Position numbers and translations under genes: made by a program. DNA of 46,454 nt from an uncultured Spartobacteria bacterium (GTDB taxonomy: Bacteria > Verrucomicrobiota > Verrucomicrobiia > Chthoniobacterales > Chthoniobacteraceae), in contig CAIRYQ010000095.1 of the NCBI GenBank assembly GCA_903882875.1, positions 1 to 46,454 of the forward strand, written 5' to 3'. The notes under the pieces are model-generated. The model was not told where the DNA came from and did not search any database. It saw only the letters and a program-made list of their open reading frames with translations. Of the stretch, positions 1 through 46,454 are shown piece by piece; the first letter of the stretch is position 1; every line of letters starts with the position of its first letter.

Positions 1-192
1 CGCTGGCCGAGAATCTCGGCTGAGGATGGGGAGACTCGGGACCGCTGGCCGAGAATCTCGGCTGAGGGTGGGGAGACTCGGGAACGCTGGCCGAGAATCT
101 CGGCTGAGGGTGGGGAGACTCGGGACCGCTGGCCGAGAATCTCGGCTGAGGGCGGGGAGACTCGGGAACGCTGGCCGAGAATCTCGGCTGAG
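1..192. repeat. 42-bp tandem repeat, about 4.5 copies
   Basis: Units occupy 1-42, 43-84, 85-126, 127-168 and a partial copy 169-192. They differ at very few bases: units 1 and 3 end in gggac, units 2 and 4 in gggaa, giving a higher-order 84-bp period. Each unit holds the 13-base inverted repeat CCGAGAATCTCGG. The unit is a multiple of three, so copy-number change would add or remove 14 residues of the overlapping minus-strand XRE-like protein without a frameshift. Confidence 0.9.
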
Positions 193-625
193 TCCCCCGA
201 GCCTCCGCCCCGCTCCGCGACAAATATTCCAGCCATCCCCATGACAGGCCCTGGAACGCGCGCTCCACCGCCTCCCATTCCTCGCGCAGCCGCCGGCGCA
301 CGCGGCGCAGGAATTCCTCCCGCGTGATGGGCCGCCCGGGCAGGGTGTCCGGGCCCGCGTCCTCGTCGTCCTCGATCACGATGAGGAGCATCCAGAGCTT
401 CAGCCGCAGGCCGTGGCTCATGCGCTTGCCGCTCTCGATGGTCGCGTGGGTCTTGCGCTGCTCGGTGTCGCCCACGGTGCGGCGCTTCACGCCGCAGGCC
501 GCCTCCAGGTCATCCTGCGTCATGCCGCGGCCGAGGCGCAGGCACTTCACGAGCGGGCCGAACCGCCTGCACGCGACGGTGCGCGTGCATTCCGCATCCA
601 GCGCCAGTCCCGGCGGATTAGCCAT
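1..625 (-). CDS. XRE-like HTH protein with 14-aa tandem-repeat tail (partial)
   Basis: The minus strand is open from an ATG at 625 to the window edge with no stop, so the gene is truncated here (at least 208 codons). A good Shine-Dalgarno (GCGGAGGGG) ends just before the ATG, which fixes the start. Residues about 22-90 resemble a Cro/C1-type helix-turn-helix: a Leu/Arg-rich helix, then GMTQDDLEAACGVKRRTVGD, then a Glu-containing third helix region. A charged helical stretch (EEFLRRVRRRLREEWEAVE) follows. From about residue 144 the protein becomes a tandem repeat of QPRFSAS(V/G)PESPHP encoded by 42-bp DNA units. The role is probably DNA binding, possibly as a transcription regulator; the repeat tail has no function I recognise. 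The HTH match is by eye, and the tail length is unknown because the gene continues outside the window. Confidence 0.7.
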   Translation of the reverse strand, partial: MANPPGLALDAECTRTVACRRFGPLVKCLRLGRGMTQDDLEAACGVKRRTVGDTEQRKTHATIESGKRMSHGLRLKLWMLLIVIEDDEDAGPDTLPGRPITREEFLRRVRRRLREEWEAVERAFQGLSWGWLEYLSRSGAEARGTQPRFSASVPESPRPQPRFSASGPESPHPQPRFSASVPESPHPQPRFSASGPESPHPQPRFSAS

Positions 626-1158
626 GGCCCCTCCGCAAGTGCCGTCGTCGCCTGTGCGGGCGAACGGGGATGGCTCTTGGGGAAGTGAGCGGGTGGATGG
701 GGATGCGGGGAAAGTGGAAAACGAACCGGGACCGCGCACTGGCACGGCCCTGCTGGGCCGTGGCGCGGAGAGCAACCGTTTGCCATTCGCCGGAATTCAT
801 GGGGTGAAACGGTTTCCGAGACGGGAGCGTGCCGCCGCCCGCCCCGTGCTGTCAAGCCCCGCGTGAGGCCGCGGGCGCGCACCGGTGCGTAGGCAGCAAG
901 GCCCGCCCGCAGCCGCCGCCCCCACGAGGAGCGGATGCCTTGGAGTGCGGCGGGAAGCGACAGCGCCACGCCGCTTTTTTGGAGTGCGCTGGCAGAGCGC
1001 AGCGGCGACAGCGCTTTGGGAAGCGCCGGAGGCGCGCGGCGGTCTTCCTGGTGCGCCGCCGTCCTGCAAAGCCCCGCCGCGTCGCTCCGCTCCTGCCAAA
1101 GCGGCGGCGGCGCTCCGCTCTGCCGCCGCACTCCACAGGGCGCTCCTGCCGTCGGCGG
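626..1158. other. intergenic region between divergent/tandem minus-strand genes
   Basis: I see no convincing gene. The part next to 625 must carry the promoter of the XRE-like gene. An 8-bp inverted repeat, AACCGTTT at 774-781 and AAACGGTT at 807-814, could be an operator, but this is weak. From about 930 the sequence is a very GC-rich repeat block, described separately. The stretch up to 1158 lies downstream of the receptor kinase gene. Confidence 0.5.
935..1150. repeat. GC-rich interspersed repeat with direct and inverted TGGAGTGCG motifs
   Basis: TGGAGTGCGGCGG occurs at 941-953, a related copy TTGGAGTGCGCTGG at about 980-993, and an inverted copy (reverse complement TGGAGTGCGGCGGC) at 1122-1135. 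Between them are GCGCCGG/CCGGCGC-like blocks. All six frames give low-complexity Arg/Ala/Pro strings, so this is a noncoding repeat rather than a gene. Similar TGGAGTGCGGCGGC-type intergenic repeats are, as far as I recall, common in verrucomicrobial genomes. Confidence 0.55.
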
Positions 1159-3927
1159 CTACTTCTTTTCCGCGGCCTGCTGCGCGTCGTAGGCGGGCCA
1201 GAAGTCGGCCACGGGGCGGTAGGGGCCAGCACCGCCGACGGCGATGTATTGGAGGCTCGGGTGCTGGCGCAGCGGTTCGAGGGAGACTTTGGAGTTCTTC
1301 GGTTTTGAAATGTAGAGCTTCTGCAACTGGCGCAGTTCCCGCAGCGGGGCGAAGTCGGCGATTGGGTCAATGTCGATGTTCAGTTCCGTCAGTGGCAGGC
1401 CCGCCAGCGGGCGAAGGTCGGTGATGCGATTGCCGCCTGTATCGAGGAACTTGAGCGGCTTGCCGCGCAGCGGGCTGAGGTCGGCGATGCTGTTCCTGCT
1501 GCAATACAGATATTCCAAGGCGGGCGAGTCGGCTAGGAAGGAAAGGTCGGAGCATTGGTTCCCTCCGATCTTCACTTTCGTGAGCGGTGCGCCGCGCAGC
1601 GGCGAGAAGTCCACGATGCGGTTCCCGTTCACATGGAACTCCTCCAACGGCGCTCCACGCAGAGGACTGAGGTCGCTTATCTTGGTGCCATTTGCGTCGA
1701 AGACGCGCAGCGGCATCCCCGCGAGCGGGGTGAGGTCGGAAATGTCGCTCCCGTCGGCATGGAGTTCGGTGATTGGCATTCCGCGAAGTGGCGAGAGATC
1801 GGAGATGCGTGTCCTGTCTAAGCTAATTTGAGTCAGCGCCATGCCGCGGAGCGGTTCCAGCGAGTTCACCGCAGTATTGCCGAGAGCGATGTTTCCAATG
1901 GGCAGCCCGCGCAGCGGTTCGAGGGTGTCCGTGGCCGCCGGCACACCGAAAACTCTAATGGTGCCGTCAGGTTGCACTTCTACATAGCCCACGCCTTTCC
2001 CCAGCCACTCGTCGAGGCGCTGGCGGACCATTTGCTCCTTCTGCTTCGCGCCGAAGGTCAGGCGCTTGGAGAGGGCGTTGAGTTCGCCGCTGGCACCGAC
2101 TTTGGTGAAGTGCCGGAAGAGGGCTTCGGTGCGCTCGGGGGGGAAGCGGGTGGCGTCGTCGGGCGCGGCGGCGATGGCGTCGAGCACGGGGAGGAGGGCG
2201 TCGTGCGCGTGCTGCGCGGGGTCGCGCTGCTGCGCGGTGCGGAAGGCGGCGGGGGCTTCGCCGTAGCGGGCCATGCCGAGCAGCAGCCATGCGCGCCGCC
2301 ACCAGCCGGCGGTGAGCGCGGGGTCGAGGGCGAGGGCGGCATCAAGCTTCACCAGCGCGGAGTCGAAGCGCTGGAAGCCGGCCTCACTCTCGGCCAGCGC
2401 GAGGAGGGACGGGGCGCTGGCTTTCAGGTCGGCGAGGGCGGCGTTGGCGCGTTTGGCTTCCGTCTTTGCCAGCACCTCTCCGCGCTCGGCGCGCTTGCCT
2501 TCGGCGATGACTTTGGCCGTGAAGCCGATGCTGACGAGGAGCAGCGCGGCGAGGCCGATGGAGGTGGCCTTGTGGCGCTTGATGAGCAGCGTGAACTGCT
2601 TCCACGCGCCCGCCTTCTCCGCGCTGGTGGCGAAGCCGTTTTGGTAGGCGAGGAGGTCGGCCTGCAAGTCCTCCACGCGCGGGTAGCGCGCGGCGGGGTC
2701 GAGCGCGAGGGCCTTGCGGCAGACGGCGAGCAGGGAGTCTGGTGCGGCGCGCAGCTCTTTCGCCGCAGGCCATTCCACTTCGCCGCGTCCGACCTTGCCG
2801 ACGATCTGCATCGCGTCGCTGCCGCTCACGGGCGTTCGCAGGAAGAGGATGTGGAAGAGGATCGCGCCGAGGGCGTAGATGTCCGTGCGCGCGTCGAGCG
2901 TCTCGATTTCGCCGCGCGCCTGCTCGGGGGCCATGTATTGCGGCGTGCCCATGATGGTGCCCGTGAGGGTCATCGAGCCGGTGTTCGCATCGCCCGGCGC
3001 GGTGTGGACGATGGAGCGCAAATCCTGCCCCGGTGCGACGCTCGCGGCGGCGCGGTTCGGGTCGAGGACTTTCGCGAGCCCCCAGTCCATGACGAGCACG
3101 CTGCCGAAGTCGCCGAGCAGGAGGTTCTCCGGCTTCAGGTCGCGGTGGATGACGCCCTTGCTGTGCGCAAATGCAATGGCGTCGCACACCTTCTGAAACA
3201 CGGTGAGCAGCGCGGAGAGCGGGAACTTCTTCACCGTCTCGGCGACGCCCTTGGCGAGCAGCTCCAGCACTTTCTTGAGCGTGATGCCTCGCACCATCTG
3301 CATGGTGTAAAAGACCTGCCCGTTCTCATCCACTCCCAGCTCGTGGACGGGGACGATGTTCGGGTGCTCAAGCTGGCCGGTGACCTGCGCCTCGGCGACG
3401 AAGCGTGCGATGTCCCCGGCATCGTTCGTGTCGAGCATCACCTTCATGGCGACCCTGCGTTTGATGGCGGCCTCCTTCGCATCGAGGATCGCGCCCATGC
3501 CGCCGCGCGCGACGACTGCGCCGATGTCGTACTTTTTCTCCCGCAACAGCTCCGCAGGCAGCATGTCGCGCACGGCCCGCTGCGCCGGGGCGAGCGACAT
3601 GTCGCTGGGCGCATCGGACTGCAAACGCCGCAACTCGATGGTCGCGGTGCCGATTTGGATTTTCTGGTTCGGCCAGAGCCGCGTGCGCTCGGCTTGCGCG
3701 ATGGGCTGGCCGTTGACCTGCGTGCCATTCGAGGAGCCGAGGTCCTCGATGAGCGCGTGGTCGTAGTTCAGGATGAGCTTTGCGTGCTGCCGCGAGACGA
3801 GGTCGGCCTCCACGCGGATGGGGCAGTCGGAATTCCGCCCGATGACGTAGTCGCCCGGTGTGAGGAGGTGGCGCGCGTGTTCCTTTCCACCAATGGTGAT
3901 GAGAACCTCGGTCTGCGGGGCGGGCAT
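1159..3927 (-). CDS. FHA - Ser/Thr protein kinase - TM - TPR - leucine-rich-repeat receptor-like protein
   Basis: 922 residues. An FHA domain (about 8-100) has the phosphothreonine-binding signature: G30/R31, S45, H48 and SSN at 65-67. A Hanks-type kinase spans about 133-430 with a glycine loop GGMG, catalytic Lys162 (VAMK), HRDLKPEN at 261-268, DWG at 281-283 where most kinases have DFG, and APE at 333-335. A single TM helix lies at about 455-474, so the kinase is cytoplasmic and the rest extracytoplasmic. A helical TPR-like region (505-580) is followed by nine or so 21-23-residue leucine-rich repeats (SDLSPLRGMP type, 668-900). It presumably senses a ligand with the LRRs and signals by phosphorylation; that role is inferred. 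DWG is common in PVC-group kinases. A shorter paralogue lies at 39348-40847. The promoter region is the 154-bp gap shared with the divergent DUF4142 gene. Confidence 0.9.
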   Translation of the reverse strand: MPAPQTEVLITIGGKEHARHLLTPGDYVIGRNSDCPIRVEADLVSRQHAKLILNYDHALIEDLGSSNGTQVNGQPIAQAERTRLWPNQKIQIGTATIELRRLQSDAPSDMSLAPAQRAVRDMLPAELLREKKYDIGAVVARGGMGAILDAKEAAIKRRVAMKVMLDTNDAGDIARFVAEAQVTGQLEHPNIVPVHELGVDENGQVFYTMQMVRGITLKKVLELLAKGVAETVKKFPLSALLTVFQKVCDAIAFAHSKGVIHRDLKPENLLLGDFGSVLVMDWGLAKVLDPNRAAASVAPGQDLRSIVHTAPGDANTGSMTLTGTIMGTPQYMAPEQARGEIETLDARTDIYALGAILFHILFLRTPVSGSDAMQIVGKVGRGEVEWPAAKELRAAPDSLLAVCRKALALDPAARYPRVEDLQADLLAYQNGFATSAEKAGAWKQFTLLIKRHKATSIGLAALLLVSIGFTAKVIAEGKRAERGEVLAKTEAKRANAALADLKASAPSLLALAESEAGFQRFDSALVKLDAALALDPALTAGWWRRAWLLLGMARYGEAPAAFRTAQQRDPAQHAHDALLPVLDAIAAAPDDATRFPPERTEALFRHFTKVGASGELNALSKRLTFGAKQKEQMVRQRLDEWLGKGVGYVEVQPDGTIRVFGVPAATDTLEPLRGLPIGNIALGNTAVNSLEPLRGMALTQISLDRTRISDLSPLRGMPITELHADGSDISDLTPLAGMPLRVFDANGTKISDLSPLRGAPLEEFHVNGNRIVDFSPLRGAPLTKVKIGGNQCSDLSFLADSPALEYLYCSRNSIADLSPLRGKPLKFLDTGGNRITDLRPLAGLPLTELNIDIDPIADFAPLRELRQLQKLYISKPKNSKVSLEPLRQHPSLQYIAVGGAGPYRPVADFWPAYDAQQAAEKK

Positions 3928-4081
3928 CGCGCGGGTGTAGCGGATGGAGGAGCGGATGCAAGGGCGTCGTGGTGTTTATGAGATGACGCCGGCACGAGTC
4001 ATCATCCTGTCCGGTGCCGCCGACAGAAAATAAAGCACATCCGACAGGGCCGTGGCCGACGGGGTGCCGATAGGATGGTGT

Positions 4082-4660
4082 ATGAAACACAAAATCCTAA
4101 TCACCACCATCGCAACCGCCCTCATCTCGTTCACCGTGAATCCCGCACTTTTCGCGGCAGACGCGGCGAATACGGGGAGCATCACCGCAGCCGAGACGAC
4201 CGCCGACGCGACCGCCGACGCACGCTTCATGGAACACGCCACCCGCGGAGGCCTGATGGAAATCCAGGCGGGCGAAATCGCGGAGGGCAAGACCAAGCGC
4301 GACGACGTGAAGGGATTCGCCAGGGCCATGCAGCGGGATCACGCCGACGTGAACAAAAACCTGAAGACGCTCGCCGACCGCATGAAGATGAAGCTGCCGA
4401 CGGACGCCGGGGATCATCAGCCCTTCCTCGACGGCCTGAAGGCGAAGACGGACGCGGACTTTGACCGCACCTACGTCGCGGCGAGCGTGGTCAGCCACCA
4501 GAAGTGCATCGCCATGTTCGAGAAGTTCTCGGCCACCACGAAGAATGCGGACCTGAAGGCGTTTGCCGACAACACGCTGCCCGGCCTGCGCACGCATCTG
4601 AAAAACGGCGAGGCGCTGCTCTCAACCCTCGGCGGCGCCAACGGCACGGCTGCGAAGTAA
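4082..4660 (+). CDS. exported DUF4142 family protein
   Basis: 192 residues starting MKHKILITTIATALISF, a Sec signal peptide with probable cleavage after ALFA (about residue 25). The start at 4082 is preferred over an in-frame upstream ATG because it places the signal peptide at the N-terminus and follows an AGGATGG ribosome site. The mature part is a predicted all-helical bundle rich in Lys/Asp (FMEHATRGGLMEIQAGEIA, MQRDHADVNKNL), matching DUF4142, a ferritin-like-fold family of periplasmic or outer-membrane proteins of unknown function. It is transcribed alone, divergently from the receptor kinase and followed by a hairpin terminator. Confidence 0.85.
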   Translation: MKHKILITTIATALISFTVNPALFAADAANTGSITAAETTADATADARFMEHATRGGLMEIQAGEIAEGKTKRDDVKGFARAMQRDHADVNKNLKTLADRMKMKLPTDAGDHQPFLDGLKAKTDADFDRTYVAASVVSHQKCIAMFEKFSATTKNADLKAFADNTLPGLRTHLKNGEALLSTLGGANGTAAK

Positions 4661-4686
4661 TCCAAGCCCCGCGGAACCACGCACAC

Positions 4687-4716
4687 AGCGGCACCGGGAT
4701 TTCCACCGGTGCCGCT
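4687..4716 (+). terminator. hairpin terminator after the DUF4142 gene
   Basis: A perfect 11-bp inverted repeat (AGCGGCACCGG at 4687-4697, CCGGTGCCGCT at 4706-4716) with an 8-nt loop, 26 bp after the stop codon. The T-tail is short (TTT), so it may be weak or Rho-assisted. Confidence 0.7.
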
Positions 4717-4972
4717 TTGCGCTTGCAGCGCATGTTCCCCCTGTGGACGCCGAAGCGGGAGCAATGCACCCGATCGAAGAGCGAAGAGCGAAGAGCGCCG
4801 GTGTCCCATGCAGACGGAGCAGAAGGAGCAGGACGGACGCGGCGGTGCGGGAAAACGATGATTTCATAAATCGGGGATTGAATGGCCGTGCATCTTGGCG
4901 GAGATGGAAATCCCGTCTGAGTGAGGACGACCCGAAACCGCACATCATTTTCCCAAGAACCAACCCCGACTT
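4717..4972. other. intergenic leader of the type IV pilus operon
   Basis: No gene recognised. It contains a triplicated GAAGAGC motif at about 4775-4795 and must hold the promoter of the pil operon, but I cannot identify -35/-10 elements with confidence. Confidence 0.4.
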
Positions 4973-6673
4973 GTGGCTGCAAACGACGATTACATCCTGG
5001 AGATACTGATCGAGAACTCGCTCGTTTCCAAGGAGCAGGTGGATGATGCGCGGAGCGAGGTGAAGCCGGGGAAGGGCGTGCTGCATGTGCTGATCGAGCA
5101 GGGCCTGATCACGCAGGAGGATGTGTCGCGCGCCGTGGCGTCGAATGCGGCGATGGATTTCGTGAGCCTCGACGGGATCATCGTCACGGGGGATGTGCTC
5201 GCGCTCATTTCCGCGGAGGCTGCGCGGCGCTACCGCGCGGTGCCGGTGGCGCTCACGGAACTCGGCGGCGTTGTCGTCGCGGTGGATGATCCGCTGAATT
5301 TCGACACGCTCGACGGCATCCAGGCGCTGCTCGGCCGCGAGGTGGAATTTCTCTGCACGACGCCGGACTCGATGAAGGCGGCGCTGATGAAGTACTACGG
5401 CACCGCGGAGGACGCGGTGGCCTCGATGGAGAACATCGCGGGCGGGATCCAGATCGGCGGGCAGGCGGTGGATGTCGGCGGCGTGGCGGGCGAGACGGGC
5501 GACGCGCCGATCATCAAGCTCGTCACGATGATGCTGGTGGAGGCGTACAATTCGCGGACTTCGGACATCCACGTGGAGCCGCTGGAAAAGCGGCTGCGCA
5601 TCCGGTTCCGCATTGATGGCGTGCTGCACGAGATGCAGAACCCGCCGAAGAAATTGCAGGCGGCGATCGTCTCGCGCCTGAAGATCATGACGGGCACGAT
5701 GTCCATCGCGGAGAAGCGGCTGCCGCAGGACGGGCGCATCCAGGTGAAGCTGGGCAAGAAGAGCCTCGATCTGCGCGTCTCGACGATCCCGACGGCGCAC
5801 GGCGAGTCGGTGGTCATGCGTATCCTCGACAAGTCGTCGCTGTCGCTGGGCCTGCCGCAGCTCGGATTCTTGAGCGACGACCAGGAGACATTCGAGCGGC
5901 TGTTGCGGCTGCCGGATGGCATCCTGCTGGTGACGGGGCCGACAGGATCGGGGAAGACGACGACGCTGTACGCGTGTCTCAACTACATCAACAAGCCGGA
6001 CAAGAAGCTGATCACCGTCGAGGATCCGGTGGAATACCAGATGAGCGGCATCAACCAGGTGCAGGTGAATGCGGAGGTCGGCATGACTTTCCCTGCCGCG
6101 CTGCGCGCGATGCTGCGGCAGGCGCCGAACATCATCATGATCGGTGAAATCCGCGATCCCGAGACAGCGAACATCGCGATCAATGCGGCGCTCACGGGAC
6201 ATCTCGTTTTCTCCACGCTGCACACAAACGACGCGCCGAGCGCGGTCGCGCGTCTCGTGGACATCGGCGTGCAGCCGTTCCTCGTGTCGTCCGCCGTGCG
6301 CGCGATGCTCGCGCAGCGCCTCGTGCGGAAAGTCTGCCCGAACTGCAAGGCGCCCGTGGAGCTGACCGACGCGGAGGTGAAGTCGCTCGGCATTGATCCC
6401 ACGCAGCTCGTCGGAGCGACGGTGCAGCAAGGCGTCGGCTGCGAGAAATGCAAGGGCCTCGGCGCGAAGGGGCGCATGGGCATCTTTGAAATCTTCGAGG
6501 TGGACGACGAGGTGCGCCACATGATCAACACCCGCGCGACGACCGTGGACCTGCGGAAGCGCGCGCGGGAAATGGGCATGAGAACGCTGCGCGAGGACGG
6601 CATCCGCAAGGTGCTCTCGGGCATGACGACCGCGGAGGAAGTCATCAGCGCGACCATGTCCGACGCAAGCTGA
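4973..6673 (+). CDS. pilB: type IV pilus extension ATPase PilB/GspE family (copy 1)
   Basis: 566 residues with a GTG start. The N-terminal MshEN/T2SSE_N domain (about 10-140) precedes the ATPase core. Seen: Walker A GPTGSGKT at 322-329, Asp box VEDPVEYQ at 349-356, Walker B IIMIGEIRD at 387-395, His box TGHLVFSTLHTND at 408-420, and a zinc tetracysteine (C455, C458, C490, C493) as in PilB and GspE. It powers pilin polymerisation at the inner membrane. It is the first gene of the operon, 9 bp before pilT, and is collinear with the second PilB-like protein at 7904-9589 (identical positions of Walker A and all four cysteines). The start is not firmly set, as no strong ribosome site precedes GTG 4973. 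A type II secretion GspE is the alternative; PilT next door favours pili. Confidence 0.9.
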   Translation: MAANDDYILEILIENSLVSKEQVDDARSEVKPGKGVLHVLIEQGLITQEDVSRAVASNAAMDFVSLDGIIVTGDVLALISAEAARRYRAVPVALTELGGVVVAVDDPLNFDTLDGIQALLGREVEFLCTTPDSMKAALMKYYGTAEDAVASMENIAGGIQIGGQAVDVGGVAGETGDAPIIKLVTMMLVEAYNSRTSDIHVEPLEKRLRIRFRIDGVLHEMQNPPKKLQAAIVSRLKIMTGTMSIAEKRLPQDGRIQVKLGKKSLDLRVSTIPTAHGESVVMRILDKSSLSLGLPQLGFLSDDQETFERLLRLPDGILLVTGPTGSGKTTTLYACLNYINKPDKKLITVEDPVEYQMSGINQVQVNAEVGMTFPAALRAMLRQAPNIIMIGEIRDPETANIAINAALTGHLVFSTLHTNDAPSAVARLVDIGVQPFLVSSAVRAMLAQRLVRKVCPNCKAPVELTDAEVKSLGIDPTQLVGATVQQGVGCEKCKGLGAKGRMGIFEIFEVDDEVRHMINTRATTVDLRKRAREMGMRTLREDGIRKVLSGMTTAEEVISATMSDAS

Positions 6674-6682
6674 GGAGACACC

Positions 6683-7885
6683 ATGGGCATCTTTCGATTT
6701 GGAAAAAATCCGGCCGGCGAGACTCCCGCACCAGCGGTGTCACCGGCGTCACCTGCACCAGCCGCGCCGGAGCCGGCCGCGCCCTCGATTTCCGCGGGAG
6801 GCCGCGGGGCGTTCGCGCCGATCGAGGACATCCTGCGGCTCACGGTGGATTCGGGCGCGTCGGACTTGCATCTCACCGTCGGCACGCCGCCGGTGCTGCG
6901 CATCCACGGCAAGCTGATCCGCCTGGAGACGCGCGCGCTTTTTCCCGAGGACACGGACAACATCGCGACGGAACTCGCGAACGGCGATCAGATCCACAAG
7001 CTGCGCACCGAGGGCAGCGTGGACTTCGCAATGACGAGCGCGGGGCGGAACCGTTTTCGCATCAGCCTCTACCGGCAGAAGCGCACGACGGCGATCGCGC
7101 TGCGCCTGCTGCCGCGGCAGATGCTTTCGACCAAGGAAATCGGCCTGCCGCGGATCGTGGACGAACTGATCCGCCTGCCGCGCGGACTCGTGCTGGTGAC
7201 GGGGCCGACGGGCTCGGGCAAGACGACTTCGCTCGCGGCGATGCTGAACGACATCAACCTGCACCTCGGGCATCACATCGTGACGATCGAAGATCCGATC
7301 GAATACATCCACGAGCATCAGGAAGGCATGGTGAATCAGCGCGAGGTGGGGACGGATGTCTCGACGTTTGCAGAGGGGCTGCGTCGCGCACTGCGGCAGG
7401 ATCCGGATGTGATCCTCGTCGGCGAAATGCGCGACCTCGAGACGATGGAGACGGCGATCCGCGCGGCGGAGACGGGCCATCTTGTTTTTTCCACGCTGCA
7501 CACGACGGGCGCGGGCAAGACGGTGGATCGCATCGTGGACTCGTTTCCCGCGCACCAGCAGGAGCAGATCCGCGTGCAGCTCTCGACGAATCTCAAGGCG
7601 GTGATCTCGCAGCTTCTCATCCCGCGGATCGATCGTCCGGGGCGCATCGCGGTCTTCGAGGTGATGGTGAACACGCCGTCCGTCGCCGCGCTCATCCGCG
7701 ACAACAAGACCTTCCGGCTCGCGACGGAAATCCAGACCGGCGCGAAGTACGGAATGAACACGATCGAGCAGTCGCTCGTGGACCTCTATCTCGCGGGCGT
7801 GATCGCGCGGGAGGAGATTTTCGCAAAGGCGCAGGATCCCGAGCTTGTCGCGCAGCTCCTCGCAGGCCGAGAACCACGGCGCTGA
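6683..7885 (+). CDS. pilT: twitching motility retraction ATPase PilT
   Basis: 400 residues; ATG preceded by a clear GAGGAGA ribosome site. A disordered Pro/Ala extension (about 10-40) is unusual for PilT, which is normally about 345-375 residues. The rest is typical: ASDLHLTVG at 59-67, Walker A GPTGSGKT at 174-181, Asp box TIEDPIEY at 201-208, Walker B VILVGEMRD at 243-251, His box TGHLVFSTLHT at 264-274, and SVAALIRDNK at 333-342, equivalent to the AIRNLIRE retraction motif. There is no tetracysteine, which separates it from the flanking PilB-type ATPases. It depolymerises pili during twitching. It sits between the two pilB-like genes with gaps of 9 and 18 bp. Confidence 0.93.
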   Translation: MGIFRFGKNPAGETPAPAVSPASPAPAAPEPAAPSISAGGRGAFAPIEDILRLTVDSGASDLHLTVGTPPVLRIHGKLIRLETRALFPEDTDNIATELANGDQIHKLRTEGSVDFAMTSAGRNRFRISLYRQKRTTAIALRLLPRQMLSTKEIGLPRIVDELIRLPRGLVLVTGPTGSGKTTSLAAMLNDINLHLGHHIVTIEDPIEYIHEHQEGMVNQREVGTDVSTFAEGLRRALRQDPDVILVGEMRDLETMETAIRAAETGHLVFSTLHTTGAGKTVDRIVDSFPAHQQEQIRVQLSTNLKAVISQLLIPRIDRPGRIAVFEVMVNTPSVAALIRDNKTFRLATEIQTGAKYGMNTIEQSLVDLYLAGVIAREEIFAKAQDPELVAQLLAGREPRR

Positions 7886-7903
7886 CCGCAAAATTTTTCA
7901 CCC

Positions 7904-9589
7904 ATGAACGCAAGGCAGACACTGAGCATTTTCGTCGAACAGGGAATCGTGGATCCGACCGTGGTGGATGACATCCTCCAGGAGGTCTCCGCGACCGGAA
8001 AAACGCTGTGCGACGTGCTCGTGGACTACCAGGCTGTGACCGAGGAGGGCTACTACCAGAGCATCGCGAATGCGATCGGCACGGAGTTTGTGAACCTCAA
8101 GGACTTCACGCCGCCGGTGGGTCTCGTGAAGATGCTGCCCGCGGGTCTCGCGCAGCTCCACCGCGCGTTTCCGCTGGGATTGGAGGACAACATTCTCCAG
8201 GTCGCGCTGATCGATCCGCTGAATCCGCAGACGATCGAGGATCTGCGTTTCGCAATCGGCAAGGACGTGCATCCCGTCGTCGCGCCGATCTACCAGATCG
8301 AGGATCTGATCAAGAAGCACTACGGCTCCGACGCTGCGAGCCTCGACGCGATTCTCGCGGAGCTTGGCGGCGGCATCCAGTTCGGCGGCGAGGGGAAGAA
8401 TCTCGACATCAAGGAAATCGAAAACGAGGCGAACGCCGCGCCGATCATTCGCTACGTGGACCTCGTGCTCGCGCAGGCGATCCAGGATCGGGCGAGCGAC
8501 ATCCACTTCGAGCCGTTCGAGACGGAGTTCAAGATCCGCTACCGCGTGGATGGCGCGCTTTACGAGATGGCGCCGCCGCCGCGCCACCTCGCGAACCCGG
8601 TGATTTCGCGCGTGAAGGTCATGTCGAGCCTGAACATCGCCGAGCGGCGCATCCCGCAGGACGGGCGCATTCAGACGATGATCGCGGGCCGGACCGTGGA
8701 CCTGCGCGTGAGCACGCTGCCGACGCAGTTTGGGGAATCCGTCGTGCTGCGCGTGCTCGATCGCAGCACGGTGAAGCTCGAGATGGAGGCGCTCGGGATG
8801 CCGGACAACATCTACAATTACCTGCTGAAAACGATCCAGATGCCGAACGGCATTTTCATCGTCACGGGGCCGACCGGCTCGGGGAAGACGACCACGCTTT
8901 ATGCCTGCCTGAACAAGATCAACACGGTGGACTCGAAGGTGCTCACCGCGGAGGATCCGGTGGAATATGAAATCGAGGGAATCATCCAGGTGCCGATCCA
9001 AGAGGCGATCGGGCTGAATTTCGCCCGCGTGCTGCGCGCATTCCTCCGTCAGGATCCGGACCGCATCATGGTCGGCGAGACACGCGACGTGGAGACGGCG
9101 CAGATCGCGATCCAGGCTTCGCTCACAGGGCATCTAGTGCTGACGACGCTGCACACGAACGACGCGCCCGGCGCGGTGACGCGGCTCATTGACATGGGAG
9201 TGGAGCCGTTCCTCATCTCAGCCTCGCTCGAGGCGGTGCTCGGCCAGCGCCTCATTCGGCGTGTCTGCGGGGTGTGCCGGCTGCCTTATGAGCCGAGCGA
9301 GAGCGTGCTCGCGCAGCTCGGCCTCACGCCGCAGGAAATCGGCGACAAGAGTTTCTACTACGGCGGCGGCTGCGACGTGTGCAACAACACCGGCTACCGC
9401 GGGCGCAAAGGCATCTACGAGCTGCTCGACATCACCGATCCACTGCGCCAGCTCATCAACGAGCGCGCGCCGTCCGTCGTGATGAAACAGAAGGCCATCG
9501 AGCTCGGCATGGACACGCTGCGGCAGGACGGGCTTCGCTCGATTTACCTCGGCGAAACCACGATCGAGGAAGTGTTGAAATACACGTAA
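7904..9589 (+). CDS. type IV pilus/type II secretion ATPase, PilB/GspE family (copy 2)
   Basis: 561 residues, a tandem paralogue of the protein encoded at 4973-6673. The N-terminal MshEN domain (1-140) is followed by the core ATPase with Walker A GPTGSGKT at 322-329, AEDPVEYE at 349-356, Walker B RIMVGETRD at 387-395 and His box TGHLVLTTLHTND at 408-420. The tetracysteine (C455, C458, C490, C493) is intact, so both copies look active. The first copy has GEIRD where this one has GETRD. It may serve a second pilus or pseudopilus, or form mixed assemblies; the sequence does not decide. It is 18 bp downstream of pilT and 90 bp upstream of pilC. Confidence 0.9.
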   Translation: MNARQTLSIFVEQGIVDPTVVDDILQEVSATGKTLCDVLVDYQAVTEEGYYQSIANAIGTEFVNLKDFTPPVGLVKMLPAGLAQLHRAFPLGLEDNILQVALIDPLNPQTIEDLRFAIGKDVHPVVAPIYQIEDLIKKHYGSDAASLDAILAELGGGIQFGGEGKNLDIKEIENEANAAPIIRYVDLVLAQAIQDRASDIHFEPFETEFKIRYRVDGALYEMAPPPRHLANPVISRVKVMSSLNIAERRIPQDGRIQTMIAGRTVDLRVSTLPTQFGESVVLRVLDRSTVKLEMEALGMPDNIYNYLLKTIQMPNGIFIVTGPTGSGKTTTLYACLNKINTVDSKVLTAEDPVEYEIEGIIQVPIQEAIGLNFARVLRAFLRQDPDRIMVGETRDVETAQIAIQASLTGHLVLTTLHTNDAPGAVTRLIDMGVEPFLISASLEAVLGQRLIRRVCGVCRLPYEPSESVLAQLGLTPQEIGDKSFYYGGGCDVCNNTGYRGRKGIYELLDITDPLRQLINERAPSVVMKQKAIELGMDTLRQDGLRSIYLGETTIEEVLKYT

Positions 9590-9679
9590 CGGCTTATTCA
9601 GGTGCAATCGGGATTCCTTGCCAACATTTTCCAACGCCCCTAACAAACCTCCTGACGCCACAGCGCCCCCTGAAATTTT

Positions 9680-10984
9680 ATGCCGAGATTTGAATACACC
9701 GCCCTCGACGCACGGGGCACCGAGTCCACCGGGATCGTCGAAGCCGACACGCAGAACGAGGTCGTCGCGCAACTCAGGCAGCAGGGATTTTTCCCTACGA
9801 GCGTCGTGCCGGAAGGGCAGGGGAAGAAGCCCGCAAAGGCCGGGAAGGCCGTCGCGAAAAAGGCGGAGGCCGGGAAGCCTGCCGGAAAAAAGTCGGGCGG
9901 CTTTTTCCAGAAAAAGACGATCCCGACGAAGACGCTGATGATCTTCACGCGCCAGCTTGCGACGCTGATTGATGCCGGCCTGCCGCTGCTCAAGGGCCTG
10001 ACGGTGCTCGCCAAGCAGGAGAAGAACCTGGTGCTCAAGGATTCCATCCTGCAGATCGCCGACTCGGTGCAGGGCGGCAGCACGTTTTCCGAAGCGATGG
10101 GGCAGCATCCGCGCATTTTCCAAAAGCTCTACGTGAGCATGGTGAAGGCCGGCGAGATCGGCGGCGTGCTCGAGCTGGTGCTCACGCGGCTCGCCGAATT
10201 CCAGGAAAAGGCGCAGAAGCTGAAGAACAAGATCAAGTCCGCGATGACATATCCGATCGTCGTGCTCACGATCGCGCTGCTCATCCTCGTCTTCCTGCTC
10301 ACGACGATTGTGCCGAAGTTTGCGAAGATTTTCGAGGACATGCTGGGCAAAGAGGAGACGCTCCCCGGCCTCACGCTGTGGGTCATGGCCGCGAGCAATT
10401 TCATCATGGGCATGTTCGTGCCGCCGACGCTGTGGATCACGCTGGTGCTGATCTTCATCTTCGGCAGCGGATGGTGGGCGCTGAACAACACCGTGAAGGG
10501 CATTGACTTCATGGATCGCATGAAGCTGAAGCTGCCCATTTTCGGAGACATCGCACGCAAGGGCGCGATCGCGCGGTTCACACGCACGCTCGGCACGCTC
10601 GTGACGAGCGGCGTGCCCATTCTCCAGGCGCTGAACATCACCAAGGAAACCGCCGGCAACGTCGTGCTGGCCGACGCAATCACGAAGGTCCACGACGCCG
10701 TGAAGGAAGGCGAGAGCATCGTGTCGCCGCTGGAGGCAAGCGGCGTGTTCCCGCCGATGGTGATCAGCATGGTGGATGTCGGCGAGGAGACCGGCCAGCT
10801 CCCCGAGATGCTGCTGAAGGTCGCCGAAGTCTATGACGACGAAGTGGACAACGCGGTGGACAGCCTCACCTCGCTGCTGGAGCCGATCATGATCGTCATC
10901 CTCGCGTTCATCGTCGGCACGATCGTCATCGCGCTGTTCCTTCCGCTGATCAAGATCATCGAGAAGATGCAGACGTCACAATAA
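9680..10984 (+). CDS. pilC: type IV pilus inner-membrane platform protein PilC/GspF
   Basis: 434 residues. N-terminal MPRFEYTALDARG is the classic PilC/GspF start. A Lys/Ala/Gly linker (about 50-78) leads into two GspF domains: FTRQLATLIDAGLPLLKGL (about 92-110) and its repeat FTRTLGTLVTSGVPILQAL (about 296-314). Three to four TM helices are visible (YPIVVLTIALLILVFLLTTI; LWITLVLIFIFGSGWW; the C-terminal IMIVILAFIVGTIVIALFL). It forms the membrane platform on which PilB and PilT act. It precedes the prepilin gene by 47 bp. Confidence 0.93.
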   Translation: MPRFEYTALDARGTESTGIVEADTQNEVVAQLRQQGFFPTSVVPEGQGKKPAKAGKAVAKKAEAGKPAGKKSGGFFQKKTIPTKTLMIFTRQLATLIDAGLPLLKGLTVLAKQEKNLVLKDSILQIADSVQGGSTFSEAMGQHPRIFQKLYVSMVKAGEIGGVLELVLTRLAEFQEKAQKLKNKIKSAMTYPIVVLTIALLILVFLLTTIVPKFAKIFEDMLGKEETLPGLTLWVMAASNFIMGMFVPPTLWITLVLIFIFGSGWWALNNTVKGIDFMDRMKLKLPIFGDIARKGAIARFTRTLGTLVTSGVPILQALNITKETAGNVVLADAITKVHDAVKEGESIVSPLEASGVFPPMVISMVDVGEETGQLPEMLLKVAEVYDDEVDNAVDSLTSLLEPIMIVILAFIVGTIVIALFLPLIKIIEKMQTSQ

Positions 10985-11031
10985 CGGAGAATCCATTGGA
11001 AGCCGGTCGTCAGCCGGATATTTTGTCCCCG

Positions 11032-11745
11032 ATGAGAAAATCTCCCGCCTCCGCATTCACGCTGATCGAGATGCTCACGGTGCTGGCCATCATAGTGATC
11101 CTCACCGGCCTTGTCCTGTCCATCGGAGTCTATGTGCAGAAAAGGGGCGCGCTCGCGCGCACGGCCGGCGAGATCGCGATGCTCGGGGCGGCATGCGAGA
11201 GCTACAAGGGCGACACCGGGCATTACCCGCAGGACACCTCGGTCAACAGCGTCACGGACAGCATCAGCCCGAAGGCTGACTTTATCCCGATTGCTCCGAA
11301 ATATGCGGCTTCGTCGCTTTTCCTCTACAAGGAACTCACCGGTGACAAATCCACGACGGGAGACACGGATCTCGGCGGACAGCCTGCGAGCGGCCCGCCG
11401 AACGGCATTCCGGATTTTGGCCAGACTCGTTACCTGAAGGAATTTGAGCCGCGAATCCTGAATGTGGTGAAGGATCCGACCACGGGCAAAATCACAACCG
11501 TGAATTATTTCCAGGACGCATTTGGATTTTCCTACGCGTATTCGACTGCGGCGGCAAAGGACGAGCAGACGTTCCAGACTTCACTTCTGACCAATCCGGG
11601 CAATGCCTCAACCCAGCGCCCGACCGGTGCCGCGCTCCACGGCTTCAACGCAGGCAGTTTCGATCTGTGGTCCACCGGCGGCAGCAATCCGAACGGCGGG
11701 GTGAATCAGGATCTCGAGTGGGCGAAGTGGGTGAAGAACTGGTAG
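11032..11745 (+). CDS. type IV prepilin-like protein
   Basis: 237 residues. MRKSPASA is followed by FTLIEMLTVLAIIVILTGLV, the N-methylation and hydrophobic spine motif of type IV pilins, with Glu at +5. The residue before the cleavage site is Ala rather than the usual Gly. After the spine helix come QKRGALARTAGEIAMLGAAC and then a globular C-terminus ending in a Gly/Asn-rich segment. The ATG at 11032 gives the standard short basic leader; an in-frame TTG at 10996 would lengthen it without reason. It could be the major pilin or a GspG-like pseudopilin (the GHYP segment near the first third is GspG-like). It is last in the pil operon and converges on the aldo/keto reductase. Confidence 0.85.
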   Translation: MRKSPASAFTLIEMLTVLAIIVILTGLVLSIGVYVQKRGALARTAGEIAMLGAACESYKGDTGHYPQDTSVNSVTDSISPKADFIPIAPKYAASSLFLYKELTGDKSTTGDTDLGGQPASGPPNGIPDFGQTRYLKEFEPRILNVVKDPTTGKITTVNYFQDAFGFSYAYSTAAAKDEQTFQTSLLTNPGNASTQRPTGAALHGFNAGSFDLWSTGGSNPNGGVNQDLEWAKWVKNW

Positions 11746-11766
11746 CGCGCGGCCGCGTACCGTTCG

Positions 11767-12954
11767 TCAGTCCCCGCCCTGGCTCAGACGTTTCTTCGGC
11801 GCGTCGTGCATCAGTTCGTGCGCTTCGGCAAGCACCTGCGGAATGCGATCAGCAAAGGGACTCCTCGCGCACGCGGCCCGCACTTTTGCCGCGTCAAAGT
11901 CTGCCGCATTTGCGCCGGGGAACCAGTGCCCGGCGTTACCCATGAGGTTGTAGCGCATCTTGCCCCAGTCCGTGAGACCGAGCCCGCGGGCGAACGTGAA
12001 GAGGCGGATGATTTCCTGCACGTTCACCTCGCCGGGAACGTCCACGTAGTTCGGCAGTCCCTCGCTCCAGCGCGCGCACCAGTCGTCGCCGAGGACGCTG
12101 CGCATTTCCTCGCGGAGCTTGTGCTCGATGGGCGCGGTGATTTTCTCCGCGTCGGCGTAGTGTGCGAGTCCCGCGATGTGATCGTCAAAGTCCGACGGCT
12201 TCGCGGTGCCGAGGCTCAGCGTGTGAATCTCCGGGCGCGCGAGGCACCACAGGTCGTTCCACTGCATCGGCGAAAGAGGCGCGCACAGCTCGGCGAGACG
12301 TGGCGGCGGGGCGTAGAGCTTCCCGCCCTTGTCGTTCGGGCTGATGATGAACATGCCCATGTCGCGCTTCGTCGCTGCCTGCACCGCGGGCCAGTTCAGC
12401 TCGTTCACGAAATACCAGTGCAGGTTCACGTAGTCGAATTCGTCGCTCTCGATCGCCTTCACGATGAGGTCCGTCGTCGCGTGCGTGCTGAAGCCGATGA
12501 AGCGACAGCGCCCCTCGCGCTGGAGCTTGCGCGCCTCGTCGAGGCAGCCGCCCTTGCGCAGCGACCAGTCGAGCAGCTCGGCGTTGTTGATGCCATGCAG
12601 CGAGAGAAGATCCACATGATCGAGCTTCAGGTAGGCCATGGATTTCTCGAACGTCTCGCGAAACTCCCGCGCCGTCGCAAAGGGTGCGATTTTCGTCTGC
12701 ACGATCATTTTCTCGCGCGGCAGGCGCGGCAAAATCCACCCGAGCTGCATCTCGCTGCTGCCGTAGCCGCGCGCGGTCTCAATGTGGTTGATGCCGAGTT
12801 CGAGCGAGCGCAGAATCGTCGCCTCCAGATTCCGTTGTCCCGCCTCGTCCACGGCCTCGGGCTTCACATCATCCCAGCTCTGCTGGTAGCGCATCCCTCC
12901 GCAGGAAAAGACGGGCATCTGCAAATTGGTGCGACCAAAGCGGCGGTAATACAT
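11767..12954 (-). CDS. aldo/keto reductase family oxidoreductase
   Basis: 395 residues starting MYYRRFGRTNLQMPVFSCGG, the usual AKR N-terminus. The active-site region is IETARGYGSSE, with the expected Tyr but a Glu where the classical family has Asp. Lys in QTKIAPF and His in LSLHG complete the likely tetrad. The middle has IGFSTHAT and NLHWYFVN. The C-terminal third (after about 270) is a helical extension beyond the TIM barrel. It is probably an NADP-dependent reductase of unknown substrate. It converges on the prepilin gene (21-bp gap) and lies 88 bp downstream of the SDR gene on the same strand, so the two may be co-transcribed. Confidence 0.88.
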   Translation of the reverse strand: MYYRRFGRTNLQMPVFSCGGMRYQQSWDDVKPEAVDEAGQRNLEATILRSLELGINHIETARGYGSSEMQLGWILPRLPREKMIVQTKIAPFATAREFRETFEKSMAYLKLDHVDLLSLHGINNAELLDWSLRKGGCLDEARKLQREGRCRFIGFSTHATTDLIVKAIESDEFDYVNLHWYFVNELNWPAVQAATKRDMGMFIISPNDKGGKLYAPPPRLAELCAPLSPMQWNDLWCLARPEIHTLSLGTAKPSDFDDHIAGLAHYADAEKITAPIEHKLREEMRSVLGDDWCARWSEGLPNYVDVPGEVNVQEIIRLFTFARGLGLTDWGKMRYNLMGNAGHWFPGANAADFDAAKVRAACARSPFADRIPQVLAEAHELMHDAPKKRLSQGGD

Positions 12955-13042
12955 GTCCTCACTTATGCCGAAAGCGCGCGGCCCGCGGCAAGAACGCTCG
13001 GCGTGTCCCGACGATGCCGGAGCGCCGTGATGCGAAATTTTT

Positions 13043-13792
13043 CTACGCGATGCGCGAAGTCAGGCCTCCGTCAACCGTCAGCGTGTCGCCGGTGATGTAG
13101 TCATTCTTCGCGAGCATCACGATCACGTCGGCGACCTGCTTGGGTGTGCCTTCGCGGGCGAGCGGGATGCGGTGTTCGAGGTTCAGCTTCTTCTGCGCCT
13201 CGCTCATGTTCTCGTGGAATTTCGTGCGGATGACGCCGGGCGCGACGCAGTTCACACGGATGTTGTCCGCGGCGAGTTCGCGGGCGAGTGCGCGCGTGAG
13301 CTGGGGTAGCGCGCCCTTTGCGGCCTGGTAGGCGATTGAGCCCATGACGCCGAGTTTTCCGGCGGTGGAAGAGATGAGAATGATCGCGCCTTCCTTGTGC
13401 TTGCGAATGTGCGGGACGGCGGCGCGGGAGAGGTGGAAGACAGCGTGAACATGCACGTCGAACGCCGCATTCCACGCCTCGGTCGTGACTTCGAAGAGGC
13501 CGCCGGGCACTGCGCCACCGGCTGAGTGGACAAGCACGTCGAGCCGCCTGAGTTCCTTCGCCGCCTCGTCCACGAGGTGTGAGCACTGGGCAGGCGAGGC
13601 GCAGTCTCCGGTGAGGACGACACATTCGCGCCCGAGCTTTTCGATTTCGCGCAGCATGCGCTGCGCGTCGTCGTCGATATGCCGCGAGGTGATGGCGATG
13701 TCGGCGCCTTCCTTTGCGAATGCGAGTGCGGTGGCTGCGCCAATGCCGCGTGTTCCGCCGGTGATGAGAACTGCTTTTCCGTGGAGGATCAT
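13043..13792 (-). CDS. short-chain dehydrogenase/reductase (FabG-like)
   Basis: 249 residues from ATG 13792 (MILHGKAVLITGGTRGIG); a longer in-frame extension upstream is rejected because it precedes the canonical SDR start. Rossmann signature TGGTRGIG at about 10-17, SAGG (NAG equivalent), catalytic Ser in ISSTAG, YQAAK with Tyr and Lys, and the C-terminal VDGG. This is a classical NAD(P)-dependent SDR; substrate unknown. No fab genes are adjacent, so a role in fatty acid synthesis is not supported by context. Confidence 0.9.
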   Translation of the reverse strand: MILHGKAVLITGGTRGIGAATALAFAKEGADIAITSRHIDDDAQRMLREIEKLGRECVVLTGDCASPAQCSHLVDEAAKELRRLDVLVHSAGGAVPGGLFEVTTEAWNAAFDVHVHAVFHLSRAAVPHIRKHKEGAIILISSTAGKLGVMGSIAYQAAKGALPQLTRALARELAADNIRVNCVAPGVIRTKFHENMSEAQKKLNLEHRIPLAREGTPKQVADVIVMLAKNDYITGDTLTVDGGLTSRIA

Positions 13793-13973
13793 GGATGTTT
13801 GCGAAGTGGGGCTTCGCCTTGTGCGGGCCGAAAATGATTTCCCAGCCACGCAAGGTCAACCTTCTGATTGTGACATTCGCAGATATTCTGGAACAGCGTG
13901 CCGCGCCAAAATCCACACCGCTCCGGCCAATGGAAGGGTTGGCAGGCGGCGCGCTGGCTCCCATTATTTCATC

Positions 13974-14156
13974 ATGAAATTCAAACCCGCAAAGGTGGCC
14001 CGCAAGCTCGGAGACGACCGCAACGAGAAGGCAGTGAATCAGCCAATCCTCGATCATAACTTCAAACAATCACGCGACGTGCATGAGGATCGAGGCCGCG
14101 TGCAAAGCAAGCTCGGCAAATCCGTCCACACGGACAAAGGCAAGGCGAGGCGGTAG
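13974..14156 (+). CDS. small basic hypothetical protein (60 aa)
   Basis: 60 residues, MKFKPAKVARKLG to KSVHTDKGKARR, very hydrophilic and Lys/Arg/Asp-rich with no membrane segment or signal. The codons look like those of neighbouring genes and the reading frame is closed by TAG 15 bp before the end of the convergent parA gene. I do not recognise a family. A small nucleic-acid-binding or ribosome-associated protein is possible from the charge alone, but this is a guess. Confidence 0.5.
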   Translation: MKFKPAKVARKLGDDRNEKAVNQPILDHNFKQSRDVHEDRGRVQSKLGKSVHTDKGKARR

Positions 14157-14170
14157 CCGCAGCGCAGTGG

Positions 14171-14959
14171 TCAGTCCGCGATTGTGACGGGCTTCACGCC
14201 TTCGCGGGTGAGGAATTCCTTTGCGAGCGAGCGGTATGCCGCGGAGCCGAGGCCGCCCGGTTCGTATTGGATGATGGGCTGGCCGTGGCTCGGCGCTTCG
14301 GCGAGGCGGATGGTGCGCGGGATCACGGTCTTAAAAATGATGTCGCCGTAGTGCTTCTGGATCTCGCCGATGACGGCGTTCGAGTGGTTCGTGCGCAGGT
14401 ACATCGTCATGAGGATGCCGCAGAGCTGGAGTGCGCCATTTGCGCCAGACTGGCGGAGCTGCTCGCAGACACCGATGATTTTTGCGAGCCCCTCAAGGCT
14501 GTAGTATTCGCATTGGAGCGGGATGAGGATATCGTCGGCGGCGCAGAGCGCGTTCGTCATGAGCACGCCGAGCGAGGGCGGGCAGTCGAGGAGGATGAAG
14601 TCGAACGGCGCATCCGCACGCATCGAAGTGAGCGCATCACGGAGCCGCATGAGATGATCGCCGGAACGGATCGCTTCGACTTCCACGCCGGCGAGGTCGA
14701 GGTTCGCAGGGACGATCCAGAGATTCGGGAAGCGCGTGGGGACGACCATTTCTTCGAGTGCCGCCGCACCCATCATCGGTGCGGATGCGGAGATTTCATC
14801 CATCGGCTCGACGCCGAGTCCGCTGGTGGCATTTGCCTGCGGGTCGAGGTCAATGAGCAAGGTGCGCTGGCCCATCTCCGCGAGGCAGGCGCTGAGGTTG
14901 AGCGTGGTGGTCGTCTTGCCGACGCCGCCTTTCTGGTTCGCCACGGCGATTACTTTCAT
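14171..14959 (-). CDS. parA: ParA/Soj family ATPase
   Basis: 262 residues from ATG 14959 (MKVIAVANQKGGVGKTTTTL); the frame is open further upstream but this is the canonical start. Deviant Walker A KGGVGKTT at 10-17, switch I/A' LIDLDPQANATSGLG, Walker B FILLDCPPSLG, and the Soj-type stretch YYSLEGLAKI. It is a dimerising ATPase that moves chromosome origins or plasmid cargo on nucleoid DNA with ParB. No parB is present nearby; the neighbours are the small basic gene (convergent) and the SNF2 helicase (divergent, 124 bp). Confidence 0.92.
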   Translation of the reverse strand: MKVIAVANQKGGVGKTTTTLNLSACLAEMGQRTLLIDLDPQANATSGLGVEPMDEISASAPMMGAAALEEMVVPTRFPNLWIVPANLDLAGVEVEAIRSGDHLMRLRDALTSMRADAPFDFILLDCPPSLGVLMTNALCAADDILIPLQCEYYSLEGLAKIIGVCEQLRQSGANGALQLCGILMTMYLRTNHSNAVIGEIQKHYGDIIFKTVIPRTIRLAEAPSHGQPIIQYEPGGLGSAAYRSLAKEFLTREGVKPVTIAD

Positions 14960-15083
14960 GAATGTGCGGAGTGTAGGAATGCGGAGTGCGATGAACAGAA
15001 AATTGGCGCGCGGGGATTTTCCGCGGAGAATTTGCGCGCGTCCGCAATTTCTGCGGTTTCGCGCGCGGCGGGATCGTGTTTGA

Positions 15084-18000
15084 ATGTGCGTTCGCACGAT
15101 GGTCGAACTCACTGAAAAAATTCTGATGGAAGCCGGAGGCTGGGAGGCCATGAAGGAGGCGCGCGCGATGTTCGAGGCGGGAAAGGTGATCGAGGCCGGC
15201 TACGAGCCGCCGCTGCTCGCAGGCCGCGTCCGCGGTGCGGAAGGCGAGTTTCGCACAGGGCTGCATGTGCGTTCGCGGACAGACATGGAGAACACCTGCA
15301 CTTGTCCGGTGAGCCGCAGACGCGGCCTGATCTGCGCGCATTCGCTCGCGGTCGGCGTGGCAGTGATCCGCGGTCTGAAAAAGCCGGATCCGAATCCGGG
15401 CGATGGAGTCAATCGTGAAGCCGCGGCAGTGCCCGCGGCCGCGAGTGGCGGCGGTGATAGCGCAGCGTCCGCACCCGCAAGTGATCCGAATTTTTCCTCC
15501 GACGCAGACGGCGCAGACGCCTCACTGCATGTGATTCTGCCGTCAAACCGCGCCGCGGCGTGGGAGAAAAAATCCGTGATGATCGTGTGCGAAATCGAAA
15601 CCGCCGGACAGCGGAAGCCGCTCGGCACGCTCGACAAATCTCGACGCTTCCGAGTGAGCGAGGCGGATGTGCGGCTCGCGACACACCTGCGCACGCTCGC
15701 GGATGGAAAACTGCCGGCGATGGCGATGCTCACGCGCGGTCAGTTCGCTATGCTCCTCGGTGTGCTCGAAGGACACCCGCGCGTGACTTTCGGTAAGTCG
15801 CAGCCCGTGCGAATCGAAGGGCAGGGGAGTCGCGACTCGCTCCACATTGAGCGCGCGGAGGATGGTTCTCTGCGCGTGTCGCACATGCCTGCGGAAGGCA
15901 TTTTGCTGCTCGCGGAAAATTCGGCGTGGCGGCTGCGCGACAATAAATTTACGCCGGTCGCGCCAGGATTGCCAGCAGCCTACCTCGCGGTGCTGGAACG
16001 GGCGATCAGCATTCCCGCAGACGCGGCGGATGCGTTCGCAGCGCGGGAGCTTCCAATGCTCGGCGGATATTTTGAAATCGAGGGCGACATCATGCCGGGC
16101 GTGCCGGGCATGCCGGAAGAAATCCCGGTGCCAAAGTTTGCCGCATACTTCGAGGGCTCGCTGAATTTTCTCACCGCGCGCATCGAGGCAATCTACGGCG
16201 AGCGGCGCGCGACCCTTGATGCCACCGGCGCGGCGCTCGCGAAATTTCTGCGCAACCGCCCGGCCGAACAGGCTGCGCTGGATAGGCTGCGCGCATTCGG
16301 ATTTTCCGGGCCGGACAGGAAAGGGGAACTCACACTCAAGGGCGAGCAGCGCATCCTTGCTTTCTTTGCCGCGGGCCTGCCCCGGCTGCAACGTGAATGG
16401 ACGGTGGATGTCGGCGCGAGATTTGAATTCGTCACGCGCGAAGTCGAGCGGATTGAGCCGCGCTTGGAAATCCGATCGTCTGGCGAGCAGTGGTTCGACC
16501 TCTCGTATGAACTCGGAACCGCCGCTGGCGAACGGTTCTCGGGCGCGGATATCGCGCGGCTGTTGCAAGGTGGTCAGAGCCATATCCGACGCAAAAACGG
16601 GAAACTCGCGGTCTTTGATCCAGGGCTGCTGGACGAATTCGAGCAAGTCCTACGGGAGAGCAATCCAAGGCAGGCTCAGGCGGGCGTCTATCGTCTGGAG
16701 CATCGGCAGGCCGGCGCATTGGAAGCCTTTGCCGAAGAAAACGGGGTGGCCGTGAATGGCGAACAAAGGTGGCGCGAATGGGCCGGTGCCGCTCGGAAGC
16801 TGAACCGTCTAAAACCAGTGCCACTCGGTTCGTTGGATTCAGTCCTCAGGGAATACCAGAAACAGGGTGTTTATTGGCTTAATTTTCTGTCGCAAAACGG
16901 ATTTGGTGGAATATTGGCTGACGAAATGGGACTTGGAAAGACACTTCAGGCCCTCGCATTTCTCCGCACCCTGAACGGGCAGGAACCAAGTCTGATTGTG
17001 TGTCCGTCGTCACTCATTTTCAACTGGCGCGCAGAGGCTGAGAAGTGGACACCCGAACTGCGAGTGCTGCCTCTTGATGGCCCGAATCGCGCCGACGAAT
17101 TCCCCAAAATCGCGTCCGCAAATTTGGTAATTACGAGTTATCCATTGTTACGACGTGATATTGAGTCGTATCGCACACAGCAGTTCAGTGCGGTGATTCT
17201 TGACGAAGCCCAGCACATCAAGAATCCGGAAAGTCAGAGTGCGCAGGCCGCCTCAATCCTCATGGCGCGGCACCGGTTTGTACTCACTGGCACGCCAGTG
17301 GAGAATTCTGTCCGCGACATCTGGTCATTGATGAATTTTTTGATGCCGGGATATCTTGGCACAAAAAAAGAATTTCATGACCGATATGAATACGCAATTC
17401 AGCGCGAGGCTGCCAGCCCAGAGCAACAACGACTGACACGCAGGATCGGTCCATTCTTATTGCGCCGCACAAAGCGAGATGTTGCAAAGGAAATACCAGA
17501 TAAACTGGAGCAAGTATCTTATTGTGAATTAACAGGGGAGCAGGAGAAAATTTACGCACAACTCGTGAGTGCAACGAAAACGAAAATCTCAGAGATCTCC
17601 GGCCAGAAAGACCGAAACAAGGCCCGGATGGTGATGCTAACCGCGCTTCTCAGGCTCCGCCAGGCCGCGTGCGATGCCCGTTTGCTTGGCTTGGAAAATC
17701 CACCATCTGAAGCCGAGGCATCCGGCAAGTTAGATTTGCTTGAGGAGCTGCTGCTGGAAGCTCTGGACGGAGGCCATCGTGTGCTGATTTTCAGCCAATT
17801 CGTGACCATGCTTGGCTACATCCGAGAACGCCTCGACAGACTTGGGATTACCCATTGCTATCTGGACGGCCAGACGCGTGATCGCGCCGTACAGGTGGGA
17901 CGCTTTCAGTCTGGTAGCATCCCAATTTTTCTCATCAGCCTGAAAGCTGGCGGCACCGGCCTGAATCTGACGGCCGCCGACACTGTGATTCATTTCGATC

Positions 18001-18224
18001 CTTGGTGGAATCCTGCCGTGGAGGCGCAAGCAACCGATCGTGCGCACCGGATTGGCCAGAAACGTGCCGTCACAATCTACAAACTCATCGCACGAGGGAC
18101 CGTGGAGGAGAAAATCCTGTGTCTTCAGAATAAAAAGCGCGCCCTCATCGCGGCGACCCTAGAGGGTGATCAGTCACTCATAGACGCATTCAGTTTGGAG
18201 GAAATCGAAAGCCTGCTTCGGTAG
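15084..18224 (+). CDS. SWIM zinc-finger SNF2/Rad54-family DNA helicase
   Basis: 1046 residues from ATG 15084; a second in-frame ATG at 15099 is equally possible. N-terminus: a SWIM zinc finger with CTC at 72-74 and CAH at 84-86, then an Ala/Ser linker and a long middle region. SNF2 core: motif I LADEMGLGKTLQAL near residue 613, DEAQ box ILDEAQHIKN near 705, TGTPVEN (motif III) near 735, and the helicase C domain with SLKAGGTGLNL and DRAHRIGQ near 985. It is an ATP-dependent dsDNA translocase, probably in DNA repair or nucleoprotein remodelling. Composition changes inside the gene: 15181-15240 has 45 G/C of 60, 17341-17400 only 23 of 60, so the helicase half may have a different origin. A short hairpin (TTCCGC/GCGGAA, 18227-18244) follows the stop. 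Confidence 0.92.
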   Translation: MCVRTMVELTEKILMEAGGWEAMKEARAMFEAGKVIEAGYEPPLLAGRVRGAEGEFRTGLHVRSRTDMENTCTCPVSRRRGLICAHSLAVGVAVIRGLKKPDPNPGDGVNREAAAVPAAASGGGDSAASAPASDPNFSSDADGADASLHVILPSNRAAAWEKKSVMIVCEIETAGQRKPLGTLDKSRRFRVSEADVRLATHLRTLADGKLPAMAMLTRGQFAMLLGVLEGHPRVTFGKSQPVRIEGQGSRDSLHIERAEDGSLRVSHMPAEGILLLAENSAWRLRDNKFTPVAPGLPAAYLAVLERAISIPADAADAFAARELPMLGGYFEIEGDIMPGVPGMPEEIPVPKFAAYFEGSLNFLTARIEAIYGERRATLDATGAALAKFLRNRPAEQAALDRLRAFGFSGPDRKGELTLKGEQRILAFFAAGLPRLQREWTVDVGARFEFVTREVERIEPRLEIRSSGEQWFDLSYELGTAAGERFSGADIARLLQGGQSHIRRKNGKLAVFDPGLLDEFEQVLRESNPRQAQAGVYRLEHRQAGALEAFAEENGVAVNGEQRWREWAGAARKLNRLKPVPLGSLDSVLREYQKQGVYWLNFLSQNGFGGILADEMGLGKTLQALAFLRTLNGQEPSLIVCPSSLIFNWRAEAEKWTPELRVLPLDGPNRADEFPKIASANLVITSYPLLRRDIESYRTQQFSAVILDEAQHIKNPESQSAQAASILMARHRFVLTGTPVENSVRDIWSLMNFLMPGYLGTKKEFHDRYEYAIQREAASPEQQRLTRRIGPFLLRRTKRDVAKEIPDKLEQVSYCELTGEQEKIYAQLVSATKTKISEISGQKDRNKARMVMLTALLRLRQAACDARLLGLENPPSEAEASGKLDLLEELLLEALDGGHRVLIFSQFVTMLGYIRERLDRLGITHCYLDGQTRDRAVQVGRFQSGSIPIFLISLKAGGTGLNLTAADTVIHFDPWWNPAVEAQATDRAHRIGQKRAVTIYKLIARGTVEEKILCLQNKKRALIAATLEGDQSLIDAFSLEEIESLLR

Positions 18225-18737
18225 GTTTCCGCATTTTAGCGGAAGGCACACATCCAGCCGGCAATCTGTTACTCCCAAGTTATTCACAGCAATGCAAACA
18301 GGAGCGCGTTAGGTAAATATATAAAACATCCTACAATGTATGTCATGTGGAATTGAGGGGTGGCGATTCTTGCTCGTTCGTTGCGTCGTAGAAAAGGGTC
18401 CGGCGAGTCGTCTGCCCTCCGTTCCAGACATCTGCATACTGGAAAACAACTTTCACCTCTGGATGCATCTTTTCGAGATTCTGTAATTCGACGTAATGTT
18501 CAACGCCTTCATCCACTTCGCCCTCATCATCGAGGCGCTGCGGTAGTGTTAACAGGCCATAGCTCGTTATTCGAGCCAGCAGCAGTCTGCTTTTCCAAGT
18601 TTGGGTCGAGCAGCGCCCTACCCGAGCACCTTGTTCCACTTGTCAAGGTTCGCCTTTTGCGCGGCGAAGAGGTCGTACAAAATCAGGAGGCACGGGATTA
18701 CGCGTGCGCCGGATTCAGCGAGGAATCCAGCGTGCTG
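18225..18737 (-). pseudogene. AT-richer gene debris between SNF2 and carA
   Basis: No intact recognisable gene. On the minus strand an open stretch 18343-18639 (GTG start) ends in a protein-like segment (HPEVKVVFQYADVWNGG, then RTLFYDATNEQ). In another minus frame, directly after the carA stop codon, 39 sense codons end as LFAAQKANLDKWNKVLG with a stop at about 18617. The two fragments overlap in different frames. They look like the ends of one or two decayed genes, which I cannot name. Alternatively 18343-18639 is a genuine 98-aa hypothetical gene. Confidence 0.35.
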
Positions 18738-19904
18738 CTATTTCACGCTCCCAATGAGGTCTGCAAACTGCCGGAAAAAATACGTCGCGTCGTTCGGGCC
18801 GGGCGCGGCCTCGGGGTGGTATTGCACGCTGAAAACCGGCAGCGACTTGTGCGCCAGCCCCTCGACAGTTAGATCGTTGAGATTGACGTGCGTGACTTCG
18901 ACCTCACTCGGCAGCGAGTCCGCGTCCACCGCGAAGCCGTGATTCTGCGAGGTGATCGTGACCTTGCCCGTGCGCAAATCCTTCACCGGCTGATTGCCAC
19001 CGCGATGGCCGAACTTGAGCTTGAACGTCTTTCCGCCGACCGCGTAGCCGAGCATCTGGTGCCCGAGGCAGATTCCGAAAATCGGCGTGCGGCCAATGAG
19101 CTTGCGGATGTTCTCGTGGACGTAGGTGAGCGCGCCCGGATCGCCGGGACCGTTGGAAAGGAAGACGCCATCGGGTTTCAGCGCGAGCACGTCCTCTGCG
19201 GAAGTATTCGCGGGCACCACGCGCACACTGAATCCCTCCTGCCGCAGCCGGCGGAGAATGTTCGTCTTCATGCCGAAATCGTACGCGACGATACGGTGCC
19301 GAGCGGGCGGAAGCTTTTTGAAGACCTCGTTGCCTTCGCGAATTTCCACGCCCGAGCCGTCGCCTTTCACGATGGTCCACTCGGGCGAGAGCGTGTCCGT
19401 CGGATCCCAGTCGAAGGAGTCGCGCGGCGTGACTTCCTTCACAAAATCGGAGCCCGCCATCGGCGGCGCGCTCTTCGCGCGGGCGATGGCCGCATCCACG
19501 TCGAGTTCGCTCGTGATGCACGCCTGCATCGCGCCGCGCGAGCGCAGATGCTTTGTGAGCGCGCGCGTGTCCACGCCCTGAATGCCGGGGATTTTCCACT
19601 TTGCGAGATATGAATCCAGATCGCCGGTCGAGCGCCAGTTGCTCGGGATGGCGGAAAGCTCTTCGATCACAAAACCGCGCACATGCACCGCGCTGCTTTC
19701 GTCATCGAGTGAATTGATGCCGTAGTTGCCGATCTGCGGAGCGGTCATCGCGACGATCTGCCCACGATACGAAGGATCGGTGAGCACCTCCTGGTAGCCG
19801 GTCATCGAGGTGTTGAAACACGCCTCGCCGACCGCCGTGCCTGGAGCACCAAAGGATTCGCCGATGAAGTGACGACCGTCTTCGAGAGCAAGGACTGCGC
19901 GCAT
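18738..19904 (-). CDS. carA: carbamoyl-phosphate synthase small subunit
   Basis: 388 residues from ATG 19904 (MRAVLALEDGRHFIGESFG), the normal CarA length. The N-terminal CPSase domain has FNTSMTGYQEVLTDPSY at 30-46. The C-terminal class I glutamine amidotransferase has nucleophile Cys279 in GICLGHQ and the His363/Glu365 pair in YHPEA. It releases ammonia from glutamine for the CarB subunit in arginine and pyrimidine synthesis. carB is not in the window. An in-frame extension upstream of 19904 is rejected, since it overlaps the neighbouring small gene and does not look like CarA. The gene is 58 bp downstream of the 83-aa gene. Confidence 0.97.
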   Translation of the reverse strand: MRAVLALEDGRHFIGESFGAPGTAVGEACFNTSMTGYQEVLTDPSYRGQIVAMTAPQIGNYGINSLDDESSAVHVRGFVIEELSAIPSNWRSTGDLDSYLAKWKIPGIQGVDTRALTKHLRSRGAMQACITSELDVDAAIARAKSAPPMAGSDFVKEVTPRDSFDWDPTDTLSPEWTIVKGDGSGVEIREGNEVFKKLPPARHRIVAYDFGMKTNILRRLRQEGFSVRVVPANTSAEDVLALKPDGVFLSNGPGDPGALTYVHENIRKLIGRTPIFGICLGHQMLGYAVGGKTFKLKFGHRGGNQPVKDLRTGKVTITSQNHGFAVDADSLPSEVEVTHVNLNDLTVEGLAHKSLPVFSVQYHPEAAPGPNDATYFFRQFADLIGSVK

Positions 19905-19962
19905 GAGCGCGCGGAAGATGCGCAGCCGCGGCGCGCGTGCGAAGAAAAAAGTCGCGGAAAAT

Positions 19963-20214
19963 TCAACCCCGATTTCCGGGTGCGTTTGCATCGAGCCAGG
20001 CCAGCGCCTTTTCGTAGCTCGCGCGCTGGAGGTAGTGGGCAAAATCGCCGGGGATCGGGCGGGGCAGCGCGGCTCCGAGCTGCGTGATCTTTTCCGACAC
20101 GGCCTTCAGTTTTTCCAAATGCGCCGAGGGATCGCGCGCGTAGAGTTCGCGGTCGGCGATCACGGTGAGGCGTTCGCGCAGGGCGGCGGCAAGTTCGGCA
20201 AAATGATCGGGCAT
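19963..20214 (-). CDS. 83-aa helical hypothetical protein
   Basis: 83 residues, MPDHFAELAAALRERLTVI to NAPGNRG, soluble and predicted helical. The ATG lies 3 bp after the stop of the upstream Gfo/Idh/MocA gene, and carA follows 58 bp later, so it is probably translated in an operon. I do not recognise the family; the middle segment (HLEKLKAVSEKITQLGAALP) looks like an amphipathic helix that could mediate protein contact. Confidence 0.7.
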   Translation of the reverse strand: MPDHFAELAAALRERLTVIADRELYARDPSAHLEKLKAVSEKITQLGAALPRPIPGDFAHYLQRASYEKALAWLDANAPGNRG

Positions 20215-20217
20215 GGC

Positions 20218-21297
20218 TTATTCGATTTGGATGGCCACGCTCTGTGCCTCCAGCGAAAGCGCGGCGGCGTGAAATGTGTGCTCCTGCGTCATCGCATTTT
20301 CGGTGCGGTGCAGGCAGTCGAGAATGAGCTGGCCGAAATACGGGAAGCCCACTTCGCCGTGGCAGCGGATGTGATGCTCGCCCTTGTTGTCCACGAGAAA
20401 AAGCTGATCGCCCTCGGGGTCCGCGCCGACGTTGAGATACTTCCGCACCTCGATGTAGCCCTCGGTGCCGAGGATGAACGTGCGCCCGTCGCCCCATGTG
20501 CGGAGGCCCTGCGGATTCAGCCAGTCCACCCGGACGTAGTTCGTCGCGCCGTTGTCCGCGATGAGGTTCGCCTGGCCCCAGTCCTCGAATTCGGGGAACT
20601 GCTTGTGGTGGTAATTTGCGACCGCTGCATGAACGATACGCGCACTCTTCGCGCCCGAGTAGGTGAGGAACTGCTCGAACTGATGGCTGCCGATATCAAT
20701 GAGGATGCCGCCCATTTTTTCGCGGCTCCAAAACCACGCCGGCCGTGTGGACGGATTGCTGCGATGCGGCCCCATGCCCATCACCTGCACCACGCGCCCG
20801 ATTGCACCCTGCGCGATGAGCTGCCCCGCGCGCACGCTCGCCTCCACATGCAGGCGCTCGGAATAATACACCGCGTACTTTTTCCCCGTGCGCCTCACGG
20901 TCGCGCGTGCGGCGTCGAGCTGAGCGAGCGTGGTGAAGGGCGCCTTGTCGGTGAAATAATCCTTCCCCGCATCGAGCACATTGCAGCCGAGCGGGCCGCG
21001 CTCATTCGGCACCGCGGCGCTCGCGACGAGCTGCACGTCCTTTTGCGCGAGCACCTCATCCATCGAGCGCAGCGCCTTTGCCGCCGGGAATTTCTCGCGG
21101 AACTTCTCCACCTTCGCCGCATCGGGATCGAAGACGTAGCGGCACTCGCCGCCCGCCTCGGTGAGACCCTGGCACTGGCCGTAGATGTGCCCGTGATCGA
21201 GCGCCGCCGCCGCGAAGACAAACTCGCCCGGCTTCACGACCGGTGAAGGTTTGCCCACGGGGGCGTAGTTCATTCCATCTGATTTCTGGTGTGCCAT
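20218..21297 (-). CDS. Gfo/Idh/MocA family oxidoreductase
   Basis: 359 residues from ATG 21297 (MAHQKSDGMNYAPVG); ATG at residue 9 is an alternative. It has a Rossmann-type N-terminal half, FAAAALDHGHIYGQCQGL with the NAD(P) loop, ECRYVFDPDAAKV, VQLVASAAVPNERGPLG, DKAPFTTL (the usual EKP is replaced by DKAP), and the C-terminal Gfo/Idh/MocA_C-type sheet. It has no export signal, unlike the second family member at 42546-43853. It is probably a cytoplasmic sugar or inositol-type dehydrogenase. It is followed directly by the 83-aa gene. Confidence 0.85.
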   Translation of the reverse strand: MAHQKSDGMNYAPVGKPSPVVKPGEFVFAAAALDHGHIYGQCQGLTEAGGECRYVFDPDAAKVEKFREKFPAAKALRSMDEVLAQKDVQLVASAAVPNERGPLGCNVLDAGKDYFTDKAPFTTLAQLDAARATVRRTGKKYAVYYSERLHVEASVRAGQLIAQGAIGRVVQVMGMGPHRSNPSTRPAWFWSREKMGGILIDIGSHQFEQFLTYSGAKSARIVHAAVANYHHKQFPEFEDWGQANLIADNGATNYVRVDWLNPQGLRTWGDGRTFILGTEGYIEVRKYLNVGADPEGDQLFLVDNKGEHHIRCHGEVGFPYFGQLILDCLHRTENAMTQEHTFHAAALSLEAQSVAIQIE

Positions 21298-21594
21298 GTC
21301 GGGCGTGGAAAATGGATGGCGCAGGCGCGAATTGCAACGCGGTCGTGTGCATAACCAATGGCCAGGGAGAACGCCCCGGCCCGGCAATGGGCACCTCCAC
21401 AGGCCAGCGTGCCGCGCAGTTTCTCAGACAGCGGGACGCGCGCCCGTCGCGCTCAATGCGCCCGCGTAACCCGGTTGAAAAAATGGACGCGCGTCAGAGC
21501 AATTCAATTTTTCCGCCAAACACCATTGTCAGGTTGCTCTCGTCCCCTTCCCTTGTGCCGGGAGACGGGATGCGTCCCACGCGCGAGGCTGACG
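21298..21594. other. intergenic region, nothing recognised
   Basis: 297 bp between the Gfo/Idh/MocA start and the ThuA-like gene stop. No gene, hairpin terminator or known element identified. It must hold the promoter for the gene starting at 21297. Confidence 0.4.
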
Positions 21595-22629
21595 CTACTT
21601 TTTTTCGTTCGCAAGCGGCAGCTCCGGCAGCACTTTTCCGAGTTCGTGGTCGGAGACCTTGAGGCCCTTGCGGAATCCGTTGAATCCGTAGAACAGCGGC
21701 TTGAACAGATCCACGTATGCGACATCCGCCTTCGCCGGCACTTCGAGGCCGGTGAACGAATATGCCGCGTTCACGATGAGACGGCGCAGGCCCTCATTTT
21801 GCAGATCGGTTGCGGAACCCATCGTCGTGCAGAGCACCTTGTTACCCTTGCCGAAGGCGTCGTCATTCACGCGCGTCCACACGACGGGCATCGCGGGATC
21901 GTTCACGCCCTGCTCCTGCTTGTCGGTCGCGCGCTTTTTCTTGTAATCGGCCGGCTCGTCGCCGGGCTTCATTCCTTTGAGGACGACGCCGCGAACGAGG
22001 ATCTTCGCATCGGCGGACGGGTATGCCTCGTACACGTCGGTGTCGCCGAACAGATCGCTCACGCCGCGCAGCAGCGCGTCGTCCTTTGCACCGGCTTCGA
22101 TCACTCCGCGCGTGGCCTCGCGCTTGTGGCCGCCCCAGTGGTTCACCCAGCCTTCGCCGTACACTTTTTTTCCGAATGAGTTGAACGGCGCATATTCGCC
22201 CTTCAGTCCCGAAAATGCGTGCGTGCTCGTGCGGAGTCCGATGACGGGCTTGCCGGCCTTCACGTAGTCGGCGAAGTGCTTGAACTGCTCGTCCGGCCAA
22301 TGACGGAAGCGCAGCAAAGTGATGACGAGGTCGGCCTTGTCGAGCGCCTCCGCGCCGGGGAGATTGTCGGCCGTGTTGGGATCGATGTCGCCGCTCTGCT
22401 TGTTGATCGCAAAAAGCACGGTGCAGGTGAATCCGTGGCGCTGGCTGAGAAGTTTGCCGAGCATCGGCAGGGCTTCCTCCGAGCGGTATTCCTCGTCGCC
22501 CGAGAGCAGCACGACGCGCTTGCCCTTGCCCGGCCCGTCCTTGCCCTCGTAGGTGATCCACTGGTCGTCGGCAAATGCGACGGTGGCTGCGGCGGCGAAT
22601 GACAGGGCGAGTGCGGGGAAGAATTTCAT
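21595..22629 (-). CDS. exported ThuA-like domain protein
   Basis: 344 residues from ATG 22629; MKFFPALALSFAAAATVAFA is a Sec signal peptide (cleavage after about residue 20). The mature domain has the class I amidotransferase-like fold of ThuA proteins: KRVVLLSGDEEYRSEEALP, DLVITLLRFRHWPDEQ, and the ThuA segment RTSTHAFSG followed by NHWGGHKREATRG. It probably acts on carbohydrates in the periplasm, as ThuA relatives do in trehalose use, but the substrate is unknown. It is 33 bp downstream of the Bpt/ATE-like gene. Such exported ThuA proteins are frequent in PVC bacteria. Confidence 0.85.
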   Translation of the reverse strand: MKFFPALALSFAAAATVAFADDQWITYEGKDGPGKGKRVVLLSGDEEYRSEEALPMLGKLLSQRHGFTCTVLFAINKQSGDIDPNTADNLPGAEALDKADLVITLLRFRHWPDEQFKHFADYVKAGKPVIGLRTSTHAFSGLKGEYAPFNSFGKKVYGEGWVNHWGGHKREATRGVIEAGAKDDALLRGVSDLFGDTDVYEAYPSADAKILVRGVVLKGMKPGDEPADYKKKRATDKQEQGVNDPAMPVVWTRVNDDAFGKGNKVLCTTMGSATDLQNEGLRRLIVNAAYSFTGLEVPAKADVAYVDLFKPLFYGFNGFRKGLKVSDHELGKVLPELPLANEKK

Positions 22630-22662
22630 GGCGCGCGATGCGAGCGTTTGCAGGCGCACGAG

Positions 22663-23349
22663 TCAAGGGTGTGACGCGGAGGCAGCGCCCGCATCCGCAT
22701 CGCCACCGAGCGGCCGCCATGAATCCCAGTCGAAATATTCCATCGGGCCGAAACGCTTTTTGTAATCATAGCCCGACGGCTCGACATAGGCGTATCCCGG
22801 ATAATGCCACCGCCGGCCCGTCCTGCGCGCGAGCAGGATCTCCCAGATCATCGTCGCGGTGCCGAGCGAACGGCGGTGCTCCTCGGGATCGAAAAAGGCG
22901 TAGATGCTCGACACTCCCGTCGCGCCGACATCGAGATAGCTCGCGGCGAGCATCCGGTCGCCGAGGAACGCGCCCAGTTCCAGCGTCTGGCACGGGCCCG
23001 CGTGCGGCGCAGGGCCGAGAAAATCCTCCAGCGAGTTCGGCACGTTCTCGGCGAATCGCTGCTTGTGAAGATCGAAGAGCCGCAGCCGGTCCTCCAGCAG
23101 TTCCGCGGTCTTCACCCGGATTTCGAGGTCGGCATTTTTCCGCAGCACGCGCCGCTGGCCCGCGTCTGGCACGAATGAATCCACAACGATGCGCAGCGGC
23201 TGCACATTCCGCATCCCCGCAGCGGTGAGGCACTGCCGGTAGCGGTAAAAAATCGGCCCGAAGTGACGCCAGCCGTTTGCCCACAGCACGTCCATCTCCT
23301 CGGGCGACTGCGCCCAGCTCACGAAGTGCTCGTCTTTGAGAGGCTGCAT
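22663..23349 (-). CDS. leucyl/arginyl-tRNA--protein transferase-like (Bpt/ATE1 family), N-terminal cysteines missing
   Basis: 228 residues. The whole length follows the ATE1/Bpt plan: NGWRHFGPIFYR near 25-36, RIVVDSFVPDAGQRRVLRKN at 53-72, LFDLHKQRFA at 91-100, SLEDFLG at 106-112, SIYAFFDPEEHRRSLGT at 148-164, and YDYKKRFGPMEYFDW at 194-208. This family transfers Leu or Arg from tRNA to the N-terminus of proteins as an N-degron. The usual YRPxCxxCxxC cluster is reduced to one cysteine (C40), so any metal or Fe-S site there is lost. Activity is uncertain. It lies between the HAD and ThuA genes on the same strand. Confidence 0.8.
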   Translation of the reverse strand: MQPLKDEHFVSWAQSPEEMDVLWANGWRHFGPIFYRYRQCLTAAGMRNVQPLRIVVDSFVPDAGQRRVLRKNADLEIRVKTAELLEDRLRLFDLHKQRFAENVPNSLEDFLGPAPHAGPCQTLELGAFLGDRMLAASYLDVGATGVSSIYAFFDPEEHRRSLGTATMIWEILLARRTGRRWHYPGYAYVEPSGYDYKKRFGPMEYFDWDSWRPLGGDADAGAASASHP

Positions 23350-23394
23350 GGCGCGAGCCTACGCTGCGCGCGAAAAAATTACCACGCTTCCGGC

Positions 23395-24276
23395 TCAGTG
23401 CTTCGGAGCGCGCACGGTGTTCTCCTCCACATCGCGCTGGCGGCGTGTGAGGATTTTGTCCGCCGTCTCACTGACCATCTGCTCGATGAGCAGGCGAAGG
23501 TGGCTGCCGGGGCGGTAATCCGCGGGCGCGATGTGCCGCACGCGATCCGCGGCACCGACGAGCTGGTAGCATTTTCGGAAGCTCGTGCGCGATGCGTCGT
23601 CAGGATTGTACACCGCGATGGCGTGGCCGCCGTGCTGGCGGACGACGGTGAAGCACGGCACGTCCGTCGGCCCGTCGCCGATGTAGATCATGTGTTCGAA
23701 TGGCACCGGGCGCAGATCCGGAGGCATGTGATCGTTCACGTCCTGCGAGTGCTCGAGCATCCCCTTGTTGATGCGGAAAAGGAACTGCGTCTTCTGCGTG
23801 TGGCTGATCACACGCTTCGGAAACGCGATGCGCCCCGCAGAATCCTCGGCAAACTCACACGCAAAAATCGCGCGCACATGCGATGCGAGACGCGAGCCTT
23901 CGAGCAGGGACTTGATGCCGCTGCTGATGATGTAGTGCTCGACGCGGATGCCTAGCGTCTCGTGCTCCGGGCGCAGCAATCCGGTCTTGAATTCGTCGAA
24001 CATCTCCGGGAGGCCGGGATAAAATTTCAGCCCCGCGCCGAGATCGCGGAGCTGCTTGTTCGTCGGACGATCCATGCCGAGGCAGTCGAGCAGCGCCTTG
24101 AGATACGCGAGCTCATTGTCATAGCCCTCCTCGCGGACGAGCGCGTGGCATCGCTGCCAGAATTTCGGCGGGTCAATGCCGAACGCGGGAAAGAGCACCT
24201 CGTCCTGCATGTAGTTCGGGGAAAGCGTCTGATCGTAATCAAAGACGATCGCGATGGTGTTTTGGGGCACGGCCAT
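23395..24276 (-). CDS. HAD-superfamily hydrolase/phosphatase
   Basis: 293 residues from ATG 24276 (MAVPQNTIAIVFDYDQTLS). Motif I is DYDQT (residues 13-17), motif II the Ser/Thr region IISSGIKSLL, and motif IV YIGDGPTDVPCF, a full HAD active site. The cap between motifs I and II (ALVREEGYDNELAYLKALL) is helical. It is a Mg-dependent phosphatase of unknown substrate, with no signal peptide. A long in-frame upstream extension is rejected as it overlaps the TIGR01777 gene and is Arg/Ser-rich shadow sequence. The gap to the Bpt-like gene is 45 bp. Confidence 0.88.
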   Translation of the reverse strand: MAVPQNTIAIVFDYDQTLSPNYMQDEVLFPAFGIDPPKFWQRCHALVREEGYDNELAYLKALLDCLGMDRPTNKQLRDLGAGLKFYPGLPEMFDEFKTGLLRPEHETLGIRVEHYIISSGIKSLLEGSRLASHVRAIFACEFAEDSAGRIAFPKRVISHTQKTQFLFRINKGMLEHSQDVNDHMPPDLRPVPFEHMIYIGDGPTDVPCFTVVRQHGGHAIAVYNPDDASRTSFRKCYQLVGAADRVRHIAPADYRPGSHLRLLIEQMVSETADKILTRRQRDVEENTVRAPKH

Positions 24277-24334
24277 CCGCGGAGATTCATCGGAACTGCG
24301 GAGGAGTGCGAAACATTTTCGCGCCACTCGAAAA

Positions 24335-25219
24335 TCACGCCACGATGTCCGCGAGCGCCGTGGCGAGTTCGGGAAAGCGGAAGCCGAATGCCTGCGCGGT
24401 CGCGACAGCGGGAAGCACGCGCCTGCTGCCGAGCAGTTCCCGTGAAAATTCACGGAGCATGAGCCGCAGCACGAACGCGGGCACGGCGAGAAATGCCGGG
24501 CGGCGCACGCTGCGCGCGAGCGCGGCGGTGAATTCCGAATTGCGCACCGGCCACGGCGCGGTGGCATTCAGCGCGCCACGCACGTCGAGATTTTCCACGG
24601 CGAAAAGCAGCAGGCCCGCGAGATCCTCGGCGTGAATCCAAGGCAGCCACTGGCGTCCGTTGCCGAGGCACGCACCGAGGCCGAGCCGGAAAAGTGGGAG
24701 CAGCGCACGCAGCGCGCCGCCACCCTTTCCGAGCACGAGTCCGATGCGCGTGCGGACCGTGCGACACACAGGTTCAGCCGCGAGAGCTTCGGCCTCCCAC
24801 AAACGGCAGGTGTCCGCAAGGAAGCCTGTACCGTACGGAGAATCTTCCGTGATCTCGGTGTCGCCGCCATCCGCGTAGAATCCGGTCGCGCTCGCAGACA
24901 CGAGGACATCCGGCGGATGCGATGATGCGCGGATGGCTTCGGCGATCCGCCGCGTGCCGAGGATGCGGCTGTCGCGCACGCGTTGCATTTTTCCACGGGT
25001 CCAGATGCCCGCGACATTTTCGCCCGCGAGATGGATCACCGCCTCACAGCCGCTGAGATCGGGCGCAGCATCCGTGGAAAATTTCCGCGTCTCAATGCAG
25101 TCGTGGACGGGGCGCGACGGCTCCCTCGTGAACGCCACCACTTCGTATCCGCGACGCACGGCGAGCCGGGTCACATGTCGGCCCACAAAACCCGTCGCGC
25201 CGGTGAGTGCGAGTTGCAT
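24335..25219 (-). CDS. TIGR01777 family NAD-dependent epimerase-like protein
   Basis: 294 residues starting MQLALTGATGFVGRHVTRLA, with the extended-SDR nucleotide motif GATGFVG at 7-13. The middle has VIHLAGENVAG and LVSASATGFYADGGD, where the usual catalytic YxxxK is replaced by a FYAD-type segment typical of the TIGR01777/YfcH group. DUF1731-like C-terminus: RRPAFLAVPAFVLRLML. The family is widespread with no settled function; it may take part in cell division (SulA-like annotation in cyanobacteria). Confidence 0.9.
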   Translation of the reverse strand: MQLALTGATGFVGRHVTRLAVRRGYEVVAFTREPSRPVHDCIETRKFSTDAAPDLSGCEAVIHLAGENVAGIWTRGKMQRVRDSRILGTRRIAEAIRASSHPPDVLVSASATGFYADGGDTEITEDSPYGTGFLADTCRLWEAEALAAEPVCRTVRTRIGLVLGKGGGALRALLPLFRLGLGACLGNGRQWLPWIHAEDLAGLLLFAVENLDVRGALNATAPWPVRNSEFTAALARSVRRPAFLAVPAFVLRLMLREFSRELLGSRRVLPAVATAQAFGFRFPELATALADIVA

Positions 25220-25237
25220 CCGTGGAGAGTCGGGACG

Positions 25238-26161
25238 CTAGAACTTTCTGGCGAGCCAGTCGTACGGGAAAAGATTCCCTGGGCAGTCCGTCGGCCACTG
25301 CGGCGGGTTGATGTTCTTGTGCGCGCGCACTTCCGCGGGGTGGCCTTGGATTTTTCCGACGCGATGCCGGAGATACGCGATGAGTTCGGTGAGCGCGGCC
25401 TTCTGATTCTCTCCGACATATTGCACATTGAAATCCCCAACGAGACAGATCCCGATCGCTATGTTGTTCAGGTAGTCGCTGTGGACGTGTCCGCCCTGAA
25501 GCTGCCGGTGCCAGCGGTTGCCAATTTCGATCGCGCCGTCCCTCGTCGAGGTGCCGTTGCCGATCACGAAATGATACGCGAGGCCGTTCACCATGTGCCG
25601 CACGTTGCGGTGGTAGTGCTCGAATGCCGCCGCATTTCCCTGCCGCGTGCCGCTGTTGTGGACGACGATGTAGCGCCAACGCCCGCGGGAGACGGGTGCG
25701 CGATCAATGTCACGGCGCACCGCAGCGGTGAGATAGCGGTAGCTCGTACCACCGCCGCTTCCGCCGAAAAGGCGCGACCATGCGCTCGGCGGCTTCGGCG
25801 TCGGCGTGCGCTCCTCGTCGGCAATGCCCACCGCGCTCTCGCGCACGATGATGTTCGGGCGCGGCGGCGGCGGAGTCGCCTCCAGAACTGGAATCGGCGT
25901 GGGACGCGGCGTGGGTTCGGGAGTCGGGTGCACGACCGGCGCGGGCGTCGCGTGGGGCGGCGGCTTTTCGCCGATGGGGGTGGCGTGCGGCTTGGGCTTC
26001 GGCCCCGGCTCGCCCGAAGGCGTGTAGGGGATCGTCGTCATCTCCTCGCGCGCCTTCAGAAATGCGCGGCGCTTTTCCTCCTCCGAAAGCGGCTGCTGCG
26101 CCGGAAGACGGAAAACGATGATGCAGATCAGGACGAGGAAAATTACTGAGCGGTGGCGCAC
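25238..26161 (-). CDS. N-acetylmuramoyl-L-alanine amidase, Amidase_2 type, membrane-anchored
   Basis: 307 residues from GTG 26161, chosen for the AGGA ribosome site and the resulting signal/anchor HRSVIFLVLICIIVFRL; a TTG at 26197 is the alternative. A long Pro/Thr-rich linker (about 45-125) can span part of the periplasm or wall. The catalytic domain (about 150-300) has zinc ligands His in YIVVHNS and His in YHFVIGNG, HVHSDYLNNIAIGICLVGDF, and Cys in PTDCPG where the third ligand lies in Amidase_2 enzymes. It cleaves the sugar-peptide bond of peptidoglycan. It is divergent from trpF with an 80-bp gap. Confidence 0.87.
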   Translation of the reverse strand: MRHRSVIFLVLICIIVFRLPAQQPLSEEEKRRAFLKAREEMTTIPYTPSGEPGPKPKPHATPIGEKPPPHATPAPVVHPTPEPTPRPTPIPVLEATPPPPRPNIIVRESAVGIADEERTPTPKPPSAWSRLFGGSGGGTSYRYLTAAVRRDIDRAPVSRGRWRYIVVHNSGTRQGNAAAFEHYHRNVRHMVNGLAYHFVIGNGTSTRDGAIEIGNRWHRQLQGGHVHSDYLNNIAIGICLVGDFNVQYVGENQKAALTELIAYLRHRVGKIQGHPAEVRAHKNINPPQWPTDCPGNLFPYDWLARKF

Positions 26162-26241
26162 GAAAGCGCATCCTACCGGGCGCGCGCAGAGCGGCAAGCA
26201 TTGCGATGACGCGCGACGGAAGTTTTTGCCCGCGCACCGCG

Positions 26242-26913
26242 ATGCCCTATGCTGCCGCCGTGAAACTCAAACTGCCGGCCGACCGCGCCGCCGTGAAAAT
26301 CTGCGGCATCACGAACCGCGACGACGCGCTCGCCGCCGTGGACGCCGGTGCGGATCTGCTCGGCTTCAACACCTGGCTCGGCACGAAGCGATTCGTGGAC
26401 ATCGCGCGAAACGCAGACTGGATCGGCGCGCTGCCTCGCACCGTGATCCGCGTCGCGCTGCTCGTGAATGCGACTCCCGTGGAGGCGGGGCGCGTCGCGG
26501 CATTTGAATTCGTGGACGCGCTTCAATTCCACGGCGACGAGGACGCCGCGTTCTGCCGCACGGCCGCGGGACTCGGAAAGCCGATCATCAGGGCGCTGCG
26601 CGCGAAGGATCGCGCCGCCATTGCGCACGCGGAGGATTTTTCCACGCCGCACATTTTGCTCGATGCGCATGTGCCCGGCGAATTCGGCGGCACGGGCGCC
26701 CACGTGGATCTCGCACTGGCGGGTGAATTCAAACGGGCGCATCCGGCGATCACGCTGTGGCTCGCAGGCGGCCTCACGCCGGAAAATGTCGCGGACGCGG
26801 TGCGTGCGGTGCGGCCTGCGGTGGTGGACGTCTCCAGCGGTGTGGAATCCACGCCCGGCGGCAAGGACGCGGCGAAAATGCGCGCGTTTGTGCAGGCCGC
26901 GAGGCGGGCGTGA
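26242..26913 (+). CDS. trpF: phosphoribosylanthranilate isomerase
   Basis: 223 residues from ATG 26242; GTG 26260 is possible. A (beta/alpha)8 barrel with catalytic Cys in VKICGITN, ALQFHGDED (the VQLHG motif), general-acid Asp in LLDAHVPG, phosphate loop GGTGAHVD, LAGGLTPENV, and VDVSSGVESTPGGKD. It converts N-(5-phosphoribosyl)anthranilate to CdRP in tryptophan synthesis. No other trp gene is near, so it is a solitary trpF. It is 87 bp upstream of the secretin gene on the same strand. Confidence 0.94.
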   Translation: MPYAAAVKLKLPADRAAVKICGITNRDDALAAVDAGADLLGFNTWLGTKRFVDIARNADWIGALPRTVIRVALLVNATPVEAGRVAAFEFVDALQFHGDEDAAFCRTAAGLGKPIIRALRAKDRAAIAHAEDFSTPHILLDAHVPGEFGGTGAHVDLALAGEFKRAHPAITLWLAGGLTPENVADAVRAVRPAVVDVSSGVESTPGGKDAAKMRAFVQAARRA

Positions 26914-27000
26914 CGTTGACGACTCCGTTTCACCGCGGGGCCGCGGGATGCCGCGTTGCAAGGGATTGGCCCACGTTGTGCTTTGGAGTGGCAACGACTC

Positions 27001-28791
27001 ATGAAAATCTCAGCCCTCGCCCTCGCCAAACTCCACCGCACGCTCGGTGCGCTCATCGTCTCGGTGAGCACATCGCTCGCGCAGAGCACCAACCCGCCGC
27101 CCGCCGCGCCGCCCGTGCCTTTTGCACCGCCGACGGTCGCGCCGATCGAAGCGCCTTCCGTCCCCAGCTTACCCACGAAGCCCGGCAACACAGCGTCCGG
27201 CCCACTCGTCCCAGCGCCGATCGAGCCGCCCATCCAGACTCCCGGCACGGTTCCCGGCACCACGCCCGGCGTCGTGCCTCAGGTGCCCGCCGATCCGAGT
27301 GCCACGCCCGTTGCTCCGGGTGCCGGCACCACACCCGGCACGCTGGACATCGGCGGCTCGCGCGTGAGCGAATTTCAGGGCGATGATGTGTCGCTCGTCC
27401 TGCGCACACTCGCGAGACAGGCGAAGATGAACGTCGTCGTGAGCGCCGCCGTGACAGGCCTGATCACGTTGCGCGTGGAGAACAAGACGCCGGCCGAAGT
27501 CATCCGCATCATCTGCCAGGCAAACGGCCTGACCATGGACGAGATGGAGAGTGTCGTTTACATCAAGACCGTGGCGGAAAAGGCAAAGGAACCCACGGAA
27601 TCGCTCCAATACACGTTCAGCTACGCGAAGGCCACCGACGTCGCGCCGCTGCTCAAGTCGCAGCTCACTGCCGGCGAAGCACCGCAGACGGATGTCCGCA
27701 CGAACACGATTTTTTTCCGCGAGGGAAAGACCAATGCGGAGAAGATCATGAAGTTTCTCCAGCACATTGATTCGCCGACCAAGCAGGTGATGATTGAGGC
27801 GCGTCTCGTGGAGGTGAATGCGAATCCGAAGCAGAGCTATGGCATCAACTGGGGCGGGGTGGTGGGCAGCGCGGCCTCACCGATGACGGTGAAATACGGC
27901 GGCTCAGTGCCCACTGTAGCCGGTAGTGGCAATATCACGCAAACGCAAGGCTCATACGGACTCACCGACTTCCTAAAGAATGGGGCCAAGGCCTCCAGTG
28001 TCGTGAACGGTGTAGCCGGGCAGTTTTCAATCCTCTCCATCCAACAGATGGCACTGACCATGCAATTTCTCAATGAGGACAGTGACGCGGAGTTCCTTGC
28101 GAACCCGCGCATCGTTGCCGCGAACAATGAGAAGGCGACCATCAAAATCACCCGCAACCAGCCGGTGCCGCAGTTGAACTTCAACGAGCAGACCGCGCAG
28201 GCCGTTTTCGGCGGATTCCAAGACAAGGAATTTGGCAACACGCTGGCGGTGACGCCGCAGATCAACAAGGATCAGTTTGTCACGATCAAAGTGCAGCCGG
28301 AAATCAGCAACAAGGTCGGTGATTCCACATTCACCTTCAGCGGCGCGACCGTGGCCAGCCCGATCATTGACAAGCGCACGTTCGACTCAAACGTGCTCAT
28401 CAAGAGCGGCGACACGCTGGCCATCGGCGGCCTCCTGCAGGACGAACTGTCCAAGACAGCCAACAAGGTGCCGCTCATGGGCGACATCCCGCTTTTCGGC
28501 AAAATGTTTCAGAGCAAGCAGAACGTACGGACCAAACGCAACCTGCTAGTCTTCGTGACTCCGACCATCATCAAGCCCGGCTACGGCACCGGCCTCGAAA
28601 ACCAGATCAGCGGACTGAAGAACAGCGGCAATGAATTCGCCGATCCAAACGGCTGGAGAAACAACGCCCGCGGCGCCTCGGTGAAGAAAAAGGCCGACAA
28701 GCCCGTCGCTGCAGAATACCCCGCGCCGAACAGCCCGAGCATCAATAACGCCTCCGCACGTTACAAGGCGAACGTCGCACCGCTCGAATAG
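27001..28791 (+). CDS. type IV pilus/type II secretin (PilQ/GspD family)
   Basis: 596 residues from ATG 27001. A signal peptide (1-28, ending SLAQS) is followed by a long Pro/Thr/Gly-rich linker (31-115). An STN/N0-type domain lies at about 122-190 (VSEFQGDDVSLVLRTLARQA), then an N1-type domain at 202-258 (LQYTFSYAKATDVAPLLKSQ), then the secretin domain with VMIEARLVEVN at 263-273 and the C-terminal gate motif VPLMGDIPLFGKMF at about 489. It forms the outer-membrane pore for the pilus whose motors are encoded at 4973-11745. It is short for PilQ; the single N1 domain and absence of AMIN domains are visible. A strong terminator follows. Confidence 0.9.
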   Translation: MKISALALAKLHRTLGALIVSVSTSLAQSTNPPPAAPPVPFAPPTVAPIEAPSVPSLPTKPGNTASGPLVPAPIEPPIQTPGTVPGTTPGVVPQVPADPSATPVAPGAGTTPGTLDIGGSRVSEFQGDDVSLVLRTLARQAKMNVVVSAAVTGLITLRVENKTPAEVIRIICQANGLTMDEMESVVYIKTVAEKAKEPTESLQYTFSYAKATDVAPLLKSQLTAGEAPQTDVRTNTIFFREGKTNAEKIMKFLQHIDSPTKQVMIEARLVEVNANPKQSYGINWGGVVGSAASPMTVKYGGSVPTVAGSGNITQTQGSYGLTDFLKNGAKASSVVNGVAGQFSILSIQQMALTMQFLNEDSDAEFLANPRIVAANNEKATIKITRNQPVPQLNFNEQTAQAVFGGFQDKEFGNTLAVTPQINKDQFVTIKVQPEISNKVGDSTFTFSGATVASPIIDKRTFDSNVLIKSGDTLAIGGLLQDELSKTANKVPLMGDIPLFGKMFQSKQNVRTKRNLLVFVTPTIIKPGYGTGLENQISGLKNSGNEFADPNGWRNNARGASVKKKADKPVAAEYPAPNSPSINNASARYKANVAPLE

Positions 28792-28818
28792 ACGGAAAGC
28801 AAAACCCTCAAATCACCG

Positions 28819-28853
28819 GACGCCGACCAGCGATGGTCGGCGTCTTTTTTTTT
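28819..28853 (+). terminator. Rho-independent terminator of the secretin gene
   Basis: A perfect 11-bp stem (GACGCCGACCA at 28819-28829, TGGTCGGCGTC at 28834-28844) with a GCGA tetraloop, followed by nine T residues. Textbook intrinsic terminator on the plus strand. Confidence 0.95.
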
Positions 28854-28857
28854 CCTG

Positions 28858-29166
28858 CTATGCCTCCGCCACACGGCGGAGATACGGGAAGGAATACAGC
28901 CCTGTCGCGTGCCCGTCGCCCCATGTGAGCTGGAGCGCATAGCCGCCGACAAACTGCCAGCCGCGCAACTCAAAGCTCGCAGCCGTGTGGCTCACCTCCG
29001 GCGGCACCACGCGACCGAGCGCGTCCGGTTCGCCGCAACATGCCGCGCATGGGCACGCCTCGCGGAGCTTCTGCAAAGGAAGATAGGATTCGCGCGCATC
29101 GCTCCACGCGATGGCGATCTCCGTGCCGATCACGGCGATGTTCACAGGGTGCAGGCGTTCAGGCAT
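28858..29166 (-). CDS. DUF971 (GBBH-like N-terminal) protein
   Basis: 102 residues. The family signature is complete: LREACPCAACCGE with clustered cysteines near 35-46 and the C-terminal YSFPYLR. DUF971 is the small domain also found at the N-terminus of gamma-butyrobetaine hydroxylase and often next to Mrp/ApbC Fe-S proteins; the cysteines suggest metal binding, but the function is not established. It converges on the secretin terminator. Confidence 0.88.
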   Translation of the reverse strand: MPERLHPVNIAVIGTEIAIAWSDARESYLPLQKLREACPCAACCGEPDALGRVVPPEVSHTAASFELRGWQFVGGYALQLTWGDGHATGLYSFPYLRRVAEA

Positions 29167-29167
29167 T

Positions 29168-29327
29168 GTGAATGACGAGTGGCGGGTGGCGCGTGGCGTG
29201 GCAAGTGATTACGGGATGCGCTCGGCGAAATGCTTTCCACGCATATCGGGCATTCTCGATCCGCGCATCCTCCGCAACCGGTGGGCAACGCTTGCCACGC
29301 CCTCGTCACTCGTCACTCGTCACTCCT
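29168..29327. repeat. GAGTGACGAGTGAC-type short repeat, inverted pair
   Basis: GAATGACGAGTGGC near 29169-29184 is mirrored by three tandem GTCACTC units at about 29305-29327 (reverse complement GAGTGACGAGTGACGAGTGAC). The right copy runs into the 3' end of the yggS gene and supplies its last codons (VTSDE, stop). Such heptameric GAGTGAC repeats look like a dispersed intergenic family. Confidence 0.55.
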
Positions 29328-30058
29328 GCCGGACGCCACGTCTTCCCGCTGCGTTCGCCGAAAATCGCCGTACCCACGCGCACCATCGTCGCCCCTTCCT
29401 CGATCGCCACGGCGAAATCCCCGCTCATCCCCATGGAGAGCTGCGGCAGCGAAATGCGGCACTCACGCTCCAACTGATCGCGCAGTCCGCGCAGCGCGAC
29501 AAAAAACCTGCGCGCCATCTCCGCACGCGGCTGCGGCGGCGGGATGCACATCAGGCCCGCGATCGTCAGCCGTTTCAGCGCAAGCAGCTCCTCGATCTGC
29601 GTGCGGAGCTGCTCCGGCGAAAATCCGAACTTCGTCCCCTCCCCAGCCACATTCACCTCCAGCAGCACATGCGGCAGTGCACCGTCCTCCGCCGCGACGC
29701 GCTCGATGTCGCGCGCGGTCTCCAGCGAATCCACGCCGTGAAACAATTCAAACAGCGGCAGCGCGTGCCGGATCTTGTTCCGCTGAAGATGACCGATGAA
29801 ATGCCAGCGCGCGCGGCCTGGCACGAGCGGGATTTTCGCCCGCGCCTCCTGCACCCGGCTCTCGCCGAAGACACACTGCCCCGCCGCCAGCACCGCGCCC
29901 ACGGCTTCCGGCGGATGCGTCTTGGAAACGGCGACCAGCGTGATGTCGCCCGCGTCGCGTCCGGCGCGCACAGCGGCTTCGGCGATCTTTTCCCGCACCG
30001 CCGCGAGCCGTCCCTCGATGGACGGTGCAGGCTCATGGTTTTCGGCGCTCGGATTCAT
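29306..30058 (-). CDS. YggS/PLPBP family pyridoxal-phosphate homeostasis protein
   Basis: 250 residues, ATG 30058. A PLP-binding alanine-racemase-like barrel with the Lys Schiff-base site in LVAVSKTHPPEAV, FGESRVQEARAK, WHFIGHLQRNK (family signature) and LSMGMSGDFAVAIEEGAT with GTAIFGER at the end. These proteins buffer PLP and maintain amino-acid pools. The C-terminus is formed by the GAGTGAC repeat at 29306-29327. It is divergent from the MTA phosphorylase gene (104-bp gap). Confidence 0.93.
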   Translation of the reverse strand: MNPSAENHEPAPSIEGRLAAVREKIAEAAVRAGRDAGDITLVAVSKTHPPEAVGAVLAAGQCVFGESRVQEARAKIPLVPGRARWHFIGHLQRNKIRHALPLFELFHGVDSLETARDIERVAAEDGALPHVLLEVNVAGEGTKFGFSPEQLRTQIEELLALKRLTIAGLMCIPPPQPRAEMARRFFVALRGLRDQLERECRISLPQLSMGMSGDFAVAIEEGATMVRVGTAIFGERSGKTWRPAGVTSDE

Positions 30059-30162
30059 GATCGCATTTTGTTGCCGGAGCAGTTTTCAAAATGCACGGAG
30101 ATTCACGCGGGCGCGCAACTCCCTGCTTCACGCGCCACACCCGCGTCTGCTTTGCTCGGCGC

Positions 30163-31026
30163 ATGTCAGAACCAGCACACATCGGGATCATCGGCGGCAG
30201 CGGCCTGTACCAGATTGACGGCCTCACGGACATCACCGAGCACCGCATCGAGACGCCGTTCGGTGCGCCCTCGGACGCAATCATCGGCGGCAGGCTCGCG
30301 GGACGGCAGGTATTTTTCCTCCCGCGCCACGCACGCGGCCACCGCATCCTGCCGCACGAATTGCCGCACCGCGCGAACATCTGGGCGCTGCGCTCGCTCG
30401 GTGTGCGCTTCGTGGTCTGCGTCACCGCCGTCGGATCCTTGCAGGAAAAATACGCGCCGGAGGATGTCGTGCTGCCCTCGCAATTTTTCGACCGCACGAG
30501 CCAGATCCACACCTTCTTCGGCGGCGGGATCGTTGCTCACGTCGCATTTGCGGATCCGATTTCGGAGTCGCTGCGCGCGATTCTTTTCCGCGAGGCAAAG
30601 TCTGCCGGATGCCGCGTCCACGACGGCGGAACCTATGTGAACATGGATGGCCCGCAGTTCAGCACACGCGCCGAAAGCGAGACGAACCGCAAGCTCGGCT
30701 TCGATGTGATCGGCATGACGAATCTCGCCGAGGCAAAGCTCTGCCGCGAGGCCGAGATCGCGATGGCCACGCTCGCGATGATCACCGACTACGACTGCTG
30801 GAAGCTCGACGAGGAACCCGTGACCTCCGACGCCGTGATCGCACATCTCACCGCAAACGCCACACGCGCAAAAAGCATCATCGCACGCGCCATTCCGCAC
30901 ATTCCGGAAGAGGCGATCTGGCCTGAGCATCGCGCGCTCGACAGTGCGCTCGTCACCAGCCGCAGCCTTTGGCCTGCCGAGACCTCCGCAAAGCTGCGCC
31001 CGATTCTGGGACGCTTCCTCGCCTGA
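30163..31026 (+). CDS. mtnP: S-methyl-5'-thioadenosine phosphorylase
   Basis: 287 residues from ATG 30163 (MSEPAHIGIIGGSGLY), the usual start. Family motifs: PRHARGHRILPHELPHRANI (phosphate and MTA loop), TAVGSLQ, DGGTYVNMDGPQFSTRAES, EIAMATLAMITDYDCW. TDYDCW favours MTA phosphorylase over purine nucleoside phosphorylase. It cleaves methylthioadenosine to adenine and methylthioribose-1-phosphate in methionine salvage. An in-frame extension to 30091 is rejected. Confidence 0.95.
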   Translation: MSEPAHIGIIGGSGLYQIDGLTDITEHRIETPFGAPSDAIIGGRLAGRQVFFLPRHARGHRILPHELPHRANIWALRSLGVRFVVCVTAVGSLQEKYAPEDVVLPSQFFDRTSQIHTFFGGGIVAHVAFADPISESLRAILFREAKSAGCRVHDGGTYVNMDGPQFSTRAESETNRKLGFDVIGMTNLAEAKLCREAEIAMATLAMITDYDCWKLDEEPVTSDAVIAHLTANATRAKSIIARAIPHIPEEAIWPEHRALDSALVTSRSLWPAETSAKLRPILGRFLA

Positions 31027-31104
31027 GCCGAGCCGCAGCACTGGCAAACAACCGCACTGGCGCGGTTGAAACTTTTCACCGCACCCGGTAGAACTTTGCA
31101 CGCC

Positions 31105-31854
31105 GTGGCGGAACCCAAACTCGACACCCTCCAATCCATCGAACTTGCCGAGGGCGTGCAAATCCTCCTGCGTCCCGCAGGGCCGCTGCCGCGCGCGTGG
31201 GCGCTGCTCGTGGACATGCTGCTCGTCGGCGTCTTCTTCATCGCGGAACTGCTGCTCATGCTGCTGCTCTCGCAAGTGATGGGGATCTACACGGGCCTCG
31301 GTACATCGCTGCTGCTCGTGTTCATCACGTACTGGGGCTATTTCATCCTCTACGAAGTGCTGCGCAACGGGCAGACGCCGGGCAAAAAAATGATGGGCCT
31401 GCGCGTCGTCCGCACATCCGGTGAACGCGTCGGATGGGGCGCTTCGTTCCTGCGAAACCTCGTGCGCTTCGGCGACATGATGCCGCTGCTGCCGCAGTGG
31501 CAACTCTGGGTGCTGGCCGTGGGATTTTATTTTTTCGGCGTCGCGTCGTGCCTCGTCACGCGGCGCTTCCAGCGGCTCGGCGATCTCGTGGCGGACACGG
31601 TCGTCGTGTACACGCGCGAGGAATTCCTCGAAGGCGTCACACGGCTGCGCGAAGGCGTGACTCCCGCCGCACCGCCGATGGTGCTCACGCGCGAGGAGCA
31701 AATGGCGTTCATCCAGTTCAGCGAACGTGCCTCTTCGTGGAGCGACTCGCGCAAAGAGGAAATGGTCGCGCCGCTCGCGCCGCTGCTCGGCGTGCGCGGG
31801 CGCGAGTGCGTGGTGCGCGCGCTGGCCGTGGGCATGTGGCTCCGTGAATCATGA
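31105..31854 (+). CDS. RDD-family membrane protein
   Basis: 249 residues from GTG 31105; TTG at 31096 or 31066 are alternatives, so the start is uncertain. RDD hallmarks: RAWALLVDMLLVG (first helix with Arg and Asp), a second TM helix (TSLLLVFITYWGYFILYEVL), then NGQTPGKKMMGLRVVR and a third hydrophobic segment with FQRLGDLVADTVVVY. The C-terminal 80 residues are soluble. RDD proteins are inner-membrane proteins of poorly known function. It opens the envelope operon and its TGA overlaps the SpoIIM-like ATG by 4 bp. Confidence 0.85.
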   Translation: MAEPKLDTLQSIELAEGVQILLRPAGPLPRAWALLVDMLLVGVFFIAELLLMLLLSQVMGIYTGLGTSLLLVFITYWGYFILYEVLRNGQTPGKKMMGLRVVRTSGERVGWGASFLRNLVRFGDMMPLLPQWQLWVLAVGFYFFGVASCLVTRRFQRLGDLVADTVVVYTREEFLEGVTRLREGVTPAAPPMVLTREEQMAFIQFSERASSWSDSRKEEMVAPLAPLLGVRGRECVVRALAVGMWLRES

Positions 31855-32819
31855 AGCCGACTGCATTCGAGGAAAAAAACGATGAGTCGTGGCGTGAACT
31901 CGAGACTGCGCTTGCAGCCCTCGATCGCGGCAAGCACATCGAGGACGCGGCGCGCGTGCCGCAGCTTTTCCGGCAAGTGTGCGGCGACCTCGCGCTCGCG
32001 CAACACCGCATGTACGGGCGGCGATTGTGCGAGCGGCTGAATGTGCTCGTCATCGGCGCCTACCAGCATCTCGGCGCGGCGGCGCGGCGCGGCTCCGGTG
32101 CGTTCGTGCGCTTTTTTGCGTCCACTTTTCCGCGCGCGGTACGAAGGGAAAAAGGTGTCGTCTCGCTGTGCCTCGCGCTGTTCTTTGTGCCGTTTATCGC
32201 GTTCATCACGGCGGCGTATTTCGAGCCCAAGTGGATTTTCGCACTGTTGCCGCCCGAGGCGCAGGCGCAGATGGACGCGATGTATGGGAAGGACTCAATG
32301 GAGGATTTCGTGCGCGACAAGTTCGGCTCGAGCTTCGCGATGTTCGGGTTCTACATCATCAACAATGTCAGCATCCACTTCCGCATTTTCGCGAGCGGCG
32401 TGATGCTCGGCGCGGGCGCGGTGTACGGGCTCGGCTACCAGGGGATCTTTCTCGGCGCGATGTTCGGCTACGTCCACACGTCGGGGAATCTGCACCGGCT
32501 CTACACCTTTTGCGCCAGCCATTCGTCCTTTGAACTGTTCGGCTTCATCCTCGGCGCGGCGGCGGGCGTACGCATCGGTCTCGCACTCGTGCATCCGGGC
32601 AGGCTGCCGCGCGTCGCAGCGATGCGCGAGGCGGGGAAACGAGCGCTGCCCGTGCTGCTCGGCAGCACGATGATGCTCGTGGGCGCGGCGGTGATCGAGG
32701 GCTTCTGGTCCGGCTCGTCGGTGGCCGCGTGGATGAAACACACCGTTGGAATCCTCGGCTGGGTGCTGTTCGCGGTGTATTTCATTTTCGCGGGAAGGAG
32801 GACGGCGGATGAAGCTTGA
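31851..32819 (+). CDS. SpoIIM (stage II sporulation protein M/DUF95) family membrane protein
   Basis: 322 residues. A soluble N-terminal helical region (1-95) is followed by about five TM helices (VSLCLALFFVPFIAFITAAY; FGFYIINNVSIHFRIFASGV; YQGIFLGAMFGY; FELFGFILGAAAGVRIGLAL; two more at the C-terminus). NNVSIHFRIFASGVMLGAG is the SpoIIM core motif. It occurs in non-sporulating bacteria in just this operon context. It overlaps the upstream gene by 4 bp (ATGA) and the downstream gene by 11 bp, so translation is probably coupled. Confidence 0.88.
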   Translation: MKPTAFEEKNDESWRELETALAALDRGKHIEDAARVPQLFRQVCGDLALAQHRMYGRRLCERLNVLVIGAYQHLGAAARRGSGAFVRFFASTFPRAVRREKGVVSLCLALFFVPFIAFITAAYFEPKWIFALLPPEAQAQMDAMYGKDSMEDFVRDKFGSSFAMFGFYIINNVSIHFRIFASGVMLGAGAVYGLGYQGIFLGAMFGYVHTSGNLHRLYTFCASHSSFELFGFILGAAAGVRIGLALVHPGRLPRVAAMREAGKRALPVLLGSTMMLVGAAVIEGFWSGSSVAAWMKHTVGILGWVLFAVYFIFAGRRTADEA

Positions 32820-34290
32820 GGATGTGACCGCGCAACTGCGTCCGCGCGGATCGTGGGAATCCGTGGACCTCGGATTCGCGATGACGCGACGCCATTTTCC
32901 GCTGCTGCTCTCGTCGTGGGCGCTCACCGTCGTGCCGCTGTGGGCGCTGCTGCTGCTCACTTCACGCTGGGTGCCGGTTGGCTGGGTGCTGCTCGCGATC
33001 TGGTGGCTGAAGCCCGTGTACGATCGCGTGCCGCTCTTCATCCTCAGCCGCTCGCTCTTCGGCGCGGCACCGAAATTGCGTGACGTGCTGCGCGCGTGGC
33101 CGGGGATGGTCGTGCGGCGGCTGCCGTGGCTGCTCGTCGCGCGCGCACCGTGGTGGATCGCGGGCCCGGCATTTTCATGGGCGCGTCCGCTGCTGCTGCC
33201 TGCGATCGATCTCGAAGGGCAGCGCGGCGCGGCGTGGAAGGCGCGGCGCACCGTGCTGCTGCGGCAGGCGGGCGGCACCGCGCTCTCGCTGCTCGTGCTG
33301 TGCGGGCTCTACGAGACGATCCTCGTCTTTGCGCTGCTCACGCTCGGCAGCCAGCTCGCGGCGGATCCGCTCGGCGCGTTCGAGCTGGGCGACGCATTTG
33401 TCGAGGCCGTGTTCCGCCACGGGCAGATCGCGCCGTGGCTCGAGTGGTGCCTGATCGGCGGCTACCTTGCGGCGATGACGCTCGTCGAGCTGTTCTACGT
33501 CGGCGGCGGCTTCGGGCTCTACCTGAACAGCCGCACGACCCTCGAAGGCTGGGACGTGGAGCTTGCATTCCGCCGCCTCGCACGGCGGCTCGGAAAAGCC
33601 GCGGCAATCCTCGCCGCCGCCCTGCTGCCGCTGTGCTGCACGGCCGGCGCACGGGCGGCGGATGCAAAACCGACGGCGAATCTTTCGCCCGAGGCGCAGG
33701 CGATCAGTGACGTCCTCTCGCACGAGGATTTCAAAGTCCACGAGCGCGAGACGACGGACTGGGAGCGGGACGGCAGCGAGCCCACTCCTGGCATCGGTGC
33801 CGCGGGCTGGTTCGAGGCGCTGGGCAACGTGCTTTTCTATGCGGTCATCGCCGGCGGGTGCGTGTTGCTCGGGTGGCTCATCTGGAAAAACCGCGAGTTT
33901 TTCACACGCGGAGAACGCGCAGGAAAGAACACCCCGAAAGGCCCGCGCACGGTGATGGGAATGGACGTCGCGCCGGATTCGCTGCCGGACGACATCGCCT
34001 CCGCTGCGCGCGCGCGATGGGAAACCGGCGATGCGCGCGGCGCACTGAGCCTGCTCTACCGCGGCGCGCTGAGCTGGCTCATCCACGCCGCGCACGCGCC
34101 TGTCCGCGACGGCGACACGGAGGGCGACTGCCTGCGCCACGCGGGAGCGATCACCGAGCAGGTGCGGCGCGAATATTTTACCATGCTCACCGGACAATGG
34201 GTCACGGTCGCGTACGCGCAGCGCGCACCCGCGGTGCTCGAGGTCGAGCGGCTGCTCGGCTCGTGGCCGTTTGCGGAGGGAGGGAAATGA
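32809..34290 (+). CDS. multi-pass membrane protein with C-terminal DUF4129 domain
   Basis: 493 residues from ATG 32809. Several TM helices in the first 250 residues (FPLLLSSWALTVVPLWALLL; LSLLVLCGLYETILVFALLT; WCLIGGYLAAMTLVELFYVG), a segment beginning AAILAAALLPLCCTAGARA, another TM helix near 345 (VLFYAVIAGGCVLLGWLIW), and a cytoplasmic DUF4129 domain (about 395-490: ARARWETGDARGALSLLYRG, ending VLEVERLLGSWPF). DUF4129 proteins accompany MoxR/DUF58 operons and transglutaminase-like proteins. It overlaps both neighbours (11 bp upstream, 4 bp downstream). Confidence 0.85.
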   Translation: MKLEDVTAQLRPRGSWESVDLGFAMTRRHFPLLLSSWALTVVPLWALLLLTSRWVPVGWVLLAIWWLKPVYDRVPLFILSRSLFGAAPKLRDVLRAWPGMVVRRLPWLLVARAPWWIAGPAFSWARPLLLPAIDLEGQRGAAWKARRTVLLRQAGGTALSLLVLCGLYETILVFALLTLGSQLAADPLGAFELGDAFVEAVFRHGQIAPWLEWCLIGGYLAAMTLVELFYVGGGFGLYLNSRTTLEGWDVELAFRRLARRLGKAAAILAAALLPLCCTAGARAADAKPTANLSPEAQAISDVLSHEDFKVHERETTDWERDGSEPTPGIGAAGWFEALGNVLFYAVIAGGCVLLGWLIWKNREFFTRGERAGKNTPKGPRTVMGMDVAPDSLPDDIASAARARWETGDARGALSLLYRGALSWLIHAAHAPVRDGDTEGDCLRHAGAITEQVRREYFTMLTGQWVTVAYAQRAPAVLEVERLLGSWPFAEGGK

Positions 34291-35468
34291 TGCGCTTCCT
34301 CCACATGCGAAATACGGCGGCGCGCACGCTCATTTTATTCCTCGCGACGCTGATGCTCTCCTCGTGCCGGAAGGTCACGCGCAAGGAGATCATCGGCTAC
34401 CAGGGCCCGGCGCGGCAGGATCCGTTTCTCGCCGCCGAGCGATTCTTGCAGAAACAGCGCCAGGGCGCGCGCGTGGTGAACCGCCTCACGGATCTTGCGA
34501 TGCACCGCGGCCCGCTCATCGCGTCGTCGCAGTCGTTCATCAATTACGGCGACGCCGACACCGTTCTCGAGTGGGCCGGCGGAGGTGGCCATCTCATTCT
34601 CTTTCTCGACGGCGCGGAACGCTGGCACAACGACTGGCAGGAGCCGGGATTTTTCGGGCATCTCAAATCTCACAGACGCGAGGCTGAGGAGATGAAGCTC
34701 CTCGACGCGCTCGGCATTTCCGGCCACGGCCCGGACGGCGACTCATTTTCCAACGCCGAGGAAAAACGCACCGCGCGGGTGGGCGGCACGACGATCACCG
34801 CCGCGCTTGCGGGAACTTTCGACGCCACCGACGATGCCGCACATGCCGACGTGCTCTTTGGAGACAGGGAGACGCCCGCGCTCGCGAGCTTCCCGCTCGG
34901 CGACGGACGCGTGACCGTCCTCGCGAATGCGCACCCATTCCGCAACCGCTGGATCGGCGAGCACGATCACGCCGCGCTGCTCGCGGCGCTCGTGGATCTC
35001 GGGCAGCGCGGCGAGGTGTGGTTCCTGAACGGCGCGCGCATCTCGTTTTGGAAAATGCTCTGGGAGCGCGGATGGATGGCACTCGCCGCGCTCGCGGTGT
35101 TCTTTCTCGCATGGCTGTGGAAAAATCTCCCGCGCTTCGGACCGCTGCGCACGCCGCCGGCCGAGGCCGTGCGCGACTTCACGGCGCACCTCGCGCTCAC
35201 GGGCGCATTCCTTTGGAGGCAGCGTGAACCGGACACGCTGCTCCAGCCGCTTCGCAACACCGTGTTCGCCGCCGCCACGCGCCTCGGCTGGCACGCGAAG
35301 GATCGCGATTTTTCCGCGAAGCTCGCCGCGCGCAGCGGCCTCGCCGAGGCTCGTGTGAATGTCGCGCTCGCCACCACGGGCATCCGCGAACGGAACCATT
35401 TTCTCCGCATCACGCAGGACCTGCGAAAAATCGCCGACGCACTGCGCGCAAAAACCACCATCGCATAA
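34287..35468 (+). CDS. DUF4350-type lipoprotein/membrane protein
   Basis: 393 residues from ATG 34287 (a second ATG follows at once). The N-terminus ILFLATLMLSSCRK has a lipobox-like LSSC, suggesting a lipoprotein, though a plain signal anchor is possible. The extracytoplasmic half resembles DUF4350: GGGGHLILFLDGAERWHNDW and LGDGRVTVLANAHPFRNRWI. A TM helix (GWMALAALAVFFLAWLW, about 262-278) is followed by a cytoplasmic helical tail. Stop and start overlap with the upstream DUF4129 gene (ATGA). Confidence 0.82.
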   Translation: MMRFLHMRNTAARTLILFLATLMLSSCRKVTRKEIIGYQGPARQDPFLAAERFLQKQRQGARVVNRLTDLAMHRGPLIASSQSFINYGDADTVLEWAGGGGHLILFLDGAERWHNDWQEPGFFGHLKSHRREAEEMKLLDALGISGHGPDGDSFSNAEEKRTARVGGTTITAALAGTFDATDDAAHADVLFGDRETPALASFPLGDGRVTVLANAHPFRNRWIGEHDHAALLAALVDLGQRGEVWFLNGARISFWKMLWERGWMALAALAVFFLAWLWKNLPRFGPLRTPPAEAVRDFTAHLALTGAFLWRQREPDTLLQPLRNTVFAAATRLGWHAKDRDFSAKLAARSGLAEARVNVALATTGIRERNHFLRITQDLRKIADALRAKTTIA

Positions 35469-35480
35469 AACGAACACCAC

Positions 35481-36476
<996 letters not shown>

Positions 36477-36480
36477 ACGA

Positions 36481-37785
36481 ATGATCCCCTCTCGCCGCCT
36501 CCAGCAGATCCTCGCTGCATGGCTCATACTCAGCGTCCTCGCGTCGCTCTGGCCACGGTTCGCGCCACTGTGGAAATTTGGCGCGGCATTTGTGGGCGGC
36601 GTCGCGCTGCTCGATGCGGTGCTCGTGAGCCTCAGCCGCCGGCTCACGGTCCGCCGCGAAGTGCCAGGGCGTCTCGCGCTCGGCGTCGCGATCGAGATTC
36701 CGCTCACGCTGCACAATCCGAACGGACGCGCGGTGACGGCGGAATTTTTCGACGGGCTGCCCGAAACAGTCGAGAGCACGCAGCTCCCTTGGACCGGCAC
36801 GGTCGCCGGCAGCGGACACACGACCGTGCTCTACACCGCGCAACCGCTCGCGCGCGGCGCGATCATTTTTACGGAATGCCATGTGCGCCACGCTTCGCCG
36901 CTCGGCCTATGGTGGCGGCGCTATCGCTCGGGCAGCGCGGCGGAATCGCGCGTGTATCCCGACTACGAACCGGTCGTGCGCTACACGCTGCTCGCAATGA
37001 GCAACCGCGAAAGCATGATGGGTATCGTCTCGAAAAACCGCGCCGGCCAGAGCCGCGAATTCCACCAGCTCCGCGAATACCAGGATGGCGACGTGCTCTC
37101 GCAGCTCGACTGGAAGGCCACCGCGCGCCGCGGCCAGCTCGTCTCGCGCGAATACCGCGAGCAGAAGGATCAGACGCTCATTTTCCTCCTCGATTGCGGA
37201 CGCCGCATGAGAACGCCCGACGGCGCGCTGCCGCAATTTGATCACTGCCTGAACGCCACGCTGCTCCTCAGCTACATCGCGCTGAAGCAGGGTGATCGCG
37301 TGGGCGTGATGGGCTTTGGCGGCACCTCGCGCTGGCTCGCGCCCGTGAAGGGCCAGCACTCGATGGCCGGCATCCTGAACCATCTCTACGACTACGAATG
37401 CACCGCCGCACCGAGCGATTTCAGCGAGGCTGCCGAACGGCTCATGGCCCGCCAGCGCCGCCGCTCGCTCGTCGTGCTGCTCACGAATCTGCGCACCGAG
37501 GACAGCTCTCACCTGCTCGCACCGCTGCGCCTGATGCGCCGCCGCCACCTCGTCGTCGTCGCGAGCCTACGGGAGAAAAGTGTCGTCGAACGCGTGAACG
37601 CGCCCGTCGTGAATTTCGACGATGCGCTGTTCGCCGCCGCAGGCCAGGGCTACCTCGCCGAGCGCGGCGCATTCCTCGCAAACCTCCGCGACCACGGCGT
37701 GCTCACGCTCGACGAGACCGCCGATGCGCTGCCCGCCGCGCTCGCAAACGCCTACCTCGACATCAAACGCCGCGGCGCGCTGTGA
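36481..37785 (+). CDS. DUF58 domain protein, MoxR partner
   Basis: 434 residues. Two N-terminal TM helices (IPSRR is followed by a hydrophobic stretch, then FGAAFVGGVALLDAVLVSLS), a beta-rich middle, and the DUF58 signature FHQLREYQDGDVLSQLDWKA near 194-213. A VWA-like C-terminus starts with LIFLLDCGRRM (DxG instead of full MIDAS DxSxS). It is the usual substrate or cofactor of the upstream MoxR. It ends 53 bp before the amidase. Confidence 0.92.
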   Translation: MIPSRRLQQILAAWLILSVLASLWPRFAPLWKFGAAFVGGVALLDAVLVSLSRRLTVRREVPGRLALGVAIEIPLTLHNPNGRAVTAEFFDGLPETVESTQLPWTGTVAGSGHTTVLYTAQPLARGAIIFTECHVRHASPLGLWWRRYRSGSAAESRVYPDYEPVVRYTLLAMSNRESMMGIVSKNRAGQSREFHQLREYQDGDVLSQLDWKATARRGQLVSREYREQKDQTLIFLLDCGRRMRTPDGALPQFDHCLNATLLLSYIALKQGDRVGVMGFGGTSRWLAPVKGQHSMAGILNHLYDYECTAAPSDFSEAAERLMARQRRRSLVVLLTNLRTEDSSHLLAPLRLMRRRHLVVVASLREKSVVERVNAPVVNFDDALFAAAGQGYLAERGAFLANLRDHGVLTLDETADALPAALANAYLDIKRRGAL

Positions 37786-37838
37786 GCCGCGCAGTTCGCG
37801 CTTGCCGCTTTTCCCCCGTGTGGAAAGTGTCGCGATCC

Positions 37839-38579
37839 ATGTTGAAAACTCTCCGCACGCTGCTGCTCGCAGTCCTCGTCCCGCTCACGGCCGCTCACGC
37901 GGCATCACTTTCCTCCGCAAAAAAAGTCAGCACGTCGCACGACGCCTGGGGACACCGCCCCGGAGCGCGCGGATTCTCCACCGTGATCCTCGACGCAGGA
38001 CACGGCGGCAAGGATCCCGGCGCGACCAGCCCCTTCACCGGGCAGCGGGAAAAGGATCTCACTCTCGACATGGTCGAGCGCGTGCGGCGTGAATTGAAGG
38101 ACAGCGTGCGTGTCGTCCTCTCGCGCGGATCGGACAATTTTGTCGAACTCGACGAGCGCGTCCGTATCGCCGACCGCACGAACGACGCGGTGCTCGTGAG
38201 CATCCACTTCAATGCCGGTCCGTCGCATCTCACCGGACCCGAAGTCTATTACTGGCGCGTGGACAGCTACACGTTCGGCAGGCGCATCTTCGCCGCGCTT
38301 TCGCACGCGACCTTGGAAAAGCATGCGAATCGCGGACTCGTCCGCCGCCGCCTGCGGCTCACGCGCAATCCGAACATCGCGTGTGTGCTCGTGGAATGCG
38401 GCTACCTGAGCCATGGCAGCGAGGCTCGGCTCATCTCAAGGGCAGATTACCGCACGCGACTTGCGAAGGTGATCGCCCGCGCCATCCTCGACCAGCGCGC
38501 CGAAGGCGACGGGAGACTCGGACCGCTTCCGAAACCGCTGAACGAACCGCCGAGCAAGGCGACCGACCGCCGCGAGTGA
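37839..38579 (+). CDS. N-acetylmuramoyl-L-alanine amidase, Amidase_3 type
   Basis: 246 residues from ATG 37839 with signal peptide LLLAVLVPLTAAHAASL. Zinc site: His in ILDAGHGGKDPGA (about 55), Glu in the following helix region, His in LVSIHFNAG (about 126), and catalytic Glu in LVECGYLSH (about 188). It cleaves peptidoglycan cross-link stems in the periplasm, as AmiA/B/C do. It has no AMIN or LysM targeting domain and a short Pro/Lys-rich tail. Its place directly after MoxR-DUF58 suggests a link to that envelope system. Confidence 0.92.
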   Translation: MLKTLRTLLLAVLVPLTAAHAASLSSAKKVSTSHDAWGHRPGARGFSTVILDAGHGGKDPGATSPFTGQREKDLTLDMVERVRRELKDSVRVVLSRGSDNFVELDERVRIADRTNDAVLVSIHFNAGPSHLTGPEVYYWRVDSYTFGRRIFAALSHATLEKHANRGLVRRRLRLTRNPNIACVLVECGYLSHGSEARLISRADYRTRLAKVIARAILDQRAEGDGRLGPLPKPLNEPPSKATDRRE

Positions 38580-38672
38580 CCGGAGCACCACGTTTGAAAA
38601 CGATAGGGCTTTGCGGGAAGCGCGCGATCGTCTAACCAGACCCCGCGCAACCCCGATGGCGGTTGTGCGCCG

Positions 38673-39206
38673 ATGCAAGCAGAAGTCTTTTTCATCTACC
38701 ACAATGGCGAACAGCGCGGCCCTTTCACGGCCGCGCAGTTGAATCATTGGCACCGGTGCGGCTTCATTGACGATGAGACGCTCTGCTGGCGCGAAGGATT
38801 GGAACAGTGGCAACCCGTCGGGCAGATCGTCCTCCGCCGCAAGCGCAGGAACCGGCGGCTGTTTTGGTACATCCTCCTCGGCATCGTCGTTGCCATCACA
38901 TTTTTCGTGAAGTTCTTCGGCCCTAGCATCGCCGAGTGGTGGCGTGAGCACACGCGCGGCGATCTCACCGCCGAAGACGCGTGGTGGCGCGCGCGGGGCC
39001 TCGTCCGCGACCAGCTTCCGCGCGGAGCGGAGGTGCAATTCGATCCGTTTTCATCCGCGAGGATCACGATTCAGGAAAAGGTGAACGCGAACGTCGTGCT
39101 CGGCGGCACATTCACCGATTCTTCTGGAAAGGCCGAACACAGCGCATGGAGTGTCGCCCTGCGTTACGACGAGAGCCGCGGGAACTGGGCCGCTGCGGGA
39201 AAATAA
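38673..39206 (+). CDS. GYF_2 (DUF4339) domain membrane protein
   Basis: 177 residues. The N-terminal GYF_2 domain (1-52) has FFIYHNGEQRGPFTAAQL and WREGLEQWQPV. A basic patch RRKRRNRR is followed by one TM helix (about 64-84) and a C-terminal extracytoplasmic domain of about 90 residues with two Trp-rich segments. GYF_2 proteins are common single-pass membrane proteins of unknown role and may bind proline-rich partners. It is 93 bp after the amidase and converges on the second FHA-kinase. Confidence 0.85.
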   Translation: MQAEVFFIYHNGEQRGPFTAAQLNHWHRCGFIDDETLCWREGLEQWQPVGQIVLRRKRRNRRLFWYILLGIVVAITFFVKFFGPSIAEWWREHTRGDLTAEDAWWRARGLVRDQLPRGAEVQFDPFSSARITIQEKVNANVVLGGTFTDSSGKAEHSAWSVALRYDESRGNWAAAGK

Positions 39207-39347
39207 GATCGCGCGGGCAACCGTAGTGAGGCGGCGGGAACGCACTCTTGTCAGCGGCCAAGGCACGCGGATCGGGTCATCACTACTCCGACTGCTCCCG
39301 TCTTTCCTCTCGCGGCTGCGACCATCGCCAACATTGCTGCGCCGCAG

Positions 39348-40847
39348 CTATGGCTTGGGCTGCTGCGCGGCTTCCTGGCGTCTTCGATCGAGGAGCAGTT
39401 TTGTGCAGACCCCGGCGAGAGCGGCGATGATCACGCAGAGCGCGATCACGAGCGCACGGAGATCCTTCCGAGGCGGAACGAACGGCCTTTCCTCTGCGGA
39501 CGTTCGCAGGATGACTGCCGATGGCGTCGAGGCACTCTGAAATTCCTGCACGGCAGACTGGATATCCTTCACCGTCGGGTAACGGTCCGCCTGCTCCATC
39601 GCCATCGCCCTGCGGGTGATCGCCGCGAGGGATTCCGGGATTTTTCCGCCGGGGATGTGCGGCAGGTTTCGCGTGGACTCAACGCGGTTCGGGCCGCGTG
39701 TGGCGACGTGCGGCGCGACTTTTCCATCCGCCACGCTCTGGAGAAGCTGGCCGACGTCATCACCGATGATCGGCGGATCGAGCGTGAGGATGTGGTAGAG
39801 GACAGCGCCGAGCGAATACACATCCGTGCGCGCGTCGAATTTGTCCGTCTCGCCGCGCGCCTGCTCGGGCGGCATGTACTGCGGCGTGCCGAGCACCATG
39901 CCAGCCATCGTCATCATCTCGGATCCCTCGTCCTGACGCGAGGAACTCACAAGGGTGCGCGCCGGCTCGGTGCCTCCGGATTCGTTGCGGCCCGAGGCGC
40001 GTGCAAGCCCCCAGTCCATCACGAGCACCTCGCCATATTCGCCGAGCATGATGTTTGCGGGCTTGAGGTCACGGTGGATGACGCCCTTCGAGTGGGCGAA
40101 CGCGAGTGCGTCGCAGACCTTCTGGAAAATGGTGAGCAGCACGCCGAGCGGATATTTTTCCAGCGCCGCCGCATCATTCTGCGCGATGCGCTGCAGCACG
40201 TCATGCAGCGTGGCCCCGCGCACGAGCTTCATCGTGTAGAAGACGTGGTTCTCCTCGTCCACGCCGAGCTCGTACACGGGGACGATGTTCGGATGCTCGA
40301 GCTGGCCGGTGATCTGCACCTCCTCGATGAAGCGAACGAGTTCCTCCTGCATTCCGCTGTGGTGCATCATCTTCATCGCGACCTTGCGCCGCAGCACTTT
40401 TTCCTGCGCCTCGACGACGGTACCCATGCCCCCCTCGGCGATGATCGCACCGATGTCATATTTCCTCTCACGCAGGAAATCGGGCGGCAGGTACCGCTTC
40501 ACGACGGCGTTCGCGGAGAAAAACGGATCGGACTCGTGCTCGAATTTCAGCCGCCTGATTTGGAGAGTGACGGAGCCGAGTCGGATGACCTGGTTGGGAA
40601 AGAGGCGTGTCTTTTCCGCGATCTTCCGCTCGGCGACGTAGGTGCCGTTCGAGCTGCCGAGATCCTCGATGAATGCCTGATCGAAATTGATGATGAGTTT
40701 CGCGTGCTTGCGCGAAACACCGTCCACCGCGACGACGAGCGAGCAGCCGGCTTCGCGTCCGATGACGTAGTCGCCAGGCACGACCATCGTGCGCAAAAGC
40801 TCCTCGCCGTCCCTCGTGAAAATGAGTTCGGTTTCGGGGGCGTTCAT
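39348..40847 (-). CDS. FHA - Ser/Thr protein kinase with C-terminal TM anchor
   Basis: 499 residues from ATG 40847, the start that begins the FHA domain (an in-frame TTG at 40874 is rejected). FHA: G30/R31, S45, H48, SSN at 65-67. Kinase 130-430: GGMGTV loop, Lys159 (VAMK), HRDLKPAN at 258-265, DWG at 278-280 in place of DFG, and PPEQARGE instead of APE. A single TM helix (about 463-485) ends the protein with a basic tail, so both domains are cytoplasmic. It is a paralogue of the kinase at 1159-3927 (same motifs at nearly the same positions) but lacks the TPR/LRR part. The 140-bp convergent gap with the GYF_2 gene holds nothing I recognise. Confidence 0.92.
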   Translation of the reverse strand: MNAPETELIFTRDGEELLRTMVVPGDYVIGREAGCSLVVAVDGVSRKHAKLIINFDQAFIEDLGSSNGTYVAERKIAEKTRLFPNQVIRLGSVTLQIRRLKFEHESDPFFSANAVVKRYLPPDFLRERKYDIGAIIAEGGMGTVVEAQEKVLRRKVAMKMMHHSGMQEELVRFIEEVQITGQLEHPNIVPVYELGVDEENHVFYTMKLVRGATLHDVLQRIAQNDAAALEKYPLGVLLTIFQKVCDALAFAHSKGVIHRDLKPANIMLGEYGEVLVMDWGLARASGRNESGGTEPARTLVSSSRQDEGSEMMTMAGMVLGTPQYMPPEQARGETDKFDARTDVYSLGAVLYHILTLDPPIIGDDVGQLLQSVADGKVAPHVATRGPNRVESTRNLPHIPGGKIPESLAAITRRAMAMEQADRYPTVKDIQSAVQEFQSASTPSAVILRTSAEERPFVPPRKDLRALVIALCVIIAALAGVCTKLLLDRRRQEAAQQPKP

Positions 40848-41169
40848 GAAACGTGCGCTTTCAATGCGCGCCAACTAGCAGGAATGAGGCAATGCGACAA
40901 AGCCAATTACTCGCGCGGAGCAAACCGCAGCAATGCTTCCGGAGCTTCGCCCGCAATGTTGCAACACACGCACGCACGAGTTTGGAAGAACACACCGATG
41001 TTGCCGATCGCCGCCGCATGTTCCGCGTCCACATGCAGTTTTTCTTTTTCCTGAGTGGTTAAAATCGCGCAGCGGCCCGCACGGAAAATCGCCGCAGATT
41101 GGCGTCCGAAAAAAATTCTCCCCTCTGTACACGCGTGAAAAATCCGCGCTGGCATACCCGGTGCTAAGA
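40848..41169. other. intergenic region upstream of the kinase
   Basis: No convincing gene. The right end contains GGCATACCC (41151-41159), a possible but poor -10 element for the structured RNA at 41170. The left end must carry the kinase promoter. Confidence 0.35.
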
Positions 41170-41319
41170 GAGCGCCTGTCCGTGAAAGCGGATCCAAAAA
41201 GTTCACAGGGAGGCAGCCTGGCCGGCAAATAGGGATTGCCGTGACGGTCCGGGGGGAACCGTTGCGGCAGGGGCCGGCCGGGTTGCTGACCTGTGATGCA
41301 GGGACACCGCGCGGCGCTC
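41170..41319 (+). ncRNA. structured RNA candidate (6S-like architecture, unassigned)
   Basis: A 150-nt nested set of helices on the plus strand. Closing stem: GAGCGCC 41170-41176 with GGCGCTC 41313-41319, continued as TGTCC 41177-41181 with GGACA 41302-41306 across a 6-nt bulge (41307-41312). After a large asymmetric bubble (41182-41203, 41296-41301) come CACAGG 41204-41209 with CCTGTG 41290-41295, then a GAG/TGA internal loop, then 14 uninterrupted pairs 41213-41226 with 41273-41286. The apical stems are TGCCG/CGGCA and ACGGT/ACCGT (41237-41269). The 14-bp helix has two G.U wobbles on the plus strand, C-A mismatches on the minus strand, which favours a plus-strand RNA. Closing stem, open bubble and long apical stem recall 6S RNA, but I see no 6S consensus and do not claim identity. 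It lies 2 bp from the BrnA-like stop codon, so a minus-strand terminator role is an alternative. Confidence 0.5.
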
Positions 41320-41321
41320 CC

Positions 41322-41588
41322 CTACTCCAGCTCCTTTTCAAGCCGTTCGCTGAGCCACTGCTTGATCATGCTCTGGTAGTTCAGATACCGCGAGCGCGCG
41401 ATGCGTTTGAGGCGTGCCAGCAGCCGCGGATCGAAGCGCAGCGTGATCGTCGTGCTCTCGCGGTTGTCGGCGCGGAGCAGCGCCTGGTTCATCAGCCGTG
41501 AGTCAATGCGCGTCTCCATCCAGAATGCGGCCTCCTCCTCCTCGGACTCGAAGCGCGGCACCTGGCTCCATGCGTTGATTGTCTTCAT
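41322..41588 (-). CDS. BrnA-type/CopG-like antitoxin
   Basis: 88 residues. An acidic N-terminus (FESEEEEAAFWMETRID) precedes a ribbon-helix-helix: STTITLRFDPRLLARLKRIA as strand and helix A, then RYLNYQSMIKQWLSERLEKE. The YQSMIKQWLSERL pattern is the BrnA/CopG hallmark. It presumably neutralises the toxin encoded 3 bp upstream and represses the shared promoter. Confidence 0.85.
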   Translation of the reverse strand: MKTINAWSQVPRFESEEEEAAFWMETRIDSRLMNQALLRADNRESTTITLRFDPRLLARLKRIARSRYLNYQSMIKQWLSERLEKELE

Positions 41589-41591
41589 GCG

Positions 41592-41873
41592 TCAGTTCAG
41601 CTCCTGCGTCTTGCGATCGAAAAACGACAGTTCCTCGGATGTCATCTCGCGCGACAGGATGCAGCGGAATTTTTTCCCGTCGCTCCAGAAAATGGTGAAG
41701 ATCGCACGTCCCTCGATGCTCTTGCCCAGGTTGAAATACCGCGCGTGCCCCTCGCCCGCGATCTCCACGTCGGGCATGAGCCGCAGGCTGAACGGATCCT
41801 CGAACGATTCCTCAATCTCGCGCGGCGTGACCTTGTGCAGGTCAAAAGACGAGTCCAGCCAGTCAAATTCCAT
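41592..41873 (-). CDS. BrnT-type toxin (RelE-like RNase fold)
   Basis: 93 residues from ATG 41873 (MEFDWLDSSFDLHKVTPREI). It follows the BrnT plan: FDLHKVTPREIEESFEDP corresponds to the KHGVSFEEA..VFxDP segment, then GRAIFTIFWSDG, then RCILSREMTSEELSFF with the conserved Arg and Ser-x-Arg. The N..KH motif of typical BrnT is altered (DLHK). BrnT toxins are mRNA-cleaving RNases. Toxin-then-antitoxin order and 3-bp spacing match brnTA operons. An in-frame upstream extension into the inverted repeat at 41877 is rejected. Confidence 0.8.
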   Translation of the reverse strand: MEFDWLDSSFDLHKVTPREIEESFEDPFSLRLMPDVEIAGEGHARYFNLGKSIEGRAIFTIFWSDGKKFRCILSREMTSEELSFFDRKTQELN

Positions 41874-41876
41874 GGG

Positions 41877-42065
41877 GTTGCGGATTGCAGATTGCGGATT
41901 GCGGAGCGCCGGGCCTTGCCCGCCGAGAAAAGAAGGCGGGCAGTTCCGCAATGGACGACATCTGAAGAACAAACCGCGAAGAAAGCGAGAGCACTCGCGC
42001 GCGACTCGAATTCAAATCCGCAGCCGCCAGCATCCAATCTGCAATCCGCGATCCGCAATCCACAA
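41877..42065. repeat. 189-bp inverted-repeat element (MITE-like or degenerate heptamer repeats)
   Basis: The left end TTGCGGATTGCAGATTGCGG (continuing GATTGCGG) is matched by the reverse complement of the right end (TTGTGGATTGCGGATCGCGG continuing ATTGCAG), about 23 of 27 bases. Both ends are heptamer repeats of GGATTGC. The 130-bp centre has no ORF of note. No flanking target-site duplication is obvious. It sits in the promoter region of the TA pair. Confidence 0.55.
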
Positions 42066-42446
42066 TCATCTCGATCGCTGGATGATTTCCACCTCGTAGC
42101 CCTCGGGCGCGTCCACGAATGCGATGATGCTGCCTGTGCTTGTCGCCGTCGGTCCGTCGGAGAGCGGGCTGCCTTTTTCCGCCGCGTGCTTTGCAAACGC
42201 GGCAAGGTCGTCCACCTCAAAAGCGAGGTGCGTGAGATCCGGCCCGACGATCACCGGCCCGCTCGACGGGAATTCGCAAATCTCGATCAGCTCCTCGCTC
42301 TGCGGGGCCTTCAGGAAAACGAGCTTCGAGCCGCGCGGCGAGACCTTGCGATCCACTTCGGCGAGACCGATCACGTCGCGGTAAAAGGCGACGGTTTTTT
42401 CCAAATCAGTGACGCGGTAGCGGGTGTGGAGGAGCTTGGTGACCAT
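42066..42446 (-). CDS. VOC-family glyoxalase (lactoylglutathione lyase-like)
   Basis: 126 residues from ATG 42446 (MVTKLLHTRYRVTDLEKTV). One VOC fold: first metal ligand His in LLHTRYRV, FYRDVIGL, Glu in ELIEICEF, His in DLTHLAFEVDD and Glu in YEVEIIQ. This set matches glyoxalase I (GloA), which detoxifies methylglyoxal adducts, though other VOC enzymes share it. Its stop overlaps the edge of the inverted-repeat element. It stands 99 bp downstream of the Tat-exported dehydrogenase. Confidence 0.87.
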   Translation of the reverse strand: MVTKLLHTRYRVTDLEKTVAFYRDVIGLAEVDRKVSPRGSKLVFLKAPQSEELIEICEFPSSGPVIVGPDLTHLAFEVDDLAAFAKHAAEKGSPLSDGPTATSTGSIIAFVDAPEGYEVEIIQRSR

Positions 42447-42545
42447 GCGTGGGTAAGCGCATCTTATCGTCGTGCTGATGAAGTGCGGCAACGGAAAATT
42501 GGACGCGCCGCTCAGTCTGCCTGTTTGCAAATGTCCGTATCAGCT

Positions 42546-43853
42546 TCACACAGGATAAACCCACGGCCCGCGATACGGGCGTGCGAGGAGCGCATTCGCC
42601 TCGGCGTCACCGGTGATCTGCTCCTTCTCCGCGTCCCATGCGATGCTGCGACCGGTGCGCCACGAGATCATGCCGAGCAGCGGCAGCACCGAGGAGCGGT
42701 GCGCGAGTTCGATGCCCGCGACGGGTGCATGGCGCTTGTCAATCGCTTCGAGGAAGTCCGCCCAGAGCAGCTTGATGTTATGTCCATCGGGTTCCTGGAG
42801 CTGCGAATCCTCGTGCTCGATCTTCCCGCCTTTCGTGCTCGGGTAAAATGTCCAGCCGTCGCGCCAGCCGATGTGCAGCACGCCCTTCGTGCCGTAGTAG
42901 TACGAGCCGATCTTGTGCTTCTCCGTGTCGTTGCCGCCGAACTTCCGGTGCTCCCACACGCAGGTGAATTTCTCGAACTCATACGTCGCGACCTGGTGAT
43001 CCGGCGCGTCGCTCGTCTGCTCTTTTTCCGTGAGCACGGGCGGGCCGGAGATCGGCCTGCCGCCCGTGCAGAAAATGCGACGCGGATATTTTTCCCCGCT
43101 CCACCACAGCACCTGATCCAGCCAATGCACGCCCCAGTCGCCGAGCGTGCCGTTCGCGAAGTCGAGCGTGTTGCGCCAGCCGCCGGGGTGCAGCTTTTTG
43201 CTGAACGGACGCAACGGCGCAGGCCCGCACCAGAAGTCCCAGTCCATGCCGTCCGGCACGGCTTCGTTCGGCGTCGGCTTCTCGGGGCCGCCGCCCGCGC
43301 TGTGCGCGAAGAGACGCACCATGCCGACGTCGCCGACTGCGCCGGACTTGAGGAATTTCATCCCGCTCACGTGGTGCGGCCCGATGCGCCGGTGCAGCCC
43401 GACTTGCACGACGCGGCCGCTTTCGTGCGCAGCGCGCAACATCGCGCGGCTTTCGTTCACCGTGTGGCCGGTCGGCTTTTCCACGAAGACATGCGCGCCC
43501 GCCTTCAGTGCCTCAATGGTGTTCAGCGCGTGCCAGTGATCGGGTGTGGCGATGATGGCGATGTCCGGCTTTTCCTTTGCGAGCAACTCGCGGTAGTCGC
43601 GGTAGAGCTTCGGTTTGTCACCGCTGAGATCCTCCACTTGATCGCCCGCGACTTCGAGCACGTTCGCATCCACATCCGCAAGACCGACGACTTTGCAACG
43701 CCCGGAGGCCATCGCTTCCTTGAGGATGTTCTTGCCCCACCAGCCGGAGCCGATGAGCACGGTGCGAAGTTTCGCCGGCTCGGCGGCACGGATGAATGGC
43801 CCGGTGGCGAATGCGGCGAGCGTGGCGCGTTGGAGGAAGGTGCGGCGTTTCAT
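42546..43853 (-). CDS. Tat-exported Gfo/Idh/MocA-family dehydrogenase
   Basis: 435 residues from ATG 43853 with twin-arginine signal MKRRTFLQRATLAAFATG (RRTFL). Rossmann motif RTVLIGSGWWGKNIL near 30-44, IAIIATPDHWHALNTIEALK near 100-119, VFVEKPTGHTV with the catalytic EKP near 126, and the C-terminal domain with HPGGWRNTLDFANGTLGDWG. The Tat signal indicates export folded with its nucleotide cofactor, typical of PVC-group glycoside-modifying members. It overlaps the upstream PQQ-propeller gene by 4 bp (ATGA), so the two are translationally coupled. Confidence 0.93.
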   Translation of the reverse strand: MKRRTFLQRATLAAFATGPFIRAAEPAKLRTVLIGSGWWGKNILKEAMASGRCKVVGLADVDANVLEVAGDQVEDLSGDKPKLYRDYRELLAKEKPDIAIIATPDHWHALNTIEALKAGAHVFVEKPTGHTVNESRAMLRAAHESGRVVQVGLHRRIGPHHVSGMKFLKSGAVGDVGMVRLFAHSAGGGPEKPTPNEAVPDGMDWDFWCGPAPLRPFSKKLHPGGWRNTLDFANGTLGDWGVHWLDQVLWWSGEKYPRRIFCTGGRPISGPPVLTEKEQTSDAPDHQVATYEFEKFTCVWEHRKFGGNDTEKHKIGSYYYGTKGVLHIGWRDGWTFYPSTKGGKIEHEDSQLQEPDGHNIKLLWADFLEAIDKRHAPVAGIELAHRSSVLPLLGMISWRTGRSIAWDAEKEQITGDAEANALLARPYRGPWVYPV

Positions 43854-45055
43854 TGAGGATGGAGGTTGATGACAGTAATTTCGCCGCGCGAATTGCGGCA
43901 ATAGACAAGACCGTTCGCGAGCACGGGCGCGGTCCAGCATTTCGGGCCGAGAACTTTTGCGTGCGCGCTGGGCTTGAAGCCTTCCGGCGATGCGGGCGCG
44001 ATGAAAAGTTCGCCGTCGCCGCTGAGCGAGATCAGTTTTCCATCCGCGACGATCACTCCGCCGTTGCCGAATCCCGGCTGGCTCCACTTTTCCGCGCCCG
44101 TGGCGAACTCGATGCACTTCAGCGCGCCCTTCTCCGTCGTGTCGCCATCCACGCCGTAAAGATACCCCTCGTGCAGCACCGCGGCATTGAGCTGCGTGCG
44201 GAGCACCTTCGTCTTCCAGAGTTGCTTCGGCTCATCCGCGCCGAGTTGCAGCAGCGTGCCGCCCTTGCTGTAGCCCGTGGAAATGAACACACGGTCGCCG
44301 CTCACGATCGGGTCCGCGGCATTCACTCCATATTGCGTCACCCAGCGGAAACGCCACGCCTCCTTCCCGGTCACCGGATCCACCGCGAGGTAATTGGTTC
44401 CATTGCCAAACAGCGCAAACTTCGCGCCGCCGAACTCAAACGGCAGCGGCGTCGAGTAACCCGCGTCCTTCGGCGCGGACTTCCACACGACCCTGCCGTC
44501 CTTCTTGTCCACGCCCACGCCCGCCTCGCCGACATTCAGCACCAGCAGATTCCCGACAACGAGCGGCGCGCCCGTGAAGCCCCACATCGGCCCCGGCGCA
44601 CCCGTCTCCTTCGCGATATTCTTTTCCCACACCACCTTCCCGCTCGACGCATCGAGGCACATCAGATCCCCCCAGCGGCTCAGCCAGAACAGCCGCTCAC
44701 CGTCAAACGTCGTCGTCCCCGTCGTCCCGCCCTCGAAGAACTTGTCCCCCAGTTCCGCCGCATAGCTGTGCTTCCACAGCTCCTTGCCCGTCGCCGCATC
44801 GAAGCAGAATACCGTGTCCTTCCCATCCGCATGTCCCGCCGTCACCGCGCGCCCGCCCGAGACGACGATCGAGGAAAAGCCGAGCCCCACCTGCGCCTTC
44901 CACGCCACCGGCGCCTCACCTTTCCACTCGCTGCGCCAGCCCTTCTCCGCCGACACGCCATTGCGCGAAGGCCCGCGAAACTGCGGCCAGTCATCGGCGA
45001 CAGCAAGCATGGGGAACATGGCGGAATAAAGCAGGGCGACGCAAAAGTGGCGCAT
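43850..45055 (-). CDS. exported PQQ-like beta-propeller protein
   Basis: 401 residues from ATG 45055; signal peptide MRHFCVALLYSAMFPMLAVA. The mature protein starts DDWPQFRGPSRNGVS, the standard opening of planctomycete and verrucomicrobial PQQ propellers. Blades are visible by repeats of the type CFDAATGKELWKHSY, CLDASSGKVVWEKN, AVDPVTGKEAWRFRW, IEFATGAEKWSQP. It lacks obvious quinoprotein active-site residues, so is probably a scaffold, binding protein or BamB-like factor. It is coupled to the dehydrogenase gene downstream. Confidence 0.92.
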   Translation of the reverse strand: MRHFCVALLYSAMFPMLAVADDWPQFRGPSRNGVSAEKGWRSEWKGEAPVAWKAQVGLGFSSIVVSGGRAVTAGHADGKDTVFCFDAATGKELWKHSYAAELGDKFFEGGTTGTTTFDGERLFWLSRWGDLMCLDASSGKVVWEKNIAKETGAPGPMWGFTGAPLVVGNLLVLNVGEAGVGVDKKDGRVVWKSAPKDAGYSTPLPFEFGGAKFALFGNGTNYLAVDPVTGKEAWRFRWVTQYGVNAADPIVSGDRVFISTGYSKGGTLLQLGADEPKQLWKTKVLRTQLNAAVLHEGYLYGVDGDTTEKGALKCIEFATGAEKWSQPGFGNGGVIVADGKLISLSGDGELFIAPASPEGFKPSAHAKVLGPKCWTAPVLANGLVYCRNSRGEITVINLHPQ

Positions 45056-45320
45056 CCCCCAGCCATGACACGCCGCCGGTGCCGTGACAATCCACGATCC
45101 ACACACCGCACCTGCGGCGGCAGTTTTTTCATTGCCATCCACTCAATCAGCGAATAGGAAGCGGCCCGTATTTGCGATGAATGCGAACCCCCGAGGCGCG
45201 ATGAATTGCACGGCGTTCCCGAGTGAGCGGTGGGAACCGGAGGCTCCGCCGTCCCATCGCAAGCTCCCGGCGGCCCGGCACACATTCCGTTTTGCATCCG
45301 CACCCTTTCACCTCATCCAA
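45056..45320. other. intergenic region upstream of the PQQ gene
   Basis: No gene or terminator recognised in 45056-45320. It should hold the promoter of the PQQ-propeller gene. Confidence 0.35.
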
Positions 45321-45488
45321 TCGGCAATCCTCCCGTGCGAGCCATCCTCCCGAAAAAGGCAGCCCGCGTCCCGGAACTGCGAGCCGGACTCCCGGCAATC
45401 CGAACCGCCCTTCCCGAAGCCCGAACCTGCCTCCCGAAACTGCGAACCGGCCTTCCGGAATCGGGAGCCGGCCTTCTTTTCAGCCCAA
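45321..45488. repeat. degenerate 21-bp minisatellite, eight units
   Basis: Units begin at 45321, 45342, 45363, 45384, 45405, 45426, 45447 and 45468; a rough consensus is CCGGCCTCCCGGAACTGCGA. Units differ at several positions, so the array is old. It is open in several frames and would encode heptads such as AGSQFRE on the minus strand, but no start or gene context supports coding. Confidence 0.8.
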
Positions 45489-45583
45489 TCCAGCCGCACA
45501 AAACAGCAACAACCAAGCAGTTAGACAAAAACGCAACATCCAGTCCGCAAGCCAGCACGCTCAACCCAAAACAACCCACTCCC

Positions 45584-46352
45584 ATGACACCAGACAACCC
45601 CACCCCAGCACCCTCACCCCAGCACCCTCACCCCAGCACCCTCACCCCAGCCCGGCCCCGGCAAAAAGAAACGCAAATCCCCCGGCATCATCGCCCAGGA
45701 CACCCTCGACGCCATCGCCGTCGCCACCGACTGCTTCCGCACCGCCGACGAAGACCCCAACATCCTCGCCGCCCTCACCGACCGCGAATGGACCGGCCAG
45801 GCCGACCTCGGCCAGTCCATCGCCCGCTGTGGCAGCCTCATCAATGAAATCACCGGCAAACGCAGCGCCCGCACCGCCCGCACCGCCGACGAACTCGCCG
45901 CACGGCAGCAGCTCATCGTCGCCCTGAACCCCATCATCATCGCCGCCCGCGACAAATACCCCAAGGGCTCCTCCGAACGCTCCTCCTACGGCCTCGGCGA
46001 AGACCTCGACTCCGCCGGCACCGCCGACCTCCTCGCCCTCGCCAACTACGCCTTCACCCAGCTCACCGGCACCCCGCCGCCCGACACCCTCCCCGGCCTG
46101 AAGCCCGACGAAATCACCCTCCTCGGCACCCTTTACAGCCAGTACAAAGACGCCGACTGGGCGCAATCCAAAGCCCAGCGCACCGCCGAACAGGCCCTCA
46201 ACCAGCTCCACATCGAGGTGGACGGCACGCTCACCCCCCTGCGCCACAAATTCCAAAACAAAGCCGACCTCGCCTTCCCCCACACCGACAAAGCCAACCG
46301 CATCACCCGCAAATCCCTCCACCTCCCGCCCGACAAACGGGCGACGGACTAA
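45584..46352 (+). CDS. hypothetical protein, start out of frame through a 14-bp repeat (phase-variable or decayed)
   Basis: From about 45588 to TAA 46350-46352 one plus-strand frame is open and protein-like (ADEDPNILAALTDREWTGQA, KYPKGSSERSSYGLGEDL, TLYSQYKDADWAQSKAQRTA). It has no ATG, GTG or TTG except one GTG near its end, and a stop (TGA) at 45585. The only plausible start is ATG 45584 (MTPDNPTPAPSPQ), in a different frame, separated from the body by three copies of a 14-bp repeat at 45603-45644. Adding one repeat unit, or losing two, would join start and body into a protein of about 260 residues with a Pro-rich N-terminus then GPGKKKRKSPGIIAQDT. No conserved domain recognised. Either phase variation, a fixed frameshift, or a sequencing error in the repeat. 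Confidence 0.55.
45603..45644. repeat. 14-bp tandem repeat, three perfect copies
   Basis: CCCCAGCACCCTCA at 45603-45616, 45617-45630 and 45631-45644, with a partial fourth unit (CCCCAGC) from 45645. The unit length is not a multiple of three, so each gain or loss changes the downstream frame. Confidence 0.9.
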
Positions 46353-46454
46353 GTCGCCACGGAATGCACCCCCGTAGCCGCGCCTCGTTTCGCCGTAGCC
46401 GCCGACGGCAGGAGGCGGGCACTTCTCATGGCGGGATTCGGAACATGGAAAGCC
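46353..46454. other. window end, noncoding repeat-like sequence
   Basis: Contains GTAGCCGCGCC and CGTAGCCGCCGACGGCAGGA, resembling GC-rich dispersed intergenic repeats. No gene seen. Confidence 0.35.

Follow-up and report, generated by a model that had tools for sequence, protein, structure and literature searches.

A 14-bp tandem repeat in the leader of an orphan verrucomicrobial gene: a probable out-of-frame expansion and a possible frame switch

Introduction

Short tandem repeats inside coding regions can determine whether a bacterial gene is read as one continuous protein. In the pentamer system of H. influenzae hsdM, as set out in the available part of its report (PMC2651432), the repeat length is not a multiple of three and the number of units sets the reading frame. 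Frame-broken genes have also been approached from whole genomes, and the published criteria for phase variation, as given in the available text, are a cluster of at least five frame-broken homologues, the presence of repeats near the break, and a function that is linked to phase variation (PMC3711429). A third body of work concerns the repeats themselves. Heptamers are over-represented in bacterial genomes such as those of Xanthomonas and Nostoc, and the accessible portion of that study proposes polymerase slippage as their cause (PMC4692102). The open-licence literature yielded nothing on point for 14-bp phase variation, nor for tandem, heptameric or 21-bp repeats in Verrucomicrobia.

The locus examined here lies close to one end of the window, by which is meant the whole stretch of 46,454 nucleotides from an uncultured Spartobacteria bacterium that was analyzed. 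It resembles hsdM in carrying, inside a coding region, a repeat whose unit is not a multiple of three and whose copy number would set the frame. Unlike hsdM, as far as the available text describes that system (PMC2651432), the window has a 14-bp unit in three perfect copies, in one genome, absent from the homologue leaders read and in a gene for an unnamed protein. The locus also resembles the singleton frameshifted genes, or hypothetical pseudogenes, of the GeneTack classification (PMC3711429, available portion), since there is one broken copy, intact homologues exist, and a tandem repeat sits at the break. As a singleton, the break would therefore be placed among pseudogenes or errors by the criteria given in that portion. 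The window gene differs from such pseudogenes in that its body is still intact, so that any decay must be very recent. Finally, it shares with the heptamers of PMC4692102 a quantum of 7 bp, a G-rich sequence that could fold into quadruplexes, and slippage as the proposed cause. Those heptamers, in the part of the study available, are intergenic and of the GGGAATC type, whereas here a 14-bp unit occupies a coding leader and unit sequences vary by place.

Results

The main features of the locus are collected in Table 1. The body frame runs without a stop over its 254 codons to a TAA at 46350-46352, and it is offset by one base from the frame of the ATG. Its nearest upstream stop is a TGA at 45585-45587 that overlaps this ATG, and the first ATG, GTG or TTG within it, a GTG at 46218, comes only after about 210 codons. 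The closest homologue, copy G002:C5, is 62-63% identical to the window copy and begins MTPNEPTPAPQP-, followed by a KKKRKSP motif. Its N-terminus reads MTPNEPTPAPQPAAEPAKKKRKSP; in the window copy, MTPDNPTPAP precedes the repeat and PGPGKKKRKSP follows it. Because the closest homologue has the same start and leader, the ATG at 45584 can be regarded as the true start, and by homology the ATG and the body are one gene. As in a frameshift pseudogene, the conserved start is out of frame and no alternative start is present. The three-unit allele as assembled should not make the full protein, and its product has presumably been lost.

Table 1. Features at the 3' end of the window (positions are those of the whole stretch)
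Feature	Position	Strand	Remarks
Degenerate 21-bp tandem array upstream of the gene	45340..45476	+	About 6.5 copies; lag-21 score, copy register
Conserved start codon ATG	45584..45586	+	Identical start and leader in closest homologue
Frame from the ATG	45584..45847	+	87 residues; about the first ten resemble the family leader
Family body frame	45588..46352	+	254 codons plus TAA; no usable start in its own frame
14-bp tandem array	45595..45650	+	Imperfect unit 45595-45608, three perfect units 45609-45650
Putative G-quadruplex-type motif	45598..45659	-	Pattern scan; G-rich strand of the array
Dispersed repeat downstream	46393..46435		47 further matches in the genome listed; contig end just beyond

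A preliminary description of this DNA had placed the ATG and the body in different frames with three perfect 14-bp units between them, and had calculated that the gain of one unit or the loss of two would restore a single protein. Both the frames and the repeat are confirmed, and the frame arithmetic is correct. One class of unit numbers thus gives an uninterrupted conserved protein, judged from this arithmetic and the homologous start, as would be the case for a phase-variable gene.

Two other ways of reading these frames were weighed. The break might be bypassed by +1 ribosomal slippage at the A-rich stretch past the array, or by a non-standard start in the body frame. An A5 run (CAAAAAG) does lie just past the array, but it is short, and the closest homologue has an A5 nearby too, though it is in frame and has no need of slippage; moreover, no ATG, GTG or TTG occurs in the first 200 codons of the body frame. 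Bypass therefore seems very unlikely. It is scarcely credible that the real gene is instead the long antisense frame at 45642-46454 on the minus strand. That frame is open, and a simple gene caller chose it for want of a start in the sense body. However, the sense frame is the best conserved of the six when compared with the closest homologue (62% identity, lowest dN/dS, no stops), and every antisense frame has stops in one or both of the two sequences, so that the antisense candidate is disfavoured.

The first unit of the 14-bp array contains two mismatches. Exact 14-bp periodicity spans 45601-45651, or 3.6 copies, and TRF called the array at 45597-45651 with a 97% match and a score of 103. 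When a 28-mer of two units was sought with up to two mismatches, it was found in this genome at this array only. Nine exact runs of at least 12 at lag 14 were observed in 479 kb of the genome and none in a single block-shuffle replicate, with some of the nine overlapping heptamer arrays that also match at lag 14. The 14-bp periodicity is not a product of chance. Its unit is not a multiple of three and lies between the start codon and the gene body, which is the arrangement expected of a phase-variable gene. The quadruplex-type motif on the G-rich strand may help slippage; pattern scanning gave 32 such motifs in 446 kb of the genome, six within the window. A hairpin at the array was also considered and was rejected, since shuffled versions of the G-rich strand fold better than the strand itself (z 1.63). 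The folding model used for hairpins presumably leaves out quadruplexes.

Repeats with periods of 7n bp are a feature of the part of this genome that was sampled, which amounts to 446-479 kb of 5.78 Mb (a background of 400 kb on three contigs, plus the window). Here, periods of 7, 14, 21 and 28 exceed others. Among perfect arrays with a period of 7-30 and about 2.7 or more copies, 446 kb held 14, namely 13 heptamers and the 14-mer described above. The corresponding figure for 400 kb of G037, which belongs to the same order but to another family, was one array of period 9, and perfect heptamer tandem repeats were absent from that sample. Over lags 5-35, exact runs of at least 16 occurred at lags 7, 14, 21 and 28 only (479 kb), where one array can count at several lags and a heptamer array also counts at lag 14. 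Unit sequences differ between places in the genome.

Some of these repeats lie within open frames. Eight 7- or 14-bp arrays lie wholly within predicted genes that stay open, as called by a simple codon-usage script that is able to report open genes only. One of them consists of five heptamer copies in the linker of a gene that was matched in all ten genus genomes. An alignment of seven genomes has this array in the genome under study (G000) and its closest relative (G004) and lacks it in five, with all seven in frame. In this lineage, then, repeats of 7n bp do appear, and a linker can accommodate them if the frame is kept. Unlike the linker heptamers, the 14-bp array of the window breaks the frame.

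Perfect heptamer repeats were also noted in the window at 4775-4797 and 29302-29325, and at loci L046, L047, L076, L077, L080, L082, L089 and L092. At the opposite contig end, positions 1-192 of the window hold a 42-bp tandem array of 4.6 copies with a 96% match. Several of the matches to the dispersed repeat at 46393-46435 form close inverted pairs.

The array was compared with the leaders of homologous genes. Ten intact leaders were read as DNA, and those from the class-wide search were compared as protein only. The ten have a stretch rich in Pro or Ser after the start codon and, in most cases, a basic motif; family leaders in general are short, of low complexity and variable in length. At lag 14, the longest exact runs in the ten measure 2-5 bases, compared with 37 in the window. 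The 14-bp array is absent from all ten, and two of them carry other repeats, of 6 and 9 bp, that keep the frame. Since none has the 14-bp repeat, a switch of this kind is not conserved; the repeat is, to judge from the leaders read, private to the window copy.

These comparisons bear on the interpretation that had been offered for the locus, which is that it undergoes phase variation. Under such a mechanism, the unit number would change often by slipped-strand mispairing, ON and OFF cells would both be kept, and the assembly would represent the OFF state. With its start conserved, its body intact and three perfect units in between, the gene does look like an OFF state, and the position of a perfect repeat that is not a multiple of three in the 5' coding leader also speaks for the mechanism. 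Even the short (GACGA)4 array of H. influenzae hsdM switches at a high rate, according to the available part of the report (PMC2651432). The G-rich strand could also stall replication through its quadruplex-type motif. On the other side stand the ten intact leaders that lack the repeat, the presence of only three perfect units, the weak, single-member matches of the family in protein libraries, and the status of the break as a singleton. A cluster of five or more homologues with recurrent repeat-linked breaks was not found among the homologues read. Phase variation is accordingly considered an unlikely explanation. What stands of the proposed switch is that the start and the body form one gene with the repeat between their frames and the body intact. 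The notion of an evolved switch is not supported, given a repeat that is absent from the ten intact homologue leaders, a singleton break, broken family copies of other kinds and the frequency of 7n-bp repeats in the sampled part of the genome. The preliminary description had named homologues that lack the repeat and start elsewhere as evidence against its proposal. Homologues without the repeat were found, but the closest of them starts at the same place.

The body aligns over its full length to homologues, and the further decay expected of a pseudogene, in the form of stops, indels or relaxed selection, was not found in it. The dN/dS ratio is 0.65 between the window and the closest copy and 0.57 for an intact pair of similar divergence, whereas a recent intact pair gives 0.15. 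The selection test is weak because the ratios of more distant pairs are erratic (0.39; 1.25 for the window and G037:C2; 0.82 for G002:C5 and G037:C2). Relaxed decay of the window copy is not supported by these values. Because the body is intact and the units are identical, the frame break is probably recent.

Broken relatives of this gene are common, and the family breaks easily. The order-wide search, in which the best candidates per genome were scored, produced 31 matches at 29 places, and besides the window, seven of the 29 places hold frame-split or one-ended copies. Five have the C-terminal part only (G000:C68, G000:C15, G002:C5:84523, G148:C72 and G018:C31:540120), one has the N-terminal part only (G002:C73), and one is split over two frames by a break in the body (G002:C9). 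Copy G002:C77 is without the N-terminal part, and a contig end truncates G054:C67. In the genome under study three copies were found, none of them intact, the two besides the window copy being C-terminal pieces. The lesions in other broken copies are of other kinds and are not leader repeats. Directly behind the stop codon of G002:C9, a Ser-rich frame in a different reading frame was observed at L039 (9218-9439), and DNA resembling it also lies behind family copies in L044 and L045.

A technical origin of the break must be considered as well. If the array were an assembly or consensus artefact, the true genome would have another unit number and the gene would be intact. Draft misassemblies and coverage dips at repeats were encountered in one other Verrucomicrobial genome, according to the available portion of the report (PMC4210602). 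The present draft is in 129 contigs, and the site is about 0.8 kb from a contig end. However, no ambiguous base is visible, and the array is about 56 bp long. Ordinary short reads exceed such an array in length, which counts against an artefact. This explanation is therefore held to be rather improbable.

The family to which the gene belongs is one of multi-copy, patchily distributed orphan proteins of class Verrucomicrobiae, about 245 residues in length. Counting its own genome, matches were found in at least 6 of 57 related genomes, at least 11 of 213 genomes of the order, and at least 19 of 384 genomes of the class; a draw from the phylum gave matches in at least 3 of 387 genomes, all three within class Verrucomicrobiae. 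These counts are lower bounds because only the best candidates per genome were scored, 7 to 13 of them in the order, class and phylum searches. Searches with eleven family members against Pfam, PHROGs and NCBIfam produced nothing beyond weak hits, each limited to a single member, with best E values of 0.01, 0.0064 and 0.022, respectively. No match was obtained in PADLOC or among PDB sequences, and viral, plasmid and phage collections contained no relative. The family had been called unrecognized, and the libraries indeed supply no name for it. AlphaFold2 models of two sequences were all helix and too poor for a fold search (pLDDT 43, pTM 0.21).

A second kind of repeat precedes the gene. The upstream 21-bp array is one of many that occur before family members, with a unit sequence that varies from member to member. 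An array was scored when the top lag was 21 or 42 with a score of at least 0.5 over 105 bp; 47 places were entered, two of which had too little upstream DNA. Among members that spanned at least 400 bp or included an N-terminus, 37 were testable and 23 had an array upstream, a count that divides into 13 of 13 discovery places, the window included, and 10 of 24 others, the latter being the fair figure. The criterion was reached by 1 of 8 short or fragment places. Control genes, which came from two genomes only, had such arrays in 20 of 575 cases (14 of 273 in G000 and 6 of 302 in G037). Two G247 places with scores of 0.55-0.56 at lag 21 are counted as misses because their score at lag 12 was equal or greater, and L145 is also a miss. 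At locus L137 (G492), the DNA upstream of a family member has a perfect 13-bp array but, by the criterion used, none of 21 bp. Arrays of 21 bp were seen before family genes in L038-L052 and in several of L054-L152.

The suggestion that these arrays are exclusive to this family was rejected, as similar arrays occur elsewhere and before a second family. Lag-21 hits numbered nine in 400 kb of G000, three of them inside one long gene, and four in 400 kb of G037. The second orphan family was reached via one array-bearing control gene and occupies 12 places in G000 (L155-L166). An array lies upstream in 10 of the 12, or in 9 of 11 when the gene that led there is left aside, and one of about 19 copies reaches 0.99 identity at lag 21. 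BLASTP detected no similarity between the two families, and a profile of the first found no member of the second in G000. When the arrays are read as coding heptapeptide repeats, identity by codon phase has no consistent bias. One guess is that the array is a series of binding sites, repeated about every two helical turns, to which the family protein or some other factor would bind.

At this locus the closest relative is G004, which matches the window collinearly as far as 44999, at 88-90% DNA identity, and shows no similarity to it over the next 1,018 bases. No family match was found in the G004 genome, which is 93% complete. Taken together, these boundaries make the gene, with the DNA upstream of it, look like an accessory unit, either gained here or lost in G004. 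G037 has two copies of an array and gene that share 90% identity as far as the stop codon; different genes come next, and then a flank that is 93% identical, an arrangement that may reflect an exchange of cargo. At these loci, L040 (8301-11862) and L041 (7710-11254), the enclosed genes differ and are low in GC, and one has an FRG domain (PDC-S15). Ten proteins encoded behind family members were compared, from seven loci in all. PDC-S15, a candidate defence family, was matched by one of them, which has an FRG domain, and PD-T4-9_A was matched weakly by another (E 8e-07); the rest have no defence match better than E 0.004.

It is conceivable that these pieces form class-wide modules, each with a locus-specific 21-bp array and a fast-evolving protein, that are inserted as a unit, sometimes beside defence-like genes, and that in this lineage are switched randomly by 7n-bp slippage in the leader, the number of units determining which module a given cell has ON. 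Such a scheme would be a long way from the most probable one.

Discussion

Overall, the observation made in the preliminary description is confirmed, and its interpretation is partly supported. The most probable explanation is that a leader repetitive by nature has recently expanded out of frame, a change that may revert; phase variation is the less likely reading. On this view, 14 bp of the Pro-rich leader would have been repeated in tandem, the most likely cause being slippage of the strands in a genome with a tendency to form 7n-bp repeats. The conserved ATG would thereby have been shifted out of frame with a body that is otherwise intact, and the same slippage could in principle reverse the change. 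Nothing shows that the lineage uses the array as a switch.

A frame-broken gene in itself is ordinary. The case nevertheless shows how, in a genome biased toward 7-bp repeats, a leader of low complexity can become a possible frame switch. What was unexpected is the occurrence of 21-bp arrays, each with its own units, before two multi-copy orphan families of Verrucomicrobiae. No description of this pattern was found in the open-licence literature, and the available portion of one Verrucomicrobial genome report describes tandem repeats without such arrays (PMC4210602). These array-headed orphan modules are the part of the finding that is worth following.
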